In this document: positions 1 to 64,000 of the stretch, in pieces
Numbering within the stretch: position 1 is the stretch's first letter
Layout of the letters: the number at the start of each line of letters is the position of its first letter
Source of the DNA: Candidatus Peregrinibacteria bacterium
GTDB lineage: Bacteria > Patescibacteriota > Gracilibacteria > UBA1369
Length of the DNA stretch: 64,000 bases
Direction of reading: 5' to 3'
Assembly: GCA_003153355.1 (NCBI GenBank)
Contig: PLYH01000001.1
Span: 224,565 to 288,564, forward strand
Program-made: the position numbers and the translations under genes
Notes under the pieces: generated by a model
What the model saw: the letters and a program-made list of their open reading frames with translations, nothing else
Told to the model about the DNA's origin: nothing
Databases searched by the model: none

Positions 1-863
1 CTTTTGAAGAAACCGTCCAAAAAATCAAAACCCTGGAGATCCAGGGCGCGGAAAAAATCGCTGTAGCTGCGGTGGAAGCTTTTGCGCTCAAACTCAAAGA
101 AACCCAGGACCCGGCCGCTCTCAAGCAAGCCATGAACGAACTCATAGCCACGCGTCCGACGGAACCCGCCCTCAGAAACGCGCTCCGCTACTGTCTGAAA
201 AACTTCGCGCAAAATCCTGACGTCAGCAGCTACGTCATCAATCATTTTAAAACTTCCAAAGAAAAAATTGCGGAGTTCGGAGCAAAAAAAATCCAGGACG
301 GCATGATCGTTTTCACTCACTGCCATTCCGGAACCGTTGAGGCGATCCTGGCCAAAGCCAAGGAACAAGGCAAAAACTTTACCGTCTACAACACCGAAAC
401 AAGGCCAAGGTTCCAGGGCCGCATCACTGCGGAAAACGTCGCCAAGCTGGGAATTCCGGTCGTACATTTTGTGGACAGCGCCGCGCATATGTTCCTCAAA
501 AAAGCGGATATCTTTTTATTCGGCTGTGACGCCATAACTGCCGAAGGAAAAATTTTCAATAAAATCGGCACGGAACAGATCGCGCAGTTTGCACTGGAAA
601 ACCGCATACTTTCGTACTCTTGCACTAACTCCTGGAAATTCGATCCGCAAACAATTTATGGATTTGAAGAAGTGATCGAAGAGCGCGACCCAAAAGAAGT
701 CTGGGACAATCCCCCGCCCGGCGTCACCGTCCGCAACCCGGCTTTTGAAATCACCTCGGCAGACGTTATCACCGGCATGATTACCGAACTCGGAATCACC
801 AAACCGGAAACGCTCATCATGGAGATCCAGACTCATTATCCCTGGATGCTGAATCCAGCGTAG
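1..863 (+). CDS. ribose-1,5-bisphosphate isomerase (eIF2B-alpha family), 5' end cut by window
   Basis: Probably isomerises ribose-1,5-bisphosphate to ribulose-1,5-bisphosphate in the cytoplasm, the middle step of the AMP pathway that feeds form III RuBisCO. The frame is open from base 3 with no stop, and the residues before the GTG at 72 (IKTLEIQGAEKIAVAA) match the normal N-terminus of this family, so the gene begins upstream of the window and 72 is not its start. About 287 residues are visible against roughly 320 for the family. Typical motifs are present: THCHSGTV, NTETRPRFQGR with the NTETRP signature, and FGCDAIT. A methylthioribose-1-phosphate isomerase or a true eIF2B subunit is the alternative; NTETRP and GCDAI favour the R15P isomerase group. 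Neither RuBisCO nor AMP phosphorylase is in the window. Confidence 0.85.
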   Translation, partial: FEETVQKIKTLEIQGAEKIAVAAVEAFALKLKETQDPAALKQAMNELIATRPTEPALRNALRYCLKNFAQNPDVSSYVINHFKTSKEKIAEFGAKKIQDGMIVFTHCHSGTVEAILAKAKEQGKNFTVYNTETRPRFQGRITAENVAKLGIPVVHFVDSAAHMFLKKADIFLFGCDAITAEGKIFNKIGTEQIAQFALENRILSYSCTNSWKFDPQTIYGFEEVIEERDPKEVWDNPPPGVTVRNPAFEITSADVITGMITELGITKPETLIMEIQTHYPWMLNPA

Positions 864-881
864 ATTTAGAACACAAAAAAG

Positions 882-918
882 GTATAATAAAACCTGATGA
901 AGATTATCAGGCTTTTTT
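882..918 (+). terminator. -10 box followed by a terminator-like hairpin touching the next start codon
   Basis: TATAAT (882-887) is followed at once by a stem CCTGAT/ATCAGG (893-898 and 906-911) and six T residues (913-918). The ATG of the next gene is at 919. It could end the upstream transcript, or, if the TATAAT is used, the new mRNA would begin almost at the foot of the hairpin. I see no good -35 box. Confidence 0.55.
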
Positions 919-1407
919 ATGGCCATCACCGCCGAAGATTACAAATTTCTGGAAGAGATCGACCGGATTGAACCCGGAACGCTATGCCTTCGGGCTCAAA
1001 TAGCCTGTCTCATCGTTAAAGACGGAAAAATCCTGGTCGAACATACCAACGACTGGCTGCCCGGATACGCATGTTCAAAAATGGGCTGCGTGCGCGACAT
1101 GTATCAGACTCCTTCCGGAACCCGCCGCGAAATCTGTTACGGCATCTGCGCGGAACAATGGTGCATCAGTCTTGCGGCCAAACAGGGCATCAGCCTTGAA
1201 GGCGCAACCTTATACTGCACCAAACATCCCTGCCGCGTGTGCGCGAGTCTGGTTGCGGTCGCGGGCATCAAGCGCGTGGTCTACCAGGAAGGTTATCCCG
1301 AAGTTCTTCCGCATTTTGATGTCCTCCATTCCACAGGCATCATTGTTGAACAAGGCCCGAATACGGAATTCAAAAGCGACAAAATCTCCAAGAGCCATAC
1401 GATTTAG
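919..1407 (+). CDS. deoxycytidylate/cytidine deaminase family protein
   Basis: Zinc-dependent deaminase of the CMP/dCMP family, probably converting dCMP to dUMP for thymidylate synthesis. The catalytic motif is C77-A78-E79 and the second zinc motif is P104-C105-R-V-C108, so all three zinc ligands and the proton-shuttling Glu are present. dCMP deaminases normally use His in the first position (HAE); here it is Cys, as in cytidine deaminases, although overall length (162 aa) and layout resemble ComEB/dCMP deaminases. Extra cysteines at 53, 57 and 73 could bind a second metal. ATG at 919 abuts a T-run of a hairpin. Substrate is inferred only. Confidence 0.75.
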   Translation: MAITAEDYKFLEEIDRIEPGTLCLRAQIACLIVKDGKILVEHTNDWLPGYACSKMGCVRDMYQTPSGTRREICYGICAEQWCISLAAKQGISLEGATLYCTKHPCRVCASLVAVAGIKRVVYQEGYPEVLPHFDVLHSTGIIVEQGPNTEFKSDKISKSHTI

Positions 1408-1433
1408 AACGCCCACTTCCCTGCCCACCGATT

Positions 1434-2546
1434 ATGACGAAAAAAATTCTGATTCTGAGCGCCAACATGGGACAGGGACACATGAGCGCAGCCAAATCCA
1501 TCAAGGAAGCTATCGAACACCTCTACGGCCATCGCTATGACGTGGAAATCGTGGATCTGATGGAACTGCTCAGCCGCTCCATCAACCGCGTCAGTATCAA
1601 AACATACGACAGCCTTGCGCGCCGCGCGCCGATCATTTGTGAATTGATTTTTGAATCGTGGGACAAACAGTGGCGCATGAAAATGCTCAACCGCCTGAAT
1701 TACGCGATCGTTTTAAGAAAGGTCAAAAAATTCATCAACGTAAAAAAACCGGACCTGGTGGTTTCTACCTTCCCGGTTTGGGATTACCTCATGAGGAAAC
1801 TGCTCAAAAAATATAATCCCGACGTGAAGTTCATCAGCGTGATCACGGACTCCATTTTTATCCACAACGCCTGGGTCATCGGCAATCCGGATGAACAGAT
1901 CGTACCGAACGAAGACACGGCGAAATCCGTCATAAAACTGGGACTGAATCCAAAAAAAATCCGCGTTCTGGGATTTCCCGTAAAAATGGATTTTTTGAAA
2001 CCTGTCGATACGAAAACATTCCTCAAAACAAACGAACTGAATCCGGATTTGTTCACGATTCTTTTTTTGCCAACGGCCCAGAAACCCAAAAAAAACGTCA
2101 AAATCATGGAAGAGCTCATCAACAATTTCAAGAACTGCAATATTATCGTGATCGCGGGCCGCGACGGAAAAATCAAAAACAAACTGGAAGAGTACAGCTT
2201 ATATGAAAACGTAAAAGTGATCGGCTGGACCGACCAGATGCCCAATTATCTCAAAAGCGCGGATGTGGTTTTAACGAAAGCCGGCGGCGCTACTGTGATG
2301 GAATGCATCGCCGCGGAAAAACCCATGATCATCACATCAACCATCGCCCGCCAAGAACGCGGCAATGCCGAACTCGTCAAAAGATACAAACTCGGTGTTG
2401 TTGAAAATAAAAAGAAACTTCAAATCACCAGAAGCATTCACACGATCCAGAAAAGCTACAAAATGTATAAAAAAAATCTCAAGAAACTCAGCAACCCCAA
2501 GGCCTCGCTGAACATTGCAAAACATCTCGTTGAACTCCTTGGCTAA
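1434..2546 (+). CDS. GT28-type glycosyltransferase of the MGDG synthase / UgtP family
   Basis: Likely transfers a sugar from a nucleotide donor to diacylglycerol at the inner face of the membrane, making glycolipid. The N-terminus (KKILILSANMGQGHMSAAK) is the glycine-rich loop of the MGDG-synthase N-terminal domain, about residues 1-170. The C-terminal half carries the GT28 donor site: IAGRDGK, VIGWTDQMPNYLKSADVVLTKAGG and the Glu-containing TVMECIAAEKPMI. MurG is the close alternative but has a different N-terminal signature. It is followed by a GT2 enzyme and a flippase-like membrane protein in the same direction, which suggests one glycolipid or lipid-linked sugar pathway. Length (370 aa) is normal. 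Confidence 0.85.
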   Translation: MTKKILILSANMGQGHMSAAKSIKEAIEHLYGHRYDVEIVDLMELLSRSINRVSIKTYDSLARRAPIICELIFESWDKQWRMKMLNRLNYAIVLRKVKKFINVKKPDLVVSTFPVWDYLMRKLLKKYNPDVKFISVITDSIFIHNAWVIGNPDEQIVPNEDTAKSVIKLGLNPKKIRVLGFPVKMDFLKPVDTKTFLKTNELNPDLFTILFLPTAQKPKKNVKIMEELINNFKNCNIIVIAGRDGKIKNKLEEYSLYENVKVIGWTDQMPNYLKSADVVLTKAGGATVMECIAAEKPMIITSTIARQERGNAELVKRYKLGVVENKKKLQITRSIHTIQKSYKMYKKNLKKLSNPKASLNIAKHLVELLG

Positions 2547-2616
2547 GCAAGCTTAAGTGCTTGAATACCCGGCTGTTTAATGCTAATTTATGGCAAGCTC
2601 CTATTAAGATCCTGTT

Positions 2617-3447
2617 ATGGTAAAAACTTCTTCGTACAAGATGCTGAACCAAAGTAGTGATCGTTCTTTTCGTCATAGCAAAAAGCCATACTTAAGCATC
2701 GTCATTCCGACGCTGAATGAAGAAGGATTCATCGGCGATCTGCTCCGCGAAATCCTGGCCCAGGACATGAATTTTGAAATTATCGTTTCAGATAGCGGCA
2801 GCACGGACCGCACCCAGCACATCGTGAATTCGATCATTCATCTTTATCCGGAAAGAAACATCCGTTTTATCCGTGCGCCCAAAAAAGGCGTTTCCATTGC
2901 GCGCAATAACGGAGCAGCCTACGCTCATTCCGATTATATTACCTTCCTGGACGCAGACACGCGCATTCCTCCGAACTTTTTACGTGACGCGTATCTTGAA
3001 GTGAAACGCAGAAATCTGGACGGAGCGGGCTGCCATCTGGAACCTGACTCCGAAAAATTCGTAGATAAAGCCGTGTTCTCTTTTTATCATCACTGCATTT
3101 TAAATCCGCTTCAATACACCAAACGGCCGGGGTCGGCCGGAGCGGGCATCATCGTCAAACGCAACATCCATCACGCCATCGGCGGATTCAATCCGAATCT
3201 CCCGACCTGCGAAGATCTTGATTACATCAAAAAAATCAGCGAAGTCGGACGGTTCCGCATGCTCAAATCAACGAACATTATTTTCAACACCCGCAGATTT
3301 GATGAAGAAGGACGGGCCCGCGTCTGGTTCAAATACGCAGTCTGGGGATCATGCTATCTGCTCAATCTGAAGCGCGTGAAATTTGAATACGAATTCGGCA
3401 AGTTCAACACTGAAAAAGAAGATGACATGCTCATTCCAAGGTCATAA
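2617..3447 (+). CDS. family 2 glycosyltransferase
   Basis: Single GT-A domain beginning LSIVIPTLNEEGFIGDLL at about residue 26, with the nucleotide-binding DSGSTDRT, and the metal-binding D-x-D in FLDADTRI near residue 107. Probably adds a sugar to a lipid or polymer on the cytoplasmic side. There is no transmembrane segment of its own; the next gene (17 bases downstream) is a polytopic membrane protein and could provide the anchor or export step. The start at 2617 leaves a 25-residue basic leader before the domain; a later start is possible but there is no ribosome-binding motif to decide. Sugar and acceptor cannot be read from sequence. Confidence 0.85.
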   Translation: MVKTSSYKMLNQSSDRSFRHSKKPYLSIVIPTLNEEGFIGDLLREILAQDMNFEIIVSDSGSTDRTQHIVNSIIHLYPERNIRFIRAPKKGVSIARNNGAAYAHSDYITFLDADTRIPPNFLRDAYLEVKRRNLDGAGCHLEPDSEKFVDKAVFSFYHHCILNPLQYTKRPGSAGAGIIVKRNIHHAIGGFNPNLPTCEDLDYIKKISEVGRFRMLKSTNIIFNTRRFDEEGRARVWFKYAVWGSCYLLNLKRVKFEYEFGKFNTEKEDDMLIPRS

Positions 3448-3463
3448 TAATGACTCCTGAACA

Positions 3464-4468
3464 GTGAAATTCCTCAAAATTCTCCAGTATTTCATCATCG
3501 TTGCGATCGTTGCTTTGGCCGTGATCCGGTTGGCGCCGAACGTCAACGACTTTTCCAAACTATGGACCCTGAAAGATCATATTGATTACCGCTGGATCGC
3601 AGCGGCGCTTTTTTCGCAGATCTTCCAATATATAGGAGACGGCTGGTTTTCTCAGATCCTGCTGAAAGTCGCGGACATTAAAGTCCGTTTTAAAGATTCC
3701 ATGCGCATCGCGTCGCTCAACGTTTTCGCAGCGCACATTCTACCCGTCGGCGAAGCCGGAGGCATGGCCGCCGCTTACCATTTTTATAAAAAACTGGGCG
3801 TTGATACGGAAAAATTCATTTTCCTTTCGATCTGCTGGACCGCCATCACGCATATTCTGCTCATTCTGCTCTTCATTATTCCGAGTTTCTTTCTGCAGAA
3901 CATCACGGCGGCGCTGAACACATCCATCATTTTCATCAGTATCATGATCGTGACGCTGGTGATTTTGAGCATTTACATCGGCAGAAAACATCTCTTTAGA
4001 AAACTCCAGAAACTCCTGGGCAAATACAAATGGGCCAAACCGTTTTTCTCTTTCGCCAAGAACCGCAAAATGTATCTCAAACGGCTCAAACAACATCCCT
4101 GGCTCATTGCCAAGAGCATCGTGGCCAGCCTGATTTATTACGCGTCCAACATCGCCACGCTCGCTTTTTCTTTCCTGGCTCTGGGTACGCTGCCTTCCAT
4201 GACGCTGATTGTTTTTGCCTATGCCGCAGCTTTACTCTTCAGCAAAATCACGCTCGCACCTGCGGGCATCGGCGCGGCGGAAGCTTCGCTCATTCTTATT
4301 TTTCTGGGAGCGCACATTGATCCGACCATCGCAATCGGTGCCACGCTGATTTACCGTTTCATCTCTTTCTGGCTGCCGATTCCGGCCGGATTCATTTCCT
4401 TCTACTCACTCAAAAAAGAAGCCAAGGACAACGTAGACATGAAGGTTTTCAAAGAAGAAATCTTTTAA
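3464..4468 (+). CDS. flippase-like integral membrane protein (AglD/MprF-type TM domain)
   Basis: About eight hydrophobic segments over 334 residues with the pattern of the lysylphosphatidylglycerol synthase transmembrane/UPF0104 family (PVGEAGGMAAAYHFYKKLG; then LAPAGIGAAEASLILIF near residue 265). The synthetase domain of MprF is absent, so it is not an aminoacyl-lipid synthase; members like this are thought to move glycolipids or act with glycosyltransferases. The start used is GTG at 3464, 16 bases after the GT2 gene. It forms the third gene of a probable glycolipid operon. Its last four bases overlap the end of the convergent gene on the minus strand. Confidence 0.75.
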   Translation: MKFLKILQYFIIVAIVALAVIRLAPNVNDFSKLWTLKDHIDYRWIAAALFSQIFQYIGDGWFSQILLKVADIKVRFKDSMRIASLNVFAAHILPVGEAGGMAAAYHFYKKLGVDTEKFIFLSICWTAITHILLILLFIIPSFFLQNITAALNTSIIFISIMIVTLVILSIYIGRKHLFRKLQKLLGKYKWAKPFFSFAKNRKMYLKRLKQHPWLIAKSIVASLIYYASNIATLAFSFLALGTLPSMTLIVFAYAAALLFSKITLAPAGIGAAEASLILIFLGAHIDPTIAIGATLIYRFISFWLPIPAGFISFYSLKKEAKDNVDMKVFKEEIF

Positions 4469-6561
4469 TTACCTGGAGCCTGTGAAACCTGCTGGGTATC
4501 GCTCGCCTGCTGCGTCGTAATGACGGCTGTAGTCGAATTGGTCGGAGCCGCAGGCTGTGCGTTCAAATCAACGGAGTAAACCTTCGTGGCATCCAACAAA
4601 TAAAGTTTGTTGCCATCTGTATCAACGTACAGATCGCGGAGGTCGTTGATGTTGTCGAACACATATTGTGCCTGATAGGTTAACGCGTTGTTTTTATCGT
4701 CTTTATAGTAGACCATCACGCGGTGCAGGCTCGGTTCAAGAATATACACCTGCTGGATGTTTACATTGGTATAAATCTTGGTAGGAGCCTTTAATGGAGT
4801 GACCGGCTCATGTCTTAAAGTAATATTCTGCTTGTTCCCGCTCAAAAGTTTGGTGATGGAACCGTCCTTGTTCAAAACGTAAACATTGCCGTCAATCGCG
4901 AACGCCGTGGCGTTCTTCAGATCGCCGTCAATGTTGTACTGCTGGGCGGCATCAAATTTACCGTGGAGGATCGTGTATTTCCAGATCTGATTGGAATCAG
5001 GATCAAGAATATAGAATTTGTTGTTGTAAGCTTCAACGGCTACGCCTTTATGGAAAGTGCCTTCCGCAGCTTGAACAAAATTCATCTGGTTATTGCTGTA
5101 TTCGATGACCTTGTTTGATTTGGTATAAAACAAAAGCGCATTCTGATCATCATAGTTGGAACCGGCAATGACGGTTTCATTCTGATCGATGGTCAGAGGA
5201 TCCTGAAGTTTATCAGCCAAAATCGGATACAAAGCGTTGTATTCAAAAGCGTAGAGCGTTCCTTTCAACCCAAGAAGACCCAAAGCGCTCACATTGGCGC
5301 GTTTGGTGGAAAGATCTGCGATCACTGTTGTTTGCGGATGAACGACTCCGTCCAGTTTATCGCGGTCATCCTGGATCATATTCAAATATTTTTCCGCGTC
5401 GCTGCGGGCATAACCGGAGTTCAAAACCGTCAAAGATTTTTGTTCTGCATCATTGAGCATCTGCGATGCCTGGTCTTTATTATACTGGCCGGTTGTTTCG
5501 GCAGTGCTGATCTCCTGGTTTACGTCATTCAAAATCGCTACATAGTGGTCAACCTGAGCCTGTTCATCAGCGCGGGTGCGGAGCCACCAGACTCCTGCGG
5601 TTAGTACAAGGATGATCACAATAATAGATGCCAAGATCTTATCGCGCGACCAGTTGCTGAAATTGAAAAAATTACCGGTCTGGGCCTGTCCGCGGACAAC
5701 TCTGCCCTTCGGTTCACCGTCCTGCGGCCCCTGTGAACGTGAAGCCAGACGCTGCGATAAATCTTTCACCGTGCCGGACAACTTTCTGACGGCATCCATC
5801 AAAACAACGTTCACTGACTGTTTTTCTTTGGAATTGGAATCTGAAGGAACGCGGTCGCGTTTTTCAAGATGAGAAGCCATTTTGGATTTTTCCTGATCGG
5901 TCAGTTCCGCCGGTAATCCCGCGCGGATTCCGATAAAAGCCATTTTTCCAAGAACTTCAGCGGACAAAAAATCGCGCAGTTCACCGAGCGAAGCCACAAG
6001 ATTTTTGGAAGAACCGATCCGCGCAAAATCGCTCTTGCTGATGTATCGCAACAAACGCGTCGAACTCAATAACACAAAATCATCGGGTTCAAGAGTGCCG
6101 TTGGCAATATTCGTAAAAAAATCTTTGGAATCCGGATCGCCGAGATCGTCGCTGATGACGCTGCAAAACTTGCGGCGGATCAGATACGCTTCAGCTTCGC
6201 CGCATTGCGTCAAAAAAATGTTGGTTCCCACGACAGCCGCAATTATTACGTGCAAATTCCCGATGAACTGGGAATTTTTCTGCGCACGAAGATTCTTGAG
6301 TTCGCGGTTGACGTCTTTTAAAGCTTTCTCAAAACGTATATAAGGATCTTCGTCCAGATCAGCGAAAAATTTCTTGCGGAGCGTATCAAAAATCAGCTCG
6401 CCGATATCTTCGGCTTCCGCGGGATTGTTTTGGATTTCCAGATTGATGAAAATCTTACCGCTATTGTCTCCGCCTTCGCCTAAATCGTATGCGTAATTTT
6501 CTACAAAACTGTCTTCATCCCGACCAACGAATAAAAATTCATATTGTGTCCGCAGAGACAT
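4465..6561 (-). CDS. membrane-anchored PP2C-like domain fused to extracellular beta-propeller-like region
   Basis: The N-terminal ~210 residues resemble the PPM/PP2C phosphatase fold (LHVIIAAVVGTNIFLTQCGE, LEPDDFVLLSSTRLL), but the classic metal-binding Asp motifs of PP2C are not evident, so it may be a pseudophosphatase. A charged linker follows, then one transmembrane helix (about residues 307-328, ILASIIVIILVLTAGVWWLR), a coiled-coil-like stretch (330-400), and repeated beta-rich blades such as AFAIDGNVYVLNKDGS and DLYVDTDGNKLYLLD that suggest an NHL/propeller sensor outside the cell. The tail is Gln/Thr-rich. Role unknown; perhaps envelope sensing linked to a cytoplasmic partner. Nothing nearby is a Ser/Thr kinase. 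Confidence 0.6.
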   Translation of the reverse strand: MSLRTQYEFLFVGRDEDSFVENYAYDLGEGGDNSGKIFINLEIQNNPAEAEDIGELIFDTLRKKFFADLDEDPYIRFEKALKDVNRELKNLRAQKNSQFIGNLHVIIAAVVGTNIFLTQCGEAEAYLIRRKFCSVISDDLGDPDSKDFFTNIANGTLEPDDFVLLSSTRLLRYISKSDFARIGSSKNLVASLGELRDFLSAEVLGKMAFIGIRAGLPAELTDQEKSKMASHLEKRDRVPSDSNSKEKQSVNVVLMDAVRKLSGTVKDLSQRLASRSQGPQDGEPKGRVVRGQAQTGNFFNFSNWSRDKILASIIVIILVLTAGVWWLRTRADEQAQVDHYVAILNDVNQEISTAETTGQYNKDQASQMLNDAEQKSLTVLNSGYARSDAEKYLNMIQDDRDKLDGVVHPQTTVIADLSTKRANVSALGLLGLKGTLYAFEYNALYPILADKLQDPLTIDQNETVIAGSNYDDQNALLFYTKSNKVIEYSNNQMNFVQAAEGTFHKGVAVEAYNNKFYILDPDSNQIWKYTILHGKFDAAQQYNIDGDLKNATAFAIDGNVYVLNKDGSITKLLSGNKQNITLRHEPVTPLKAPTKIYTNVNIQQVYILEPSLHRVMVYYKDDKNNALTYQAQYVFDNINDLRDLYVDTDGNKLYLLDATKVYSVDLNAQPAAPTNSTTAVITTQQASDTQQVSQAPGN

Positions 6562-6571
6562 AGTTTTTCAT

Positions 6572-6601
6572 TTGGAAATAGTCACCCGCCAAAGATACAA
6601 T
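6572..6601 (+). promoter_or_regulatory. candidate promoter of the TrpG/PabA gene
   Basis: TTGGAA (6572-6577), an 18-base spacer, and TACAAT (6596-6601), 30 bases before the ATG at 6631. The match is fair, not perfect. Confidence 0.4.
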
Positions 6602-6630
6602 AAAATCCGCGAAACTGCAATATCACACAC

Positions 6631-7206
6631 ATGAAAACACTCATCATCGACAACTACGATTCGTTCACCTATAACCTCTACCAGTATTTTGCCGAGCTCA
6701 AAGCCGGCCCGGCTGTGTTCGCCAATGACCGCATAACATTAAAAGACATCGATAAATTCAAACCCGACCGCATCGTGATTTCGCCCGGGCCGGGCACGGT
6801 GGAAAACCCAAAAGACTTCGGCATCTGCAAAGAGGTCATTCTGAAGTTCGGCCCCAAAATCCCCCTGCTGGGAGTTTGCCTTGGCCATCAGGGTATAGCG
6901 AACGCTTTTGGCGCTAGCATAGAACATGCTCCAAAAATCATGCACGGAAAAACCAGCGAAATTGAGCACAACGGCAAAGGAATCTTCGCCGGCCTGCCCA
7001 ATCCATTCACAGCCATGCGTTACCATTCACTCTGCGTCTCGGAAGAAAATTTCCCCAAAGAACTCGTCATAACCGCCCGAATCAAGGACGAAAAAACCAT
7101 AATGGCGCTTGAACATGTTAAATTCCCGATTTTCGGGATACAGTTCCATCCTGAATCTTTTGCCACTCCCGAAGGAAAAGCCCTGCTTGAAAATTTCATA
7201 ACGTAA
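6631..7206 (+). CDS. glutamine amidotransferase, anthranilate/aminodeoxychorismate synthase component II
   Basis: Class I glutamine amidotransferase that releases ammonia from glutamine for a chorismate-using partner. The triad is intact: Cys83 in LLGVCLGHQG, and His173 and Glu175 in QFHPES. The N-terminus (LIIDNYDSFTYNLYQYF) and the oxyanion motif VISPGPGT are typical of TrpG/PabA. At 191 aa it is the glutaminase subunit alone. No TrpE/PabB or other tryptophan or folate gene is in the window, so whether it serves tryptophan, folate or something else is open. Confidence 0.85.
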   Translation: MKTLIIDNYDSFTYNLYQYFAELKAGPAVFANDRITLKDIDKFKPDRIVISPGPGTVENPKDFGICKEVILKFGPKIPLLGVCLGHQGIANAFGASIEHAPKIMHGKTSEIEHNGKGIFAGLPNPFTAMRYHSLCVSEENFPKELVITARIKDEKTIMALEHVKFPIFGIQFHPESFATPEGKALLENFIT

Positions 7207-7212
7207 ATAAAA

Positions 7213-7241
7213 TTGACATCCAGACGCCAAAAAGCTATCCT
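7213..7241 (+). promoter_or_regulatory. promoter of rpmH cluster
   Basis: Perfect TTGACA (7213-7218), 17-base spacer, TATCCT (7236-7241). It sits about 70 bases before the rpmH ATG and is well placed to drive rpmH-rnpA-yidC. Confidence 0.75.
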
Positions 7242-7313
7242 CTTTTGGCCGAGTCGCTGGGTAAAAAATGAGATTCTGCTCAAGTTTCAAAAATATCATT
7301 TTATACTGTCATC

Positions 7314-7457
7314 ATGCTGGCGAAAATTAAAACAAGGAAACACGCTAAGACCCATGGATTTTTATCCAGAATGTCTACCAAAAGCGGAAGAAACGTATTG
7401 GCTCGTCGCCGTTTGAAAGGACGCTACAGCCTAACAGTGAGCGACCGCAAACGCTAA
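7314..7457 (+). CDS. rpmH: 50S ribosomal protein L34
   Basis: A 47-codon gene. The translation contains the L34 core [20 protein letters not shown] followed by [11 protein letters not shown], which is diagnostic. The protein binds 23S rRNA in the large subunit. The N-terminus is [11 protein letters not shown] instead of the usual MKRTYQPS-type start; no other in-frame ATG lies near, so the first conserved residues seem to be lost in this lineage. It is followed by rnpA, yidC and jag, the classic order, but dnaA is not upstream. Confidence 0.93.
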
Positions 7458-7465
7458 AAGCCCCG

Positions 7466-7489
7466 GGGCGCCTTAAAACCGGCGCTTTT
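7466..7489 (+). terminator. short GC-rich hairpin with T-run between rpmH and rnpA
   Basis: GCGCC (7468-7472) pairs with GGCGC (7481-7485) across an 8-base loop and is followed by TTTT. With only four T residues it may act as a partial terminator that lowers rnpA relative to the abundant L34. A second small stem CCTCC/GGAGG follows (7492-7503). Confidence 0.45.
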
Positions 7490-7519
7490 GTCCTCCTCGG
7501 AGGATCTTCGACATTTTCT

Positions 7520-7867
7520 ATGTTGCCAAAGAATCAACGTCTAACGAGCAATCGTATCGAATACCTTTTAAAAAAAGGTCTGCGATCATATAAGACAAGC
7601 AACTTTGTCACAGTCAAATATCTCCCCAATTATAAGAATAAGAGCCGCTTTTGCGTCGTTGTAAGTACCAAAATATTTGCCAAAGCCGTTGAAAGAAACC
7701 AGTTACGGCGCCGGCTCTATGAAATCTTCCGCTTACATCCTGATCTCCCTTCCGTTCCGTCCGACCTTGTCGTGATTGCAAAGCTTCCTCTGACCACCTT
7801 GAACTTTCAGGATCTGACTAAAACCATCGTTCAAACTTTGCAAAATCTCACCTCCACTCATTCATGA
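7520..7867 (+). CDS. rnpA: ribonuclease P protein component
   Basis: Small basic protein (115 aa) that binds the RNase P RNA and helps it cut the 5' leader from pre-tRNA. The start MLPKNQRL and the RNA-binding signature AVERNQLRRRLYEIFR (the RN-x2-RR motif) identify the family. Its TGA stop overlaps the yidC ATG (ATGA), so the two are translationally coupled. The nearest GGAGG lies 16 bases before the ATG, too far to be a standard ribosome-binding site, and is part of a small hairpin. Confidence 0.95.
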   Translation: MLPKNQRLTSNRIEYLLKKGLRSYKTSNFVTVKYLPNYKNKSRFCVVVSTKIFAKAVERNQLRRRLYEIFRLHPDLPSVPSDLVVIAKLPLTTLNFQDLTKTIVQTLQNLTSTHS

Positions 7868-9270
7868 AAAAAACCCTCCAAAACATCCTGACGTTCGTCA
7901 TCGTCTTTTTGATCGTGAACATGATCGTCAGTTTTTTCTTTCCGAACAATCAAACTCAAGCTCAAAATAACGTCACGCTCGCGCCAACCCATGCGGATTA
8001 TGAAATGGGCACGACGGTAACCGCTGATTTACAAAATAATACGCAGGTTCCGCTCACTTTAAAAAACAACTGCCCAAACGAGCCGCTCAATGTTCTGGAA
8101 CAGATCAACGGCCAGTGGGTTCAAAAACATAAAGTGGCGCAAATCTCCTGCACAGGTGTAACGGATACGGTCATAAACCCGGGCCAAAAACAGACCGTGA
8201 CCTTTAATAACTGGAACCACGCACTGTTTAACGAACCGGGCCAATATAAAGTACAGGCCGTCATCTGGGTTCCGGCAAATGCGAACATCAATCTAGGCCC
8301 TTCAACCCAGCAGCTTGCCGTCGGGCAAACCCAGCAAATGACTCAAAGCGCAGTCGCACAAACGCAAATGACTGCCGCAACTCAAGCAATGGTTTCAGGA
8401 ACCCAACAATCTGCCGCAACAAGCACGGCCTCAACAGCCATGAAATCCGAAATCGTTGAATCCAATGCATTCCAGATCAAGCCGCAGGGCTGGTTCGGTT
8501 GGCTCTGGGCAACTATTTTCTATCAGCCGCTCTATAATAGTCTCATTTTCTTCCTGAGCATCATCCCGGGCCACGGTCTTGGCCTCGGCATCATTTTACT
8601 GACGCTGCTCATCAGAACCATCTTGCTCATTCCAAACCAGAAAGCATTGGAATCTCAACGCAGAATGCAGGACGTACAGCCGAAACTCAATAAGATCAAA
8701 GAAAAATATAAGGACAACCAGGAAATGATCGGCAAGGAAACCCTGGCGGTCATGCAGGAAAACAAAGTCAATCCGCTCGGCAGCTGTCTGCCTTTGCTCA
8801 TCCAGTTCCCGATTCTGATCGCGCTCTATCAGGTGGTTCAGAACGGTTTGAATCCTGACAACTCTTTCCTGCTCTACGGCGGACTGCAGAATTTCAACTA
8901 CAGCTCGATTAATGTTTTGTTCTTCGGACTGCTTGATTTGACCAAAGTGAATCCGTTCGTTCTTCCGCTGATCGTGGGAGGTCTGCAATTTTTACAAATG
9001 AAACTGGCCTTCGTCCGCATGAAAAAGAAAAAGGACAGCGACGGCGCGCTGGCAAAACCCGGCGAGAAAAAAGAAAAGAACGAAATGGATACCGCCAACA
9101 ACATGATGCTCTACTTTATGCCTGCCATGATCGCGGTACTGACAGCTTCCGTTCCTTCAGGTGTGGGTATTTACTGGAGCACATCAACGCTCTACGGCAT
9201 TGCCCAACAGCTGGTGGTCAATAAAAAAGCAGAAAAAGAGCATGTAAAAGTCCGGGTTATTGAATCATAG
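7864..9270 (+). CDS. yidC: membrane protein insertase YidC/Oxa1, with added extracytoplasmic beta domain
   Basis: Inserts membrane proteins alone or with SecYEG. An N-terminal transmembrane helix (residues 8-28) is followed by an extracytoplasmic beta-rich domain (about 38-150) with two cysteines, then a Gln/Ala/Thr-rich linker (150-195), and the conserved core from about 205: FYQPLYNSLIFFLS, the helix with the functional Arg (LLIRTILLIPNQKALESQRR), the cytoplasmic coiled hairpin, and LGSCLPLLIQFPILIALYQV. The basic tail is cytoplasmic. The beta domain does not look like the large P1 domain of proteobacterial YidC and seems to be a separate Ig-like insertion. It sits between rnpA and jag as expected. 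Confidence 0.93.
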   Translation: MKKTLQNILTFVIVFLIVNMIVSFFFPNNQTQAQNNVTLAPTHADYEMGTTVTADLQNNTQVPLTLKNNCPNEPLNVLEQINGQWVQKHKVAQISCTGVTDTVINPGQKQTVTFNNWNHALFNEPGQYKVQAVIWVPANANINLGPSTQQLAVGQTQQMTQSAVAQTQMTAATQAMVSGTQQSAATSTASTAMKSEIVESNAFQIKPQGWFGWLWATIFYQPLYNSLIFFLSIIPGHGLGLGIILLTLLIRTILLIPNQKALESQRRMQDVQPKLNKIKEKYKDNQEMIGKETLAVMQENKVNPLGSCLPLLIQFPILIALYQVVQNGLNPDNSFLLYGGLQNFNYSSINVLFFGLLDLTKVNPFVLPLIVGGLQFLQMKLAFVRMKKKKDSDGALAKPGEKKEKNEMDTANNMMLYFMPAMIAVLTASVPSGVGIYWSTSTLYGIAQQLVVNKKAEKEHVKVRVIES

Positions 9271-9320
9271 GTTCAGCCCATCCCTCCGCCAATCGTTACT
9301 TCTTAATTTTATATTAATCT

Positions 9321-9770
9321 ATGGAAACCATTCTCCAGGAAACCGTTGAAGAGATCCTCAACCGCATCTCCACACCGTTCCGTAAAATCAAGATCGACAA
9401 ACGCGACGACACTTACCGCATCAACATTGAAAGCGAAGAGCCGAGTCTTTTGATCGGCCATCACGGCGAAAATATTTTTGCGCTTCAGAATCTTTTGAAA
9501 ATCATGATCTGGAACAAACAGCCGGGCGAATACAAAATCCTCGTGGATGTTGACGACTACCGCAAACGCCAGGAAGAAAACGTGATCCGTCTTGCGGACC
9601 GCAAGGCCGACATGGTCATGAAAACTCAGCAGCCTCAAGCTTTACCGGCGATGTCTCCATACTTCCGCCGCGTAGTGCATCTGCACCTTGCTGAAAAATT
9701 CGGCGACCTGATGACGGAAAGTGTTGGCGAAGGCGACTTCCGCCACATCACCATCAAACCGAAAGCTTAA
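9321..9770 (+). CDS. jag: Jag/KhpB RNA-binding protein (KH and R3H domains)
   Basis: A KH domain with the GxxG-type loop (SLLIGHHGENIFALQNLL, residues 44-61) followed by an R3H domain (RKRQEENVIRLADRKADMV and MSPYFRRVVHLHLAE). It binds RNA and is linked to cell shape and division control in other bacteria, usually beside yidC as here. The N-terminal Jag domain present in longer homologues is missing, giving 149 aa. Confidence 0.9.
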   Translation: METILQETVEEILNRISTPFRKIKIDKRDDTYRINIESEEPSLLIGHHGENIFALQNLLKIMIWNKQPGEYKILVDVDDYRKRQEENVIRLADRKADMVMKTQQPQALPAMSPYFRRVVHLHLAEKFGDLMTESVGEGDFRHITIKPKA

Positions 9771-9785
9771 GCTTTTGATGTAATC

Positions 9786-10817
9786 ATGCAATCTATGAAA
9801 AAAACCTCTTCAACCATTATCGGCTTGATGTGTGCGGTCAGTTTGGCGATTCCATATGCTGAAGGCCAGGCTGTGACCCAAGAAACCTCGGCGACCCAGC
9901 AATCAGAAACTCAACAAGCTCAAACGCAGCAAACAGCACCGCCGGCCGTGGACACGACCCCTGCATTCAGCGACGTAAACGCCGGCGACGATCATTATAT
10001 CGCTATCAAATTTCTGAAAGACCGCCACATTATTGACGGCTACAGCGACGGAACATTCCAGCCGCTCAAAGAGATCAACCGCGCGGAAGCGCTCAAAATT
10101 ATTTTGGGAACCATCAACAAAACTCCCGAAAAAGATATTCTTACCAATGTTTCCCTAACTTTTTCCGATGTCGATCCAAGCGCCTGGTATGCGCCGTACA
10201 TCAAAAAAGGTCTTCAAAATCAGATCATCGGCGGCTATCCCGACGGTACGTTCCAGCCGGACCAGACCATCAACCGCGTTGAAAGTTTAAAAATGGTTTT
10301 GCTCGAAGAGAATCATGAACTTCCCGTGACCATCGACACCGCACCATACAGCGACGTTCCTGCTGATACCTGGTTTGCTCCATATGCTCAAGTTTCAAAA
10401 GATCGCGGCCTGATTCTGGAAGACCGCGCCGCAGGCGCATTGAATCCGGATGAACCCATGAACCGCGGCGACTTTGCGGAACTCATTTACCGCCTTTTGG
10501 AAAGCACCAACGGCTACAAATTCGGCCGGGCGACCTACTACGCCGATTCACTCGCAGGATACGGAACTGCAAGCGGCGATCCTTATAATCCTATGATCTA
10601 TACAGTGGCCCACAAAACACTGCCAATGGGCACGCTCCTCAAAGTAACGAATTTAGCAAACGGCCAAAGCGTCGAAGTCAAAGTGAATGACCGAGGCCCT
10701 TACGCCACCGGCGTCGAACTGGATCTTTCCAAATCAGCTTTCGCAGCAATCGCCGACCCGAGTACGGGTATTATTGTGACTCAATTCCAAATCATTTCCC
10801 AACCTTCCAATGGGTGA
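9786..10817 (+). CDS. SLH-anchored RlpA-like (double-psi beta-barrel) secreted protein
   Basis: Signal peptide (1-29), a TQQ-rich linker (30-58), three SLH modules (about 60-110, 125-175, 180-235; e.g. YPDGTFQPDQTINRVESLK) that would hold it to the wall polymer, and a C-terminal RlpA-like barrel (about 245-340). The barrel keeps the usual His (VAHKTLPMGT) and Asp (VNDRGPYATG) linked to lytic transglycosylase activity in RlpA/3D domains. It could trim peptidoglycan at the surface. A second ATG lies at 9795 and may be the true start. Its last 8 bases overlap the next gene. Confidence 0.85.
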   Translation: MQSMKKTSSTIIGLMCAVSLAIPYAEGQAVTQETSATQQSETQQAQTQQTAPPAVDTTPAFSDVNAGDDHYIAIKFLKDRHIIDGYSDGTFQPLKEINRAEALKIILGTINKTPEKDILTNVSLTFSDVDPSAWYAPYIKKGLQNQIIGGYPDGTFQPDQTINRVESLKMVLLEENHELPVTIDTAPYSDVPADTWFAPYAQVSKDRGLILEDRAAGALNPDEPMNRGDFAELIYRLLESTNGYKFGRATYYADSLAGYGTASGDPYNPMIYTVAHKTLPMGTLLKVTNLANGQSVEVKVNDRGPYATGVELDLSKSAFAAIADPSTGIIVTQFQIISQPSNG

Positions 10818-11193
10818 AAGTCTCTCTTTTGAGGACATCAAATACCGCAAAAAAGACGGGAAAAATTTTACCCGCAAAGCTACGCTTTCACAGGAGATCA
10901 AAAAAAGCATTTATTTACTGATGTTCACGCTGCTCGGCATCATTATTCTTTTGAGCATTGTTTTTTTGCTGAACACGAGCCAGTCCACGGAAAAAGGCTA
11001 CGTCTTGCAGCAGGAGCAGGTCGATAAAGAAAACTTTTTGAGCCAGAGCCGCGATCTTCTGGAAAAAATCATCCAGGCCCAGGCCTACAAAACCATCGAA
11101 GCCAAGATCGCGGGCAAAAACATGCAAACCCCGCAAAGCCTGACGTATGTTCAGGACCCGAACGCACCGACAACAACTCCAAAGAAAAAATAA
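10810..11193 (+). CDS. small single-pass membrane protein, FtsL/DivIC-like layout
   Basis: 127 residues: a basic cytoplasmic start (1-35), one transmembrane helix (about 36-57, LLMFTLLGIIILLSIVFLLN), then a helical extracytoplasmic region (60-105) rich in Gln/Glu/Lys, and a Pro/Thr/Lys tail. This is the layout of the divisome proteins FtsL/DivIC, but no sequence signature proves it. It is translationally coupled to the SLH-RlpA gene. I do not recognise the family. Confidence 0.5.
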   Translation: MGESLSFEDIKYRKKDGKNFTRKATLSQEIKKSIYLLMFTLLGIIILLSIVFLLNTSQSTEKGYVLQQEQVDKENFLSQSRDLLEKIIQAQAYKTIEAKIAGKNMQTPQSLTYVQDPNAPTTTPKKK

Positions 11194-11205
11194 AGGCAGC
11201 CTTAT

Positions 11206-11281
11206 GTATCTGTAGCTCAGCTGGAAGAGCGCAGCCCTCCGAAGGCTGAGGTCGTGGGTTCGAGCCCCGCCAGATACACCA
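11206..11281 (+). tRNA. tRNA-Arg (anticodon CCG)
   Basis: The 76-base sequence folds as a full cloverleaf: acceptor GTATCTG/CAGATAC, D arm GCTC/GAGC, anticodon stem CAGCC/GGCTG with loop CTCCGAA (anticodon CCG, reads CGG), T arm with GGTTCGAGCC, and an encoded CCA end. Confidence 0.95.
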
Positions 11282-11299
11282 ATCTTCTGAGGTTGAAGT

Positions 11300-11327
11300 T
11301 TGACAAGCAAGCCCGAATCGCTATACT
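11300..11327 (+). promoter_or_regulatory. promoter of tRNA-Glu
   Basis: TTGACA (11300-11305), 16-base spacer, TATACT (11322-11327), about 41 bases before the mature tRNA. Confidence 0.75.
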
Positions 11328-11368
11328 TTCAAAGCAAAATTTGGGCTAAATTTTCCATGTGTATGCGT

Positions 11369-11443
11369 GGCGCCATCGTCTAATGGTCAGGACAGCGGAT
11401 TTTCAATCCGTCAATAGGAGTTCAATTCTCCTTGGCGCTACCA
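11369..11443 (+). tRNA. tRNA-Glu (anticodon TTC)
   Basis: 75-base cloverleaf: acceptor GGCGCCA/TGGCGCT (first pair is G-T), D arm GTCT/GGAC, anticodon stem GCGGA/TCCGT with loop TTTTCAA (anticodon TTC, reads GAA/GAG), T arm GGAGTTCAATTCTCC, encoded CCA. Confidence 0.95.
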
Positions 11444-11462
11444 AATCTTATATGGTTCGAAA

Positions 11463-11492
11463 AAAGCCCGCTTGTTTAGTGCGGGCTTTTTA
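11463..11492. terminator. bidirectional intrinsic terminator
   Basis: Stem AAGCCCGC/GCGGGCTT with a 9-base loop, A-run on the left and T-run on the right. It ends the tRNA-Glu transcript on the plus strand and the SLH gene (stop at 11523) on the minus strand. Confidence 0.85.
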
Positions 11493-11522
11493 AGATATTT
11501 GTCTCAATGGTTTGAAACCGGT

Positions 11523-12671
11523 TTACAATCCAAACACATTCACAATGATTTTGGCAGCTTCACCGCGGGTGAGATTGTTTGCCGGTCCCCACAAACCTGT
11601 AAGTTTTCCGGTAACGTCTTTATACCCTTCAAAATAATGGTTGGCCGTACCGAACGCTACAAAATGCCCGTACCAGGAGTTGGCATTAACGTCAGTAAAG
11701 ACAGTGAGCACAGAAATATCGCTGCCCATTAATTCCGCAAGTACATGTTTTGCCAATTCAATAATCTTGGCGGCTTCAGCGCGGATAACATTCTTATCAG
11801 GAGCAAAACTGCCGTCGGGATTACCTGAAACCATTCCATCCATTTTCGCCTGGGCGATTTCATCCACGCCCCACATATTCAAGGTAACATCAGGGAACGG
11901 CGCTTTATTGGCGGCAGCAACTTGATCATTGTATTTGCACTGCATGACCATTTTCACCAGTTCCCTGCGGGTGATGGTGCTGTCTGGTTGGAAAATATGG
12001 AGCACGTTGCCTTTTGAATCTTTGTAGCCATCTACGCTGCATTTATTGTGGAGTTTTTCAGCATAGCTCATTGACCAGCTGTTCGCAGTATCCGTGAAGA
12101 ATGTTGTTTGCTGCGTTTGCTGAGTAGTTTGTTGGCTCGTGTTCGTGCCAGTTGTTTGTGAATTTGAAGAACCTGGAGCGAAAATACCGCCGCCAGTCAG
12201 TGACGCTCCACCTCCTCCCGCGCCACCGCCACCGCCCCCTCCGCCTCCACCACCGCCGGAACAACTATTGGTGGTCATGACTTGCAAACGCAAAACGGAC
12301 TGTGCGCCGGTACCGTTTAAAGTTACGCTGGTTGTCGGACAGGCCGGAGCAATCGTATAACTTGAACCGCTCTGCGGGAGTATTACAAAAAAACGATTGG
12401 GTGCCGCAACAGTGAAAGTGACGTTCGAAGCATTATCAAGAGTGATATCGATATAATTTGCCTGCACACTAAAATTCGTAACCTGGCCGCCTCCTGTGGC
12501 CGTAATGGTAGTTGATGCCGCCGTATCAAAGGTGTTCAATTGAAAATCAGTATTACCAACAATCTGGACGAAGTTCGTCAGCGGAATCGCCAAAACTTGG
12601 AAGGGCAAAGCAGTGAGCAGCAAAGTAACCGCGATCACGGATAACTTTTTAGCTTTGTAAATATTTTTCAT
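11523..12671 (-). CDS. secreted SLH-domain protein with poly-Gly hinge
   Basis: Signal peptide (1-28), a beta-rich N-terminal domain of unknown type (30-145), a run of 12 glycines with more Gly after it (about 147-165), a TQQ-rich stretch (175-195), then SLH modules (about 205-380; e.g. NPDGSFAPDKNVIRAEAAK and LTRGEAAKIIVNVFGL at the very end). The SLH part would bind the wall polymer and the hinge would hold the N-terminal domain away from the wall. The N-terminal domain is the functional part but I cannot name it. Confidence 0.8.
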   Translation of the reverse strand: MKNIYKAKKLSVIAVTLLLTALPFQVLAIPLTNFVQIVGNTDFQLNTFDTAASTTITATGGGQVTNFSVQANYIDITLDNASNVTFTVAAPNRFFVILPQSGSSYTIAPACPTTSVTLNGTGAQSVLRLQVMTTNSCSGGGGGGGGGGGGAGGGGASLTGGGIFAPGSSNSQTTGTNTSQQTTQQTQQTTFFTDTANSWSMSYAEKLHNKCSVDGYKDSKGNVLHIFQPDSTITRRELVKMVMQCKYNDQVAAANKAPFPDVTLNMWGVDEIAQAKMDGMVSGNPDGSFAPDKNVIRAEAAKIIELAKHVLAELMGSDISVLTVFTDVNANSWYGHFVAFGTANHYFEGYKDVTGKLTGLWGPANNLTRGEAAKIIVNVFGL

Positions 12672-12730
12672 TCTGATTGTTGATTATGATTTAGAGGGGA
12701 CTGCTGATTGTCGCGTCAGAAATGAAAATT

Positions 12731-14278
12731 TTACAATTGTTTGATGACCAAACTCTGGGAGTTGGCATGCATATCTATGCCGTCGGCCGGTGTGATAGTG
12801 AGCGCCAGTGCGTTTCCTGGAGGATTAATCACACTCACAACCGAGTTTGGCACAACCGTTGTGATGATACAGTTTCCGATGATCGGATGACCTCCGGACG
12901 TAGGACTCATATCTTCCCCGATGCATGCTGGTGACTCAACGCCATTCACGGTCAGCTCGAGCTGGCCGGGTTCGGTCGTATGGACATTGAATGTCACCTC
13001 ATAATCCCCGATCGCAGGAATGTTGAACGTCGTAGTTGAAAGAGACACGATGCCAAGCGAGGGACCGCTGCGCGGGAACGGAACCGCACTGCCGGCGGCG
13101 ACCGTGGCGGCATAATCTGTAGGACCACCATTTCCTGTTCCCGCCGTGAGACCGTAGAACATTGCGTAAGATTGCAGACCGGTCGGTATTGTGATGTTAC
13201 TGGTACCATCAAAGCTCACACCGTTAATCGTTCGTGCTGTCTGCAATGCAGTCGCTGTATCGGCATTACCGGTTAAACTGGAAGTAACATTGGCGAATAT
13301 CGGACTGTCGGTCGTTGCGACTCCCTGATTCATTCCTGTGGCAAAAGTGTTGAGAGAATAAACCGGGTCGGTTTCCGTGGCCGCGGTGATGTAGTTGGAG
13401 TCATTCGTCCATTGCGAAATTTTGCCGGATGCGCCCGTAACGGCGCCACCTGTAACCGAAAATGTTCCATCGGTTAAAGTTGCGCCGGTGAGCACGCCCG
13501 TGGCCGTAAGATCGCCTGTCACGGAAGTGTTGCCGGTTGCGTTACCAATATTCACCGCACCGGTGCCGGTGCCAAGGTTGAGTGTTCCGGTCGAACTGCC
13601 CGTAGCAATATTGACGTCAAAGTTCGACGAATCGTTAAGATTGATCAATCCGCCAGAAACGTCCAGGGCGTCCTGCCCGCTGTTGTGTTGAGTGACCGTA
13701 AGTGCCGGATGACCGCCTGACGCATAGCTGTCGAGTTCAACGCGTCCTTTGTCCCATACTTTGAAAACGGGAGCATTCGCATCGCCGCAGCATGCATTGT
13801 TCGAGCTGCTCGTTACCTGGAGAGTCGGGTTGCTTGTACCGCCGCCATTGATAAGGTTGAGTCCGGGTCCGCCGGTGCTGTAGGATTCCAGAACGGCGCG
13901 GCCGCGGTCAAAAATTCTAAAAATCGGGTTGTCGCCGCCCTGGCTGCTTCTCACCTGGAATGTCGGGATTCCGCCGGAGTTGCCATAGTTTACGATATCC
14001 AGTTGTCCACCCGGTGTCGCCGTCCCGATACCGAGCCTGTTGTTGGTTGAATCCCAAAAAAGATCAGCATTGTTCTGTGAAAAAAGGCCGCCCACGTCTG
14101 CAAACACCAGAGAGCCTGGGGTAAAAGTCGTATCGGTCAACGTTCCTCCAACCGTTAAATTATTGGTTGAGACATCTGTTCCAATGTTTGTGGCAAAAAC
14201 CAAAGGTGAACTAAAAGCCAAACTTGTTGCAAATGAAAAAGTTATGGCTGAAGCCAGCCACGGCAAATTTTTTTTCAT
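12731..14278 (-). CDS. secreted fibre-like protein with C1q/BclA-like C-terminal domain
   Basis: Signal peptide (1-29), then repetitive short beta units rich in Gly/Thr/Asn (e.g. LFWDSTNNRLGIGTATP, the unit common in phage-tail-like and adhesin proteins; TGAVNIGNATGNTSVTGDL), giving a stalk of about 330 residues. The final ~150 residues (from about 365, YAMFYGLTAG, through FNIPAIGDYEVTFNVHT) resemble the jelly-roll tip of BclA/C1q-type trimers. Probably a surface adhesin or filament tip. No S74 self-cleaving chaperone is present and there is no SLH domain, so its anchor is unclear; the SLH gene just downstream may help. Confidence 0.65.
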   Translation of the reverse strand: MKKNLPWLASAITFSFATSLAFSSPLVFATNIGTDVSTNNLTVGGTLTDTTFTPGSLVFADVGGLFSQNNADLFWDSTNNRLGIGTATPGGQLDIVNYGNSGGIPTFQVRSSQGGDNPIFRIFDRGRAVLESYSTGGPGLNLINGGGTSNPTLQVTSSSNNACCGDANAPVFKVWDKGRVELDSYASGGHPALTVTQHNSGQDALDVSGGLINLNDSSNFDVNIATGSSTGTLNLGTGTGAVNIGNATGNTSVTGDLTATGVLTGATLTDGTFSVTGGAVTGASGKISQWTNDSNYITAATETDPVYSLNTFATGMNQGVATTDSPIFANVTSSLTGNADTATALQTARTINGVSFDGTSNITIPTGLQSYAMFYGLTAGTGNGGPTDYAATVAAGSAVPFPRSGPSLGIVSLSTTTFNIPAIGDYEVTFNVHTTEPGQLELTVNGVESPACIGEDMSPTSGGHPIIGNCIITTVVPNSVVSVINPPGNALALTITPADGIDMHANSQSLVIKQL

Positions 14279-14433
14279 AATTTGGATACGTGATGGGGTA
14301 AGGTTTCATCTTGATAAGTAAACACAAATTTAACTTCATGACAATTTTTTGCCATGCTCTGAATAAGCAAACCTATTGACGATCTAATGAATATATTTTT
14401 TAAATTAAACAACATTATTATAACTCCATCCTC
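14279..14433. other. AT-rich intergenic stretch
   Basis: 155 bases between the fibre protein start and the stop of the 116-residue gene. It should hold the fibre-protein promoter; I see no convincing pair of boxes. It codes for nothing I can support. Confidence 0.4.
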
Positions 14434-14784
14434 TTAAGCTGATCCATAAATCGACTTCAAGTTCCCGGATTCGTCCATCTCAAGACTGATGCTCGTCCAT
14501 CCTTTAAGAAATTTCATTTCGCCGGTTCTATCCGGAGACATTTTTGCCAAAATCTTGGAAGCTCCGCTCTTTTGCTGATGATCATAGTGCATCCAGACCG
14601 TAACGCGGTCATCTCCTGTCAGCAGCGATTCAGCGCTTGGATTGGGATATTTAGCCGCATCATGAAAAAACCAGTCATCACCGCTGAGCTGTCCCTGAAT
14701 TTTTTCAAATCCTGCTTTATCAAAAGAATAAAGAATATAGGTACCCGGAAGATAACTCGGTAATTCTGCGCTTTCTAAAGACAT
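14434..14784 (-). CDS. conserved-looking hypothetical protein, 116 aa
   Basis: Soluble, no signal peptide or membrane segment, Trp/Tyr-rich and acidic (YLPGTYILYSFDKAGFEKI; VTVWMHYDHQQKSG). It lies 18 bases after the 165-residue gene in the ROK operon, so it is probably co-transcribed. I do not recognise a family. Coding is supported by length, amino-acid composition and operon position. Confidence 0.55.
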   Translation of the reverse strand: MSLESAELPSYLPGTYILYSFDKAGFEKIQGQLSGDDWFFHDAAKYPNPSAESLLTGDDRVTVWMHYDHQQKSGASKILAKMSPDRTGEMKFLKGWTSISLEMDESGNLKSIYGSA

Positions 14785-14802
14785 ATTAAAAATTTAAAAA
14801 TT

Positions 14803-15300
14803 CTATAAAAGCTTTTTCGCGGTCTTCACCTGCATGATTCCTACAATGTCGTATTTCTGCCATTGATCGGTGTTGAGCTGATCGGCCGGAACCAACAATC
14901 CGGTAATGCTGACCTGTTTTCCTGTTGTCATATCGGCCAGCGGCGAAGGTGAAACAGCGGTAGCGTCCAGGGCATAATATTTACCATCGTCAGTTTCAAG
15001 ACCGAAAGCGCATTCCATGGTGACAGGACCTCCCGTATTTTTGTGAGGCAGACAGGTAAAATGGCCCTGAAGAGTAACATCCTGAGGAACATCCGCTGGA
15101 GGCTGAACACTTCCCTGCTGAGAATTTCCAAGACCAAGCTGCGTTCCTTCATCGGCAATGTTCTGCGTATCCGAAATATTTTGATTTGAAGAATTCAAAG
15201 AACCGCCCGTCTGAGCAAGAAGCTGAGGCAAAAAATACAGCAGAGCTCCGGCCAAAATGATCACCGCAAGAATAACAACCGTTGAACTGTATTTATTCAT
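14803..15300 (-). CDS. membrane-anchored extracytoplasmic protein, OB-fold-like domain
   Basis: One N-terminal transmembrane helix (about 8-29), a Ser/Asn/Gln-rich linker (32-70), then a compact domain (75-160) with GHFTCLPHKNTGGPVTMECA, YYALDATAV and VSITGLLVP. Two cysteines (TCLP, MECA) may form a disulfide outside the cell. The beta pattern suggests an OB-like fold, which is inference. Its ATG overlaps the ROK stop by 4 bases, so the two genes are coupled. Confidence 0.6.
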   Translation of the reverse strand: MNKYSSTVVILAVIILAGALLYFLPQLLAQTGGSLNSSNQNISDTQNIADEGTQLGLGNSQQGSVQPPADVPQDVTLQGHFTCLPHKNTGGPVTMECAFGLETDDGKYYALDATAVSPSPLADMTTGKQVSITGLLVPADQLNTDQWQKYDIVGIMQVKTAKKLL

Positions 15301-16094
15301 AAACGATTTTTAGATGCTAAGAGCGCCGCACCAAGTGTAGCCGGATTTTCAAGCTTTGAAAGCACGATCTTCAGACCGGCATAGCTTTCTTCAACGTTGC
15401 GTTTGCGGATGCAGTCCCAAACCTCTTTTTCCAATGACGCAAAGGTGTGAAGGGCCACCGACCCGCCGAGCACAATAACCTGGGGATTAAAAACGTGGAC
15501 TATATCGCTTAACAGCAAACCCAAAGACTGTCCTATCTGCGCATCTGAGGCCTTGCCGGAAACAACATCCTCAAACTCGCGGTCGGCGCCAAAACTGGCG
15601 TGACCGAACTCTCCGGCAAAACCATTCGCGCCCCTGTAAATTTTCCCGTCAATCACAATGCCGCCGCCCAAACCCGTACCGATGGCCAGCGCCACCATGT
15701 CCTTAATTTTATCTTTCCAGTTGAGTTCATATTCGGCGAACGCAAAAAGCTTGGCGTCGTTATCAAAAGCCATGGGAATCTTCACGCGTGATGCAAAAAA
15801 ATCTTTCAAGTTTACCGGCGACTTAAAAGGAATGTTCGGGGTCCGCGACAAAACGTTCATCTGCTGGTTAAAATATCCCGGCACGCCAAGTCCGGCCGCA
15901 AGAGTCGTCTCATCGGCGAATGAATTGATGAGTGCGGCAATGCTTTCAAGAACATTTTCGAGTCCCCGTTTGGCGTCAGTCGGAATTTGCTGCTCTTTGA
16001 TAAGCTTAAAATCAGGCACACTGTACAAACCGGCATGAATTTTCGTGCCCCCAAGATCAACGCCCAGAACAGTTGTATTTTTCGCAGTCGGCAT
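15297..16094 (-). CDS. ROK-family sugar kinase or regulator-like protein, zinc motif missing
   Basis: ASKHA fold: phosphate loop VLGVDLGGTKIHAGLY (9-24), the catalytic Asp in AFDNDAKLFAFAE, the second phosphate loop AIGTGLGGGIVIDG, and the E-x-G-H motif (GEFGHASFG). ROK glucokinases normally follow that motif with a CxCGxxGCxE zinc site; here it reads REFEDVVSGKA with no cysteines. No DNA-binding domain is present, so a kinase (glucokinase, ManNAc kinase or similar) is likelier than a repressor. It is the first gene of a minus-strand operon and diverges from the deacetylase gene. Confidence 0.75.
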   Translation of the reverse strand: MPTAKNTTVLGVDLGGTKIHAGLYSVPDFKLIKEQQIPTDAKRGLENVLESIAALINSFADETTLAAGLGVPGYFNQQMNVLSRTPNIPFKSPVNLKDFFASRVKIPMAFDNDAKLFAFAEYELNWKDKIKDMVALAIGTGLGGGIVIDGKIYRGANGFAGEFGHASFGADREFEDVVSGKASDAQIGQSLGLLLSDIVHVFNPQVIVLGGSVALHTFASLEKEVWDCIRKRNVEESYAGLKIVLSKLENPATLGAALLASKNRL

Positions 16095-16096
16095 GG

Positions 16097-16126
16097 TTGA
16101 ATTTTAGCAAACAAGCATGCTAAAAT
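16097..16126. promoter_or_regulatory. divergent promoter region with 9-bp inverted repeat
   Basis: ATTTTAGCA (16101-16109) and TGCTAAAAT (16118-16126) form a perfect inverted repeat with an 8-base spacer. Each arm contains a TAAAAT -10-like hexamer, one reading each way. On the plus strand TTGAAT (16097-16102) lies 18 bases before it. The minus-strand -10 is only 7 bases from the ROK ATG, which would make that mRNA leaderless. Confidence 0.5.
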
Positions 16127-16153
16127 CCAGACTCCTAGGAACTCTCTCTTACT

Positions 16154-17053
16154 ATGATGAAAAAAATTTTAGCAGGCGCACTGTTTTTGACGCTCAGCGG
16201 AAGCATTCTTACAGCGTGCAGCGACGTCCAGGCAACAGACCAGCTGATCCATGAAAAGCTCATGGCCCAGTCGAGCCTGCAGACATCGCAAACCCAAACG
16301 CAGCAGGCACAGGAAATTAACGACCAAGAATCGCAGCAAATCAGCGGAGATTTGCCTCCGCAAACCCAAGAAACTCCAGCGCCGAAAGACGCATCAACAA
16401 TCGTTCCGATCATCATGTTTCACTATGTCCGGACCGTTGAAGCGGCAAAAGATCCTTTGGGTTACAATCTTTCCATCGAACCGCAGCAGTTTGAAAAAAT
16501 TCTCCAGTATCTTTCTACGAACGGTTATCACACGATCCACGTTGAAGATATCATCAAAGGATGGGTGCCGCCCAAAAGCATCATTCTTACTTTTGACGAC
16601 GGCTACGAAGATTTTTATACGACCGCGCGTCCCCTGTTGCAAAAATACGGATTTACGGCTTCAGAAGGTATTATCACCGGAAAAATGGACGGCGTTCAGT
16701 ACATGAGTCCTGACCAGGTAAAAGAGATCGACAAAGAAGGCTTTGAAATTCTTTCACACACAGTCCATCACACCGACCTCAACACGGACCCGAATCAAAA
16801 ATCGGAAATTTTCGACAGCAAAGCTTATCTTGAAAAACTTTTGAATAAAACTATTGATACATTGGTATACCCAGCCGGCCGATACGACAACACCACGCTT
16901 GGTTTCACCAAAGATGCCGGCTACAAAGTAGCTCTGACCACAAAACCGGGATACGCCGAATTAAGCGGTGACATGCTTCAGCTGCACCGCATCCGCATCG
17001 ATAACCGCGACGGCTATTTGGGCTTCATCAAAAAACTGAACTTCATTCCTTAG
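16154..17053 (+). CDS. lipoprotein polysaccharide deacetylase (NodB domain)
   Basis: Lipoprotein signal with lipobox LTAC (Cys22), then a Gln/Thr-rich linker (25-75) and a NodB/CE4 domain. Motifs: IIMFHYVR, the Asp pair ILTFDDGYEDF, the metal-binding His pair in LSHTVHHTDL, and VYPAGRYD. It probably removes N-acetyl groups from peptidoglycan or another wall polymer, outside the membrane. The second ATG at 16157 is equally possible. Its end overlaps mutY on the other strand by 4 bases. Confidence 0.85.
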   Translation: MMKKILAGALFLTLSGSILTACSDVQATDQLIHEKLMAQSSLQTSQTQTQQAQEINDQESQQISGDLPPQTQETPAPKDASTIVPIIMFHYVRTVEAAKDPLGYNLSIEPQQFEKILQYLSTNGYHTIHVEDIIKGWVPPKSIILTFDDGYEDFYTTARPLLQKYGFTASEGIITGKMDGVQYMSPDQVKEIDKEGFEILSHTVHHTDLNTDPNQKSEIFDSKAYLEKLLNKTIDTLVYPAGRYDNTTLGFTKDAGYKVALTTKPGYAELSGDMLQLHRIRIDNRDGYLGFIKKLNFIP

Positions 17054-18195
17054 TGGAGGAACATCGCTTTTTTGATTTCAAGAATCTCAATCACCTCTTG
17101 ATTGGCTTCAGGAAATTGATAAGAACGCAGTTCGGATGGATTGACCCAACGGAACTCCTGCTTTTCCAGGGCCTTTACTTCGCCCAACAAAAGCGAACAG
17201 CGGTGAAAACTTAAACGAACTTGAGTGCCTTCATGTTCGGTATCGGTTTTATAAAACGGCGGACGGACGGAAACTTCAATGCCCAGTTCTTCCATAAATT
17301 CACGCTTCAAACACTGACGTTCATCTTCACGCGCTTCAAGTTTTCCGCCGGGAAACTCCCACAAGCCCGCAAGCGGTTTGCCTTTCGGACGTTTGGTAAT
17401 GAGAATTTTTCCGTTATGGATGAGCACGCCAGCTGCAACTTTTATTGAATTTAAATCTCCTGCCAGCTTACCGCTTCGTCTTCTACCGGGCGCATCAACA
17501 CCTTCACCGTCCGCAAAAGCCAGGCCTTGCGCCACACGCGACATTTTGTAAACAGGCGTCTGCTTAAACGAACAAACTTTTTGAAAACAGCACTCTTCAC
17601 ATTTTGGCTGACGTGCATTGCAAATCAAAGCGCCGACGTCCATCAATCCATAGTTAAAATCGCGGCTGCTTAAATCACCGATATATTTTTGCGCGAACGC
17701 AAAACGTTCCTGGGGTTTTAATGTTTTCCACGTTTCGCCGAAAACTCTTTCAAAAATCCTGGAAATATTCGTATCCAATGCCGGAACTTTTTCACCGAAA
17801 GCAAAACTGGCAATGGCTGCGGCCGTGTACGAACCAACGCCAGGAAGTTTTTTTAATTCTTCATAGACCATGGGAAATTTGCCCCTAAAATCTTTCACAA
17901 TCACCTGGGCAGCTTTATGCATGTTCCGAGCACGGCGGTAGTAACCCAGTCCGCGCCAGCACTCGAGCACATCTTCCCAATTCGCTTTCGCCAGATCTTC
18001 AACCTTCGGAAACCGTTTCAAAAACCGCGCATAATACTCCTTCACGCGTTCGACTTGCGTTTGCTGAAGCATGATTTCTGAAACCCAAATTTCATATGGA
18101 TCGTGAGTGCGGCGCCACGGCAAGTCTCGGCGATTACGTTCATACCATGGGTGAAAAATTTTCCGGAACTCCATCGATGAAAGTTTTGATTTCAT
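17050..18195 (-). CDS. mutY: A/G-specific adenine glycosylase MutY with a complete Nudix domain
   Basis: Removes adenine mispaired with 8-oxoguanine. The N-terminal HhH-GPD part has the catalytic Glu40 (VSEIMLQQTQVERV), the helix-hairpin-helix LPGVGSYTAAAI, and Asp141 (PALDTNISRI); the iron-sulfur loop has Cys192, 199, 202 and 208 with the correct 6-2-5 spacing. The C-terminal domain (about 252-381) is MutT-like and keeps a full Nudix box (Gly284 to Ile306, with R298-E299 and E302-E303). In most MutY proteins this domain only reads 8-oxoG and the box is degenerate, so here it may also hydrolyse 8-oxo-dGTP. It lies 2 bases after rarA. Confidence 0.93.
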   Translation of the reverse strand: MKSKLSSMEFRKIFHPWYERNRRDLPWRRTHDPYEIWVSEIMLQQTQVERVKEYYARFLKRFPKVEDLAKANWEDVLECWRGLGYYRRARNMHKAAQVIVKDFRGKFPMVYEELKKLPGVGSYTAAAIASFAFGEKVPALDTNISRIFERVFGETWKTLKPQERFAFAQKYIGDLSSRDFNYGLMDVGALICNARQPKCEECCFQKVCSFKQTPVYKMSRVAQGLAFADGEGVDAPGRRRSGKLAGDLNSIKVAAGVLIHNGKILITKRPKGKPLAGLWEFPGGKLEAREDERQCLKREFMEELGIEVSVRPPFYKTDTEHEGTQVRLSFHRCSLLLGEVKALEKQEFRWVNPSELRSYQFPEANQEVIEILEIKKAMFLH

Positions 18196-18197
18196 GC

Positions 18198-19505
18198 TTA
18201 GCGTTTAAACTGCTCCCGGATCTTTTCCAGTTTTTCTTTGATGCGCGCTTCAATGCCGCGGTCGGTTGGATGATAATAATGTTTGCCCGCGATTTGATCG
18301 GGCAAATGGACCTGCCCCGCAATCCCCTCCTCAAATTTATGAGCGTATTGGTAATCTTTGCCGTAGCCCCATTCTTTCATGAGTTTGGTCGGAGCGTTGC
18401 GGATGTGGAAAGGCACTTCCAGATTCCCGGTCTCACGGATTTCTCTTTGAATCGAACCATATGCGGTATAAGCAGCATTGCTTTTTGGAGCCATGCTTAA
18501 ATAAATCACGCACTGCGCCAGATTCACTCCGCACTCCGGCATGCCGTTAAAATGACAGGCCTGCTGCACCGCAACGGCCTGCTGCAAAGCGTTCGGATCA
18601 GCCATGCCGATATCTTCGGAAGCAAACCTGATTAAACGGCGCGCAATATAAAGCGGATCTTCGCCGCCTTCCAGCATCCGTATCATCCAATAGAGCGCTC
18701 CGTCGGGATCACTGTCACGCATACTTTTGTGGAGCGCGGAAATAATATTGTAATGCTCCTCACCTTTTTTGTCATAACGGAGATTTTTTCTTTGAAGCAC
18801 TTTTTGAATCTCGTCGTGACTGATGGAATCTTTTTTGACGAGTTTGATAATGATTTCAAGAGTATTCAGCAATGAACGCGCGTCGCCATTTGCAAACTGA
18901 ATCAAAAAATTACGACCCTGTTCATCGATTTTCAAAGTTTTTCTTTTCTCAAGTTCGGCAACTTTCGCAGTGGCACGATCCAAAATCGCACCCAGCGCCT
19001 GTTCATCCAAAGCTTTAAAAACAAAAACCTGCGAACGAGAGAGCAAAGCCGAAATAACTTCAAACGAAGGATTTTCAGTGGTCGCACCGATCAAAATAAT
19101 CGTGCCGTCTTCAACATGCGGCAGCAAAGCATCCTGCTGTGATTTACTGAAACGGTGAATTTCATCCACGAACAAAACTGTCCGCTGGTTCATTTTCTTT
19201 CGCTCGCGGGCGCGTTCCACAACTTTGCGCACCTCGGGCACGCCGCCGGTGACCGCGCTCATCGTTTCAAAATCTGCTTTGGTTTCCTGCGCCACGATCA
19301 TGGCCAGGGTGGTTTTGCCCGTACCCGGCGGACCGTAAAAAATCATCGAATGAAGTTTGTCTTCTTTAATCAGTTCGCGCAGCAGCTTCCCGTCGCCTAC
19401 GATATCCTCCTGTCCGAAATACTCTTCCAAAGTTTTCGGACGCAAAAGATGCGCGAGCGGCTGTGACCACAAAGAATCGGATTGTGCTTCAAAAAGTGTA
19501 CTCAT
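18198..19505 (-). CDS. rarA: replication-associated recombination protein RarA (AAA+ ATPase)
   Basis: AAA+ ATPase related to clamp loaders; works at stalled forks. Walker [14 protein letters not shown] (about 57-69), Walker [11 protein letters not shown], sensor-1 [14 protein letters not shown], and the RarA/MgsA C-terminal region ([31 protein letters not shown]). Length 435 aa is normal. It is followed within 2 bases by mutY and preceded by a small zinc-ribbon gene, forming a minus-strand repair group. Confidence 0.95.
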
Positions 19506-19553
19506 GGATTACCATGATGACCCTTTTTCTGCAGAGCGGTCAATAGTTAAACT

Positions 19554-19685
19554 TCAAGCGCCCCTTTTTGCAATACGATAACGACCAGGCAAGCATTTAG
19601 GGCACACCGGACGGGAACTACTTTTATAAAACCTATGGCCGCGGCTGCAGATTATTAATTTCTTTGCAGTTTTTTTCATGTTCAT
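19554..19685 (-). CDS. 43-residue zinc-ribbon-like protein
   Basis: Read directly from the minus strand: starts MNMKKTAKKLIICSRGHRF, contains CSRGH and CPKC motifs (Cys13, His17, Cys28, Cys31), and ends RYRIAKRGA followed by TGA. The C-x3-H...C-x2-C set and the KSSSRPVCPKC segment resemble a widespread small zinc-ribbon family whose members read GH-x-F/Y-x-KSSDCPTCP. It starts 72 bases upstream of a hairpin that ends the neighbouring gene and lies 48 bases before rarA on the same strand, so it may be the first gene of the rarA-mutY operon. Function unknown; RNA or DNA binding is plausible. Confidence 0.6.
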   Translation of the reverse strand: MNMKKTAKKLIICSRGHRFYKSSSRPVCPKCLPGRYRIAKRGA

Positions 19686-19703
19686 ATCAAAAAAATAATA
19701 TAA

Positions 19704-19737
19704 AAGCCCCCGGCTCCACAAGGAATGACAGGGGCTT
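19704..19737 (-). terminator. intrinsic terminator of the Cys-rich membrane protein gene
   Basis: Stem AAGCCCC (19704-19710)/GGGGCTT (19731-19737). On the minus strand it is followed by a T-rich tract. It separates the 80-residue gene from the zinc-ribbon/rarA group. Confidence 0.75.
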
Positions 19738-19757
19738 ATATTTTCAAAACTTTAACA

Positions 19758-20000
19758 CTATTTTCTCATCTTCATACCATCTTTCATTCCGCATGCTGAA
19801 CATCCGCAACCGCAGCTGCAGCCGCCCATGCCCATTCCGCCTTTGCATCCGCAGAAAAGATCATGGATACCGACGAGAACCAAAATTAAAGGCCAGTACT
19901 GACCGAGGGTAATTTGTGGCACGATGTTAAAAGTTCCCAATGCAAAAAATATGCCGAGAACCAAAAGGAGTCCGCCTTTGCATTTTTTTCCCATCATCAT
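19758..20000 (-). CDS. small membrane protein with Cys-rich tail
   Basis: 80 residues. Two hydrophobic segments (about 10-28 and 36-50; QYWPLILVLVGIHDLF) resemble the LiaI/LiaF-like membrane domain (DUF5668 type). The tail packs Cys50, 52, 61, 63, 65, 67 and 70 among Gly and Met, which looks like a metal-binding or thiol-rich patch. It is a monocistronic gene with its own promoter and terminator. Role unknown; metal or redox sensing at the membrane is a guess. Confidence 0.6.
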   Translation of the reverse strand: MMMGKKCKGGLLLVLGIFFALGTFNIVPQITLGQYWPLILVLVGIHDLFCGCKGGMGMGGCSCGCGCSACGMKDGMKMRK

Positions 20001-20033
20001 AATAGAGAGGGTTAAGAATAAACTAATAGTCGT

Positions 20034-20062
20034 ATTGTAAATCTTTTCAGCTTTGCAGTAAA
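20034..20062 (-). promoter_or_regulatory. promoter of the Cys-rich membrane protein gene
   Basis: On the minus strand TTTACT (20057-20062), 17-base spacer, TACAAT (20034-20039), 34 bases before the ATG at 20000. Confidence 0.5.
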
Positions 20063-20086
20063 GAAAAACGCGCTCTGGAAAAACAT

Positions 20087-20115
20087 TTGCATCCGTTCAA
20101 AACCAGGCATACGAT
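20087..20115 (+). promoter_or_regulatory. promoter of the HAD-like hydrolase gene
   Basis: TTGCAT (20087-20092), 17-base spacer, TACGAT (20110-20115), 26 bases before the ATG. Confidence 0.45.
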
Positions 20116-20140
20116 AATATCTCATCTTTAAATTTTAAAA

Positions 20141-21094
20141 ATGGAACAGGTCCAAACGCAAAACAGTTTCGAAGATTTTCACGGCAAGGATTTCGGCAAC
20201 ATCACAGATATTATTTGGGATGGCGATAACACCATTTGGGATTGGATGAAATACGCCGTTGAAGCCTACGAAGCCATGGCCAAAGCCATTGCACACGAAA
20301 CAAACATTGCCGAAGACGATGTCGTTGCAGCAATGAAAAAATTCTACACCAAAGCCGGAACCATTGAAGACGCAGGTCTTATCCAGGGAATGGTCGAGGA
20401 AGGATTTTTTAAATCCGTCCCCGATTTCGATCAAAACAAACTGATTGAAAAAGCGCAAAAAGCTTTTACCCACGAAAGAAAAAAACACCTTAAAGTATAT
20501 CCGGGCATTCACAAAGTCATCAAAACCGTCGCGGAAAACGGGATCAGGAACAGAATTTTAACCGACGCTCCGTCCGGACAGGCGGGACAACGCATCAGAC
20601 GTTCAAAAATCAATCCTTTCCTGAGTCAGGTCAATGCCCAGCCTGCAAGAGCGGTAAAAGATCTTCCGCCGAAATTCCTGAAACGTGAGCAGCGCGGACT
20701 TTACAGCCTTGATTTCGAAATAACCGAAGTTCCGTGGGAAAAACCTTACAGTAATCTGGAAGAGATCCTGAAAATGACCCGTGAACAGATCCGCAAACAT
20801 GTCGTCATCATCGGCGATAACGACAAAAAAGATATGGAACTCGCGCGCCTGTATGGCTGCCGCGGCATTCACGCGGTTTACGGCGAAACGCACGAAAGCC
20901 TTCTCAAAAGACTGCTTCGTTTTGCTCCCGAAAGAGTCGCAAAAAAAAACGTTGCGCTCAAGGGCACAAGCGGCACGGACGGAAAAGAACAACACGGTGA
21001 ACCCGCCGCCGATCATCGAGGAAAAATCATCAAAGTGACGGATCCTTACGAAATCCTCAAAATCCTCGGCATCAAATCAAAAAGAAAATGGTAG
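20141..21094 (+). CDS. HAD-superfamily hydrolase
   Basis: Probable phosphatase. Motif I is IWDGDNTIWDW (D-x-D-x-T type, about residues 24-34), motif II a Thr in RILTDAPSG, a Lys in WEKPYSN (motif III), and motif IV VVIIGDNDKKDMELA. A helical cap fills residues 40-120. The tail (280-317) is polar and may be a short helper region. Neighbours give no clue to the substrate. Length 317 aa is on the long side for the family. Confidence 0.75.
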   Translation: MEQVQTQNSFEDFHGKDFGNITDIIWDGDNTIWDWMKYAVEAYEAMAKAIAHETNIAEDDVVAAMKKFYTKAGTIEDAGLIQGMVEEGFFKSVPDFDQNKLIEKAQKAFTHERKKHLKVYPGIHKVIKTVAENGIRNRILTDAPSGQAGQRIRRSKINPFLSQVNAQPARAVKDLPPKFLKREQRGLYSLDFEITEVPWEKPYSNLEEILKMTREQIRKHVVIIGDNDKKDMELARLYGCRGIHAVYGETHESLLKRLLRFAPERVAKKNVALKGTSGTDGKEQHGEPAADHRGKIIKVTDPYEILKILGIKSKRKW

Positions 21095-21130
21095 AACTTC
21101 CAGGCCGGCCGGGTGACCAATAAGAGCATC

Positions 21131-21159
21131 TTGCTAAAAATCGTCTTTTCTCGTACTCT
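21131..21159 (+). promoter_or_regulatory. promoter of the SOD gene
   Basis: TTGCTA (21131-21136), 17-base spacer, TACTCT (21154-21159). Another hexamer TATAAA overlaps just downstream. Confidence 0.4.
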
Positions 21160-21189
21160 ATAAAGAGCACAATCGCTAACTTCATTCTT

Positions 21190-21792
21190 ATGAAATACGA
21201 AGCAAAACCATTGCCGTTCCTTAAACCGTTGACCGGCATTTCCGAAAAAACCATGATGATTCATCATGACAAGCTTTATGTGGGTTATGTGAATAAGAGA
21301 AACGAGATCGAAGAAAAACTCGCGACCGCTGACCGTTCGCTCGCCAACGCCACCTACAGCGAATACGGCGAACTCAAGCGCGAAGAAAGTTTTGCAGCCA
21401 ACGGCATTTTTCTCCACGAATATTATTTCAACGTCCTTGGCGGTGAAGGCAAACAAGGCGGAGATTTGGTGAAAGCGATTGAAAAAGAGTTCGGTTCATA
21501 CGACAAATGGCTCGAAGATTTCAAAGCTGCAGGCATGGTTGCACGCGGCTGGGTGGTACTCGCCTACGATTTCAACGACAACCGCCTCCACAACTATCTG
21601 TGTGACGGCCACAACCACGGCGGAATCTGGGGAGCAATGCCGGTCGTTGTATTGGATATGTACGAACATGCATACTTTATTGATTACGGTTCCGACCGCA
21701 AAACGTACATTGAAGACTACATGAAAAACCTCAATTGGGATTCGGCGAACAACCTCTACGCCAACGTCGTAAAAATGATGCCAAAAGCTTAA
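21190..21792 (+). CDS. superoxide dismutase, Fe/Mn family
   Basis: Converts superoxide to hydrogen peroxide and oxygen. The four metal ligands can be placed: first His in MIHHDKLY (about 25), His76 in FLHEYYF, Asp156 and His160 in VVLDMYEHAYF. The usual KHH after the first ligand is KLY here, and the second-shell Gln often seen before the Asp ligand is replaced by GHNHGG, so a His may take that place. The residue two before Asp156 is Val. These positions influence metal preference, so Fe versus Mn cannot be called. No signal peptide: cytoplasmic. It leads a three-gene run with a zinc protein and a ferredoxin. Confidence 0.9.
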   Translation: MKYEAKPLPFLKPLTGISEKTMMIHHDKLYVGYVNKRNEIEEKLATADRSLANATYSEYGELKREESFAANGIFLHEYYFNVLGGEGKQGGDLVKAIEKEFGSYDKWLEDFKAAGMVARGWVVLAYDFNDNRLHNYLCDGHNHGGIWGAMPVVVLDMYEHAYFIDYGSDRKTYIEDYMKNLNWDSANNLYANVVKMMPKA

Positions 21793-21814
21793 TCTTCTAA
21801 CCCTCTTTACACTC

Positions 21815-22321
21815 ATGCCTGCAAGTAAAAGCAAATCCGAACCAAGAAGTGGAGCCTCAACGTTCTTAAAAGGCAAAAAAGGCGGACGTCTGAAACTGCT
21901 CTGCCGTTACTGCCACGCCGTTTATGACGGCAAAGGCTGGATTCCGTTTAAAAAAATGGACCCGAAAATGATTGATCAACTCCACGCGAGCGTGTGTCCT
22001 GCCTGCCACGAAACCATGAGCCACCTTTCCGACGGCGTACTGCACATTCAGGGAGCCGGAGTAAAAGCGCATCTCACCGACATCACGAACCTCATCAAAA
22101 AAATGGGCAAAGAGGCTGAAGGCAGAAACATTCTGGACCGCGTTGAACGCGTTGACCAGGACCGCAACGGATTGATGGTGTACACAACGATCAACCAGCT
22201 CGCCGTCAAAATCGGCAAGGCTGTAGCCAGCGCTTACAAAGGCGGAAAACTGGAGATCAAATGGTCACGCGAAGACAAACCTGTGGAAGTGTATTGGACC
22301 TACGACAAAGTTAAGAAATAA
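21815..22321 (+). CDS. BCAM0308/NMD3-like zinc protein
   Basis: 168 residues with two Cys pairs, Cys30-x2-Cys33 (LLCRYCHAVYDGKGW) and Cys61-x2-Cys64 (SVCPACHETM), which should bind one zinc. The second half (ILDRVERVDQDRNG, VYTTINQLAVKIGKAV, AYKGGKLEI) matches the layout of the bacterial BCAM0308 family, distantly like the N-terminal part of eukaryotic NMD3. Function of the family is not established to my knowledge. It follows SOD by 22 bases and precedes the ferredoxin by 2, so the three are probably co-expressed. Confidence 0.6.
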   Translation: MPASKSKSEPRSGASTFLKGKKGGRLKLLCRYCHAVYDGKGWIPFKKMDPKMIDQLHASVCPACHETMSHLSDGVLHIQGAGVKAHLTDITNLIKKMGKEAEGRNILDRVERVDQDRNGLMVYTTINQLAVKIGKAVASAYKGGKLEIKWSREDKPVEVYWTYDKVKK

Positions 22322-22323
22322 TT

Positions 22324-22545
22324 ATGAAAGTCGTTGTTGACCGTGATCTCTGTATTGGCGCCGCCCCGTGCGTCGCCATTGCCGGATCCGTTTTCCAGCT
22401 GGATGAAGAAGGCAAAGCAATCATCATTGATGAAAAAGGGGCAGATGACGAAACGATTAAACTGGCCGCGGAAGCATGCCCGACCCGCGCGATTATTTTG
22501 ACTGAAGAAGAAACCGGCAAACAAATCTATCCGCCGGAAGCGTAG
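22324..22545 (+). CDS. ferredoxin, probable [3Fe-4S] type
   Basis: 73 residues with exactly three cysteines: Cys10, Cys16 and Cys52 (DLCIGAAPCVA and EACPTRAI). A [4Fe-4S] mono-cluster ferredoxin has a fourth Cys midway between the first two; position 13 is Ala, which points to a [3Fe-4S] cluster. The VFQLDEEGKA loop and the acidic surface are typical. It may supply electrons to a partner not in the window, or work with the SOD as a superoxide-reducing or repair pair (inference from position only). Confidence 0.8.
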   Translation: MKVVVDRDLCIGAAPCVAIAGSVFQLDEEGKAIIIDEKGADDETIKLAAEACPTRAIILTEEETGKQIYPPEA

Positions 22546-22552
22546 AACAAAA

Positions 22553-22582
22553 CCTCTTCCAACTCCATCAAGAGGATTTTTT
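22553..22582 (+). terminator. intrinsic terminator after the ferredoxin
   Basis: Stem CCTCTT (22553-22558)/AAGAGG (22570-22575) with an 11-base loop and T-run to 22582; closes the SOD-zinc protein-ferredoxin group. Confidence 0.75.
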
Positions 22583-22693
22583 CATCTCAGCTTGTCCGGC
22601 TCACTGATAAAAGAGTAAGCTTTTTTCCTGTGTGCGCTTACGAACCCGCGCAACCTTACGCGCGATATTCAACACACAGATTGTACCTTTGTC

Positions 22694-23659
22694 ATGGAAA
22701 TTTCCCCAACCATTGCCGGACAGATTGTTCGCGCGTGCGATGAAGCGCAGCGCATCGTAATTATTTCGCACCGCAATCCGGACGCGGATTCCATCGGCAG
22801 CAACCTGGCTTTGCGGCAACTTTTGGAAAGCATGGGGAAAAATGTGATTTCCGCATGCGTGGACATCGTGCCGAAAGAACTCGGCTTCCTTCCAAACGTC
22901 ACGACGTTTCAAACATCATTCGACCTCAATGCGACCGACCTGATGATCTGCGTGGATGCGGGATCAATTCCGCAAACAGGATTCCTGGACCGGCAGCCGG
23001 AAATTTTTGAAAGCAAAAAACCGATCATCAACATTGACCATCATCCTTCCAATCATGGATATGGATCGATAAATTTGATCATCGCTGACGCGGCTTCAAC
23101 AACGCTCGTCATCTATAATCTTTTCAAACTTCTTGGCGTCATCATCACGCCGCAAATCGCAACCTGCCTTTTGTGCGGACTCTATTACGACACCGGCAGC
23201 TTTATGCACTCCAACGTCTGCGACGAAGTCTACCAGACCGCATCCGAACTCATGTCCGCGGGCGCGGACTTCTGCTCCATCGTCAAAAACATGTACAAAA
23301 ACCGCAGCATCGAACAGCTCAAAACCTGGGGCAAAATTCTGGAAGGCATGAAGGTCACACCGAACAATGTAGTGGTTTCGGGCATCACGCAAAAAGAGCT
23401 CGACGCGTGCTGTGCATCCACGGTAGAAACCAGCGGCATCATTGATTACCTCAGCACTGTGAAAGACGCAGAATTTGCCACACTTTTGGTTGAAGACGAT
23501 AAAGGCAGCGTGCGCGGCTCATTCCGCACACGTAAAAACGAGATAAACTTAAGCGAAATGGCCGGAATGTTCGGCGGAGGCGGCCATAAAAAAGCTTCCG
23601 GGTTCAACCTTCCCGGCGTGCTCCAAAAAGAGACGGTTTGGACAATAAAACCGGAATAA
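22694..23659 (+). CDS. DHH/DHHA1 phosphoesterase, NrnA-like
   Basis: Probably degrades nano-RNA and/or dephosphorylates pAp. DHH motifs: VIISHRNPDADSIGSN (Asp/His metal ligands), ICVDAG, the name-giving NIDHHPSNHGYG, and GLYYDTGSFMH; DHHA1 at the end has GMFGGGGHKKASGF for substrate binding. Length 321 aa equals NrnA. c-di-AMP phosphodiesterases (GdpP) have extra membrane and PAS parts, missing here. Confidence 0.88.
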   Translation: MEISPTIAGQIVRACDEAQRIVIISHRNPDADSIGSNLALRQLLESMGKNVISACVDIVPKELGFLPNVTTFQTSFDLNATDLMICVDAGSIPQTGFLDRQPEIFESKKPIINIDHHPSNHGYGSINLIIADAASTTLVIYNLFKLLGVIITPQIATCLLCGLYYDTGSFMHSNVCDEVYQTASELMSAGADFCSIVKNMYKNRSIEQLKTWGKILEGMKVTPNNVVVSGITQKELDACCASTVETSGIIDYLSTVKDAEFATLLVEDDKGSVRGSFRTRKNEINLSEMAGMFGGGGHKKASGFNLPGVLQKETVWTIKPE

Positions 23660-23708
23660 AATAAGTCAACTCTACTTACCGCAAAAATCTTTCCCAAAAC
23701 GATCTCTT

Positions 23709-23736
23709 TTGCTACGATCCAGTCACCCAGTAATAG
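23709..23736 (+). promoter_or_regulatory. candidate promoter of the ATP-cone gene
   Basis: TTGCTA (23709-23714), 16-base spacer, TAATAG (23731-23736), with TAGTAT overlapping slightly downstream. Weak to moderate. Confidence 0.3.
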
Positions 23737-23751
23737 TATACTTTTTCCCTT

Positions 23752-24762
23752 ATGGCACCTATTCGTCATGTTCAGAAAAGAGACGGCAACGTCGTAGATT
23801 TTGAACAGCAAAAAATTACCGAAGCGATCTGGAAAGCGGCCCAAAGCGTTGGCGGAACCGACCGCGCCACCGCGGAAAAAATAGCCAACCAGGTCACAGC
23901 AGTACTGGAAGTATTTTTTAAAGAAGACGGGCCAGCTCCGAATGTTGAACAGATCCAAGATCTCGTTGAAAAAATTCTCATCGAAAACGGCCACGCCAAA
24001 ACCGCCAAAGCCTACATCATCTACCGGGCGGAACACAAGAAACTCCGCGAAAAACGCGAGGAGGTTTTAGGTGTTGAACGCTTAAAGTTGACGACCCTGG
24101 ACGGCCAAAACAAACAGCTCGGCGATTTCATTGTGTTGGACGTCAAAGACGATCTTGAAGACATTTTTGAAGGCATGAAGGAGGCCGTCATCATTCATCA
24201 GAACGGCGAAAAAGTCTGCGTGAATTTTTCAGAGTTAAGGCCGAACGGAGAAATGGTCAAAAACACCAACCTGGCCAGCGGACCGACGGGTTTCATGAAA
24301 CTCTACGACGCCGCGCTCAGTACGATCAAAAAGGCCGAACCGAACCAGGGCCCTCATGTAATGCTTTTGAACGTCAGCCACCCGGACATTATGGAGTTCC
24401 TCAGCTATGAGCAACGGAACGGCAAACTGGAAAACTTCACGTTAATGGTGGAAGTTACAGAAAATTTTATGCAGGCCGTTGAAGCAAAAACGGATTTTGA
24501 ACTCATCAATCCCGCCAATGAAAAAATTGCGAACAAAGTGAGCGCCATGCAAATTTTTGAACAGCTCACCAAGAACGTCCGCGAAAATTCCGGACCAAAA
24601 CCCATGGTCATCGAATATCCGGAAAAACAGCGGAGACAACAGCATACCAGCATTCAGGTGAACCTGCCTTTTGATGACGAAATGTCCTTAGCTCCAAAAA
24701 AAGCTCAGATCAAACACCTGGCCCAGCAAGTCGACCTTCCGCCGATCGAAACTTTAGCTTAA
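23752..24762 (+). CDS. ATP-cone protein fused to a non-catalytic ribonucleotide reductase remnant
   Basis: Residues 1-95 are a complete ATP-cone (VQKRDGNVVDFEQQKITEAI; VEQIQDLVEKILIENG; KAYIIYRAEHKKLRE), the nucleotide-sensing module of ribonucleotide reductases. Residues about 157-265 match a central slice of class II RNR: NFSELRPNGEMVKN, LASGPTGFMKLYDAAL, VSHPDIMEFLS, FTLMVEVTENFMQAVE, FELINP. The QGGxRRGA stretch, the NPCGE active-site cysteine motif and the C-terminal cysteines are all absent, and only one Cys remains. It therefore cannot be a reductase and may be a regulator or decoy. No frameshift is needed to read it, and it ends cleanly 7 bases before the next gene. Confidence 0.7.
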   Translation: MAPIRHVQKRDGNVVDFEQQKITEAIWKAAQSVGGTDRATAEKIANQVTAVLEVFFKEDGPAPNVEQIQDLVEKILIENGHAKTAKAYIIYRAEHKKLREKREEVLGVERLKLTTLDGQNKQLGDFIVLDVKDDLEDIFEGMKEAVIIHQNGEKVCVNFSELRPNGEMVKNTNLASGPTGFMKLYDAALSTIKKAEPNQGPHVMLLNVSHPDIMEFLSYEQRNGKLENFTLMVEVTENFMQAVEAKTDFELINPANEKIANKVSAMQIFEQLTKNVRENSGPKPMVIEYPEKQRRQQHTSIQVNLPFDDEMSLAPKKAQIKHLAQQVDLPPIETLA

Positions 24763-24769
24763 ATCTCCA

Positions 24770-27049
24770 ATGGGAAACGAAGCCCGCAAATTTGAACGCC
24801 CCGATTTTAACGACGAACAGCTTGAAGCTGTGGCAAAAAAACGCTTAGACTCAGGCGCGCTTGAAGACATCCAGGATATTCGCAAGAATATGGCCGAAGA
24901 AATGGCCAAAGCCAAAATGGACGGCATTCTAAACGAAAAGGATGTCAGGGATTTACAGCGCGAAATCGACAGCAATACTGCGGATGAAAAAGGCATCCAG
25001 CAAGTCGCCAATAAAGTCCGTTCGGTCATCGATGAAAATAAAAATCTCATCGACAGTTTCGTCAAAGGCCTCACGTCCGAACGCAGCATCGACGACAAAC
25101 TCATCGTCAAAGACCACATCGACCGTTTTAAGGCTCTTTCCACGGATGAAAAACGAACATACGTAAAAAACCTGCGCAGCAATCTGGACTGGGTCGAAAC
25201 GCTTTATAAAGAGGTGCTCAAACATTCGCCGGATAAAATCGACGCTTTCCGCCGCATGACCGGCAAAGAGAAAAAATCTTTTATCGAAGAACTCAAGACC
25301 CGCGCAAAAAACATCGACAGCTACGGCAAGCTCATTGAAGCCAATAAAGAACACTTCAGCACTGCGTCAAAAGAAGAATACATGGCGCAGTTCAAGGAAC
25401 TCAAAACCCTGGAAGAACAAAAACGCTGGATCAGCGAATTCTCCAAGGAGGTTCAACGCAAAGCCGAAGTCACTAAAAAATTCAAAACCTTCCCGCCTGA
25501 ACTGCAGGCCAAATTTCCGGAATTCTTTGAAGCGCGCAAAAATCAGCGCCTGGTGATTTTGCAGAAGATGGAGCGCGCGCTGGAAGAGGAACATCTGAAT
25601 ATTCTGAACAGCGATCCGAACGCCCGGCATTTTTCAGAAAAGGACCGCGCCGAAGCCATAAAGTGGTGGAAACAAAGTTCGGTCGACATGAAAATCGTCA
25701 TGCTCAAGGCTCTCCCGGGACATCTTAAAAAAACCGCTGAACTCAGCAAAAAATACGAAGCCATGCCCGACGGCATCAAACTGGACGTCCAGCAAAAACT
25801 CGGCTTCACCAGTTTTTACGAACTCAATTTCGACGAAAAAAACAAAGCGATCGAAGAAAGCAAAAAACTTGGCGAAAGCACGGATAAAATGATCACCGAT
25901 TATGAAGGCAGACTCAAAGAAGCCGTCGCTAAAAAATATCTCTCGAAAAAAACCGCCGACGCGTTCATGAAAGAGTTCAAAGACCTGACGGTTGAGGAAA
26001 AAACCGACTGGATGAACAAATTTGAAGCAAAAGAACTGACCAAACGCAAAGAGATCACTGAAAAATTCCAGAATGAAATTCCTGAAGAGACTCAGCAAAA
26101 AAACGGAGCCTTTTACGAAATGGGCTATCACGACCGCGTCAAACTATTAGCCAAACTTTTGGGCGTTGATGAAAATGAAATAGCTGGAGACGCGGCAGAA
26201 AGCAACGATGCCGGTGAAAAAACTCAGAACATCGAAAATCTCAGCAACGATGCGAACCGTCTCGAACGCGAAGGAAACAATGCTCCTTCCGCCGGACTCA
26301 AAAAAGAAAAATGGACGGAAGCCATGAAAATCTACCGCCAATTATTGAAACTGGACGCCGGCGATGAAATCGCACGAAGCAATTATCAGCGTTTGACTGC
26401 AAAATTCGCCAAAGCGTTCCCTGACGAAACGCTGCCTGAAACGGACGCTGATGAAGCCGGACTGGACGGATTCCAGATTGACGCAGCTTTGGAAAACGCC
26501 AAACAAGGCGCGGTCATGCACGACAAAATGAAAAACCAGACCATCGCACATGAACTTACGGACCTCGCAGGGAAGAGTGAACTTTACAATGCCAATACCA
26601 CGGACAGCCAACGCAAAGATAAACATCTTGGCAGCCAATTCGAACGCGAACTCAACGACCAGCTTCTGGAACACACCGGCGGAGAAACCGTTTTAAATAA
26701 AGAGGGTCAGGGTCAGGACATCCGCAAAGTCGACGTCAAAAATATGGACAAACTTAACGCCCAGCAGATTCACGAACTCAAAAAAGAGGTCACGTCGCAC
26801 CGCGGCAACAAAGCGCAAAACGTTCATCACTTACAACTCAGCAGCCGTGAAAGCGGCCAGAACCTGAACGCCCAAACCGGCCGCGACCAGGTCGAAAAAA
26901 ACAAAGCCCAACTCCAGGGCGAACTTGCCGAGCGCGCGGCCCAAGCCTTAAAAGCCCGCGGCAAAAAGCTCACGGCAAAAGACATCGCGGCCCTGCACGA
27001 AGCCGCGGCCAAAGACGACCTTTACGTCAAACTCCAGGAAGTGGCGTAA
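24770..27049 (+). CDS. large charged helical protein with four degenerate repeats
   Basis: 759 residues, nearly all helical, rich in Lys/Glu, no signal peptide or membrane helix. I see about four copies of a 60-75 residue unit (about 119-175, 208-268, 291-362 and 403-463) with the pattern F-x2-L-x3-EEK-x2-W, a Pro-acidic turn (FPPELQAKF, MPDGIKLDV, IPEETQQK) and an aromatic-acidic end (FFEARKNQRL, FYEMGYHDRVKLL). A TPR-like stretch lies near 515-555. The last 200 residues are low-complexity and Gln/Asn-rich. Family not recognised. The gene directly follows the ATP-cone gene and may act with it. Confidence 0.65.
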   Translation: MGNEARKFERPDFNDEQLEAVAKKRLDSGALEDIQDIRKNMAEEMAKAKMDGILNEKDVRDLQREIDSNTADEKGIQQVANKVRSVIDENKNLIDSFVKGLTSERSIDDKLIVKDHIDRFKALSTDEKRTYVKNLRSNLDWVETLYKEVLKHSPDKIDAFRRMTGKEKKSFIEELKTRAKNIDSYGKLIEANKEHFSTASKEEYMAQFKELKTLEEQKRWISEFSKEVQRKAEVTKKFKTFPPELQAKFPEFFEARKNQRLVILQKMERALEEEHLNILNSDPNARHFSEKDRAEAIKWWKQSSVDMKIVMLKALPGHLKKTAELSKKYEAMPDGIKLDVQQKLGFTSFYELNFDEKNKAIEESKKLGESTDKMITDYEGRLKEAVAKKYLSKKTADAFMKEFKDLTVEEKTDWMNKFEAKELTKRKEITEKFQNEIPEETQQKNGAFYEMGYHDRVKLLAKLLGVDENEIAGDAAESNDAGEKTQNIENLSNDANRLEREGNNAPSAGLKKEKWTEAMKIYRQLLKLDAGDEIARSNYQRLTAKFAKAFPDETLPETDADEAGLDGFQIDAALENAKQGAVMHDKMKNQTIAHELTDLAGKSELYNANTTDSQRKDKHLGSQFERELNDQLLEHTGGETVLNKEGQGQDIRKVDVKNMDKLNAQQIHELKKEVTSHRGNKAQNVHHLQLSSRESGQNLNAQTGRDQVEKNKAQLQGELAERAAQALKARGKKLTAKDIAALHEAAAKDDLYVKLQEVA

Positions 27050-27053
27050 AATC

Positions 27054-28448
27054 CTACCACCCAAACAACTTTCCAACATCATCCGGTGTTTCTCTTCGGC
27101 GCGCCACAGTCACGATGCCGTTCTGCAAAACAATTTTCGCGGGCGAAGACAGCAGACAGTGATGCGAAGAAAATGCATCCTGATAAGCTCCCGTATCAAA
27201 AATCGCGATATATTGTGCTTCACCTTCTTCCAAATCTTCCAACGCAGGCAGCAGCAAATATCCGTCGCTCGCGGCATATTTATCGTCGGAGTCGCAGCTT
27301 AATCCTGCGAGCCACACGCGGTGGCGGTGTTTCGCATCCATATTGTTCACAGGGGTAATGTGCCACTTCTGATGAATCGCCCACGTATCCAGAAGATCAT
27401 TCATGAAGCTGCCGTCAATGATGTACCACTGCTTGGCAACGGAAGCGCCATGAATCGGTTTGGCCGCAACGATGCGGTACACCGTAATTTGCGCTGGCGC
27501 AGTTATGTGCCTCCCCCACTCCACGATAATGTTCGGATGAGGAATCGCAGCCTTGTCACTCATGTCCTTGAGTGACTTCATAGTGCGGTAAATCACAGAC
27601 TCAACGCTGTACATCTTTTTCTTTTCATAAGGAATCGCAAAACCTCCGCCAATATTAATGGTATCCAGCGTCGGATTGATTTCGCGAATTTTTTTGTAGG
27701 CGTTAAAAGCCTCGCGCAAAGCCACGATCATGTCGTTCTCCACCTGGATCTGCGAACCGATATGGTAGTGCAAAATCTTCAGGTTGCGGATTTTGCCGAG
27801 TTCCAGAATCTCATCAAGCATCAGACCGAAACGGTCAATCTTTTTGTCCCAGTGCGATTTCACTTTGGACTGAAGATTGATGCGGATTCCCAGATCTCCG
27901 TTAAAACCCTTAAACAGTTTCAATTCTTCCGCGTCTTCAATAATCGGAATAATCGTCAGGCCGGCTTCGCGCAATTTTTTGATGAGCGCAATATACTGCT
28001 CAGTCTTTGGCCCGTTGCAAAGAACTTTGATTTTCGAATGAAAGTTTTCACCTTCCCAAAGTTTTTTCACAATCCAAAGATCGTTTGCAGAAGCACACTC
28101 AAGATGCGCACCTTCGGAAACGAGCGGAAGCATAAACTCTTTGTTCTGATTCACCTTCATCGGAAAATGATAGGTAAATTTGCCCTTATAGCTGAGGCGT
28201 TTCGTGTTTAAAGCCACTGTTCTAAACAGGGTGCTTAAACGTTCTTCCAGAATGGAAGGGAGAAAAATCTCGACGGCGGAACCGAATTTCTTCGCCAAAT
28301 CATACACGTTATATTGGTAGTTCCCTTCGCGTATCATGAGTTCTCCGTCTTTGTTGATGTCGAAGTACTGGGTATTGAATTCTTTTTGGCCGAGTTTCCA
28401 GGTTTTTTTGTAATTTTTCCTCGCGGGGGGCCGCTTACGTTTTTTCAA
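27054..28448 (-). CDS. biosynthetic arginine decarboxylase-like PLP enzyme (SpeA family, short form)
   Basis: Fold III PLP decarboxylase, probably arginine to agmatine. The PLP lysine is in YHFPMKVNQN; other markers are HYHIGSQ, INIGGGFAIPY and VEWGRHITAPAQ. The N-terminus (W..GQKEFNTQYFDINKDGE) aligns with SpeA, which supports the TTG at 28448 as start. At 464 aa it lacks about 170 residues of the usual 630-660, apparently the inserted helical and C-terminal extra parts, so another basic amino acid is possible as substrate. It is near agmatinase and DHS-like genes, which fits polyamine synthesis. Ends 4 bases from a convergent gene. Confidence 0.8.
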   Translation of the reverse strand: MKKRKRPPARKNYKKTWKLGQKEFNTQYFDINKDGELMIREGNYQYNVYDLAKKFGSAVEIFLPSILEERLSTLFRTVALNTKRLSYKGKFTYHFPMKVNQNKEFMLPLVSEGAHLECASANDLWIVKKLWEGENFHSKIKVLCNGPKTEQYIALIKKLREAGLTIIPIIEDAEELKLFKGFNGDLGIRINLQSKVKSHWDKKIDRFGLMLDEILELGKIRNLKILHYHIGSQIQVENDMIVALREAFNAYKKIREINPTLDTINIGGGFAIPYEKKKMYSVESVIYRTMKSLKDMSDKAAIPHPNIIVEWGRHITAPAQITVYRIVAAKPIHGASVAKQWYIIDGSFMNDLLDTWAIHQKWHITPVNNMDAKHRHRVWLAGLSCDSDDKYAASDGYLLLPALEDLEEGEAQYIAIFDTGAYQDAFSSHHCLLSSPAKIVLQNGIVTVARRRETPDDVGKLFGW

Positions 28449-28626
28449 TTTATAACGTTGGGTAAAAAGAAATACCGTAATTTCGTTTTTACCAAATTAC
28501 GCAGTGAAGTGCAAGAAGTTTTTCAAAAAAAGTCCTCATCGCCAAAACGAAAAACAAAATCCTATTGTTTTTATGAAAATTTCATTTTAAATTGCAGCCA
28601 TGGAAACTATATTTTAATTCTTGCTT

Positions 28627-28881
28627 ATGATGGCCGAAGGAATAGAAAAAGGAACGTCAAACGATCTTCGCACGCCCGAAGAAGGTCAAAATGAAAATGC
28701 CTATAAAATTTTTGACGAAGCCATTGCAAACGTACGTGCAGGACTGACAAAAGCAGGCCATCTGGAACTGGTGACAGCCGAAGGATTCCGCGAAGCAAAA
28801 TCCAAACTTTACCAAGCCGTGGGACAAAAAGCCGGCGACAACCACATGAACGAATGGTTCGCGGTAAATATGGCAAACTAA
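28627..28881 (+). CDS. small acidic hypothetical protein between polyamine genes
   Basis: 84 residues from ATG 28627 (a second ATG follows at once at 28630; an upstream TTG is less likely). Soluble and helical (AYKIFDEAIANVRAGL; FREAKSKLYQAVGQ). Family not recognised. It points away from the speA-like gene and toward the convergent speB-like gene, so it is probably separately expressed. Confidence 0.45.
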   Translation: MMAEGIEKGTSNDLRTPEEGQNENAYKIFDEAIANVRAGLTKAGHLELVTAEGFREAKSKLYQAVGQKAGDNHMNEWFAVNMAN

Positions 28882-28893
28882 AATACCATCAGA

Positions 28894-29973
28894 TTATTTT
28901 TTGAACCGGCCCTGGCTTTTCGCCATCAGATTGCAAAGCCTGTATAAAGCGCGGACGCCAACCATCGAATCCCAATCATCCGTAACGCCCGGGGCTACTT
29001 CGCAAAGATCAAACCCGATAATTTTCCGGCCGCTCTTCATCAAAGTTTCCAGCATAAAAAAGACCTGTTCATACTCAAGACCGCCCGGAACGGGCGTGCC
29101 CGTATGAGGACACAAAGCCGGGTCCAACGCATCAATATCAAAACTGATGTACACATTTTCTCCCAAAGGCTTCACAATATCTTCCGAGATTTTTTTCCAG
29201 GTGTCACCGCTGTAAAGTCTGCGTTTAATGTCACGGTCCGGGAAAGCAACCATCCGTCCTTTAGAATTTTGAATGCGGTCAGCTTCCTGCTGGGAATAAT
29301 CGCGGATGCCCACAACCACCAATCTCTCAATCTGTTTCATTTTGGTAGAGTTGTATTGGATCGAAGCGTGGGAAAACTCAAACCCTTCGTAGGCCTTTCT
29401 TAAGTCCGCATGCGCGTCGATGTGCAGAATTGAATAGTTTGGATACTGTTTCGTCAGCGCGCGCATAAAGCCAAGCGGAGCGCTGTGTTCCCCACCCAAA
29501 ACGCCAACCAACTTTCCTTCCTTCAATAACTTCGCCGACTCTTTTTCCATCCATTGATTCAGCTCTTCGCCTCCTTTATTAATGGCATCATAATATTTAC
29601 GGACTTTGGCATCATCCTGGCTGCCTCCGTTTTCCAGATTGGCGATGCATTTTTCGGCAAACGCGCGGAGCTCTTTATTTTTTCGGACCCAATACTGAGA
29701 AATCTTTTCCATGCCGATCCCAAGTTTCCAGGCATCAGGAATATCCGCATCATAAAAATCCACCTGAGTTGAAGCATCAAGCATAGTTTTTGGCCCGCGC
29801 GCGGTGCCTGCGCGGTACGAAACTGTCACTTCCCACGGCATCGGAATAATCACAACCTCGGACTCCTCATTCGTAAACGGCAACCCGAACAATTGGCCGT
29901 TCAAAAGCCCGATGTGACTGGTGTCGAACGACACAATTTTCTTCTGTTTACTGATGAGATTTTTCTTATCCAT
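28894..29973 (-). CDS. speB: agmatinase/arginase-family ureohydrolase
   Basis: Binuclear manganese hydrolase, probably agmatine to putrescine and urea. Metal-ligand motifs are all present: LGGEHSAPLG, HIDAHADLRKAYEG, and SFDIDALDPALCPHTGTP. The long N-terminal half has an inserted helical region (about 95-150) before the GGEHS motif. Start ATG 29973 chosen (preceded by TT); an upstream ATG at 29982 is possible. Arginase or formiminoglutamase activity cannot be excluded, but the speA-like and DHS-like neighbours favour agmatine. Confidence 0.82.
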   Translation of the reverse strand: MDKKNLISKQKKIVSFDTSHIGLLNGQLFGLPFTNEESEVVIIPMPWEVTVSYRAGTARGPKTMLDASTQVDFYDADIPDAWKLGIGMEKISQYWVRKNKELRAFAEKCIANLENGGSQDDAKVRKYYDAINKGGEELNQWMEKESAKLLKEGKLVGVLGGEHSAPLGFMRALTKQYPNYSILHIDAHADLRKAYEGFEFSHASIQYNSTKMKQIERLVVVGIRDYSQQEADRIQNSKGRMVAFPDRDIKRRLYSGDTWKKISEDIVKPLGENVYISFDIDALDPALCPHTGTPVPGGLEYEQVFFMLETLMKSGRKIIGFDLCEVAPGVTDDWDSMVGVRALYRLCNLMAKSQGRFKK

Positions 29974-30004
29974 AACGTGCACAAAGTACCAAAAAAGTAA
30001 TATT

Positions 30005-30033
30005 TTGCCAACGGCATGTGCGTGGGGTAAGAT
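30005..30033 (+). promoter_or_regulatory. promoter of the DHS-like gene
   Basis: TTGCCA (30005-30010), 17-base spacer, TAAGAT (30028-30033), 25 bases before the ATG at 30059. Confidence 0.5.
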
Positions 30034-30058
30034 AAATTTCGAATTTTAACACCCCATT

Positions 30059-31168
30059 ATGAAAAGTAAGTTCAGCCAACTCTCTCCGAATCTCAAAAAA
30101 TTTATTATCACGAACGAAGGCGCGGGAGCAGGAAAAAATGCTTCGGGCACTTTAAGTTCTTCCGTCAAAAAAAGCAAAACTCCTGTTTCAACTTTTGCAG
30201 AACGGACGTTGAACCACTGTAACGGCGGCGCAACGTACCAGGCCGCACTTTGGTTGAAAAACCATTTAAATAACGGAGGAAAATTAGTGGTCACCATCGC
30301 AGGAGCCCTGAGTTCTTTCCAAGTCGGCGTGATGCTTGCAGACTTGATCCGCCAGGACAAAGTTCACATGATTTCCGCCACGGGCGCAAACCACGAAGAG
30401 TCTTATTATAGATACGTCGCTCATTCACACTACGCCTACATTCCGCGCTACACCGAACTCACGCCCGATCAGGAAGCCGAACTCCGTGACGCAGGCCTCC
30501 GCCGCATCACCGACACCTTTTTGCCGGAAGACGAAAGCGTCCGCATTATGGAACCGCACCTTCGTAAAATGTGGCAGGAAGCACAAAAAAAAGGCGAACG
30601 GTATTTCCCTCACGAATATTTCAGAAGGCTCTTTGCCGACAAACTTATCAAACCGGATTCAAAAGCGAACCCTGAAGATTGCTGGGCCTATGCGGCATAT
30701 AAAAAGAATATTCCGATCGTTATTCCCGGCTTTGAGGATTCCACGATGGGCAACATTTTCGCCAGCTACACTTACAACGGCAAATACCGCAAAGATAAAA
30801 GCGTTGTCCTGGACCAGAGCATCATGAAAAGCGGACTTGAATACTTCACCTGGCTTTACGACTGGTACCAAGATGCGTCAAAAAATCATCCCATCGCCTT
30901 CTTACAATTGGGCGGAGGCATTGCCGCGGACTTCCCGATCTGCGTCGTTCCATCCATCAAGCATGATCTGCAATTCCCGAAAGTCCGCGACTGGGCCGGC
31001 TTCATTGAAATCGGTTCTTCGCCAATGTCCTACGGTTCCTATTCCGGCGCGGGCGGCAAAGAAAAAATCACCTGGGACAAACTCTCCACCAAGAGCTACT
31101 ACCAGATCATCCAGAGCGATGTGACCGTGGCATTCCCATGGATTGCGGCGATTCTGCTCGGACTGTAA
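30059..31168 (+). CDS. deoxyhypusine synthase-like protein, candidate polyamine synthase
   Basis: 369 residues of the DHS family (VVTIAGALSSFQVGVMLADL; SATGANHEESYYRY; IVIPGFEDSTMGN; LQLGGGIAADFP). The family uses NAD and spermidine or putrescine and forms an enzyme-bound imine on a lysine; the equivalent of human Lys329 is Lys341 here in ITWDKLSTKS, so the reaction centre looks intact. Bacteria lack eIF5A, and bacterial members are homospermidine synthases or related polyamine enzymes. With the nearby decarboxylase and agmatinase it suggests arginine, agmatine, putrescine and then a longer polyamine. The exact product is not readable. Confidence 0.82.
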   Translation: MKSKFSQLSPNLKKFIITNEGAGAGKNASGTLSSSVKKSKTPVSTFAERTLNHCNGGATYQAALWLKNHLNNGGKLVVTIAGALSSFQVGVMLADLIRQDKVHMISATGANHEESYYRYVAHSHYAYIPRYTELTPDQEAELRDAGLRRITDTFLPEDESVRIMEPHLRKMWQEAQKKGERYFPHEYFRRLFADKLIKPDSKANPEDCWAYAAYKKNIPIVIPGFEDSTMGNIFASYTYNGKYRKDKSVVLDQSIMKSGLEYFTWLYDWYQDASKNHPIAFLQLGGGIAADFPICVVPSIKHDLQFPKVRDWAGFIEIGSSPMSYGSYSGAGGKEKITWDKLSTKSYYQIIQSDVTVAFPWIAAILLGL

Positions 31169-31220
31169 ACCCCCGATGCCCATTCTCCGGCGAGATCTTC
31201 TATTAAAGAGGGGCTTTTTA

Positions 31221-31229
31221 TGCTAAAAT
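31221..31229 (+). promoter_or_regulatory. extended -10 element before the methyltransferase pair
   Basis: TGCTAAAAT, an extended -10 with no clear -35, 22 bases before the ATG at 31252. The same nine bases occur in the divergent promoter near 16118. Confidence 0.4.
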
Positions 31230-31251
31230 ATAAAGAAATTTAAGCCTTCTT

Positions 31252-31788
31252 ATGGAAATGTTCAGAGAAACCGTTGCCACGGGTGTCATGATCCTGACGC
31301 TGCTCATGCTTGGCACGGCCGTCGTAAGCCTATTCCTGCAAGTTCCCTACGTTCCGACCAAAAAACGCGTAGTTCGCAAAATGATCGAAGTGGCGAACCT
31401 GAAAAACAACGATGTGGTCTATGACCTGGGCTGCGGCGACGGAAGACTCTTGTTCGAAGCAGAAAAAACCAAAAAAGTTAACGCGAAGGGTTACGAGCTG
31501 GCACCCATTCCTTATGTTCTGGCTCAGATCAAAAAATTCTTCAACAAATCCAAAACAACCATTCACATGGCCAATTTTTTCAGTGCCAACCTGCAGGACG
31601 CCAACATCATTTTCTGCTATCTGGGGCCGGACACCATGGGGCAGCTTTATACGAAAATCAAACACGAATGCAAAAAAGGAACCAAGATCATCAGCAACAC
31701 TTTTAGCATCCACGGCGTCGAACCCAGCAAAGTCTGGGCCAAAAATCCAAAAGAAAAATTACCAAGTATCTACCTTTATGAAATATAA
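31252..31788 (+). CDS. membrane-anchored class I methyltransferase, FAM173-like (copy 1)
   Basis: One N-terminal transmembrane helix (about 9-30), a pre-motif region, and a SAM-binding motif VVYDLGCGDGRLLFEAE (about 56-72) followed by KGYELAPIPYVLAQ. Layout (helix, then a short Rossmann domain ending SNTFSIHGVEP) resembles the FAM173/ATPSCKMT lysine methyltransferases that modify membrane proteins. Substrate unknown. The next gene is a paralogue and overlaps it by 11 bases. Confidence 0.7.
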   Translation: MEMFRETVATGVMILTLLMLGTAVVSLFLQVPYVPTKKRVVRKMIEVANLKNNDVVYDLGCGDGRLLFEAEKTKKVNAKGYELAPIPYVLAQIKKFFNKSKTTIHMANFFSANLQDANIIFCYLGPDTMGQLYTKIKHECKKGTKIISNTFSIHGVEPSKVWAKNPKEKLPSIYLYEI

Positions 31789-32395
31789 ACTCAAAAGCAA
31801 CAAAGTTACGGATTTCATGACATTTTTCCTCATGGCAATTTCCATCGTAGCGATTGCTGCCATGGCCACTATGCCTTTCGCAAACCCCTGGAGCATCGCG
31901 CTGGCCATTCTCATTATTATTCCGACCGTTATCGCCATGAGCACCGGAGCTCCTTTTGTGCCGACGCCGATGGCCCGCGTCAAAAAAATGCTGGCGCTGG
32001 CAAAAGTGAAACCCGGTGAAAAAGTTTACGACATCGGATGCGGAGACGGCAGAATGGTCTATGTAGCGGCCAACGACTATGGTGCCAAGGCCGTCGGGCT
32101 GGAACTTTCACCGCTGGTCTATCTTCTGGCCAGAGTCCGTAAATTTTTCTGGAAATCCAAAGCTGAAATTCATTTCTCGGACTTCCGCTACAAAAATTTG
32201 AGCGATGCCGATGTGATAGTCTGCTATTTGCTTCCCGAAGCGCTCGCCAGACTTCAGCCAAAACTGGAAGCCGAACTCAAAAAAGGCGCGAGGGTCATCT
32301 CATACGCCTTTCAGATCGGAAGCTGGAAAGTCACGCACCGCGAAGAACGCAACAGGGAACAAAACCTCGCTCCAATCTGGGTCTACGAACGGTAA
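31778..32395 (+). CDS. membrane-anchored class I methyltransferase, FAM173-like (copy 2)
   Basis: 205 residues from ATG 31778, chosen because two hydrophobic segments (about 13-55) begin right after it and the frame upstream is only a shadow of copy 1. SAM motif KVYDIGCGDGRMVYVAA, then AVGLELSPLVYLLARVRKF, and FSDFRYKNLSDADVIVCYLLP. The alignment with copy 1 runs from the PT-R-VKKM segment to the end, so the pair is a tandem duplication. The order helix, Rossmann core and short C-terminus fits FAM173-like enzymes. Coupled to copy 1 by overlap. Confidence 0.7.
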   Translation: MKYKLKSNKVTDFMTFFLMAISIVAIAAMATMPFANPWSIALAILIIIPTVIAMSTGAPFVPTPMARVKKMLALAKVKPGEKVYDIGCGDGRMVYVAANDYGAKAVGLELSPLVYLLARVRKFFWKSKAEIHFSDFRYKNLSDADVIVCYLLPEALARLQPKLEAELKKGARVISYAFQIGSWKVTHREERNREQNLAPIWVYER

Positions 32396-32434
32396 TTCAC
32401 TCGGAAATTCAACTTGAAAAACTTTCCGGAAGTA

Positions 32435-32463
32435 TTGACAGATAAATCTTATCTGTGATTAAT
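32435..32463 (+). promoter_or_regulatory. promoter with 8-bp palindromic operator between the boxes
   Basis: TTGACA (32435-32440), 17-base spacer and ATTAAT (32458-32463). Inside lies a perfect inverted repeat, ACAGATAA (32438-32445) and TTATCTGT (32449-32456), spaced by 3. A repressor bound there would block the promoter. No T-run follows, so it is not a terminator. Confidence 0.55.
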
Positions 32464-32495
32464 TTGTCTAACTCAAATTTCACAGAACTTTTCGC

Positions 32496-32741
32496 ATGGA
32501 AACATTCAACCCGCAAACCGATGAGGTTACCGATATTCTTGCCACCGACGGCGGATTGCATCTTGAAGAGCTGCGCCAGGTAACGCAGGAAGATATCTAC
32601 AGAACGCTGCATAGAGCAGCAGTTCAACACAATGGATGTAACGACTACGACGAAATTATTTCTGGAGATCACCCATACCGCGGCTATACCCATGCAAAAT
32701 ACGACCCGATGTATCCGCACCACGGCTGGTTCTGGAAATAG
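32496..32741 (+). CDS. small hypothetical protein under a palindromic promoter
   Basis: 81 residues, acidic at first and His/Tyr/Trp-rich at the end (YRGYTHAKYDP, PHHGWFWK). No signal peptide, no membrane helix, family not recognised. The strong promoter with an operator-like palindrome upstream supports a real, regulated gene. Confidence 0.5.
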   Translation: METFNPQTDEVTDILATDGGLHLEELRQVTQEDIYRTLHRAAVQHNGCNDYDEIISGDHPYRGYTHAKYDPMYPHHGWFWK

Positions 32742-32755
32742 TCATGAAGTATTGA

Positions 32756-34129
32756 TCAAAAATGAAACGCGGCAAAAGGCAGACTTGCAAAAAAATCCGC
32801 CAAAAAAAGCATCAATGTAACAAAAACGTAAGCAACAAAAGCAATCAGCTGGCCCAAAGGAAAAAAAAGAAAAGAGCCGGCAAGCGCGCAAAAAACAAAA
32901 ATGATTATCCACGGAAGCAGCGGAACCACAAAAAGATTCGCGACCGGAGCAATCAGCGAAAACTCTCCGGACTCAAGCAGCAGCGGCAGAGTAAAAAGCT
33001 GCGCGACCACCGTCACCCAAAAAGCTTCCCTCATGGTCTCGGGAATTTTTCCGATCCATCCGAAATGTTTCTTTTTCAAAAGATTTTGTTCAAGCCGCTC
33101 CATTTTTGGCATAAGCAGAAGAATTCCAAGCGTGGCCAGAAAAGAGTATTGAAAAGATCCGTCGACCAGAATCATCCGCGGACTCATGATCACCATGACG
33201 GCGGCACTGATGAGTAAAAGATGCAGCCCGCTCCCCTTGCGCCCGACCGCCTGTGCAAGAATTGCGATCGAAGCCATCCACGCCGCGCGGAGTACGCTTG
33301 CCGTAAACCCGGAAAAAATAACGAGCCCCAGAATTCCAAACAACACCAAAGCATAACGCCGGCGCCGCGCGGCCTTTTGTCCCAAATATCCCAGCACCGC
33401 GATCATCAACGAAACTTTATACCCGTCCACGGCAAGAACATGCGTAAGCCCCGTGGCCTGAAACCGGTCAAGAATATCCTGCGCAATGCCATGCCTTTGC
33501 CCAGTCAAAACTCCGGCAATCAAACCAGCCTGGGGTTCAGCAAAAAGTTTGTTGATGTTGGACATCATCAAAGATTTTATCCAAAAAATCGTTTTCAAAA
33601 AATTCTGGCCGGACGCGATAAAAACATTTCCCCAAGACCCGGCCCCACCCGATTTATCCCCAGCAGCCTTTCGAATGGACGGCTGTGTGCACAGTGCGAA
33701 AATATCGCTTCCTGCTAAATAAGCTTCATAAGAAAACGCTGGAAATACCGGAGGTGTTTGCAGCTTACAACTAATATCCAATTCATCGCCGTAAAAATAT
33801 TCAGGATAACGGTCGGCTTTGACCATAACCTTGCCGTGCACTGCTTTTGTCTGGACCGTCGGCAAAAAAATCTTTTCAGCTTCCAGCGTCAAATTCTGGG
33901 CATCACTCCGTACATCAGGTTCACTGGTGATGCTGGCGATAAAATGAAGACGCAAAGGCGTACCCCGGTAATAAGCAATATCGTCCGGACTAAAATGAGG
34001 AACGCCCAGCCAGGGCTGCAGCAAAATATCCAGCGACAAAACCGCCAGACACGCAGCCTTCACGTAACGGGACCGGTGCCACGGCCACCTCAAATATTTT
34101 TTCGCCGTGTTCAAAAAAGAAAATTTCAT
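32756..34129 (-). CDS. ComEC/Rec2-like competence membrane protein without the nuclease domain
   Basis: A DNA-uptake channel candidate. Two N-terminal hydrophobic segments, an OB-like extracytoplasmic domain (about 50-150), and the competence domain with several membrane helices from about 190 (AGLIAGVLTGQRHGIAQDI; FSGFTASVLRAAWMASIAIL). The usual THLLAISGLHV motif reads GLTHVLAVDGYKVSLM, so a normally conserved Ser and His are changed. The C-terminal metallo-beta-lactamase domain is absent. Length 457 aa against about 750. Confidence 0.8.
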   Translation of the reverse strand: MKFSFLNTAKKYLRWPWHRSRYVKAACLAVLSLDILLQPWLGVPHFSPDDIAYYRGTPLRLHFIASITSEPDVRSDAQNLTLEAEKIFLPTVQTKAVHGKVMVKADRYPEYFYGDELDISCKLQTPPVFPAFSYEAYLAGSDIFALCTQPSIRKAAGDKSGGAGSWGNVFIASGQNFLKTIFWIKSLMMSNINKLFAEPQAGLIAGVLTGQRHGIAQDILDRFQATGLTHVLAVDGYKVSLMIAVLGYLGQKAARRRRYALVLFGILGLVIFSGFTASVLRAAWMASIAILAQAVGRKGSGLHLLLISAAVMVIMSPRMILVDGSFQYSFLATLGILLLMPKMERLEQNLLKKKHFGWIGKIPETMREAFWVTVVAQLFTLPLLLESGEFSLIAPVANLFVVPLLPWIIIFVFCALAGSFLFFPLGQLIAFVAYVFVTLMLFLADFFASLPFAAFHF

Positions 34130-34181
34130 TCACCTATTCTGAACTCAGAAAATGAAAAAATGATGATAGAAAGATAAACTC

Positions 34182-34221
34182 TTCCTAAAAATTTGACTTA
34201 TTCCTAAAAATATTTTATATT
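34182..34221 (+). promoter_or_regulatory. promoter of the TrmB-like gene, with direct repeats
   Basis: TTGACT (34193-34198), 17-base spacer, TATATT (34216-34221). The 11-base word TTCCTAAAAAT is repeated at 34182-34192 and 34201-34211, flanking the -35 box, 19 bases apart. It may be a self-regulation site. Confidence 0.6.
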
Positions 34222-34253
34222 TTTAACTTTCACCAACTCTTAATAAAGCACTT

Positions 34254-35054
34254 ATGGATAATTTGATACAAACGCTCAAGGGCGTAGGACTCAAAGACAA
34301 AGAGGCCAGAACTTATCTTGCGCTGCTCAAATTAGGGCCGCAGTCGGTGAGCACGATTGCCAAAAAAGCCGCATTGAACCGCTCAAGTTGCTACCTTATT
34401 CTAGAGCGGTTGATGAAAAAAGGTTTTGTAGAAAAACTTATTCAGGAAAATAACTCAACCTACCGCGCCGTTGAACCGCTTTATGTTCTGGACCAGCTCA
34501 AAACGAAACAGTATGAACTCGAATCCAAAATTGAAAACCTGGGCGTGTCGCTCAAAGATTTCGATCAGCTGAAAAACAGTTACGAAGTCAAACCGCGCGT
34601 CGTCTTCTTCCAGGATGAAACCGGCCTGCAAAATATTTTGGAAAACACTTTTTCATCTTCGGAACCTTTGCGCTGCTATGCTTCGCTTGATGAACTTTCT
34701 TTACTGCTGCCGAACTACATGCCGCGGTACTATCAAAAACGGGTCCAGCGGGGATTGCATGTAAAGGCCATGTATCCGGCGAACGAACAAAGCTTCCTCC
34801 ACAAAAAACGCGACAAATCCGAACTGCGCGAAAGCCGTTTGATTCCGCAGGAGTTCGACTTTCATCTGGATATCATGATTTACGATCACAAAGTGGTCAT
34901 CACCTCTTTAAAAGAAAAATTCGGCGTACTCATCGAAAGCAAAGAGATGGCCGAAGCCCAAAAGAAAATCTTTGACCTGATCTGGAAAGCCACCGCTGAT
35001 TACGATCAAAAAATCACCGAGCATTTTGAAAAACAAAGCAAAACCCGTAAATAA
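34254..35054 (+). CDS. TrmB-family transcriptional regulator
   Basis: Winged helix at residues 8-75 (GLKDKEARTYLALLKLGPQS; HTH around ALNRSSCYLILERLMKKGFVE), a coiled coil (85-110), and a C-terminal effector region (115-260) of the PLD-like TrmB type (RGLHVKAMYPANEQS; FDFHLDIMIYDHKVVITS). TrmB proteins answer sugars in archaea; the ligand here is unknown. Direct repeats around its own promoter suggest autoregulation. A bidirectional terminator follows. Confidence 0.85.
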   Translation: MDNLIQTLKGVGLKDKEARTYLALLKLGPQSVSTIAKKAALNRSSCYLILERLMKKGFVEKLIQENNSTYRAVEPLYVLDQLKTKQYELESKIENLGVSLKDFDQLKNSYEVKPRVVFFQDETGLQNILENTFSSSEPLRCYASLDELSLLLPNYMPRYYQKRVQRGLHVKAMYPANEQSFLHKKRDKSELRESRLIPQEFDFHLDIMIYDHKVVITSLKEKFGVLIESKEMAEAQKKIFDLIWKATADYDQKITEHFEKQSKTRK

Positions 35055-35074
35055 AGATCACCGGAGCGTACAAA

Positions 35075-35112
35075 GAAAAGAGCCCCGCCTGTAGAAGGCC
35101 GGGGCTCTTTTG
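35075..35112. terminator. bidirectional intrinsic terminator
   Basis: Stem AAAAGAGCCCCG and CGGGGCTCTTTT with a 14-base centre; A-run and T-run on both sides. Serves the TrmB gene and the convergent lipoprotein gene. Confidence 0.88.
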
Positions 35113-35128
35113 AATTATCCGTAGAAAA

Positions 35129-36310
35129 TTAGTTACCGGTTGCTGAACCGGAAGTTGTTGTGGTTGTTGTGGTGGTTACCGGGGAGGATGTTGGACTGAT
35201 TGTTGAAGTGGTCGTTCCATTATCACCGGAAGAGGTTGTAGTGACTGGCATCATGCCGGTCGTATCAACACCTTGCTGTGTCATCATTCCGCTGGTATCC
35301 ATCATTGCGCTTTGATCAAGGCTCGTGCCCGCACCTGCTGAAGCGCCTGCTCCGCCCATCATGGCACCCATCAATTGATCAACCGGGAATGCTTGTGCAC
35401 CTGCTGGAACATCAACGGTTACCGGCTGATTAAAGCCCCACAATGTTACGCGTACGGAAATGGTTCCTGTTGGATCCGTAGCAGCTGTGCTGGTCAATTT
35501 GATATCGCCGGAAACCTGGTTCATGACGCCGCTGGTTGATCCGACCCAGACATTACCTGTGAAATCAAACTTCGCCATTCCGTCCTGCATGCTCTTGATA
35601 TCTGTGTCAGCCATTGGTTTGCCCTGGATCGTTGCAGCTTTTTGAGCAAAAGCCATGAAAGCATCTTTATCCAGATCAGCTGTATAGTGAGCGCTTTGTT
35701 CGCCTTTTACGTCTTCCATTGCAACAAACTTGATGTTCTTGAAGAACTGGGTGTTATTGAACAGATCCTTGAGTTGTTGTTGTTCAGGAGTGAGTGTCTG
35801 CTGGCTGCCTCCTGTTGGAAGACTGTCAGTAAACTGTTTCAAAGTGTCCGGCGGGATTGGTAAACTCCACCATTTACCGACGTACATATCTTTAAACTGC
35901 TGAGGAATGACCGCCTGGCCTCCCGTAGCATCAAGCTTGGAAAGCGTGAAGTAGAGATTATCTTTATTCATGCGGAGTTCAGACGAAAGATCGCCGCTTT
36001 GATCATCGGCGTTTCCTGAACCGTCGAGTTTCAGATTGATTTTTGGATCCGTGAGGTCTTTCATATCAGCAGAACCGTTGAGGCTGATGGTGAATTTTAC
36101 AGCTTTTGGAGTCTGGCCCTGTGGTCCGGTCAAATCACCGTTCACAGCAACTTCAAACTGATGAGAAGTAACTGTGGTAAGCTTCTGCATACCCATCTTG
36201 ACCGCCTGGTCTGGTGGTACCTGTGGCGCAGCTTGCTGACAACCAGCAAAAACGAACGTAGCTGTCGTCAAAGCAATCACACCACCGGTAAGGAAAATTT
36301 TACTTTTCAT
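35129..36310 (-). CDS. lipoprotein of LppX/LolA-like type with Thr-rich tail
   Basis: Lipoprotein signal with lipobox FAGC (Cys24). Residues about 40-300 have a long beta-rich fold with the pattern of lipid-binding lipoproteins (LNGSADMKDLTDPKINLKLD; VWVGSTSGVMNQVSGDIKLT), inferred from shape rather than signature. The C-terminal 80 residues are Met/Ala/Gly- then Thr/Ser-rich, with a run of eight Thr. It likely sits on the outside of the membrane. The gene has its own promoter with a -35 back to back with that of the divergent gene. Confidence 0.65.
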   Translation of the reverse strand: MKSKIFLTGGVIALTTATFVFAGCQQAAPQVPPDQAVKMGMQKLTTVTSHQFEVAVNGDLTGPQGQTPKAVKFTISLNGSADMKDLTDPKINLKLDGSGNADDQSGDLSSELRMNKDNLYFTLSKLDATGGQAVIPQQFKDMYVGKWWSLPIPPDTLKQFTDSLPTGGSQQTLTPEQQQLKDLFNNTQFFKNIKFVAMEDVKGEQSAHYTADLDKDAFMAFAQKAATIQGKPMADTDIKSMQDGMAKFDFTGNVWVGSTSGVMNQVSGDIKLTSTAATDPTGTISVRVTLWGFNQPVTVDVPAGAQAFPVDQLMGAMMGGAGASAGAGTSLDQSAMMDTSGMMTQQGVDTTGMMPVTTTSSGDNGTTTSTISPTSSPVTTTTTTTTSGSATGN

Positions 36311-36346
36311 AAAGTGTGATAAAAAATAATAAAAAAGTTCCCAGTT

Positions 36347-36375
36347 ATAATAGTGGCTCCAGGGAAGAGAGTAAA
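36347..36375 (-). promoter_or_regulatory. promoter of the lipoprotein gene
   Basis: On the minus strand TTTACT (36370-36375), 17-base spacer, TATTAT (36347-36352). The -35 box abuts the -35 box of the divergent promoter. Confidence 0.55.
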
Positions 36376-36404
36376 TTGACTAATATTTAATTATATTTTA
36401 TAAT
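36376..36404 (+). promoter_or_regulatory. promoter of the Ig-like repeat / SLH-CAP genes
   Basis: TTGACT (36376-36381), 17-base spacer, perfect TATAAT (36399-36404), 26 bases before the ATG at 36431. Confidence 0.8.
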
Positions 36405-36430
36405 TAGAGGATACATTCATATATACGAGC

Positions 36431-37171
36431 ATGAAATCAACACACAAAAAAATTACATGGCATACCTACGCAGCATTGGGAGGGCTCACTGCAATCATTC
36501 TTCTGGTGCTGGTTGTGCCATACAGTGGACTGTTTCAGGCGAATCTTCAGCAAACCACGCAGCTGCATGGAAGTTCAGCATGCCAGAAACTTGATGTGGT
36601 AACACTGCCGCAAAATCCTATTCCCGCAAACACTTCAGCCGTGATCGCTCTTGAAACCACTCCTCAGGATTTCGCAGGAACATTTACCTACGAAGCCAGC
36701 AGCGGCAATCTGAACGATGAACAGGGCAATGCAGGTTCATACATCGAAAGCTCTTCCAAAAAAGTAGACTATTCCGGAGGGGACGACGGCACGAGCATTA
36801 CGATCCAAGCCAAGGGCCAGGGCAACGAACAATGCCTCGTTACGATTCCAGTAATCAAAACAAGCACCGTCGCCTGCGCTTCACTCAAAATCATCAGCAA
36901 TCCTTCACCGCTGCCGCCGGATCAGAGCGCGGCCTTCACGGTGATTCCGGCGCCGGATAATTTTCAGGGAACGTATCTTTTCCAAGCCGACAGCGGCAGC
37001 TTCCAGATGCAGGGCGCGGACACCGCGGCGAATGGAAACAATACAAAAACTCTTGTTACCAAAAGCACGAATGTGCTTTATAATGGTGGAAAGAGCGGTG
37101 AAAAAATTGTTGTGAAAGCTCTGGGCACGAACAACAACAGCTGTATCGCCACACTTTCAATTACCAAATAA
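36431..37171 (+). CDS. membrane-anchored protein with two Ig-like repeats
   Basis: One N-terminal transmembrane helix (about 14-35), then two homologous ~95-residue beta domains (about 50-145 and 150-246). Each begins with a Cys near a KLD/LKI strand (SACQKLDVV, VACASLKII), has PQDFAGTFTYEAS-type and PDNFQGTYLFQAD-type segments, a YSGGDDG/YNGGKSG turn, and ends with a second Cys (NEQCLVTI, NNSCIATL), so each should have one disulfide. It lies 12 bases before the SLH-CAP gene and is likely its partner. Family not recognised. Confidence 0.65.
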   Translation: MKSTHKKITWHTYAALGGLTAIILLVLVVPYSGLFQANLQQTTQLHGSSACQKLDVVTLPQNPIPANTSAVIALETTPQDFAGTFTYEASSGNLNDEQGNAGSYIESSSKKVDYSGGDDGTSITIQAKGQGNEQCLVTIPVIKTSTVACASLKIISNPSPLPPDQSAAFTVIPAPDNFQGTYLFQADSGSFQMQGADTAANGNNTKTLVTKSTNVLYNGGKSGEKIVVKALGTNNNSCIATLSITK

Positions 37172-37183
37172 ACTCGATCAAAC

Positions 37184-39805
37184 ATGAACATTCCTGAAAG
37201 CCGCACGCGGCAAAATCTTCGCCGTCTCCAGAAATCAATGGCAACGGCCCTCTTTTTTCTGATGATCGCTCCGCAAATTATTGTTCAGAGCGCCAGCGCA
37301 GCAACCGTAAGCGCCGGTACGTTCAGCGATGTGGCCAGCACCAATCGCAACGTCACTGCGATTCAATTTCTGGCGAACAACCATATTATCAGCGGCTACC
37401 CAGACGGAACTTTTAAACCGGACCAGTCGGTGTCCCGCGTTGAGTTTTTAAAACTCGCGTTGTTAAGTTCACAGGTCACGCTGGATGTCAGCACTCCAAG
37501 CGGTTTTAAAGATATTGATGAAAGCGCCTGGTACGCTCCATATGTCCGCAAAGCAAAAAAGGAAGGCTGGATTCAGGGATATTCTGACGGAACTTTCAAG
37601 CCCGACCAGAGCGTAAACAAAGTTGAAGGTCTCAAAATGATCGCGGAAATCCAGGGCTGGGCGGTCACAAATGTAACAACAGCTCCTTATAAAGACACGT
37701 CCGCAACGGCGTGGTATGCGCCTGACGTTGCTTATGCCCAGGCTCATAATTTTTTGGAAGAGACCGGCAGTTTTTTTATTCCCACCGCAAGTCTTTCTCG
37801 TGCCAAAACCAGCGAAATGCTTTTCCGCACCCTCATTACCAAAGCGGCAGCAGCGCAAAACTACAGCACTGATCTCATCAATAAAGTTCCTGCGCAACTT
37901 CCAGGATTCACCACTACAAACGGATCTTCAACGACGACGACTACAACGACCCCGCCACCCGCTCCCTCCCCAGCTCCAACACCCACTCCAGCCCCAGCGC
38001 CAACGAACTTCACGCCGGTAGCTTTTCAAACCAATTCCAAAGGTTACTTCACCAACGTGACGCTGACTCAAGATTTCCCGAACACTTTTTATCAAAACGA
38101 AATCTACAACTTTCACGGACAGATCAACAGCGGCAGTTATGATACGGCTTTTGCATTCTTAAAAGACGATACCGGCCAGACTCCCGATCAAAATTTCCAA
38201 AACACCTCTGCCGCCATCAGCAGCGGATCATTCAGCATTCCGGTTATTTTCCGGAAACCGGGAAACTACAAACTCGGCATCATCCCCGGCTACGCCAACT
38301 CAACGCTTGAAGTTGAAATTTCGGTATTGCCAAATCTACCCTCAGCGCCTGGCACCGGAACCTCAACGACACCGACCAACCTCAACGTGCAATACCTCAA
38401 TCAAAACACTACATTCAGCTGGAACAACGGAACGAACAACCTCGCTGAACTGGTTGTTTCACAGGGCAGTACAAGTAAAACTTTTTTCACGCGCCAAAAC
38501 GATAAAAGCGTGGACGCCATTTACAACGATTTTTCGGATTTTGGTCCCGGACCGATGTCATTCAAAATCGAAAGCGCCAGCGCCGCACAAACCACCCCGT
38601 TAAAAATCGACACGCCATGGGTAAGCAGCGCATCCCAAAGTTTCATCGCGACACAGCATACTTACAGTGAAGTCCACAAAGACCAGATTACTTACAACAC
38701 TCTCCCTGAAACGTTGAACGGCCCGGGTACCATCGCCTTTTCCGGAAAAACGCTGACGGATATTTTCCAGCAGGCTGAAGTCATCCGGCCGGACGGAAAA
38801 GTAGACACGCTCACGCTGCAGACCAGTTCTCCCACTTCAACCTTTGAAGAGAGTACGACCATTCTGAACGGCGGCAACTATAGCTTCAATTACAATGCCC
38901 CGACCGACGGTCTGTATATTCTTGAAATCAACGGCAAAGACGGACTGGCAACCCTCAACACTCCTGTATATGTGGGCATCGGCGTTCCTCTTATCCCGGA
39001 CTTTTTTGATCTTGTAGGCGCTGACGATGCGGACACGGCTCCTACAAGCACTCTTATCAATAATCTTCTCTACGACGTCAATCATGACCGTACAAAATAC
39101 GGATTCAATACCGTCAGCGCGGACCCGCAGCTTAATCAGCTCGCACAAAACTACGCCAACGAAATGCTCGCGCAAAACTTTTTCGGACACATCGATCCAA
39201 GCGGAACCTCTCCCGATGACCGCCGCAAAGCGCTCGGCATCACCACTCAAGTGGGAGAAAATCTGGCACGGGCACCGAATGTCGCGTATGCCGATAACGG
39301 CTTGATGCGAAGCGCCATCCACCGCACGAACATTCTGGATCCGGACTGGACCAGGGTCGGTCTTGGCATAGCCAAAACAAGCGACAACTATGTTCTGGTT
39401 GTCGAAGAGTTCTCAACAACACCTCTGGATGCGGCAGGAATCTCGACAATGAAAACGAACATCTTCAATCAGATCAATCAGAAGCGTACCGGGGCGGGTC
39501 TCACGGCAATGACATCGGACGCCACCCTCGGAAATGTCGCCGACAACTGGAGCAACGAAATGGTGCAGCAGGCATTTTTTGACTTTGTAGCCCCGGACGG
39601 AAGTTCGCTTTCGGCAAATGTTCAAAAAGCGGCCCCAAACCGTTCGGTCCACATTTACATTCTTGAATCGCAAAGCCAGCAGGACCTGGTCAATGAAATC
39701 TTCTCATCAACGGAAACCGCTTCCGGCCAGTGGAAAAGCATCGGCCTGGGGCTTCAGGCAGACACTGACGGCGTGCTCAAATTAACGCTTCTGCTTTCGA
39801 ACTAA
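37184..39805 (+). CDS. SLH-anchored surface protein with two CAP/SCP domains
   Basis: 873 residues. A signal peptide (1-41), three SLH modules (about 45-95, 105-155, 165-215; e.g. YPDGTFKPDQSVSRVEFLK), a Thr/Pro/Ala linker (245-280), beta-rich domains (285-600), and at the end a CAP domain (about 625-750; NHDRTKYGFN, FFGHIDPSG, VGENLARA, SAIHRTNILDPDWTRVGLG) with the usual His/Glu cavity residues. A second, degenerate CAP copy follows (758-873; the GH and E motifs are lost). CAP proteins may be proteases, lipid binders or wall factors. Function outside the cell wall is inferred from SLH. Confidence 0.85.
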   Translation: MNIPESRTRQNLRRLQKSMATALFFLMIAPQIIVQSASAATVSAGTFSDVASTNRNVTAIQFLANNHIISGYPDGTFKPDQSVSRVEFLKLALLSSQVTLDVSTPSGFKDIDESAWYAPYVRKAKKEGWIQGYSDGTFKPDQSVNKVEGLKMIAEIQGWAVTNVTTAPYKDTSATAWYAPDVAYAQAHNFLEETGSFFIPTASLSRAKTSEMLFRTLITKAAAAQNYSTDLINKVPAQLPGFTTTNGSSTTTTTTTPPPAPSPAPTPTPAPAPTNFTPVAFQTNSKGYFTNVTLTQDFPNTFYQNEIYNFHGQINSGSYDTAFAFLKDDTGQTPDQNFQNTSAAISSGSFSIPVIFRKPGNYKLGIIPGYANSTLEVEISVLPNLPSAPGTGTSTTPTNLNVQYLNQNTTFSWNNGTNNLAELVVSQGSTSKTFFTRQNDKSVDAIYNDFSDFGPGPMSFKIESASAAQTTPLKIDTPWVSSASQSFIATQHTYSEVHKDQITYNTLPETLNGPGTIAFSGKTLTDIFQQAEVIRPDGKVDTLTLQTSSPTSTFEESTTILNGGNYSFNYNAPTDGLYILEINGKDGLATLNTPVYVGIGVPLIPDFFDLVGADDADTAPTSTLINNLLYDVNHDRTKYGFNTVSADPQLNQLAQNYANEMLAQNFFGHIDPSGTSPDDRRKALGITTQVGENLARAPNVAYADNGLMRSAIHRTNILDPDWTRVGLGIAKTSDNYVLVVEEFSTTPLDAAGISTMKTNIFNQINQKRTGAGLTAMTSDATLGNVADNWSNEMVQQAFFDFVAPDGSSLSANVQKAAPNRSVHIYILESQSQQDLVNEIFSSTETASGQWKSIGLGLQADTDGVLKLTLLLSN

Positions 39806-39841
39806 AGTTTGAAAAAATCAACTATTTTTTCCCAAAAAAAC

Positions 39842-39889
39842 GTCTACAATAGTGAAGACGCCAGCTCGTCAATTTTGTAGACTTTTTTT
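39842..39889 (+). terminator. terminator-like hairpin directly upstream of the LCP gene
   Basis: Outer stem GTCTACAA (39842-39849)/TTGTAGAC (39875-39882), inner stem GACG/CGTC, then seven T residues (39883-39889). The LCP ATG is at 39896. A -10-like TACAAT overlaps the left arm. It may end the SLH-CAP transcript or act as a leader/attenuator. Confidence 0.65.
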
Positions 39890-39895
39890 GTTGCC

Positions 39896-41338
39896 ATGGA
39901 ATCGAAACACCACACCGACCATCATAAAAAAACCCCTCCTTCAAAAACCCAGCTTCAAACGGACAAAGGAAAAACTCAATACATCACCATCGGAATCGGA
40001 CTCATCGTGATATGCGTTCTGGTTTTTGGAATCTTCAGCCTGATTAAAAGTCTGGATTTCTCCGGGATTATTTTTTCTTTTGGAAAAAGTTTGCAGACCG
40101 ACAGCAACGGCCGTACCAATATTCTTCTGGCAGGCATCGGAGGTGAAGGCCACGACGGGGGCGAACTCACCGACACCATCATGGTGGCGAGCATCGACGA
40201 TAACACTAAACTGGTATCACTTCTTTCCATCCCGCGCGATACATACGTAAAAACCGATCAATTTCCGGAAGGCGAACGCATCAACCAGATCTACGTTTTA
40301 GGAAAAAATGCCGTGAACTCCGCAACAGGAATGAAAGACCTGGAAAATGTGATCAGCGGAATTACCGGATTGCAAATCAACTATTACGCCAAAGTGGATT
40401 TCGCGGGTTTTACCAAAATTGTGGACAGTCTTGGAGGCGTTGACGTAAATGTGGAAAAAGATATTTACGATCCTTTCTATCCGCTCGGCGAAACCACGCA
40501 TTATCAGACTTTTTCCATCAAAGCCGGACCTCAGCATCTTGACGGTGCCACAGCGCTTAAATACGCACGCAGCCGCGAAACAACCAGCGACTTTGACAGG
40601 GCACGGCGACAGCAGGAACTGATGACTGCCATCAAAGACAAAGCCTTCAGTTTAAATATCCTCACAGATCCGGGTAAGATTCAGGCCATTTACGATTCGA
40701 TCAAAGACAGCATCGAAACCAATTTAAACGTTGATGAAATTATCGAACTGGCAAAAATTTCAAAAGACTTCACAAAAGACAACATCTTCTCGCACGTATT
40801 AAGCGATAACCAAAGCTCATGCGGAGGATTCCTGTACCAGCCCGCGCGTGACTTCTTCGGTGGGGCATTTGTATTATTGCCTGCTGGAAAAAATTACGAC
40901 AGCATTCACGAAATGACTGATCTGATTTTCAACCACGAAGATGTTATGAAAGACGATACGCCGATCCAGGTTCTGAACGGAACAAAAACCGGAAACATCG
41001 CCGGTGACGTTACAGACTACCTGAGCCGCGACTGCTTTAACGTCGTCTACTATGGCAACGCCGATCAAAAAAATATCGCCACGACCACAATCTATTACCA
41101 GGCCGGGCCAAACGGAGAAAAACCTCCGATTCTTGATTTCATCGCCAAAATCTTGCCATATCCGGAAGTTGCGGGCATTCCTCAGGCCGATCTCAATACC
41201 GACAAAAAAGCCGGAACCCAGATCATCATCGAACTCGGCGCGGACTATCTCCAGAACAAACTCAAAGATCCGTTCGCCGTGCTCCCCTACCTGACTGCAC
41301 CAACAACGGCCACGCAGCAAAAAACCCAGCAACTCTAG
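39896..41338 (+). CDS. LytR-CpsA-Psr (LCP) family protein with LytR_C domain
   Basis: Transfers lipid-linked polymers to peptidoglycan at the outer membrane face. One transmembrane helix (about 28-52), then the LCP domain (about 70-300) with NILLAGIGGEG, the phosphate-binding Arg in LLSIPRDTYV, RINQIYVLG and LKYARSRETTSDFDRARRQQ. The C-terminal LytR_C-like domain covers about 355-450 (IQVLNGTKTGNIAGDV). It ends in a TQQKTQQL tail. It is followed by DacA and MraY, so the block makes and decorates peptidoglycan; the decoration may be the polymer that SLH proteins bind. Confidence 0.9.
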   Translation: MESKHHTDHHKKTPPSKTQLQTDKGKTQYITIGIGLIVICVLVFGIFSLIKSLDFSGIIFSFGKSLQTDSNGRTNILLAGIGGEGHDGGELTDTIMVASIDDNTKLVSLLSIPRDTYVKTDQFPEGERINQIYVLGKNAVNSATGMKDLENVISGITGLQINYYAKVDFAGFTKIVDSLGGVDVNVEKDIYDPFYPLGETTHYQTFSIKAGPQHLDGATALKYARSRETTSDFDRARRQQELMTAIKDKAFSLNILTDPGKIQAIYDSIKDSIETNLNVDEIIELAKISKDFTKDNIFSHVLSDNQSSCGGFLYQPARDFFGGAFVLLPAGKNYDSIHEMTDLIFNHEDVMKDDTPIQVLNGTKTGNIAGDVTDYLSRDCFNVVYYGNADQKNIATTTIYYQAGPNGEKPPILDFIAKILPYPEVAGIPQADLNTDKKAGTQIIIELGADYLQNKLKDPFAVLPYLTAPTTATQQKTQQL

Positions 41339-41362
41339 TCAGCAAAACCACAATATTTCCAC

Positions 41363-42247
41363 ATGCTCACAGCACTTCTTAGTTTATACGCATCAAGCAA
41401 ACTTCTGGGAGCCGAACTCCCGGGAGACAACACCATCGATGCCTGGAACAGCAACAGCTTACTGGAAGCCACAGCCATACCCGAACATAACACCGACAAC
41501 ATCGCACCGGTCATCAAGGCCAAATCAACGATCGCAGTGGATTTAAAAAACGGCATGCTGTTGTATGAACAGAACGGTTATGACCACCGTCCGATCGCGA
41601 GCATCACCAAACTGATGACAGTCACCATCATCCTGGAAGAAAACAAACTCAGCGACATCGTGACCGTTTCCAAAGCGGCGACAGCGGTTGAAGGTTCCAA
41701 AATCTGGCTGGCTCCCGGCGAAAAAATTTCCGTGGAAAATTTATTGTACGCGGCGCTGATTCCTTCAGCCAACGATGCGGCCTACGCTCTTGCCGAATAT
41801 AACAGCGGCGGAGACATTCCTGCTTTTGTGGCCAAGATGAACCAGAAAGCGGAAGAGCTTGGATTGCACGACACGCATTTCACCAATCCGATCGGGCTGG
41901 ATGATGCCGGAAACTACTCCAGCGCCTATGATCTTTCCATTCTGGGCCGTTATGCCTACGGTAAAAGTTTTATCCGCAAAGCCGTGGTGGTCAAAGACAT
42001 GCAGATCAGTTCGACCAACGGCAACCTCACCCATGACCTCAAAACGAGCAACGAACTTCTGGGAAGCTACTTAAAAGTCCTGGGATTAAAAACAGGAACC
42101 ACGGATCTGGCCGGCCAGTGCCTGATCGCCATCATTGAAAACAGCAAAGGAAATGATATTCTCACAGTGGTTTTGGACAGCCCTTCACGCTACAATGAAA
42201 CAAAACTGCTCGCGGACTGGGTTTTCCGCACCTTTAATTGGTCATAA
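41363..42247 (+). CDS. dacA: D-alanyl-D-alanine carboxypeptidase (peptidase S11)
   Basis: Trims the last D-Ala from peptidoglycan stem peptides. Active-site set: SITK (Ser-x-x-Lys in PIASITKLM, about residue 77), SAN (IPSANDAAYAL), and KTG (LGLKTGTTDLAG). N-terminus has a weak hydrophobic stretch that could be a signal peptide. The PBP5 C-terminal beta domain and the amphipathic membrane anchor are absent, giving 294 aa, so it is shorter than DacA. It is between LCP and MraY. Confidence 0.9.
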   Translation: MLTALLSLYASSKLLGAELPGDNTIDAWNSNSLLEATAIPEHNTDNIAPVIKAKSTIAVDLKNGMLLYEQNGYDHRPIASITKLMTVTIILEENKLSDIVTVSKAATAVEGSKIWLAPGEKISVENLLYAALIPSANDAAYALAEYNSGGDIPAFVAKMNQKAEELGLHDTHFTNPIGLDDAGNYSSAYDLSILGRYAYGKSFIRKAVVVKDMQISSTNGNLTHDLKTSNELLGSYLKVLGLKTGTTDLAGQCLIAIIENSKGNDILTVVLDSPSRYNETKLLADWVFRTFNWS

Positions 42248-42250
42248 CTT

Positions 42251-43312
42251 ATGGACGGCAACATTACAGAAACCATACGTAATCTGGCGCTGATCTTTGG
42301 ATCGCAAATTACGGCGTTCGTTATCACCATCATCATTGCGCCCAAGTTCATCAAGCTGCTCCATAAATACAAAATCGGCAAGCAGTTGCGCGAAATCGCA
42401 TCAAGCGGCGAAAAAGCAACCATCTTCCAGGAACTCCATTTTAAAAAAGCCGGCACACCCACCATGGGAGGAATTTTGATTTGGGGAGTGACCTTGCTGG
42501 TAGTTTTGCTGTCAGGCGTTTCCAGCGAATTGAAGATCACCGCGAATTCGCTCTTCAACCGCCAGGAAACTTTGCTGCCGATTTTCACGCTGCTGGCCAC
42601 CGCCATTTTGGGCGCAGTCGACGACTATTTAAATTTAAAAGGCCAGGGCAAAAGCAAAGGCCTCAACATTAAACCCAAGTTTCTCTGGCTGACGATTCTG
42701 GCAACGCTTGGAGGTCTATGGTTCTATTACCGCCTTGGTTACAACCAGATCCTCATTCCGGGCCTCGGTGAAATCACCATCGGTGCATGGTATATTCCTC
42801 TCTTCATTTTGGTCATCACTGCCTGCTCCAACGCCGTGAACATCACCGACGGACTCGACGGACTGGCCGGAGGACTTTTGGTCATTGCCTTTGGAGCGTT
42901 TGCGATTCTGGCATTCGCAAAAGGCCTTTTTATTCTTTCCGCGTTCTGCGCGGTGATCGTTGGAGCGCTTCTGGGGTTTTTATGGTTCAACATTTTTCCC
43001 GCACACTTTTATATGGGTGACACGGGCGCGATTTCGCTTGGCGCTACGCTGGGCGTCATCGCCATGATGACGGATTCAGTAGCCGTGCTGCCGATCATCG
43101 CTTTTATTTTTGTGATTGAAACCATCTCCGTCATCATTCAGCTCACCTCCAAAAAATTCTTCAAACGCAAAGTCTTCAAGATCGCACCGCTTCATCACCA
43201 CTTCGAAAAATCCGGCTGGAGCGAACCGAACATCGTCATGCGTTTCTGGATCATCGGCGGATTCTTCGCCGCTCTGGGCGTAATTCTCGGTCTCCTAGCT
43301 ATCGGAATTTAA
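42251..43312 (+). CDS. mraY: phospho-N-acetylmuramoyl-pentapeptide transferase
   Basis: Makes lipid I from UDP-MurNAc-pentapeptide and undecaprenyl phosphate in the membrane. About ten helices and the MraY signatures: KKAGTPTMGGILIW, the Asp pair AVDDYLNLKGQ, NITDGLDGLAGG, AHFYMGDTGAISLGA, and the HHHFEKSGWSEP loop. Length 353 aa is normal. It is not beside the rsmH/ftsL-like genes; the dcw cluster is split. Confidence 0.95.
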   Translation: MDGNITETIRNLALIFGSQITAFVITIIIAPKFIKLLHKYKIGKQLREIASSGEKATIFQELHFKKAGTPTMGGILIWGVTLLVVLLSGVSSELKITANSLFNRQETLLPIFTLLATAILGAVDDYLNLKGQGKSKGLNIKPKFLWLTILATLGGLWFYYRLGYNQILIPGLGEITIGAWYIPLFILVITACSNAVNITDGLDGLAGGLLVIAFGAFAILAFAKGLFILSAFCAVIVGALLGFLWFNIFPAHFYMGDTGAISLGATLGVIAMMTDSVAVLPIIAFIFVIETISVIIQLTSKKFFKRKVFKIAPLHHHFEKSGWSEPNIVMRFWIIGGFFAALGVILGLLAIGI

Positions 43313-43324
43313 CCGGTTTGTTAT

Positions 43325-45424
43325 TTAAGAACACTGCTGTGTTCCACACTTGCTGGAAGGTTTTTTAGGACCTGACTGCTGGGTCTGTTGTTGAGTTTGC
43401 TGCGTTGAAGACTGAATCGTTTCCTGGGTTGCTTTGCCCTGTACCGGTGGCGTCGCATCCTCTTCAACGATTGTCACAACTCCAAGTTCTGAAGGAAGTT
43501 TTGAGTTGGAATCGGCACTGGCATCGTATTTCAAAAGCATCTTGTTCAAAAGATTCACAAAGGTCTGGTCGTAACCGCCGTTGACGATATAAGTCTGCAG
43601 CAGATCACGCAGTTCCTGAATCAGACTCAGCGGCAAATCGCTATTCATTTTTTCCATGGCAGCCAAAAGTTTTTCCAGAATCTCCTGACGCAAACTGCGG
43701 ACCTCCTGGAGTAAATCGGTCTGTGTAGAAAGCAAAGATTTTTCAATGGCAGTAAGTTCTTTCATCTGTTCAATCTGCTGATCGAACAATGAAACCAGTT
43801 TATCCTGCAATTCGGAAACATCCGAGCTGTTCATCTTCAAAACCAGACTGTCGATCTGACGCTGATAGCGCACGAGCACGGCGTTCGCTTCATCAAACTG
43901 CGCTTTGCTGATCAGATCCTGAACCTCCAGTAATTTATCAGCGGATTGTGAAAGCTGCATCTGGGCTTTATCAACATCACTGCCCGCTAAGTAGAGTTCG
44001 CTGTTCTCAAGCTCTTCTTTGGCCGGATAAAGCGGATCACCCGGCAATAAAGTTGCCAGATCCTTACGCTGTTGTTCGATCTTTGACTGCATGAAAGAAA
44101 AGAGCAGATTGGCATTGAGAGGGTCCTGCGACTGGTCATCAGGATAATGAATCATGATGCTGCGGACCGTGGATTCAAATTCCAAAATCAAAGACATACC
44201 ATCGCGGCCCTGCTGACGCATCAAATAAGTTTCACCAAGCAGCAGACGTTGATATGAATCCAGGAAATGCTGGCGTTCCTGTTCAAGCTGAGGGTTGTTC
44301 AAAACGGCATTGCTGTCTGAAGGCGCAGGTGCCTGCAGCGTATCGGTCAGACCGGTTTTGTCTTCAAGATTCTGCTGGTTCTCCTGCGCAAGCACCGCAG
44401 TATGGATCTGGTCTTTTTGCAGATTGGATTCGACCCATTGCGCCACGACCTTATTTTGCTGAAGTCCCGGAGCCACCGGCACGATCTTCGTGATGTTGGC
44501 ACCGTTTTCCTGGGAAACCTCAGCCTGAAATCCTGCAAGGACCGGATGAGTTTCCGTCGAATTATTGTTGAAGGCAAAATCCACGACGTTATCAAAAACA
44601 GAAAGCGTAGTGTCATAGACATGAGTCTGTAAATCAAAAGCCGCTTTCTTCGTCACGATGGCCGAAGAATTTTCCGTGGAAATCATGAAATGCGAATCGT
44701 CGTCGACGAGGTTTAAAACATTGGTCCAGATATGACCGTCCTGAAGCAGGAGTTCAACCTGGGTCGCGACCGGATTGAAAGGTTCGGAATATAAACGTTT
44801 CACTTCAAGCTGGGTGTTCGCATCAAGACGGCTCACGCTGTCGTCAAAAAAACGAACTGTTACGTAACTGTCCGCCTTGGTCACAAGAATATCGCCTTCC
44901 TGAAGCGCAAAATCTTTTTTCGCTTGCAGCATCTGCCCGGAACGCAAAACGTAAACCTGACCCGACACATCGTCAATGTAGGTAAGATGGGCGGCGTAGG
45001 TCAGCGGAACCTGGAACGGAAAAATAAACACCGACGTCACCACAAAAAACAGCAGCATGGAGCTGCTGATGGCAACTTTCCAAAATCGGGCATTACGGAA
45101 CGGACTGAAAGCCAGTCCGAGCCAGTTGGTTTTTTGAATAAAGGAAAAAATACGATCTTTCATTTTGACCTGCTGCGGAATGCTGAGCATGGCTTTTTCA
45201 CCGATTTCACGGATGCTGGAACGTAAAACTCGTAAATTCTGCGGAAGCAGCAGCTCCTCTTTTCCCTGCTGCTGTTCCTGAAGAGCCGTAAAAAGCTGGC
45301 GTTTCAAAGCCTCCTTTTGTTTCACTGCCAATTCGATTTTACCCACTTGCCGCAGCTGTTGTTCGAGCTGTTCAAGTTCGCGGGAATCGGCGGAATCGGA
45401 TTGTTGACGGTTCCAAAATAACAT
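43325..45424 (-). CDS. FecR-domain transmembrane protein, likely partner of the ECF sigma factor
   Basis: Cytoplasmic Glu/Gln-rich helical part (1-105), one transmembrane helix (about 120-142), then a FecR domain (about 155-270; VYVLRSGQMLQAKKDFAL, VRFFDDSVSRLDANTQLEV) and a long helical region (400-620) possibly DUF5667-like. The tail is Gln/Thr-rich with cysteines. The ATG at 45424 is preferred to the TTG at 45469. It follows the ECF sigma gene by 55 bases, so it probably senses the envelope and holds the sigma factor. The cytoplasmic part has no clear zinc anti-sigma motif. Confidence 0.75.
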   Translation of the reverse strand: MLFWNRQQSDSADSRELEQLEQQLRQVGKIELAVKQKEALKRQLFTALQEQQQGKEELLLPQNLRVLRSSIREIGEKAMLSIPQQVKMKDRIFSFIQKTNWLGLAFSPFRNARFWKVAISSSMLLFFVVTSVFIFPFQVPLTYAAHLTYIDDVSGQVYVLRSGQMLQAKKDFALQEGDILVTKADSYVTVRFFDDSVSRLDANTQLEVKRLYSEPFNPVATQVELLLQDGHIWTNVLNLVDDDSHFMISTENSSAIVTKKAAFDLQTHVYDTTLSVFDNVVDFAFNNNSTETHPVLAGFQAEVSQENGANITKIVPVAPGLQQNKVVAQWVESNLQKDQIHTAVLAQENQQNLEDKTGLTDTLQAPAPSDSNAVLNNPQLEQERQHFLDSYQRLLLGETYLMRQQGRDGMSLILEFESTVRSIMIHYPDDQSQDPLNANLLFSFMQSKIEQQRKDLATLLPGDPLYPAKEELENSELYLAGSDVDKAQMQLSQSADKLLEVQDLISKAQFDEANAVLVRYQRQIDSLVLKMNSSDVSELQDKLVSLFDQQIEQMKELTAIEKSLLSTQTDLLQEVRSLRQEILEKLLAAMEKMNSDLPLSLIQELRDLLQTYIVNGGYDQTFVNLLNKMLLKYDASADSNSKLPSELGVVTIVEEDATPPVQGKATQETIQSSTQQTQQQTQQSGPKKPSSKCGTQQCS

Positions 45425-45440
45425 AAAATTTGGGGAGTAA

Positions 45441-45467
45441 GCGCTTATTAATACGAAAAATAAGCGC
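45441..45467. repeat. 9-bp perfect inverted repeat between sigma and FecR genes
   Basis: GCGCTTATT (45441-45449) and AATAAGCGC (45459-45467), 9-base loop, between the sigma stop (45480) and the FecR ATG (45424). No T-run follows on the minus strand, so it may be an operator or an RNA stem that tunes the ratio of the two proteins. Confidence 0.6.
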
Positions 45468-45479
45468 AATCGTTACAAA

Positions 45480-46052
45480 TTACGAACGGATATTCATATC
45501 TTCCATAACTTTTTTCAAAGCTTGTAAAGCTCTAAATTTCAAAATACGCAAACTGCCTTCACTTCTGCGCATGATCCGGGCGATTTCACTGTGTTCCAGT
45601 CCGTTCACATAACGCAAAAGCAGCACATCCTGATATTTTTTCTTGAGTTTGGAGAGCGCTTTACGGAGCAAATCCTGATTCAGGCGGTTTTCGGTCATAA
45701 TGCGCGGATCGGCTTCCCTGCTTTCATCCGGAAGCACGACTTTGTCCAGATCCACGTATTCGCGCTGCAAACGGTAATGGTCAACGACCACGTTATGGGC
45801 GATCTTGAACACCCATGAGGAAAAGGCTCCTTTAAGCTTGCTGTAGGACTTTAAATGCTCCCACACTTTCAGAAAAACCGATTCGGTCAGATCCAGGGCA
45901 TCCTCCTTTTTCACCTTAAAAAAGATGTAGCGGTACACGGGCTGGATAAAAATATCATAGAGCCGCGCGAAAGCCTCCGTATCGCCTGATTGAGCCTTTT
46001 GCACGAGCACATTGATCTCGGGTTCAAGACTTTTTAAATCTTTAGATTCCAT
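45480..46052 (-). CDS. ECF-type RNA polymerase sigma factor
   Basis: 190 residues with sigma regions 2 and 4. Region 2: ARLYDIFIQPVYRYIFFKV, DLTESVFLKVWEHLKSY and WVFKIAHNVVVDHYR (-10 binding). Region 4: YQDVLLLRYVNGLEHSEIA and RSEGSLRILKFRALQALK (-35 binding). There is no region 3, as in ECF factors. It is in one operon with the FecR membrane protein. I could not find a clear ECF autoregulatory promoter upstream. Confidence 0.93.
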   Translation of the reverse strand: MESKDLKSLEPEINVLVQKAQSGDTEAFARLYDIFIQPVYRYIFFKVKKEDALDLTESVFLKVWEHLKSYSKLKGAFSSWVFKIAHNVVVDHYRLQREYVDLDKVVLPDESREADPRIMTENRLNQDLLRKALSKLKKKYQDVLLLRYVNGLEHSEIARIMRRSEGSLRILKFRALQALKKVMEDMNIRS

Positions 46053-46189
46053 AAGAAAAATTCCTCTCGATAGAGATAACTCAAAAGTAGCCTAAATGTT
46101 ACCAAAATGGAAGGGAATCAAGGGCTCATAACGGCTTTATAAAAGCCCCATTTTATGATAAAATATTAAGATATTTAAAAGCCAGAATT

Positions 46190-48814
46190 ATGTCACCGGA
46201 CCCAGCCAAAGAAAAAACTCAAAACGGCCCCGAAAAGCCTGAACCGCAAAAAATTCCGGAAGTTCAGCAGCAAACGCTGAACCCGGAACAGGCGAAAATC
46301 GCCGAACAGCGTTTAGAACGTAAAGATTTTATCAGTAAAGAAGATCTGTTAAGTCCTGAAAGCGTAAAACGCCTCAAGGAAATCAAAAACCGAAAACAGC
46401 AGATCGAAACTGAACAAACGAAACTTCAGCAGGAAGCGTCAACCAAACGGGCCAAAGAAACCTGGCCGGACAACAAACCCGAAACAGGATTCACTGATGG
46501 CTTTGCCCGAGACAAAATCAACTCAAAAGTCGAAGAAAAATTCGCGGAATATCAAAAAGAGTTCGAAGATGCAGGCCTTGGTGATCAGACGAACATCACC
46601 ATCATCAAACAGACCGCCAAAGAAATGATCTTTGACTATTACCAAAAAAACGGTCGGGACAACGATAAAACCCTCAGCTATGTCAAAGGCCAGCTCCTGG
46701 ACAAACTCCGCTACGTTACCGATAGCCTGAAACAAATTTTTGAAAGTAAAAAACACGGCTATAACAAACCTGTGGAAGTTATGGAAGCTTTCAGCAAATA
46801 CACCAAAGACGATTTCATGAAAGACGGCTATCTGCAGCCGGGAGCCTTCAAAGATTTTTTGCTCTTCGAAAAATCCACCTACGAAACCCAGGTCACGGAT
46901 TTTGCCAAATCGCTCGGACTCACCTTGGAAAAAAAGGATCTTGAAGGTGAAGAAACCACCCTGGTTGGAAAAAAACTTGGACCGAAAGAACTCATTGAAC
47001 AAAAACGTTTAAGTTTAAATAAAATCCGCATCACTGTACCAAAAGACGCCAAAGATTTGGATGCAACGCTGCAAACAGAAATTCCCAAAGCATTGCCTCC
47101 GATCGACGACAAAGAAGTAAAACAAAAAATCGTCGATTATCTTGCAGGAGAATTCAAAAAAAACACGCCTCAACCCGACCAAATATTTGAACTTTCGCCG
47201 GACGGCAAATGGAACAAAATCGACGTTGCGGTAGAAACCAAAGCCAAAGAAGAAACCAAGCAGCAAGTCGAGCAACAGGTCGCGCAAACCGCCTCGAGTA
47301 CTGAACAAAAGTCCGAAGGTTTCAGTTTTGACAAAGGCATCAAAAGTGTCGGCGATTTTATTCTGGAAATTTTCCGCTGGATCATGAAGCTCTTCGGAGT
47401 GAAGATGGGCGGAGCGGACATCGAAGACATGTTGAAAGAATGGAAAGACGTCACGCCGGAAGAGCGCGCCCAGATGAAAGAGTTTTACGGTTCAAGCAAA
47501 AAATTCTTTTCGGGAATGAACAATATTCAGGCCCTCATCAAAAGTCCGGATGACATGCGCCTCGTTCTCAATGCCAGAAAAGTCGACTCCAAACAAAACG
47601 AAACCTGGGACGCCTGGATACAGCGCCATCTGAGCGCTCCTGAACAGGAAGAAATCAACATCAGCAAAACCATCCAGCCCAAGGAGGTCGCCAACAAACT
47701 GATTTCCCCAAATTCCAACTTCGATAAACCGGCGCAAATCATCCAGCAGAATCAGGCACCGGGACAAAAACCCGGAGAAAATAAGAACGCTCCCGATGCG
47801 CCGAACGACCGTGCAAAAATTATCTTTGACCGCATGGAAAGCTCTCCGTACACTGGCGACTTAAAAACAATTCTTGACGCTTACATCGCTAAAAAAAGCA
47901 TCAAAGCTCAAAGCGGAACAATATCCGACTATATCAGCGGAATGACGGACGGCTTTCTAAAAAACCATCCGGACATCGGCGAAAAATACCAGAAAGGACA
48001 AATGACGATGCTGGATCTGAGTGAAACAATTTTCAACGATGTCTTTAACGCTGCTCTTCTGGATGCAAAAACTCCCGAGGACAAAGAAAAAATCAACAAA
48101 GTCCTCAGCCAGTTCAATGGAACGCTCGACACAATCCTGACCGAACGCGGCAAACCTGGAACAGAGGAGCCGCAAACAGAATTCGGTAATTTTGCAAAAG
48201 ACATCGAAGATCTGAATAAATTAAAAGCGTCTCCTGACTGGAAACAAAAACTTCCGCAAGTCATGGGGATAAACCTGGGAACGTTCGACGGCATAAGGAT
48301 GTATACCACTTCTGCGAACAATCTTGATCCTGAAATAAGAGATTATCTTCAAAAATTTCTGCAAACGTATAATGCATGGATCGAACAAGGATATACAAAA
48401 ATTGAAAGTTTATTTCCGGGAATGAACCGCGATGCTCCCCGGTCTCCACTGTACCAAAAAGAGATTACTGCAATAAAAAACACCCCAAACTGGCGGGCAA
48501 ATATTGAGCAACAGCTCAAAAACTCAAAAGATTTCCGGCTGAAATGTTATTTCATAGCAGAAGGTTTAGGAATAGACGACATACCGGATGCGGATGTTAA
48601 AGAATTTCTGGTTTTTTTGAAGAGCCAACTTACACCGACACTAAAAGCCCAGATGGGTACTGAAGTTGGAGAATTTTTCGGGATAAAAACACAATACGAA
48701 ACATTCGCGAAAGATTTCCCAGGGTTTGAATCACTGGTTAAATTTATTGATCTGCCGCCGGAAATCATTGATCCGATCATAAAAGCAAAAGCACCGGCTC
48801 AGATCACTTCTTAA
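46190..48814 (+). CDS. large hypothetical protein, 874 aa
   Basis: Polar and helical. A coiled-coil, Gln/Glu-rich start (1-85), several helical blocks, one hydrophobic/amphipathic helix (about 380-402, FILEIFRWIMKLFGVKMGG), a Gln/Pro-rich hinge (520-545) and a helical C-terminal half that repeats a W-containing unit (SPDWKQKLPQ and TPNWRANIEQ). No signal peptide and no family I recognise. It diverges from the sigma/FecR operon and overlaps the fbp gene by 11 bases at the end. Confidence 0.6.
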   Translation: MSPDPAKEKTQNGPEKPEPQKIPEVQQQTLNPEQAKIAEQRLERKDFISKEDLLSPESVKRLKEIKNRKQQIETEQTKLQQEASTKRAKETWPDNKPETGFTDGFARDKINSKVEEKFAEYQKEFEDAGLGDQTNITIIKQTAKEMIFDYYQKNGRDNDKTLSYVKGQLLDKLRYVTDSLKQIFESKKHGYNKPVEVMEAFSKYTKDDFMKDGYLQPGAFKDFLLFEKSTYETQVTDFAKSLGLTLEKKDLEGEETTLVGKKLGPKELIEQKRLSLNKIRITVPKDAKDLDATLQTEIPKALPPIDDKEVKQKIVDYLAGEFKKNTPQPDQIFELSPDGKWNKIDVAVETKAKEETKQQVEQQVAQTASSTEQKSEGFSFDKGIKSVGDFILEIFRWIMKLFGVKMGGADIEDMLKEWKDVTPEERAQMKEFYGSSKKFFSGMNNIQALIKSPDDMRLVLNARKVDSKQNETWDAWIQRHLSAPEQEEINISKTIQPKEVANKLISPNSNFDKPAQIIQQNQAPGQKPGENKNAPDAPNDRAKIIFDRMESSPYTGDLKTILDAYIAKKSIKAQSGTISDYISGMTDGFLKNHPDIGEKYQKGQMTMLDLSETIFNDVFNAALLDAKTPEDKEKINKVLSQFNGTLDTILTERGKPGTEEPQTEFGNFAKDIEDLNKLKASPDWKQKLPQVMGINLGTFDGIRMYTTSANNLDPEIRDYLQKFLQTYNAWIEQGYTKIESLFPGMNRDAPRSPLYQKEITAIKNTPNWRANIEQQLKNSKDFRLKCYFIAEGLGIDDIPDADVKEFLVFLKSQLTPTLKAQMGTEVGEFFGIKTQYETFAKDFPGFESLVKFIDLPPEIIDPIIKAKAPAQITS

Positions 48815-49721
48815 AGTAGCTCTGCACCAGTTCCACTTCCTTTTTGGAACCGATAAAGATCGGCGTTCGTTGATCGATTTTTTCAACGGTCATATCCAGA
48901 ATCGGACCGCCTGCCGAAAAAGCCACACCGCCGGCCTGTTCCATCAAAAACGCCATCGGTGCACATTCATAAATCAAACGCAATTTGCCGTCCGGCATTT
49001 CGCTGTAGCCGGGGTAGGTAAAAACCCCGCCGCCCTTTTTTAAAATCTGATTCACGTCCGGAACCATGCCGCCGGAATAACGCAGGGTATATTCATTCGT
49101 AAGCCAGAAGTGCATTAAATCCACATACCATTTCACCTGCGGGTCTGAACAAGCGCGCAAATTTCCCGGAGCAAACATTTTCTTGCTCTCCCCGACCTTC
49201 ACGTCCTCGTGATTCACCACAAAATCTTTCTTTCCCCAGTCATAAATAAATTCCGTCACGCCGTGCCCTACAGTGACCATAAACGTTAAACGCGGGCCGT
49301 AAACTGCAATAATGGCAGCAGCCTGATCTGAACCTTTACGTCCTACAAAACCTTTACCTTTGTAAACACCCACAATCGTTCCCACCGCCAGATTCACATC
49401 CACCAACGAAGACCCGTCCAAAGGATCATAAGCCAGGCTGTAGCCTTCATCGCCGGCTGGACCGTTCATGGACTCATCCAGCTCTTCCGACGCGACCATG
49501 GCCACGTAAGGATGTCTTGTTAACGCTTCAGTAAAAAGATCGTTGGAAAAAACGTCGAGCTTCAACTGACCTTCGCCGAAAACATTTTTAGAACCCGCGG
49601 CTCCCTCCAGTCCGCCGCGCATAGCTTCCGCAATTTTCGGAAAAATAGCCGCGACTGTTTTAAGAACGTCCCGCAAATTGGCCTCAACGCCCTGACGCTG
49701 AAGATATTCACCAAAAGTCAT
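48804..49721 (-). CDS. fbp: fructose-1,6-bisphosphatase class I
   Basis: Removes the 1-phosphate of fructose-1,6-bisphosphate, the committed step of gluconeogenesis, and possibly sedoheptulose bisphosphate. Metal site: ASEELDESMNG and YDPLDGSSLVDVNLAVGTI; substrate region: RYSGGMVPDVNQILKKGGG and LIYECAPMAFLMEQAGG. Length 305 aa fits class I. Carbon context: GAPDH, PEPC and R15P isomerase lie in this window. Confidence 0.93.
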   Translation of the reverse strand: MTFGEYLQRQGVEANLRDVLKTVAAIFPKIAEAMRGGLEGAAGSKNVFGEGQLKLDVFSNDLFTEALTRHPYVAMVASEELDESMNGPAGDEGYSLAYDPLDGSSLVDVNLAVGTIVGVYKGKGFVGRKGSDQAAAIIAVYGPRLTFMVTVGHGVTEFIYDWGKKDFVVNHEDVKVGESKKMFAPGNLRACSDPQVKWYVDLMHFWLTNEYTLRYSGGMVPDVNQILKKGGGVFTYPGYSEMPDGKLRLIYECAPMAFLMEQAGGVAFSAGGPILDMTVEKIDQRTPIFIGSKKEVELVQSYFKK

Positions 49722-49792
49722 ACAAGAAAATAATGGACTAAACGTTGCGGCAACACCGCTCAGCCCAACATTAACAACCGCGCGTTAAAAGA

Positions 49793-50191
49793 TCAAGAAC
49801 CAACGTTGGCGTTCGCAAGAGCCGCGTCACCGCGCACAAACGTCACGCTGCCCGCCTTGACCATGCTCTGGATGCGCGCGCTCGCCAAAATCGAAGGCAT
49901 TGATTTCACTTTATCAATATTCATGTTGCTCACCTGGTTCTGATCCATAAGGGTCTGGCGATCAGCCTGCAAACGTTCCAGATCATAACCTTTCGTCGCA
50001 ACCTGATTAAAATGCATCAGATAAAGAACACTCATCGCAATCGTCACAACAATACCTGCCGCAATAATCGTCTTAGGACCAAAATCCAATTTCCATTTGA
50101 TGGGAGTCACGCGGATTTTACGGAAACTGCGCGCATTGGATGCTGCGAATTCTTGGCGGTATGGACTGCGGGTAAGAAGGAGTTGCGACAT
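49793..50191 (-). CDS. FtsL-like single-pass membrane protein
   Basis: 132 residues, basic cytoplasmic start (1-40), one transmembrane helix (about 41-61, TIIAAGIVVTIAMSVLYLMH), then a helical region (65-100) of FtsL/DivIC type. It follows rsmH on the same strand, as ftsL does in dcw clusters, which is the main support. Likely stabilises the divisome with FtsB/FtsQ. Confidence 0.7.
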   Translation of the reverse strand: MSQLLLTRSPYRQEFAASNARSFRKIRVTPIKWKLDFGPKTIIAAGIVVTIAMSVLYLMHFNQVATKGYDLERLQADRQTLMDQNQVSNMNIDKVKSMPSILASARIQSMVKAGSVTFVRGDAALANANVGS

Positions 50192-50307
50192 CGGCGGACG
50201 GTTAGAAGAATAAAAAGTAAAAAAAATTTATTTTTGTTTTTGTTTTGGTGAATTGCTAGAAAAGCCGTGGGGAAGGATGCCGCACACCGGCGGTCGCAGG
50301 ATGTTGA

Positions 50308-51696
50308 TTATATTTTTTCCGCGACGCGGAGCTTTGCGCTCCGTGACCGCGGATTTTTGGAAATTTCTGATTCTGTAGGAACGATCGGTTTTTTGGTCAC
50401 GATATGAAGCGTCGGTTCAAGATGAGTCGTCGTGAGTTTGTCGGGTTCGTTGATGTAATCGCGGGCGCATTCTTTAAAAAACTGTTTCACCACGCGGTCT
50501 TCCAATGAGTGATAAGCGATCACCGCCAGCCGTCCGTGTTTTTTGAGCATACTTACGGCCTGCTTGAGGGCGCTCAGCAGCACATCAAGTTCGTGGTTCA
50601 CTTCAATGCGCAAAGCTTGGAATACGCGGGTCGCCGGATGAAGATGACCTTTGCGTCCGATCAATTTTTCAATAAAGTTCGCAAGTTCCGTTGTGGTTTT
50701 AAAAGAACGGGCTTTTCTGCGTTTGGTAATTTCCTGGGCGATCTTGCGTGCAAAAGGTTCTTCTCCGTACACCTGGAAAATTCTGATCAGTTCATTCTGC
50801 CCGTAACTATTGATGACTTCAGCCGCGGTCAGAGACGCATTTTTATCAAAACGCATATCGAGCGGGCCTTCTCTCAAAAATGAAAATCCTTTCACAGGAT
50901 TATCCACCTGCGGCGACGAAAGTCCAAGATCCAACAAAATGGCATCAACGGCGTTGATGTTGAGCGTTTTTAATTCCGCTTCCAGATTGCTGAAGTTGGA
51001 ACGCACGAACATCACCCGATCTCCGAATTGCTGTAAATTTTGACGGGCTGTAGCTAAATTATCATCATCAACATCAAAACCGATCAATACGCCGTCTGAA
51101 GGCATCTGTTCCAGCATACGCATCGAATGGCCGCCAAGTCCCAGTGTCCCGTCCATCACAACTTTTTTATCTGCGAGCTGTAAATTTTCCAGAACCTCCT
51201 GAACCAACACCGGTTCATGACGAAAAGGAGATGGCTGAGCCTGCGTTGGCATCTGGGGCTGAACAGCCGCTTTAACCGTCGAAACTTCCTGCATTTTTTT
51301 AACAGCAGGCTTTGCGGTCTTTTTCGCCGGCTTTTGAACAACCGGTTTCTTTAAAATCTTTTTCAATTTTTTTGGCGCAGCTTTCTTTTTCAAAACTTTT
51401 ACCTTCTTCGTCACCTTTTTTATAACTTTTTTTCCTTTCCGAAGGGTCTTCGGCATCTTTTTTAACTTTTTCGGTGATTTCTTCACTTTCCGAGGCATCT
51501 TCGATACTTTTTTTGCCGGTTTTTGAACACGCTTCTTAAAACGACTGATGGCTAAGGCCGAATGTCGTTTTGAGCGAAAACGACCCATAAGTTTTTTCAT
51601 GAAACCTTTCTTTTTTGCAGGTTTACGAACAACAGCCTTCTTTTTCTTAAGCTTTATTGATCGCTTTGGTTGTTTTGATTTGGTTTTCTTCTTCAT
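50308..51696 (-). CDS. rsmH: 16S rRNA m4C1402 methyltransferase RsmH with long lysine-rich N-terminal tail
   Basis: Methylates N4 of C1402 in 16S rRNA. The catalytic part (from about residue 160, FRHEPVLVQEVL) has the SAM loop VVMDGTLGLGGHSMRML, ILLDLGLSSPQ, FSFLREGPLDMRFD and the end AYHSLEDRVVKQFF. In front are about 158 extra residues, nearly all Lys/Arg/Pro/Ala (KKPAKKTAKPAVKK), like the tail of histone H1 or Hc1. Shorter internal starts (e.g. Met149) exist; the ATG at 51696 is used because the frame is open and coherent and a promoter lies 60 bases upstream. The tail may bind rRNA or DNA. Confidence 0.88.
   Translation of the reverse strand: MKKKTKSKQPKRSIKLKKKKAVVRKPAKKKGFMKKLMGRFRSKRHSALAISRFKKRVQKPAKKVSKMPRKVKKSPKKLKKMPKTLRKGKKVIKKVTKKVKVLKKKAAPKKLKKILKKPVVQKPAKKTAKPAVKKMQEVSTVKAAVQPQMPTQAQPSPFRHEPVLVQEVLENLQLADKKVVMDGTLGLGGHSMRMLEQMPSDGVLIGFDVDDDNLATARQNLQQFGDRVMFVRSNFSNLEAELKTLNINAVDAILLDLGLSSPQVDNPVKGFSFLREGPLDMRFDKNASLTAAEVINSYGQNELIRIFQVYGEEPFARKIAQEITKRRKARSFKTTTELANFIEKLIGRKGHLHPATRVFQALRIEVNHELDVLLSALKQAVSMLKKHGRLAVIAYHSLEDRVVKQFFKECARDYINEPDKLTTTHLEPTLHIVTKKPIVPTESEISKNPRSRSAKLRVAEKI
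51551..51584. repeat. dispersed palindromic element, copy 1 (inside rsmH extension)
   Basis: 34 bases: GCTAAGGC, then a stem GTCGTTTT/AAAACGAC with loop GAGCG (stem at 51564-51584). Lies in the rsmH reading frame around residues 38-49 (GRFRSKRHSALA). Aligned with copy 2 (56820-56854), differences in the stem are compensating (T-A versus C-G). Confidence 0.65.
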
Positions 51697-52079
51697 ATGT
51701 TCAAAAGTTGTGAACGATATGTGTATAACTTTTTTATACTGATGAATTGAGTTTAAAATAGGGTTATTTTACCTATAAGTCAAACCTTAACCCACAAACG
51801 GTGCAAAAATTGTAGTCGGTGACGGGATATTCAAAGAGTTTTAAGGCTTTCTATAAATGAAAAACCGTTTTATCAAAAAATATTGCAGCCTCACATGTTT
51901 ATTGCATAATATTTTTATACTCAAAAGCAATCAATGGCTCCAGTAAAGTAAAAAACAACCTATAATAAAGCTGGTGAGCACAAAAGTGGATCACTGATCA
52001 AAACTTTTTGGCTTTATGAAAAGATCTCTTCCTTGAATCGCTGCAAAAATCTACAATAAAGAAGTTCCTAAAAACAAAT
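51697..52079. other. 383-base intergenic region between rsmH and the exporter gene
   Basis: AT-rich. It contains the rsmH promoter (51755-51783). No other convincing gene or RNA was found; mraZ, the usual neighbour of rsmH, is not here. A plus-strand -10-like TACAAT lies near 52053 for the exporter gene, without a good -35. Confidence 0.5.
51755..51783 (-). promoter_or_regulatory. promoter of rsmH
   Basis: On the minus strand TTGACT (51778-51783), 17-base spacer, TATTTT (51755-51760); about 59 bases before the rsmH ATG. Confidence 0.65.
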
Positions 52080-52559
52080 ATGTACGGACTCCCTCCCGAA
52101 CTGCTGGTCTTCCTTGCTTCCATGTTTCCGATCGGCGAACTCCGCACCGGCATTCCGCTTGGTATTTTTTTGGGAATGCAGCCCTTGTGGGCTTTTTTTT
52201 GGGGGGAATTTGGCAATATTCTCATCGTGATGCTGGCGCTCAAACTGCTGAAACCGATTTCCAGCTGGCTCATGGCGCATTCCAAATTCTGCAATCACAT
52301 CTTCTTAAAAATTTTCCACCACACCCGCAATAAACATTCGACCAAAATAAAAAAAATGGGATCGTTCTTTTTACTTGCGCTGACAGCGATCCCCATTCCC
52401 GGAACGGGCGGATTGACCGGAGCACTCGTGGCATTTATTTTTGATCTGGCCTACTGGCCGTCGATCGGACTTATTTTCATCGGAAACATTATCGCCGGAA
52501 TTTTAGTGATGTTCGGAGCAGGGGGAATCATGGAACTGATCAAGCTCTTTATAAAATAA
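52080..52559 (+). CDS. small multidrug export-type membrane protein (PF06695 type)
   Basis: 159 residues with about four hydrophobic segments and the family signatures FPIGELRTGIPLGIFLG at the start and ALTAIPIPGTGGLTGALVA in the middle, then IGLIFIGNIIAGILV. The family is named for export but its substrate is not established. No regulator nearby. Confidence 0.8.
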   Translation: MYGLPPELLVFLASMFPIGELRTGIPLGIFLGMQPLWAFFWGEFGNILIVMLALKLLKPISSWLMAHSKFCNHIFLKIFHHTRNKHSTKIKKMGSFFLLALTAIPIPGTGGLTGALVAFIFDLAYWPSIGLIFIGNIIAGILVMFGAGGIMELIKLFIK

Positions 52560-52620
52560 AAACTTTCCGACTCTTAAAAAATTGTTATACTGCTGAAGGA
52601 TATTTTTTAACCAAGTACAT

Positions 52621-53628
52621 ATGAAAGCTCGCGTAGGGATTAACGGGTTTGGCCGTATCGGACGACAAATGTTCCGCATCGCCATGAACCGCAAAGACAT
52701 CGAAATTGTCGCGATCAACAACTTAAGCGATAACGCGACGCTGGCTCATCTTTTAAAATACGATTCAAGTTATGGGACGCTGGCCGAGGACGTAGGCATC
52801 GACGGCCCTGGATATATTACGGTAGGAGGAAAAAAGATCCGCTACTTCCAGGAAAAAGATCCGGCAAAAATTCCTTGGGGCGAAGAAAAAGTCGACATTG
52901 TTCTGGAAGCTACCGGAGTCTTCAACGATGCCGAAAGCGGCAACAAACATATGCGTGACACAGTCAAAAAAGTCATCTTCACCGCTGCGGCGAAAGGCTC
53001 TGATTTCACCGTATGCATGGGCGTCAACGACGACCAGTACGATCCAAAAAAACATAACCTCATTTCCAATGCATCCTGCACCACCAACTGTATGGCGCCG
53101 GTGGTGAAAATTCTCCATGATAATCTTAAGATCAAACGGGGCGTGATGACGACTGTTCACTCTTATACCAACGACCAGAACATTCTGGATCTTCCTCACA
53201 AAGATCTGCGCCGCGCCCGCGCTGCAGCCATCAACATCATTCCAACGACAACCAATGCTGCAACGGCGGTAACGCTCGTCATTCCTGAACTCAAAGGTTT
53301 ATTGAACGGCATTTCCATCCGCGTGCCGACGCCTACGGTTTCCATTCTGGATTTTGTCTGTGAAACCGAAAAATCCGCGACCGTGGAAGAAGTGAACGCG
53401 CTCTTTAAGAATGCAGCGATGGGCTCGATGAAAGGCATCCTGGACTACAACGAACTTCCTCTGGTTTCCACCGATTACAAAGGCAACGAACATTCTTCCA
53501 TCGTGGACGGCTTGAACACCATGGTCATGGAAGGCAACATGATTAAAATTTTGTCCTGGTACGATAACGAATGGGGCTATTCCTGCCGCGTGGTAGATTT
53601 GGCGGAAGTCGTGGCGCAGAAGATGTAA
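52621..53628 (+). CDS. gap: glyceraldehyde-3-phosphate dehydrogenase
   Basis: Oxidises glyceraldehyde-3-phosphate with NAD(P). GINGFGRIGRQMFRIA binds the cofactor; the active cysteine is in NASCTTNCMAP; the partner His is in MTTVHSYTNDQ. At the cofactor-choice position the family usually has Asp (INDL); here it is Asn (AINNLSD), which could relax NAD preference. Length 335 aa. It is followed within 8 bases by PEP carboxylase. Confidence 0.96.
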   Translation: MKARVGINGFGRIGRQMFRIAMNRKDIEIVAINNLSDNATLAHLLKYDSSYGTLAEDVGIDGPGYITVGGKKIRYFQEKDPAKIPWGEEKVDIVLEATGVFNDAESGNKHMRDTVKKVIFTAAAKGSDFTVCMGVNDDQYDPKKHNLISNASCTTNCMAPVVKILHDNLKIKRGVMTTVHSYTNDQNILDLPHKDLRRARAAAINIIPTTTNAATAVTLVIPELKGLLNGISIRVPTPTVSILDFVCETEKSATVEEVNALFKNAAMGSMKGILDYNELPLVSTDYKGNEHSSIVDGLNTMVMEGNMIKILSWYDNEWGYSCRVVDLAEVVAQKM

Positions 53629-53636
53629 TCCAACTT

Positions 53637-55160
53637 ATGTTCATCCCTCAAACGAAAAGAAAAATTCCCCACGTGATGGCCACCCAGCATCCGGATAATG
53701 CCGGTGTTCCGTTCTGGCACAACGATGCGTTTGTGGGTGAAAATTTTGAGAACGATGAAATCTACCAGAACTTTTTCAACCTGAACGTTGATGAGTATAT
53801 GTGGGACTGGGAAGGCAAAATCGCGGATGAAGCCATCATCGATAAACTCCTGGCAAAACATCTCCAGGACTTTACGAAAAAACAACTCGGCCGGGATGTT
53901 TTCATCACGCTCCGCATTCCCAACATCTGGGAAGAAAAAACGTTCAAACTCGCGCGTACGTATATGAGTGTGCTCTCCGCTGCGGAACTCACGCATTCGC
54001 TCAAACTCAACAGCCCGCCGGTGTTTGAACTGATTCTTCCGATGACCAAAAGCGCGGACCAGCTGATCCAGATTCAGGACACTTTCCAGAAAACAGCAAA
54101 GCTCCACGAAGAAATTTTCAAGAGTTCCAAATTCGGACAAGGCTACATTCACATCATTCCCCTGTTTGAAAGTATCGATGACCTGGCCGGCTGCGCCACG
54201 GTGCTTACGGCGTTCATCAATGAACACAAGAAAAAATTCAAAAAAAATCCGGTCTATATGAGGCCTTTTATTGCGCGTTCCGATCCGGCTTTGAATGCGG
54301 GATTCGTGCCTTCGGTGCTCGCGAGCCGCATGGCTTTGCGTGAAATGTACCGCATGGAAAAAAAATTCGGCGTGCCGATGCATCCGATTATTGGAACGGG
54401 CTCGCTCCCCTTCCGCGGCGGCATCAATCCTGAAAATATTGAAAAAACTTTGAAGCAGTATGAGGGCATTAAAACCGTCACGATCCAGTCCGCGTACCGC
54501 TACGATTATCCGATCGATGAAGTCAAAAAATCCATCGAGTATATTAAGAAGACTCTCGCAAAAGAACACAAAGTCGTTTTCAGCGATGAAGAGTTTAAAA
54601 AACTTACAGAGATCAACGAAATTTTCCGCAAAGAATACTGTACAGTAATTGAACATGCCGCGGACCTGGTCAACGAGATGGCAGCTTACGTTCCAAAAAG
54701 ACGTTCTCGTGTACAGCACATCGGATTGTTCGGGTATAACCGCGGGATCGGAAAAACCAAGCTGCCCCGGGCAATTTCTTTCACCGCAGCCTGGTACAGC
54801 ATGGGCATCCCCCCGGAATTTATTGGAACCGGCCGCGCCCTCAAAAAAGTAAAAGCAAAAGGTTTACTTCCTCTGCTGGAAAAACATTTCTTCACCCTGC
54901 GCAGTGAACTTCAGCATGCCGGAAAATATCTCAATATCGAAAATCTGGAAAACTTGGCCAGCAAACATCCGTGGGCCGCGCTGGTTCTGGAAGACATCCT
55001 TTTGTGTGCGGAAGTCCTGGATATTGAAATCGGCCCGCAAAAAGATCACCACTTCATCCACCGCAACCTCACATCAACGATCATGCTCAAAAAACACATG
55101 GGCATGGATTTTGCCAAAGAGCTCGTGGAGGCTGGAGTAATGAGAAAAAGTTTAGGTTGA
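53637..55160 (+). CDS. ppcA: archaeal-type phosphoenolpyruvate carboxylase
   Basis: Adds bicarbonate to PEP to make oxaloacetate. 507 residues from ATG 53637 (upstream frame is a shadow of gap). The small archaeal type has VMATQHPDNAGVPFW at the start, YMRPFIARSDPALNAG, and GYNRGIGKTKLPRAISF, all present. It is unrelated in length to the ~900 aa bacterial enzyme and is known in only a few bacteria. Likely supplies oxaloacetate for aspartate. Ends 9 bases into a convergent gene. Confidence 0.92.
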   Translation: MFIPQTKRKIPHVMATQHPDNAGVPFWHNDAFVGENFENDEIYQNFFNLNVDEYMWDWEGKIADEAIIDKLLAKHLQDFTKKQLGRDVFITLRIPNIWEEKTFKLARTYMSVLSAAELTHSLKLNSPPVFELILPMTKSADQLIQIQDTFQKTAKLHEEIFKSSKFGQGYIHIIPLFESIDDLAGCATVLTAFINEHKKKFKKNPVYMRPFIARSDPALNAGFVPSVLASRMALREMYRMEKKFGVPMHPIIGTGSLPFRGGINPENIEKTLKQYEGIKTVTIQSAYRYDYPIDEVKKSIEYIKKTLAKEHKVVFSDEEFKKLTEINEIFRKEYCTVIEHAADLVNEMAAYVPKRRSRVQHIGLFGYNRGIGKTKLPRAISFTAAWYSMGIPPEFIGTGRALKKVKAKGLLPLLEKHFFTLRSELQHAGKYLNIENLENLASKHPWAALVLEDILLCAEVLDIEIGPQKDHHFIHRNLTSTIMLKKHMGMDFAKELVEAGVMRKSLG

Positions 55161-55445
55161 TGACGGCGAGGCGGCCGGCTGTACAGACTGTATAGGCAGC
55201 GGCGCAAGACAATACATCGGACACATCACGCCCGGTTTATGCGAACATGGCGCACAGCGGTATGGAAGCGGAGCGAGTTTTTGCGTTACCGGAGGCGTCA
55301 CGGTTTTTTCCTGTGTGCCTGAAGCGACCGTTTGAGTTGGTTGAGCCGTCTGGCCCTTTTGCTGCGACTGATAATAAATCGCCGCGGACGCAACCGCTGC
55401 AAGAATCAAAACACTGATCAAAACAAATACAAGATTTTTCTTCAT
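55152..55445 (-). CDS. small membrane-anchored Cys-rich protein
   Basis: 97 residues from ATG 55445 (the longer frame upstream overlaps the hrcA promoter and lacks support). N-terminal transmembrane helix (about 5-25), a Gln/Thr/Pro-rich linker, then a Cys- and Pro-rich end (YRCAPCSHKPGVMCPMYC: five Cys in 18 residues). It may bind metal or form disulfides outside the cell. Family not recognised. Confidence 0.55.
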   Translation of the reverse strand: MKKNLVFVLISVLILAAVASAAIYYQSQQKGQTAQPTQTVASGTQEKTVTPPVTQKLAPLPYRCAPCSHKPGVMCPMYCLAPLPIQSVQPAASPSST

Positions 55446-55486
55446 CGAAAAGATTATAAACCTTTCGTAACCGCATCTCCAGGACG

Positions 55487-55515
55487 TTGTCAAAACCCGG
55501 TTAGCACTATATAAT
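55487..55515 (+). promoter_or_regulatory. promoter of hrcA-grpE
   Basis: TTGTCA (55487-55492), 17-base spacer, perfect TATAAT (55510-55515), the latter lying in the centre of the CIRCE element. Confidence 0.85.
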
Positions 55516-55527
55516 AGGTAGTGCTAA
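55501..55527 (+). promoter_or_regulatory. CIRCE operator (HrcA binding site) upstream of hrcA
   Basis: TTAGCACTA, 9 bases, TAGTGCTAA. Against the consensus TTAGCACTC-N9-GAGTGCTAA the last base of each arm is changed, but symmetrically, so dyad symmetry is kept. Confidence 0.92.
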
Positions 55528-55563
55528 ACGTCTTTTTGACGAACCCCAACTAAAAACGCCATT

Positions 55564-56274
55564 ATGGACCGCAAACAGGAAGTTTTAAAAGCCATCATCC
55601 AGCATTTCATTCATACGGGCGAACCGGTGGGTTCGAACACGATTATCGTCAGTTATAAATTTAACGTGAGCCCGGCCACGATCCGCAACGACATGGCCTC
55701 GCTGGAGCACGAACAGTTTATTTTTCAGCCGCACACGTCAGCCGGGCGCGTACCCACGGACAAAGGCTACCGCACCTACGTGAACGAACTCGCGGACGTG
55801 AACGCGGAACGCGCGGGCGCGATCCAGATGCTGCGCCAGCTGCAAAAAGAGTTCTCGGTTGAACAAGCCAAAGAAAAAATCTACGAAGGCGTTTCCTTAC
55901 TTTCCCGCGCCACGCAGAACGTCAGTTTTGCCACGCTTCCGGACAACACCCGCACTTTTTACCTCGGCCTCTCCAACGTTTTGCGCCAGCCTGAATTTTT
56001 AAACGACACCGTGCGCGCATCGCAAGTCATTGAAGTCCTGGAAAAACACGACAACTTTGTGACGCTCCTCCAAAAATTAAAGATCGATGACACCATCCAA
56101 AGCTTTATCGGGAAAGAAAACATTCTGCCCCAAATCCAAAGCTGCAGCCTGATGGTGACCAAATATGAACTGAAAGGGTTTCACGGCTACATCGGCCTGC
56201 TTGGTCCGACCCGCATGAACTACCCGTTCAACCAGGTCATTATGGAAGAGGTCAAAAAAATTCTTGCACACTAA
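55564..56274 (+). CDS. hrcA: heat-inducible transcription repressor HrcA (short form)
   Basis: Binds CIRCE and represses chaperone genes until heat or misfolded protein frees them. The N-terminal winged helix (RKQEVLKAIIQHFIHTGEP; VSPATIRNDMASLEHEQFI; TSAGRVPTDKGYRTYV) and the C-terminal GYIGLLGPTRMNYPFN are intact. At 236 aa it is about 100 residues shorter than usual; the loss is in the middle, so the inserted dimerisation/GAF part is reduced. It is autoregulated through the CIRCE at 55501. Confidence 0.93.
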   Translation: MDRKQEVLKAIIQHFIHTGEPVGSNTIIVSYKFNVSPATIRNDMASLEHEQFIFQPHTSAGRVPTDKGYRTYVNELADVNAERAGAIQMLRQLQKEFSVEQAKEKIYEGVSLLSRATQNVSFATLPDNTRTFYLGLSNVLRQPEFLNDTVRASQVIEVLEKHDNFVTLLQKLKIDDTIQSFIGKENILPQIQSCSLMVTKYELKGFHGYIGLLGPTRMNYPFNQVIMEEVKKILAH

Positions 56275-56287
56275 TCACACTCCGATC

Positions 56288-56824
56288 ATGAACGACGAAA
56301 CGAACCAAACAAGCGGAACCCAAAACGCCGGTTCAGCTCCTATCGCAGACGATTCAGCAATTTCAGAAGAGTTCACCATGCTCAAACAGGAACTGGAAGA
56401 ATCGCAGAACAAACTCAAAGAGATGACGAACATCACCCAGCACGCGCTGGCTGATCTTCAGAATTTCCGCCGCCGCTCCGAGGAAGAACGCACCAGCTTT
56501 GTGACCTACGCCAACGCTGACCTCCTCAACGAGCTGCTGCCGGTTTTGGAAAGCATGAACAAGGCCCTTGCTCACGAACCCAAAGACGCGGAATGGATCA
56601 AAGGTGCTGAAGCCACCATGAAACAGTTTCAAAGCGCGCTCCTCAAACGCAACCTCACCCCGATTGAAGCCCAAAACCAGCCTTTCAACCCCAAAATCCA
56701 CGAAGCCCTGATGGTCAGCTCCGGTCCAAAAGATCAGGTCATGGAGGAGTACGAAAAAGGCTACATGCTGGGCGACAAAGTCCTCAAGCGCAGCCGCGTG
56801 CGCGTGGGCAACGGTTCGAGCTAA
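56288..56824 (+). CDS. grpE: nucleotide exchange factor GrpE
   Basis: Releases ADP from DnaK. Long N-terminal coiled coil (about 30-90; LKQELEESQNKLKEMTNI; ADLQNFRRRSEEER) and the small beta-wing domain with FNPKIHEALM and GYMLGDKVLKRSRVRV at the end. ATG 56288 is preferred; a TTG frame start at 56264 would overlap hrcA. It lies 13 bases after hrcA and shares its CIRCE promoter. Confidence 0.94.
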   Translation: MNDETNQTSGTQNAGSAPIADDSAISEEFTMLKQELEESQNKLKEMTNITQHALADLQNFRRRSEEERTSFVTYANADLLNELLPVLESMNKALAHEPKDAEWIKGAEATMKQFQSALLKRNLTPIEAQNQPFNPKIHEALMVSSGPKDQVMEEYEKGYMLGDKVLKRSRVRVGNGSS

Positions 56825-56854
56825 GGCGAAGATGCCGTTTTAAGCGAAAACGGC
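56820..56854. repeat. dispersed palindromic element, copy 2 (after grpE)
   Basis: 35 bases beginning at the last base before the grpE stop codon: GCTAAGGC, then stem GCCGTTTT (56834-56841)/AAAACGGC (56847-56854) with loop AAGCG. No T-run. Near-identical to copy 1 with compensating stem change. Confidence 0.65.
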
Positions 56855-56925
56855 AAAGCAGCAGCCTAAAGCCAAAACCCGCGCCCTCACAACAAAATCC
56901 TTCCACCCCATTCACCAAAAGATGC

Positions 56926-56954
56926 TTGACATAAGTTCAATTATCTTTTAGTAT
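56926..56954 (+). promoter_or_regulatory. promoter of the TPR-like gene
   Basis: Perfect TTGACA (56926-56931), 17-base spacer, TAGTAT (56949-56954), 30 bases before the ATG. Confidence 0.75.
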
Positions 56955-56984
56955 CCCTCTCCTCAATAATTTTTCAAGGGTCAT

Positions 56985-57812
56985 ATGGGTGAATTTGAAA
57001 AAAGAATGGCTGAAAGCGAAATTCCCGGAGCAGCATCGCCCCAGGTAGACGACATGGACATCCAAGAGATTCCCACAAGCCCCGATGTGCTCCAAAAAAT
57101 GGCAAACCATTTACAGAGTCTTACGGCCCTGTCTGCTGAAGAAAGAGAAGAAAAGATCTTTGCCACAACACCGGAAGATATCGGCTTATTTTTAAGTGAA
57201 TGGTCCCCTCCTGAACTCTGCGCCATGTTCGCCCATCGCGTGCGCCGGGCCGCGGGCATGGAAACAGGAACCCTGGAAGGCCTGATCCAAAAACTCATGC
57301 GAGACGAAAAATATGAAGAAGCGAAATATCCGGCAAAATTGCTGATGGAAAAAGGTAACCATTACGGCTATACCGCATACGCCAAAATCCTCAACCTTCA
57401 GGGTAAAGAAAATGAAGCTTTAGGAACCTTACGCAAAGGCATTGATGACGGAGTAAAATATCCCGCGCGCCAATACGTAAGCATACTGATTACGTTTGGC
57501 CTTTATCAGGAAGCCATTGTAGAATGCCAGGACCTTGTGGAAAAAGAACCGGCCCTCTGGTTTTCTCTTTTCTACTGTTACGACCGCATTGGAAATAAAG
57601 AAAAAGCGAAGGAAGCTTTCAGTGATGCCATTGAACAGAATCACCTCAAAGAAAGTATGATTGCCGTACGCAAACTGATCCGCGACCATGAATACGAAAA
57701 AGCAAAAAAACTTATGGTGAAAGTCCTCCTGACTTACATGTCGGGATACCACATGCCTGAAGAAAGCATCCAAAAAATGGGCGACCGATTGCTCTCGGCA
57801 TTCACGCATTAA
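56985..57812 (+). CDS. TPR-like helical repeat protein
   Basis: 275 residues, soluble. From about residue 105 a row of paired helices of 33-36 residues has TPR-like spacing (KYEEAKYPAKLLMEKG; YTAYAKILNLQGKENEALG; ILITFGLYQEAIVECQDLV; FYCYDRIGNKEKAKEAFSD). The first 90 residues are acidic and unique. Probably a scaffold for protein contacts. Lies between grpE and dnaK regions; a link with chaperones is only positional. Confidence 0.65.
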   Translation: MGEFEKRMAESEIPGAASPQVDDMDIQEIPTSPDVLQKMANHLQSLTALSAEEREEKIFATTPEDIGLFLSEWSPPELCAMFAHRVRRAAGMETGTLEGLIQKLMRDEKYEEAKYPAKLLMEKGNHYGYTAYAKILNLQGKENEALGTLRKGIDDGVKYPARQYVSILITFGLYQEAIVECQDLVEKEPALWFSLFYCYDRIGNKEKAKEAFSDAIEQNHLKESMIAVRKLIRDHEYEKAKKLMVKVLLTYMSGYHMPEESIQKMGDRLLSAFTH

Positions 57813-57853
57813 AAACCCCGGACACATTAAAATTTGTTTGAACCCGTTGAAAC

Positions 57854-57883
57854 TTGACGATGGGTGTTCGCAGCGCCTAAGAT
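57854..57883 (+). promoter_or_regulatory. promoter of the secreted 298-residue protein gene
   Basis: TTGACG (57854-57859), 18-base spacer, TAAGAT (57878-57883), 38 bases before ATG 57922. Confidence 0.45.
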
Positions 57884-57921
57884 AAATGTGGACACTTTTT
57901 CATTTAACCAAAAATAAATTT

Positions 57922-58815
57922 ATGTCAAAAACTCAGATCACCTTTAAAATCGGATCTTTTGCGGCAATGATGATGATCGCCGGCACGGCTTTTGCCGGAG
58001 GTTCAAGCATGCTCTGGAAAGTGACCGGCAGCCAGATGGCCGCTACCCCGGGCCAGACGCTTGCGAATGCCCTCATGGTCCACATGGAAAACTATTTCAA
58101 CGATCCCACGATCAAAGACGTCCAGTTCGGATCGATAACGATCGCCTGCAGCGGCGGGAATATTTTTTCGGGCGCTGATCTGAAATCGAACGGACAAGTC
58201 ATGGGCACCGCGAATTTTTCATCAGCAGGCGGCTGGAACACAGCAACAATTCTTCCGCAAAAACTGATCATCACCGATAACACCAAAATGGATTTCTCCG
58301 TAGACCTCATGGTCAGAAGCGACGCTTCAATGGCCCAGGACGCACAGTGCGCAGTTCAAAACGTCGTCCTTATGAATGCGGCTAACAACAGCCAGATTTA
58401 TAACAGCGGCGACGCAGAGGGCTATGTCTATGCCGAAAACAGCCAATCAGCAGCCGTCACCTTTGGCGGAGCGAAACTCCAGACCGTACCCTTCAAGCAA
58501 TTATATAACAGCCAGTACGGCCAAAAATTCCAGGGAAGCGGCCGCATCACGGCAAAATTCCTCGGCAAAAGCACGGACAACTTGGGAACGGATACCAACG
58601 AATATCTCATCAATGTTTTTGGCTTTGACCAGAACTTTTCCGACGTCGCAAAAAATTACGGCAAGACCAGACCGGTCAAACTTTATCTGACGATCAGTGC
58701 CGCCGATGCGGCAAATTTGTCCACGACGCATCTCATCCGCCTGCAGGTTCGTGACTTCTATTACATGAGCAGCAACGGCGATTATCCATGGGGCTATGTG
58801 ACATTCGTCAAATAA
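57922..58815 (+). CDS. secreted protein of unknown function, 297 aa
   Basis: Signal peptide (MSKTQITFKIGSFAAMMMIA, cleaved after about residue 27 at TAFAGG). The mature part is beta-rich with two Cys (ITIACSGG, DAQCAVQN) that could pair. The upstream in-frame ATG at 57886 would place the signal too deep, so 57922 is used. No family recognised; periplasmic-side or exported role inferred. Confidence 0.6.
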   Translation: MSKTQITFKIGSFAAMMMIAGTAFAGGSSMLWKVTGSQMAATPGQTLANALMVHMENYFNDPTIKDVQFGSITIACSGGNIFSGADLKSNGQVMGTANFSSAGGWNTATILPQKLIITDNTKMDFSVDLMVRSDASMAQDAQCAVQNVVLMNAANNSQIYNSGDAEGYVYAENSQSAAVTFGGAKLQTVPFKQLYNSQYGQKFQGSGRITAKFLGKSTDNLGTDTNEYLINVFGFDQNFSDVAKNYGKTRPVKLYLTISAADAANLSTTHLIRLQVRDFYYMSSNGDYPWGYVTFVK

Positions 58816-58831
58816 ATAACCTTTGAACATC

Positions 58832-59398
58832 ATGAGAAAAATCATTGTATCGGAAATGGTTTCCGTTGACGGATTTTTTGCAGGCGAGGACGGCAACATC
58901 AACTGGCACGTGGTCGATGAAGAGTTCAATCAGTATGCCATCAACCTTCTCAATACCGTAGACACGATCTTATTCGGCCGTGTCACGTATGACATATTTG
59001 AAAACTACTGGCCCGCGGCGGCAAAAGATCCAAAAACCGGCAAGAGCGACCTTGAAATCGCCGACAAAATCAACGACGCCGTAAAAATTGTTTTCTCCAA
59101 AACTTTAAAAAAAGTCGGATGGAACAATGTTCACCTGATGGAAGAGGTCACCCCCGAAGAGATCAACAAACTGAAACAACAGACCGGAAAAGACATCGTG
59201 GTCTACGGCAGCGGAACCATTGTCCAGAAACTCACGGAGCTGGGCCTCGTTGATGAATACCGGTTCTTCGTGGCTCCGGTTGTTTTGGGAAAAGGGAAAG
59301 CATTATTGAAAAACCTCAAAGACAACTTAAAACTCAAACTCGTCAAAACCGGATCATTCGGTTCCGGCGTGGTCGTACTTTGTTACCAGCCTGGCTGA
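58832..59398 (+). CDS. dihydrofolate-reductase-like/RibD C-terminal domain protein
   Basis: 188 residues with MVSVDGFFAGEDGNINWH at the start, VDTILFGRVTYDIFENYW (NADPH-fold loop), DIVVYGSGTIVQKL, and LVDEYRFFVAPVVLGKGKAL, typical of the RibD_C/YyaP group. Not a true DHFR; the substrate is unknown. ATG 58832 chosen over an upstream TTG. Confidence 0.85.
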   Translation: MRKIIVSEMVSVDGFFAGEDGNINWHVVDEEFNQYAINLLNTVDTILFGRVTYDIFENYWPAAAKDPKTGKSDLEIADKINDAVKIVFSKTLKKVGWNNVHLMEEVTPEEINKLKQQTGKDIVVYGSGTIVQKLTELGLVDEYRFFVAPVVLGKGKALLKNLKDNLKLKLVKTGSFGSGVVVLCYQPG

Positions 59399-59407
59399 TA
59401 CAAAATG

Positions 59408-59436
59408 TTGACATAGTTGTAAATATGCTGCATTCT
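59408..59436 (+). promoter_or_regulatory. promoter of the 230-residue hypothetical gene
   Basis: Perfect TTGACA (59408-59413), 17-base spacer, CATTCT (59431-59436), 34 bases before the ATG. The -10 is poor. Confidence 0.45.
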
Positions 59437-59470
59437 GGCCGCCAAATTTTACATATTTATTTTTTGCACG

Positions 59471-60163
59471 ATGAGTTTAGATAAAAACGCCCCGCATTTT
59501 TTACACGGCTTCAACAACGGCATCACGACCTGGAACACCATCAAATCCGGATCCAGATTTTTGGAAAAAGGCATGGAAAAAAATGCTGACTTCAGGGAAA
59601 TCCTTTTTGATACCGAAGAACTCAAAGAAAGTAAATCCCGCCCGCTCACGCCCGAAGAAGTCCAGCAGGTTATCGGGGAGATCGGTCAGGTTTCCAGAGC
59701 TCAAATCAATGCTATTTTAGATATTTTATCAAAAGTCCCGACGAACATCGGTCATGATGTCACGGCCAAACTTTTGAAATGCCAGGGTATCGTCCTGAAG
59801 CCATCAACCTTCGAAGAACAAGCCGACGAATTAATAAAACTGTACGGAAGCGGAAGATCTTATGAGGACGCGACAATTTTCACGGCCCATGCTTCAGTGA
59901 CCAATGAAACTGAATTGGGCGATCCCATAAAAATTGCGGATCAGGGACCTGTAAAAGTTCAGATAGGTCAAAAAGTCGTATCCAGCATTGATGCCAGTTT
60001 CCCGATCGCCGCTTCCACACAAAAACGTTTGATACGCAGCGACAGACCTTATTTTTACGGACCGGTCATCGAAGGCGACACAGCGTTTCATTCTTTCGCT
60101 GTCGACGCCTTTCCTCAGGCCGTTGAAGTCGCAAAAATGGCTTATAAATTCATGGGACGATAG
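59471..60163 (+). CDS. hypothetical protein, 230 aa
   Basis: Soluble, mixed helix/sheet, no signal peptide. Features visible: FLHGFNNGITTWNTI near the start and a hydrophilic middle, then IAASTQKRLIRSDRPYFYGP. No family recognised. Own promoter upstream. Coding is supported by composition and clean boundaries. Confidence 0.5.
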   Translation: MSLDKNAPHFLHGFNNGITTWNTIKSGSRFLEKGMEKNADFREILFDTEELKESKSRPLTPEEVQQVIGEIGQVSRAQINAILDILSKVPTNIGHDVTAKLLKCQGIVLKPSTFEEQADELIKLYGSGRSYEDATIFTAHASVTNETELGDPIKIADQGPVKVQIGQKVVSSIDASFPIAASTQKRLIRSDRPYFYGPVIEGDTAFHSFAVDAFPQAVEVAKMAYKFMGR

Positions 60164-60225
60164 ATTCTTGACTTCCGATTTTTTAAGAATCATAATTTAA
60201 TTTCAATCCATTAACGAAACACGTT

Positions 60226-60579
60226 ATGAAAAAATTCCTGGCAGTTTTTCTGGGAAAACCGGAAGCAATGGACAAATGGATGCAAATGCCTGAAGCAGAA
60301 AGGAAACCAAAAGAAATGGAAGGTATGCAGGCATGGACGAAATGGATGGAAGACCACAAAAAATCCCTCGTCGGTGACGGAGGTTCCCCTCTTGGAAAAA
60401 CCAAACGCGTCGACAAAAACGGAATCACCGATGTAAGAAATGAAATGGGCGCATGGACCATGGTGGAAGCTGAATCACACGAAGCCGCGGCAAAAATGTT
60501 CGAAAATCACCCGCACTTCATGATCTTCCCGGGCGAATGCATCGAAGTTATGGAATGCATGCCGATTCCGAAAATGTAA
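60226..60579 (+). CDS. YCII-related domain protein
   Basis: 117 residues with the YciI-like alpha-beta sandwich: KFLAVFLGKPEAM at the start, a helical middle, GAWTMVEAESHEAAAKMF and ENHPHFMIFPGECIEVME at the end. Such proteins bind small aromatic or dye-like molecules; function unknown. The Met-rich composition is notable. Confidence 0.72.
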   Translation: MKKFLAVFLGKPEAMDKWMQMPEAERKPKEMEGMQAWTKWMEDHKKSLVGDGGSPLGKTKRVDKNGITDVRNEMGAWTMVEAESHEAAAKMFENHPHFMIFPGECIEVMECMPIPKM

Positions 60580-60612
60580 TTTAAACTGGAGCTCTTTAAA
60601 TAGCCTTGTCCG

Positions 60613-60653
60613 TTGATAAAAAAGAAAGTATGTTCTAAATACTTTTTTATCAA
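60613..60653. promoter_or_regulatory. 12-bp perfect inverted repeat upstream of the peptidoglycan-binding protein
   Basis: TTGATAAAAAAG (60613-60624) and CTTTTTTATCAA (60642-60653), 17-base spacer. The left arm can serve as -35 (TTGATA) with TAAATA (60636-60641) as -10. It could be an operator or a terminator of the upstream gene. Confidence 0.55.
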
Positions 60654-60667
60654 TTTCCTTAACAATT

Positions 60668-61396
60668 ATGAAATTCCCTGTATGGAAACATAAGAGTTTT
60701 GCCGTGCCTTTCACGCTGGCAGTGCTCATTTTGAGCCAAACATCGACTTCTTATGTCCTGGCCCAGGAATCACCGCCGCCTCCGCCACCTGCTCCTTCTC
60801 CGGCACCTTCACCTGGTGCGGGATCTACAGGCGGTTCAGGTCCTATCATCTGCGGTGATATGCCAATTAACCCAGGCACTCCTTGTCCGTTGCCAACACC
60901 TCCTGTTGCGCCAACTCCCCCGGCATCAACCCAGGCTACTACACAGGAATCGCCGACCGGTTCAAATCCTGCATCAATCACAAATCCGCCCGCTCCCGCA
61001 CCAACACCATCACCCGCTCCTGCACGAGCGCCAGCCTCGCCAATCCTTTCAAACCCTGCGGCAGATGACACAGGAGTTACACCTGACCCAAGCACCTGCA
61101 AACCGTACATCTACAGCTTTATCCACTACGGCAGACGCAATAACGTCAAGGACGTCACTGAACTTCAAAACTTCCTGAACCAAAATATCGGTGCGAATCT
61201 TACGGTCAACGGCATCTATGACCGCGCGACTTTTAATGCCGTCATAAAATTCCAGGAACTGCACTACGATGAAATCCTTAAACCATGGCACATTAAAAAA
61301 GGAACCGGCTATGTCTATTTAACAACCCGCCGCTGGATCAACATCACCAATTGCCCTGATCTGGATATTCCGATCCCAAGACTAGGGATTCATTGA
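60668..61396 (+). CDS. secreted protein with Pro-rich linker and peptidoglycan-binding domain
   Basis: Signal peptide (about 1-34, ends VLAQE), a long Pro/Ala/Ser/Thr linker (36-135), then a PG_binding_1-like domain (about 150-215) with LQNFLNQNIGANLTVNGIYDR and FNAVIKFQELHYDEI. Cysteines at the linker and after the domain may pair. Probably fixed to peptidoglycan. No catalytic domain is attached. Confidence 0.78.
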   Translation: MKFPVWKHKSFAVPFTLAVLILSQTSTSYVLAQESPPPPPPAPSPAPSPGAGSTGGSGPIICGDMPINPGTPCPLPTPPVAPTPPASTQATTQESPTGSNPASITNPPAPAPTPSPAPARAPASPILSNPAADDTGVTPDPSTCKPYIYSFIHYGRRNNVKDVTELQNFLNQNIGANLTVNGIYDRATFNAVIKFQELHYDEILKPWHIKKGTGYVYLTTRRWINITNCPDLDIPIPRLGIH

Positions 61397-61405
61397 TTTC
61401 ATTTC

Positions 61406-61434
61406 TTGACTTCACTCATTTAGCACTCTATAAT
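61406..61434 (+). promoter_or_regulatory. promoter of dnaK
   Basis: TTGACT (61406-61411), 17-base spacer, perfect TATAAT (61429-61434), the latter in the centre of the CIRCE. Confidence 0.88.
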
Positions 61435-61446
61435 TTGGAGTGCTAA
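61420..61446 (+). promoter_or_regulatory. CIRCE operator upstream of dnaK
   Basis: Perfect consensus TTAGCACTC-N9-GAGTGCTAA. Confidence 0.95.
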
Positions 61447-61482
61447 TTTGAGCATATTATAAAAATTTAACAACAAACTCTT

Positions 61483-63477
<1,995 letters not shown>

Positions 63478-63492
63478 TAAGTCTCAATCACT

Positions 63493-63520
63493 AAAAGCCT
63501 CCGCAGACCGGGGGCTTTTT
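63493..63520 (+). terminator. intrinsic terminator of dnaK
   Basis: Stem AAAAGCC...CCG/CGG...GGCTTTTT (one bulge), T-run at the end, just before the convergent toxin stop. Confidence 0.75.
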
Positions 63521-63526
63521 CAATAA

Positions 63527-63787
63527 CTATTCATAAATATCGTGCTTACCTACCGCATGGAGGAACACCGTATTTCCGTCAACAAACTCAAAAATTATCC
63601 GATAAGAATAACTGACGGAGAAAGCATAAAATCCATGATAAGCCCCATGGAGCTTATGGGTTTTCAGTGAAGGTTCAAAAGGATTTGTCACAAACCGGTC
63701 CTGTTGCTTTTCCACAAGATCCTTAATCACCGACGGAAGTTTTTTATACTGCTTGAGAAATTTCGGCGAATAAAGGATCCTGATCAT
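63527..63787 (-). CDS. RelE/YafQ-type toxin
   Basis: 86 residues with the RelE fold pattern: IRILYSPKFLKQYKKLP, KLHGAYHGFYAFSV, YRIIFEFVDGNTVFLH and VGKHDIYE. Likely cuts mRNA on the ribosome. ATG 63787 follows the antitoxin stop by 3 bases, a usual antitoxin-toxin order. Confidence 0.82.
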   Translation of the reverse strand: MIRILYSPKFLKQYKKLPSVIKDLVEKQQDRFVTNPFEPSLKTHKLHGAYHGFYAFSVSYSYRIIFEFVDGNTVFLHAVGKHDIYE

Positions 63788-63790
63788 ATC

Positions 63791-64000
63791 CTATCGTAAA
63801 TCTTTAAAAGATTTCAATACTTTGCCTTTTCCGGCAGCAAACTCCTTCTGGCTTTGCCGAATATCTTTTAAAAGTTTCTTCGTGTTATATACGCGCAGAA
63901 CATGGCGGATAAATTCGCTGACACTGACAAAACCCTCTTTTTTGGCTTCCTGTTTGATCATTTTAACGGTGTCTTCGGGTAAAGAAATGTTGAGGATCTG
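63791..64000 (-). CDS. RHH-type antitoxin, 5' end beyond window
   Basis: Frame reads from the window end: QILNISLPEDTVKMIKQEAK, then FVSVSEFIRHVLR, the ribbon-helix-helix DNA-binding part of CopG/ParD-like antitoxins, then a polar tail that should wrap the toxin; TAG stop at 63791-63793. The start codon is outside the window. Confidence 0.78.
   Translation of the reverse strand, partial: QILNISLPEDTVKMIKQEAKKEGFVSVSEFIRHVLRVYNTKKLLKDIRQSQKEFAAGKGKVLKSFKDLR

Follow-up and report, generated by a model that had tools for sequence, protein, structure and literature searches.

A MutY-like glycosylase core joined to a predicted MutT-type Nudix hydrolase in a Peregrinibacteria genome

Introduction

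An origin of MutY from MutT was reportedly proposed by Noll in 1999. The C-terminal domain of MutY is described as non-catalytic in the known structures (PMC9266487), and adenine glycosylases are said in PMC5389931 to be without conserved Nudix residues. According to PMC10993402, the FSH loop of this domain is the reader of 8-oxoG, and E. coli MutY deprived of the domain can still act on both OG:A and G:A, though its preference is reduced. In our search of the open-licence literature, no paper came up that describes a MutY with an active Nudix domain or a MutY-MutT fusion.

Here we describe a protein that carries intact catalytic sets of both a MutY-type glycosylase and a MutT-type Nudix hydrolase and has no FSH loop. 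On a modest balance of probability, we consider it an adenine glycosylase fused to an active MutT-type hydrolase, an activity predicted from its residues and modelled fold.

Results

The window, by which we mean the whole 64,000-nucleotide stretch of DNA analysed, contains at 17050-18195 on the minus strand an open reading frame with an ATG start that encodes 381 amino acids, exactly at the position given in the original prediction. Pfam matches divide the product into a HhH-GPD region (residues 38-160, 86.2 bits against a cut of 26.2) and a Nudix region at about residues 252-370 (NUDIX_4, 82.5 bits against 35; NUDIX, 64.6 bits against 21.1). The features are as follows.

17050..18195, minus strand: whole gene, MutY-type glycosylase core plus MutT-type Nudix domain (open reading frame list, translation, Pfam and NCBIfam matches)
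17536..18195, minus strand: glycosylase core, residues 1-220, HhH-GPD, with E40, Y123 and D141 in a DTN motif (alignment with G. stearothermophilus MutY, structure match to 5kn9)
17572..17622, minus strand: four Fe-S cysteines, C192, C199, C202 and C208 (sequence)
17452..17520, minus strand: linker, residues 226-248, predicted disordered (pLDDT below 50)
17053..17451, minus strand: MutT-type Nudix domain, residues 249-381 (TIGR00586 score, structure match to 3a6t)
17278..17346, minus strand: intact Nudix box, G284-I306 (exact pattern match, shuffles)
17227..17235, minus strand: site of the MutY FSH loop, here H321-E322-G323 (phmmer alignment with G. stearothermophilus MutY, residue table)
17164..17166, minus strand: E344, aligned with MutT E98 (residue table)
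17101..17103, minus strand: N365, aligned with MutT N119 (residue table)
18198..19505, minus strand: next gene upstream, judged by eye to be a RarA/MgsA-like AAA ATPase (open reading frame coordinates)

The full-length AlphaFold2 model has a mean pLDDT of 88.5, with the core and the domain well predicted and the linker (226-248) below 50; residues 249-381 modelled alone reach 92.7. The stop codon of the RarA/MgsA-like neighbour is followed after 2 bp by the start of the fusion gene (window 18195-18198), an operon-like arrangement in which a fork-maintenance gene, identified by eye, directly precedes the repair fusion.

The glycosylase half retains its catalytic set at E40, Y123, D141 and N143, equivalent to E43, Y126, D144 and N146 of G. 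stearothermophilus MutY when a by-eye offset is applied to the alignment of the two proteins. All four cysteines of the Fe-S pattern are present (C192-x6-C199-x2-C202-x5-C208), and the core model superposes on 5kn9 with Z 28.6 and an rmsd of 1.8 Å over 213 residues. The whole protein scores 263.6 bits with the MutY model TIGR01084, below the curated cut-off of 286.5.

Ten relatives (L005, L007, L009, L010, L012, L013, L160, L175, L176 and L177) share with the window protein the signature VRPxx...HRC...G, and we refer to these 11 proteins as window-type. A quick core tree of 177 columns and 59 rows, for which 34 of the named rows were picked by hand, has a supported branch (98*) that splits 40 canonical MutYs from 19 others, namely ten window-type proteins, two with a decayed box and seven with no Nudix domain. 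All 19 have a DTN or ETN motif; DGN is found in 66 of the 98 proteins examined, and DTN also occurs in one canonical row, L095. The seven cores without a Nudix domain on this side of the tree (L014, L015, L016, L180, L182, L183 and L184) end, by eye, in a winged-helix-like tail. The Fe-S cysteines are kept in the window protein and L176 and are gone from eight of the ten aligned window-type rows; the clusterless relatives L005, L007, L009, L010, L012, L013, L160, L175 and L177 still have the Nudix box and a full glycosylase catalytic set.

In the C-terminal half, residues 284-306 read GKLEAREDERQCLKREFMEELGI, which matches the pattern Gx5Ex7REUxEExGU letter for letter, so the complete Nudix box proposed at Gly284 to Ile306 is borne out; shuffling the window protein produced the strict pattern once in 200,000 trials. 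The MutT likeness extends beyond the box. At positions chosen from E. coli MutT, the equivalents of R23, E34, F35, G37, G38, K39, E44, R52, E53, E56, E57, G59, E98 and N119 are all kept, that is, every compared position outside the 75-78 loop, where F75-P76-D77-R78 is replaced by H-E-G-T. We take N119 to be the 8-oxoG recognition residue of MutT and assign N365 the same presumed role; by the same analogy, metal would presumably be bound by E299, E302 and E303. The residue at the N119 position is N in seven of the 11 window-type proteins and D in four (the four proteins of family f13), and the E98 equivalent is kept in 9 of 11, with A in its place in L007 and L009; among free-standing domains 10 of 15 keep it. 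No box glutamate varies across the ten window-type rows. The box has decayed in two relatives, L011 and L181, with part of the domain, including VRPPH, retained, which is probably a secondary loss inside the same branch.

The original prediction implied that an intact box is exceptional for a MutY, a rarity that turned out to be overstated. Using eight aligned relatives as the query, we scanned named genomes and kept the best 80 of 587, a selection that leans towards proteins like the window protein and gave 80 MutY frames; the same strict pattern is found in 25 of these 80 and a relaxed metal-binding pattern in 42, and an earlier pass over 71 extracted frames had returned the strict box in 21. 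The notion that an intact box makes a MutY unique is ruled out by these counts. Sources of intact-box MutYs among the best 80 of 587 include Cyanobacteria, Chloroflexota, Planctomycetota, Nitrospinota, Aminicenantes, Omnitrophota and Desulfobacter. The E98 equivalent is kept in 12 of the 25 strict-box MutYs and 4 of 17 relaxed ones within the same best 80 of 587.

In all nine cyanobacterial genomes sampled, the MutY domain is itself the top match to the MutT model TIGR00586 (129.9-142.3 bits, cut-off 97.9); other listed matches reach at most 40.3 bits in seven of these genomes, and in the other two no second match passed 1e-9. The cyanobacterial MutY rows (L042, L044, L047, L048, L051, L053, L059, L062 and L063) keep the recognition loop pattern too. 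Across the genomes of the best 80 of 587, a free-standing MutT-model match of at least 60 bits, counted as an open frame below 330 aa with the 60-bit limit picked after the scores were known, was present in 1 of 25 with the strict box and 16 of 55 others (Fisher p 0.016). When the relaxed pattern was used instead, the contrast was 5 of 42 against 12 of 38 (p 0.054, again for the best 80 of 587), and correction for kinship left at most six supported pairs with a median p of 1. Mutual exclusion of the box and a separate MutT was dropped as unproven, being sensitive to definition and unsupported after the kinship correction.

What sets the window-type proteins apart from intact-box MutYs is the recognition loop. 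Aligned with G. stearothermophilus MutY, the window protein has H321-E322-G323 at the FSH site and no FSH loop, and the pattern H-x-[FY]-[STC] occurs in none of the 11 window-type proteins, against 25 of 25 strict-box MutYs and 66 of all 80 in the best 80 of 587. With the loop missing, the protein is better described as a MutT-type domain attached to a MutY-like core than as a MutY whose box survived, and its reading of 8-oxoG in DNA may be weakened or accomplished in another way. Such a loop-less core could still act as a glycosylase, since truncated E. coli MutY retains OG:A and G:A processing in the text cited above.

The protein might instead be an ordinary MutY, with a Nudix-like domain that only recognises 8-oxoG in DNA and a box that is an ancestral remnant without turnover, a reading that we regard as unlikely. 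It would agree with the non-catalytic role given to the domain in PMC9266487 and with the 25 of 80 MutYs (best 80 of 587) in which the box stands alongside the loop, which indicate that a box can coexist with a recognition role. It is at odds with the absence, from 11 of 11 window-type proteins, of the loop that reads 8-oxoG according to PMC10993402, with the invariance of the box glutamates in ten window-type rows though decay is seen in two relatives, and with the closer affinity to MutT described below.

Sequence and modelled fold both place the domain nearer to MutT than to MutY. TIGR00586 gives 91.8 bits with the protein and 94.7 in the genome search, short of its curated cut-off of 97.9. 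The five solved proteins closest in sequence, scoring 69-78 bits (maximum 78.4), are all MutT or hydrolases resembling it, and the best MutY scores 27.6. The domain model matches 3r03 with Z 21.2 at 1.3 Å and the MutT-8-oxo-dGMP complex 3a6t with Z 20.2 and an rmsd of 1.6 Å over 126 residues; the best MutY C-terminal domain listed, 8dvy, gives Z 16.6 at 2.3 Å.

A related possibility, in our judgement distinctly improbable, is that the glycosylase is joined to an active pyrophosphohydrolase with another substrate, such as NudG-like oxidised pyrimidine nucleotides, CTP or (d)NTPs broadly. A NudG-type model reaches 81 bits on the domain, 10.8 below the MutT model; the top model, PRK08999 at 126, is named only as a Nudix hydrolase; a CTP pyrophosphohydrolase and an RNA pyrophosphohydrolase are among the solved relatives; and the 75-78 loop is unlike that of MutT. 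Against these points, E-x-Q at 98-100 and N at the N119 position match E. coli MutT, while NudG has D at 119, and the partnership with a glycosylase of the 8-oxoG pathway suggests an 8-oxoG substrate.

The genome itself was consistent with a MutT role for the fusion. The original prediction had asked for a check for a separate mutT, and none of MutT grade was found by Pfam NUDIX and MutT-model searches of this assembly (1.456 Mb, 7 contigs, 99% complete). The three NUDIX matches are the fusion gene, a 168-aa frame resembling ADP-ribose pyrophosphatase and a 140-aa frame resembling Ap4A hydrolase, the latter two assigned by eye; the MutT model gives 94.7 bits with the fusion and 24.1 and 20.2 with the other two. 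Fpg/MutM is also encoded.

Among 59 kin genomes, this one included, all nine MutT-model matches that score 73-112 bits belong to fused frames of 340-384 aa, and no free-standing MutT-grade gene was found, the best non-fusion match scoring 46.1 bits. Three kin fusions, two of them window-type, exceed the TIGR00586 cut-off of 97.9. Within the order, 10 of 89 genomes carry an intact-box fusion: four in the family of the window, two in f3, where the fusions are of canonical type by loop and tree, and four in f13. Fpg is present in all four fusion genomes of the window's family and absent from the six of f3 and f13; the GO (oxidised guanine) system is therefore split in differing ways. A phylum sample of 379 genomes added window-type proteins from two further families of this class, f17 and f21. 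Genome G132 holds a second copy of a window-type Nudix domain (contig C21:16476-16859, 106 bits) with two in-frame TAA codons, probably a decayed duplicate. Because most of the order is without the fusion and, where sought, without a MutT-grade gene, these bacteria can do without MutT, and a missing separate MutT is by itself no proof of replacement.

Domain trees favour a separate fusion. In a 76-row tree, ten window-type domains group with free-standing MutT/NudG domains and apart from canonical MutY (89/88, 85/92). In a 51-row tree, made by dropping 35 rows (24 weak free-standing, two decayed-box and nine canonical) and adding ten MutT-like ones, they come together in one clade (93/98) within the free-standing domains, and the canonical domains form another (94/95) on the opposite side. 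E. coli MutT falls inside the window-type rows in the larger tree and outside them in the smaller one. Approximately unbiased (AU) tests rejected neither the grouping of window-type domains with canonical MutY domains in a single clade (p 0.194) nor their grouping with E. coli-type MutT (p 0.431).

Given the first of these values, the domain may be an old MutY one whose MutT-like shape was retained or recovered. We think it rather unlikely that, without any new fusion, a canonical domain lost its FSH loop and was reshaped convergently by reuse as a hydrolase; this is a question of origin and is compatible with hydrolase activity. The p of 0.194 and the position of the domain, which is that of MutY's own domain in the chain, speak for such remodelling, and the same p value, in allowing a common origin with canonical domains, also suits the ordinary MutY discussed above. 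The trees, which put the domain among free-standing MutT/NudG proteins, and the existence of same-branch cores without any Nudix domain argue against remodelling. As a tentative account of origin, a working MutT would have been joined, for a second and independent time, to a MutY-like core without a recognition domain of its own, with MutT function travelling only as the fusion.

Discussion

Taken as a fusion of adenine glycosylase and active MutT-type hydrolase, the window protein most likely works like both MutY and MutT. Its N-terminal half would be a MutY-type adenine glycosylase of a divergent DTN branch, excising adenine from mispairs, and its C-terminal half a MutT-type Nudix pyrophosphohydrolase that would convert 8-oxo-dGTP, or an oxidised nucleotide like it, to the monophosphate, using metal held by the three glutamates named above. 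The MutT-type half was most likely taken from a free-standing MutT and not inherited as the MutY recognition domain. Two steps of GO defence, pool cleaning and mispair repair, would thereby reside in one chain. We infer both activities, the substrate and the fusion origin from this combination of residues, models and trees.

The original prediction, that one protein may both excise adenine opposite 8-oxoG and clean 8-oxo-dGTP, holds in part: the MutT residues are kept and the searches of the genome revealed no second gene of MutT grade, whereas the reading of 8-oxoG that it assumed is undercut by the missing FSH loop. Since the loop is absent, TIGR01084 falls below its cut-off and TIGR00586 is narrowly missed, we file the protein neither as a canonical MutY nor as a full MutT.

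These proteins form a natural MutY-like set that has all compared hydrolase residues outside the 75-78 loop but lacks the loop that reads DNA, and beside it stands a larger set in which box and loop occur together. An origin of MutY from MutT thus becomes directly testable: can a single domain serve both functions, and what was the sequence of losses and gains? If the separate fusion is true, it re-enacts the event thought to have made MutY, caught with the hydrolase still active, and the MutYs of cyanobacteria, in which hydrolase and recognition loop would both be retained, would offer a parallel. Activity of the domain would also mean that gene lists are wrong to call MutT missing in cyanobacteria and small-genome bacteria.

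In comparison with known systems, the window protein shares with canonical MutY (E. coli, G. stearothermophilus; TIGR01084) the HhH-GPD core, the E/Y/D residues, the Fe-S cysteines and a C-terminal Nudix fold, with 34% identity to the G. stearothermophilus protein over the chain and the Nudix domain at the same place; it differs in having DTN and not DGN, an intact box, no FSH loop and a TIGR01084 score below the cut-off. Intact-box MutYs of Cyanobacteria, Anaerolineae, Planctomycetota and others have the same complete box but retain the H-x-[FY]-[STC] loop (25 of 25, best 80 of 587), and those placed on the tree have a canonical core. E. coli MutT (compare 3a6t) shares the box, the equivalents of R23, F35, K39, E53, E56, E57, E98 and N119 and the E-x-Q at 98-100, and differs in being free-standing and in its F75-P76-D77-R78 loop, where the window domain has H-E-G-T. 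Finally, the clusterless MutY (MutYX, 8uuc; Z 23.2 against the window model) resembles the eight of ten window-type rows that have lost the Fe-S cysteines, but it is a 275-aa chain that matches the core by sequence, whereas the window protein retains its cysteines and joins its core to a MutT-type domain.

Follow-up and report, generated by a model that had tools for sequence, protein, structure and literature searches.

The single-copy rsmH gene of the source genome (G000) encodes a near-universal rRNA methylase which here very probably carries, in front of a complete catalytic domain, a lysine-rich N-terminal tail of 157 residues. Shorter tails of similar composition are present on the RsmH of two further genera of the same family. 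The tail may hold the enzyme on the rRNA of the assembling 30S subunit, a reading towards which we lean, if cautiously.

The rsmH gene and its neighbours

The window, that is the whole stretch of DNA analysed (64,000 nucleotides), contains the gene with its core, tail and downstream neighbour as follows.

50308..51696, minus strand: rsmH, 462 amino acids, 16S rRNA (cytosine-1402-N4)-methyltransferase with an N-terminal tail (PF01795 and TIGR00006 matches)
50308..51225, minus strand: RsmH catalytic core, residues 158-462 plus stop (alignment A1; pLDDT mostly above 80)
51226..51696, minus strand: RsmH lysine-rich tail, residues 1-157 (composition, open frame, low pLDDT, tailed relatives)
49793..50191, minus strand: ftsL-like gene, 132 amino acids (NF053549 FtsL_Actino, 37.2 bits, below the cut-off of 55; position as in rsmH-ftsL operons)

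The open reading frame, for which the preliminary description had given frame and coordinates exactly, is a genuine RsmH as judged by its full-domain profile match and its motifs. In profile searches residues 158-462 scored 372.3 bits against PF01795 (cut-off 27) and 343.7 bits against TIGR00006 (cut-off 154.3). The core motifs DGTLGLGGHS, DLGLSSPQVD, HPATRVFQALRIEVN, YHSLEDR and NPRSRSAKLR are all present, and the invariant columns of alignment A1 sit in the DGTLGLGG, DLGLSSP, HPAT, YHSLED and NPRSRSAKLR motifs. Identity of the core is 50-57% to family members in the same alignment; the nearest named relatives belong to Candidatus Peregrinibacteria and related Patescibacteria (L037, 53% identity). 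The source genome (1.46 Mb, 99% complete), that of a small uncultured bacterium, holds one copy of the gene. The protein is like known RsmH/MraW (PF01795, TIGR00006), for which we take 1m6y and 3tka to be the solved structures, in its full catalytic domain, its complete set of motifs, its single gene copy and the ftsL-like gene that follows, while it differs by the lysine-rich N-terminal tail; the genome differs in having no recognisable mraZ.

The ftsL-like gene lies downstream of rsmH in the same orientation, and next after it on the minus strand comes a class-1-type fructose-bisphosphatase gene (48804-49721). The two genes rsmH and ftsL-like are adjacent although the source genome has no MraZ above the cut-off, the best PF02381 match being one of 12 bits inside a frame of 2088 amino acids.

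Properties of the lysine-rich tail

The tail had been put at about 158 residues; its lysine-rich character stands, and its length is corrected to 157 since RsmH homology starts at residue 158. It is composed of 56 K (36%), 9 R, 15 V, 14 P and 13 A among others, with a single acidic residue (1 E) and a net charge of +64. Counted over all frames of the window, the lysine-richest stretch of 50 amino acids is located in the tail (25 K; runner-up 16). Three PAKK motifs are found (KPAKKKG, KPAKKV and KPAKKT). AlphaFold2, run with an alignment of eight, gave pLDDT values of 33-47 across residues 1-150 and mostly above 80 across the catalytic domain, so that the tail is predicted to be intrinsically disordered on a confident core.

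The Pfam search of the tail returned nothing better than E 0.1 and no H1, Hc1 or Hc2 domain, and a known domain was rejected on this basis. The wording "histone H1-like" of the preliminary description holds for composition (K/P/A, three PAKK) and not for descent. Set beside the H1-like family, the tail is K/A/P-rich, carries PAKK and is predicted to be disordered, and lacks the family's domains; TopA, HupB and AlgP have H1-like tails which it may resemble in action, without being demonstrably one of them. A mobile or repeated module was likewise rejected, as tblastn against its own genome found the tail itself and an overlapping stop-containing frame alone. The tail of the relative G005, searched across five genomes, matched none but itself.

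That the frame is open ahead of HEPVL, as had been claimed, was borne out: the tail stretch has no stop in the RsmH frame against 4-12 in each of the five other frames. First-order random sequence of the same make-up has a mean of 6.3 in-frame stops and was stop-free in 1 of 2000 draws, giving P ~0.0005 each for the 157 stop-free codons of G000 and the 122 of G005. The lysine codon AAG is commoner in the G000 tail (24/56) than in the core (3/22; P 0.018). Avoidance of poly-A in the lysine codons of the tail, considered as a sign of translation, was not significant (P 0.09 to 1.0).

Tails among relatives

A comparison of RsmH N-termini in related genomes, which the preliminary description had proposed, uncovered two further lysine-rich tails, both in other genera of the same family and both starting from their own ATG. 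The tail of G005 has 122 residues (39% K, net charge +46, one PAKK) and that of G007 has 41 (37% K, net charge +12, one PAKK). Among the nine family genomes with rsmH, the visible starts other than those of the tailed genes fall few residues before the domain, and the N-terminal extension is at most 14 residues in 41 of the 41 other order members with a measurable RsmH start, in agreement with the earlier statement that RsmH normally begins within a few residues of HEPVL. Stops in the tail region of relatives, which would have spoken against the tail, were not encountered, and no broken lysine-rich tail was found: wherever relatives have the segment it is open and lysine-rich, and the others do without it.

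A wider survey took in overlapping sets of 89 genomes from the order, 288 from the class and 380 from the phylum, and among the matches listed every other RsmH frame is shorter than that of G000. Long RsmH frames found elsewhere in the phylum (G158 with 430 amino acids, G015 with 380, G426 with 375, and others) were rejected as tails, not being lysine-rich; their extra open frame looks either like a variable N-part or like non-coding DNA ahead of the gene. The loci of named genomes have no lysine-rich RsmH extension, a few of them having longer open N-parts. A full-text literature search, outside which most subscription papers fall, did not turn up a bacterial RsmH described with a lysine-rich tail.

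In a maximum-likelihood tree of catalytic domains G000, G005 and G007 form one clade with moderate support (93/79). Their RsmH cores are ~59-67% identical between the three genera, and tail-to-tail alignments between genera hardly beat those of composition-matched shuffles (P 0.05-0.13), so that across the tailed genera it is composition that is conserved, as far as alignments tell, and not a motif. Alignment at the level of shuffles is usual for a region selected on its composition, or for one that is unselected. Since the tailed sequences form one clade, a single gain is the simplest history. The tail would have been gained once, in the ancestor of the three genera of this one family within a class-Gracilibacteria-like lineage of the Patescibacteria, downstream of the former start codon and ahead of the catalytic domain; its length would since have drifted (41, 122 and 157 residues) with the lysine-rich composition kept.

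Two further observations concern the distribution of RsmH itself. The RsmH domain was not found in four of 13 family genomes (G004, G006, G008 and G011, 95-97% complete), compared with four of 76 among the order's remaining genomes; G006 belongs to the same genus as the tailed G007. These absences are either real losses or assembly gaps. In the class families f29 and f33 and in G099 of family f27 the RsmH frame contains 3-17 TGA codons, as expected for lineages using TGA as sense, and TGA as sense in these more distant class members presumably fits the class Gracilibacteria.

Leader element and start codon

The region upstream of the long frame, and the alternative start within it, contain the following features.

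51250..51252, minus strand: codon of Met149, alternative start (conserved leader and promoter attach elsewhere, upstream of Met1)
51698..51735, minus strand: rsmH leader element AAAAAAG-TTATACACA-TA-TCGTTCACA-AC-TTTTGAACA, 38 nt, ending 1 nt before the ATG
51720..51728, minus strand: leader unit 1, TTATACACA, matching TTWTNCACA
51709..51717, minus strand: leader unit 2, TCGTTCACA, degenerate (TTGTTCACA in sister families f23, f27 and f31)
51698..51706, minus strand: leader unit 3, TTTTGAACA, one change from TTTTNCACA (sister families have TTTTACACA, TTTTCCACA or TTTTGCACA)
51755..51783, minus strand: sigma-70-like promoter TTGACT-17-TATTTT, consensus match only

Allowing at most two mismatches, the 31-bp pattern TTWTRCACANNNNGTNCACAASWTTTGAACA is found upstream of rsmH in 56 of 88 order genomes, once per genome with the exception of one genome having rsmH on two contigs; it occurs once in the source genome, and the reversed pattern, used as a control, gave no match in the 88 genomes. 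The promoter announced by the preliminary description is there as a sigma-70-like match to consensus only, and the spacing between the TTGAC box and the leader element that follows it is fixed, at 52-57 nt in all 54 order sequences. The gap between element and ATG is 1 nt in G000, 11 nt in G005 and 14 nt in G007, compared with 0-46 nt across other order members. The tail of each of the three tailed genomes is situated between leader and domain, a place where other members have at most 14 residues.

These data bear on whether translation could start at Met149, the codon named in the preliminary description, giving an RsmH of normal length with the open frame upstream as an untranslated leader. 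Such a start would leave an ordinary extension of nine residues ahead of the RsmH homology, yet the order-wide leader element and the promoter precede Met1 and are far from Met149, in G005 and G007 a lysine-rich tail has its ATG 11-14 nt after the same element, and a stop-free leader of 444 nt in exactly the RsmH frame is very unlikely. We regard a start at Met149 as highly improbable, and a mis-called start for the long frame as very unlikely. Three independent lines uphold the tail as a genuine part of RsmH: relatives share a tail, the leader puts the start at the long ATG, and stops are absent. From sequence, the tail would be produced in the cell.

A putative DnaA-box array in the leader

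The leader is made up of three 9-mers with a period of 11 bp. We take TTWTNCACA to be the DnaA-box consensus, and one of the three units in the source genome matches it perfectly. In families f31, f27 and f23 phased triplets with the same 11-bp period are found, e.g. TTATCCACA-nn-TTGTTCACA-nn-TTTTCCACA, and across 20 regions upstream of rsmH, taken from the class's other families, perfect TTWTNCACA boxes total 18 where 2.4 are expected. The source genome carries dnaA; an oriC for calibration of its DnaA boxes was not found in 6 kb around this gene. In B. subtilis rsmH, ftsL and pbpB are in one operon (PMC11019786) and the promoter region of ftsL is occupied by DnaA in living cells (PMC8203912). 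The likeness to this operon lies in the same genes and in putative DnaA boxes upstream of rsmH; the difference is that here a phased putative array of three boxes lies in the transcribed leader and is found order-wide. Putative control of rsmH-ftsL by DnaA via the leader array is plausible and, on these sequence patterns, in our judgement probable.

Two other readers or roles of the element were rejected. MraZ was set aside as its reader because the genome has no recognisable MraZ. Unit 2 resembles 16S rRNA just before C1402, and rRNA mimicry was discarded because the sister-family units all approach the DnaA-box consensus. A bolder scheme for these reduced bacteria, in which DnaA would act directly on the array in place of MraZ, rsmH would join replication, ribosome maturation and division, and the tailed RsmH of one clade, besides being a methylase, would serve as an assembly factor or a nucleoid protein through bulk binding of nucleic acid, is in our opinion improbable.

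Possible function of the tail

RsmH has to dock on the 30S subunit, and for this reason we infer that the tail may prolong docking via exposed rRNA. The reading we cautiously prefer, by analogy with other systems, is that of a clade-specific disordered polycation which would hold RsmH on rRNA or on the assembling 30S subunit. Through non-specific contacts with the rRNA backbone of the assembling 30S, the tail would make RsmH locally more concentrated around helix 44 and C1402 and lengthen its stay there, an effect parallel to that of the lysine repeats holding topoisomerase I on DNA. In keeping with this, lysine/arginine-rich low-complexity segments of prokaryotes are over-represented among proteins that bind DNA or RNA (PMC6821194). 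A point against the tether is that lysine repeats of other bacterial proteins are mostly DNA-binding; another is that the RsmH of all other relatives has no tail, and because the enzyme works tail-less in these, the tail should be dispensable for catalysis in general.

Three systems offer comparisons. METTL15, the mitochondrial RsmH orthologue, presumably seen on pre-SSU particles in structures 7pnx and others, likewise has the RsmH fold with lineage-specific extra sequence. By cryo-EM this insertion contacts rRNA h23, h24 and h45 (PMC9200640); it is internal, and not a lysine-rich N-terminal tail. In actinobacterial topoisomerase I, also a housekeeping nucleic-acid enzyme, H1-like lysine repeats slow DNA release and raise processivity (PMC7398561), and slower substrate release is the model that the RsmH tail may follow; the enzyme differs in having a DNA substrate and a C-terminal tail, and in being unrelated. 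Mycobacterial HupB has a tail with PAKK/KAAK motifs (PMC5676037), but is a DNA-architectural protein and bears the tail at its C-terminus.

Composition does not discriminate between an RNA-binding and a DNA-binding tail, since the affinity of a polycation for RNA is no less than for DNA. RsmH could be a nucleoid-associated protein, or be held at the nucleoid, through an H1/HupB-like tail. This would agree with the three PAKK motifs, which are quoted as a hallmark of HupB and H1/H5 (PMC5676037), and with the particular enrichment of lysine-rich low-complexity regions in proteins binding DNA (PMC6821194). The enzyme attached to the tail, however, acts on rRNA, the gene is in single copy in an rsmH-ftsL setting and is not obviously one for an abundant architectural protein, and the tail has no Hc1/H1 domain in Pfam. 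DNA binding is considered unlikely, and rRNA the better guess as target of the tether.

The fourfold variation in length, the unconserved sequence among three genera and the absence of the tail from all other relatives would also suit a nearly neutral low-complexity segment, grown from DNA rich in lysine codons and persisting because it is harmless. Against this, 36-39% lysine and a strong positive charge have been kept in three genera whose cores have diverged, the tails have no frame breaks, and the helical amphipathicity of the G000 tail exceeds that of its shuffles (P <0.002), though that of the G005 tail does not (P 0.35). We hold a neutral origin and persistence to be doubtful.

The same amphipathic pattern, with its best window at residues 83-100 of G000, could point to another polyanion or to the membrane (polyphosphate, anionic lipid), with RsmH placed near the divisome. 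For such a role speak the operon with ftsL, a divisome gene, and the H1-like protein AlgP, reported to organise polyphosphate (PMC9239181), while the pattern is not seen in the G005 tail and a membrane domain is absent. This possibility seems rather remote; we know of no link between RsmH and the membrane.

Significance

Experimental data on gene regulation in Patescibacteria are, to our knowledge, almost non-existent, and the leader element provides an independent, order-wide hypothesis, namely that DnaA may control the rsmH-ftsL operon in this group. As to the tail, a methylase found nearly everywhere would have gained a long polycationic extension in one lineage, and since tailed and untailed relatives occur within one family, what the tail does for 30S binding and C1402 methylation is directly testable.
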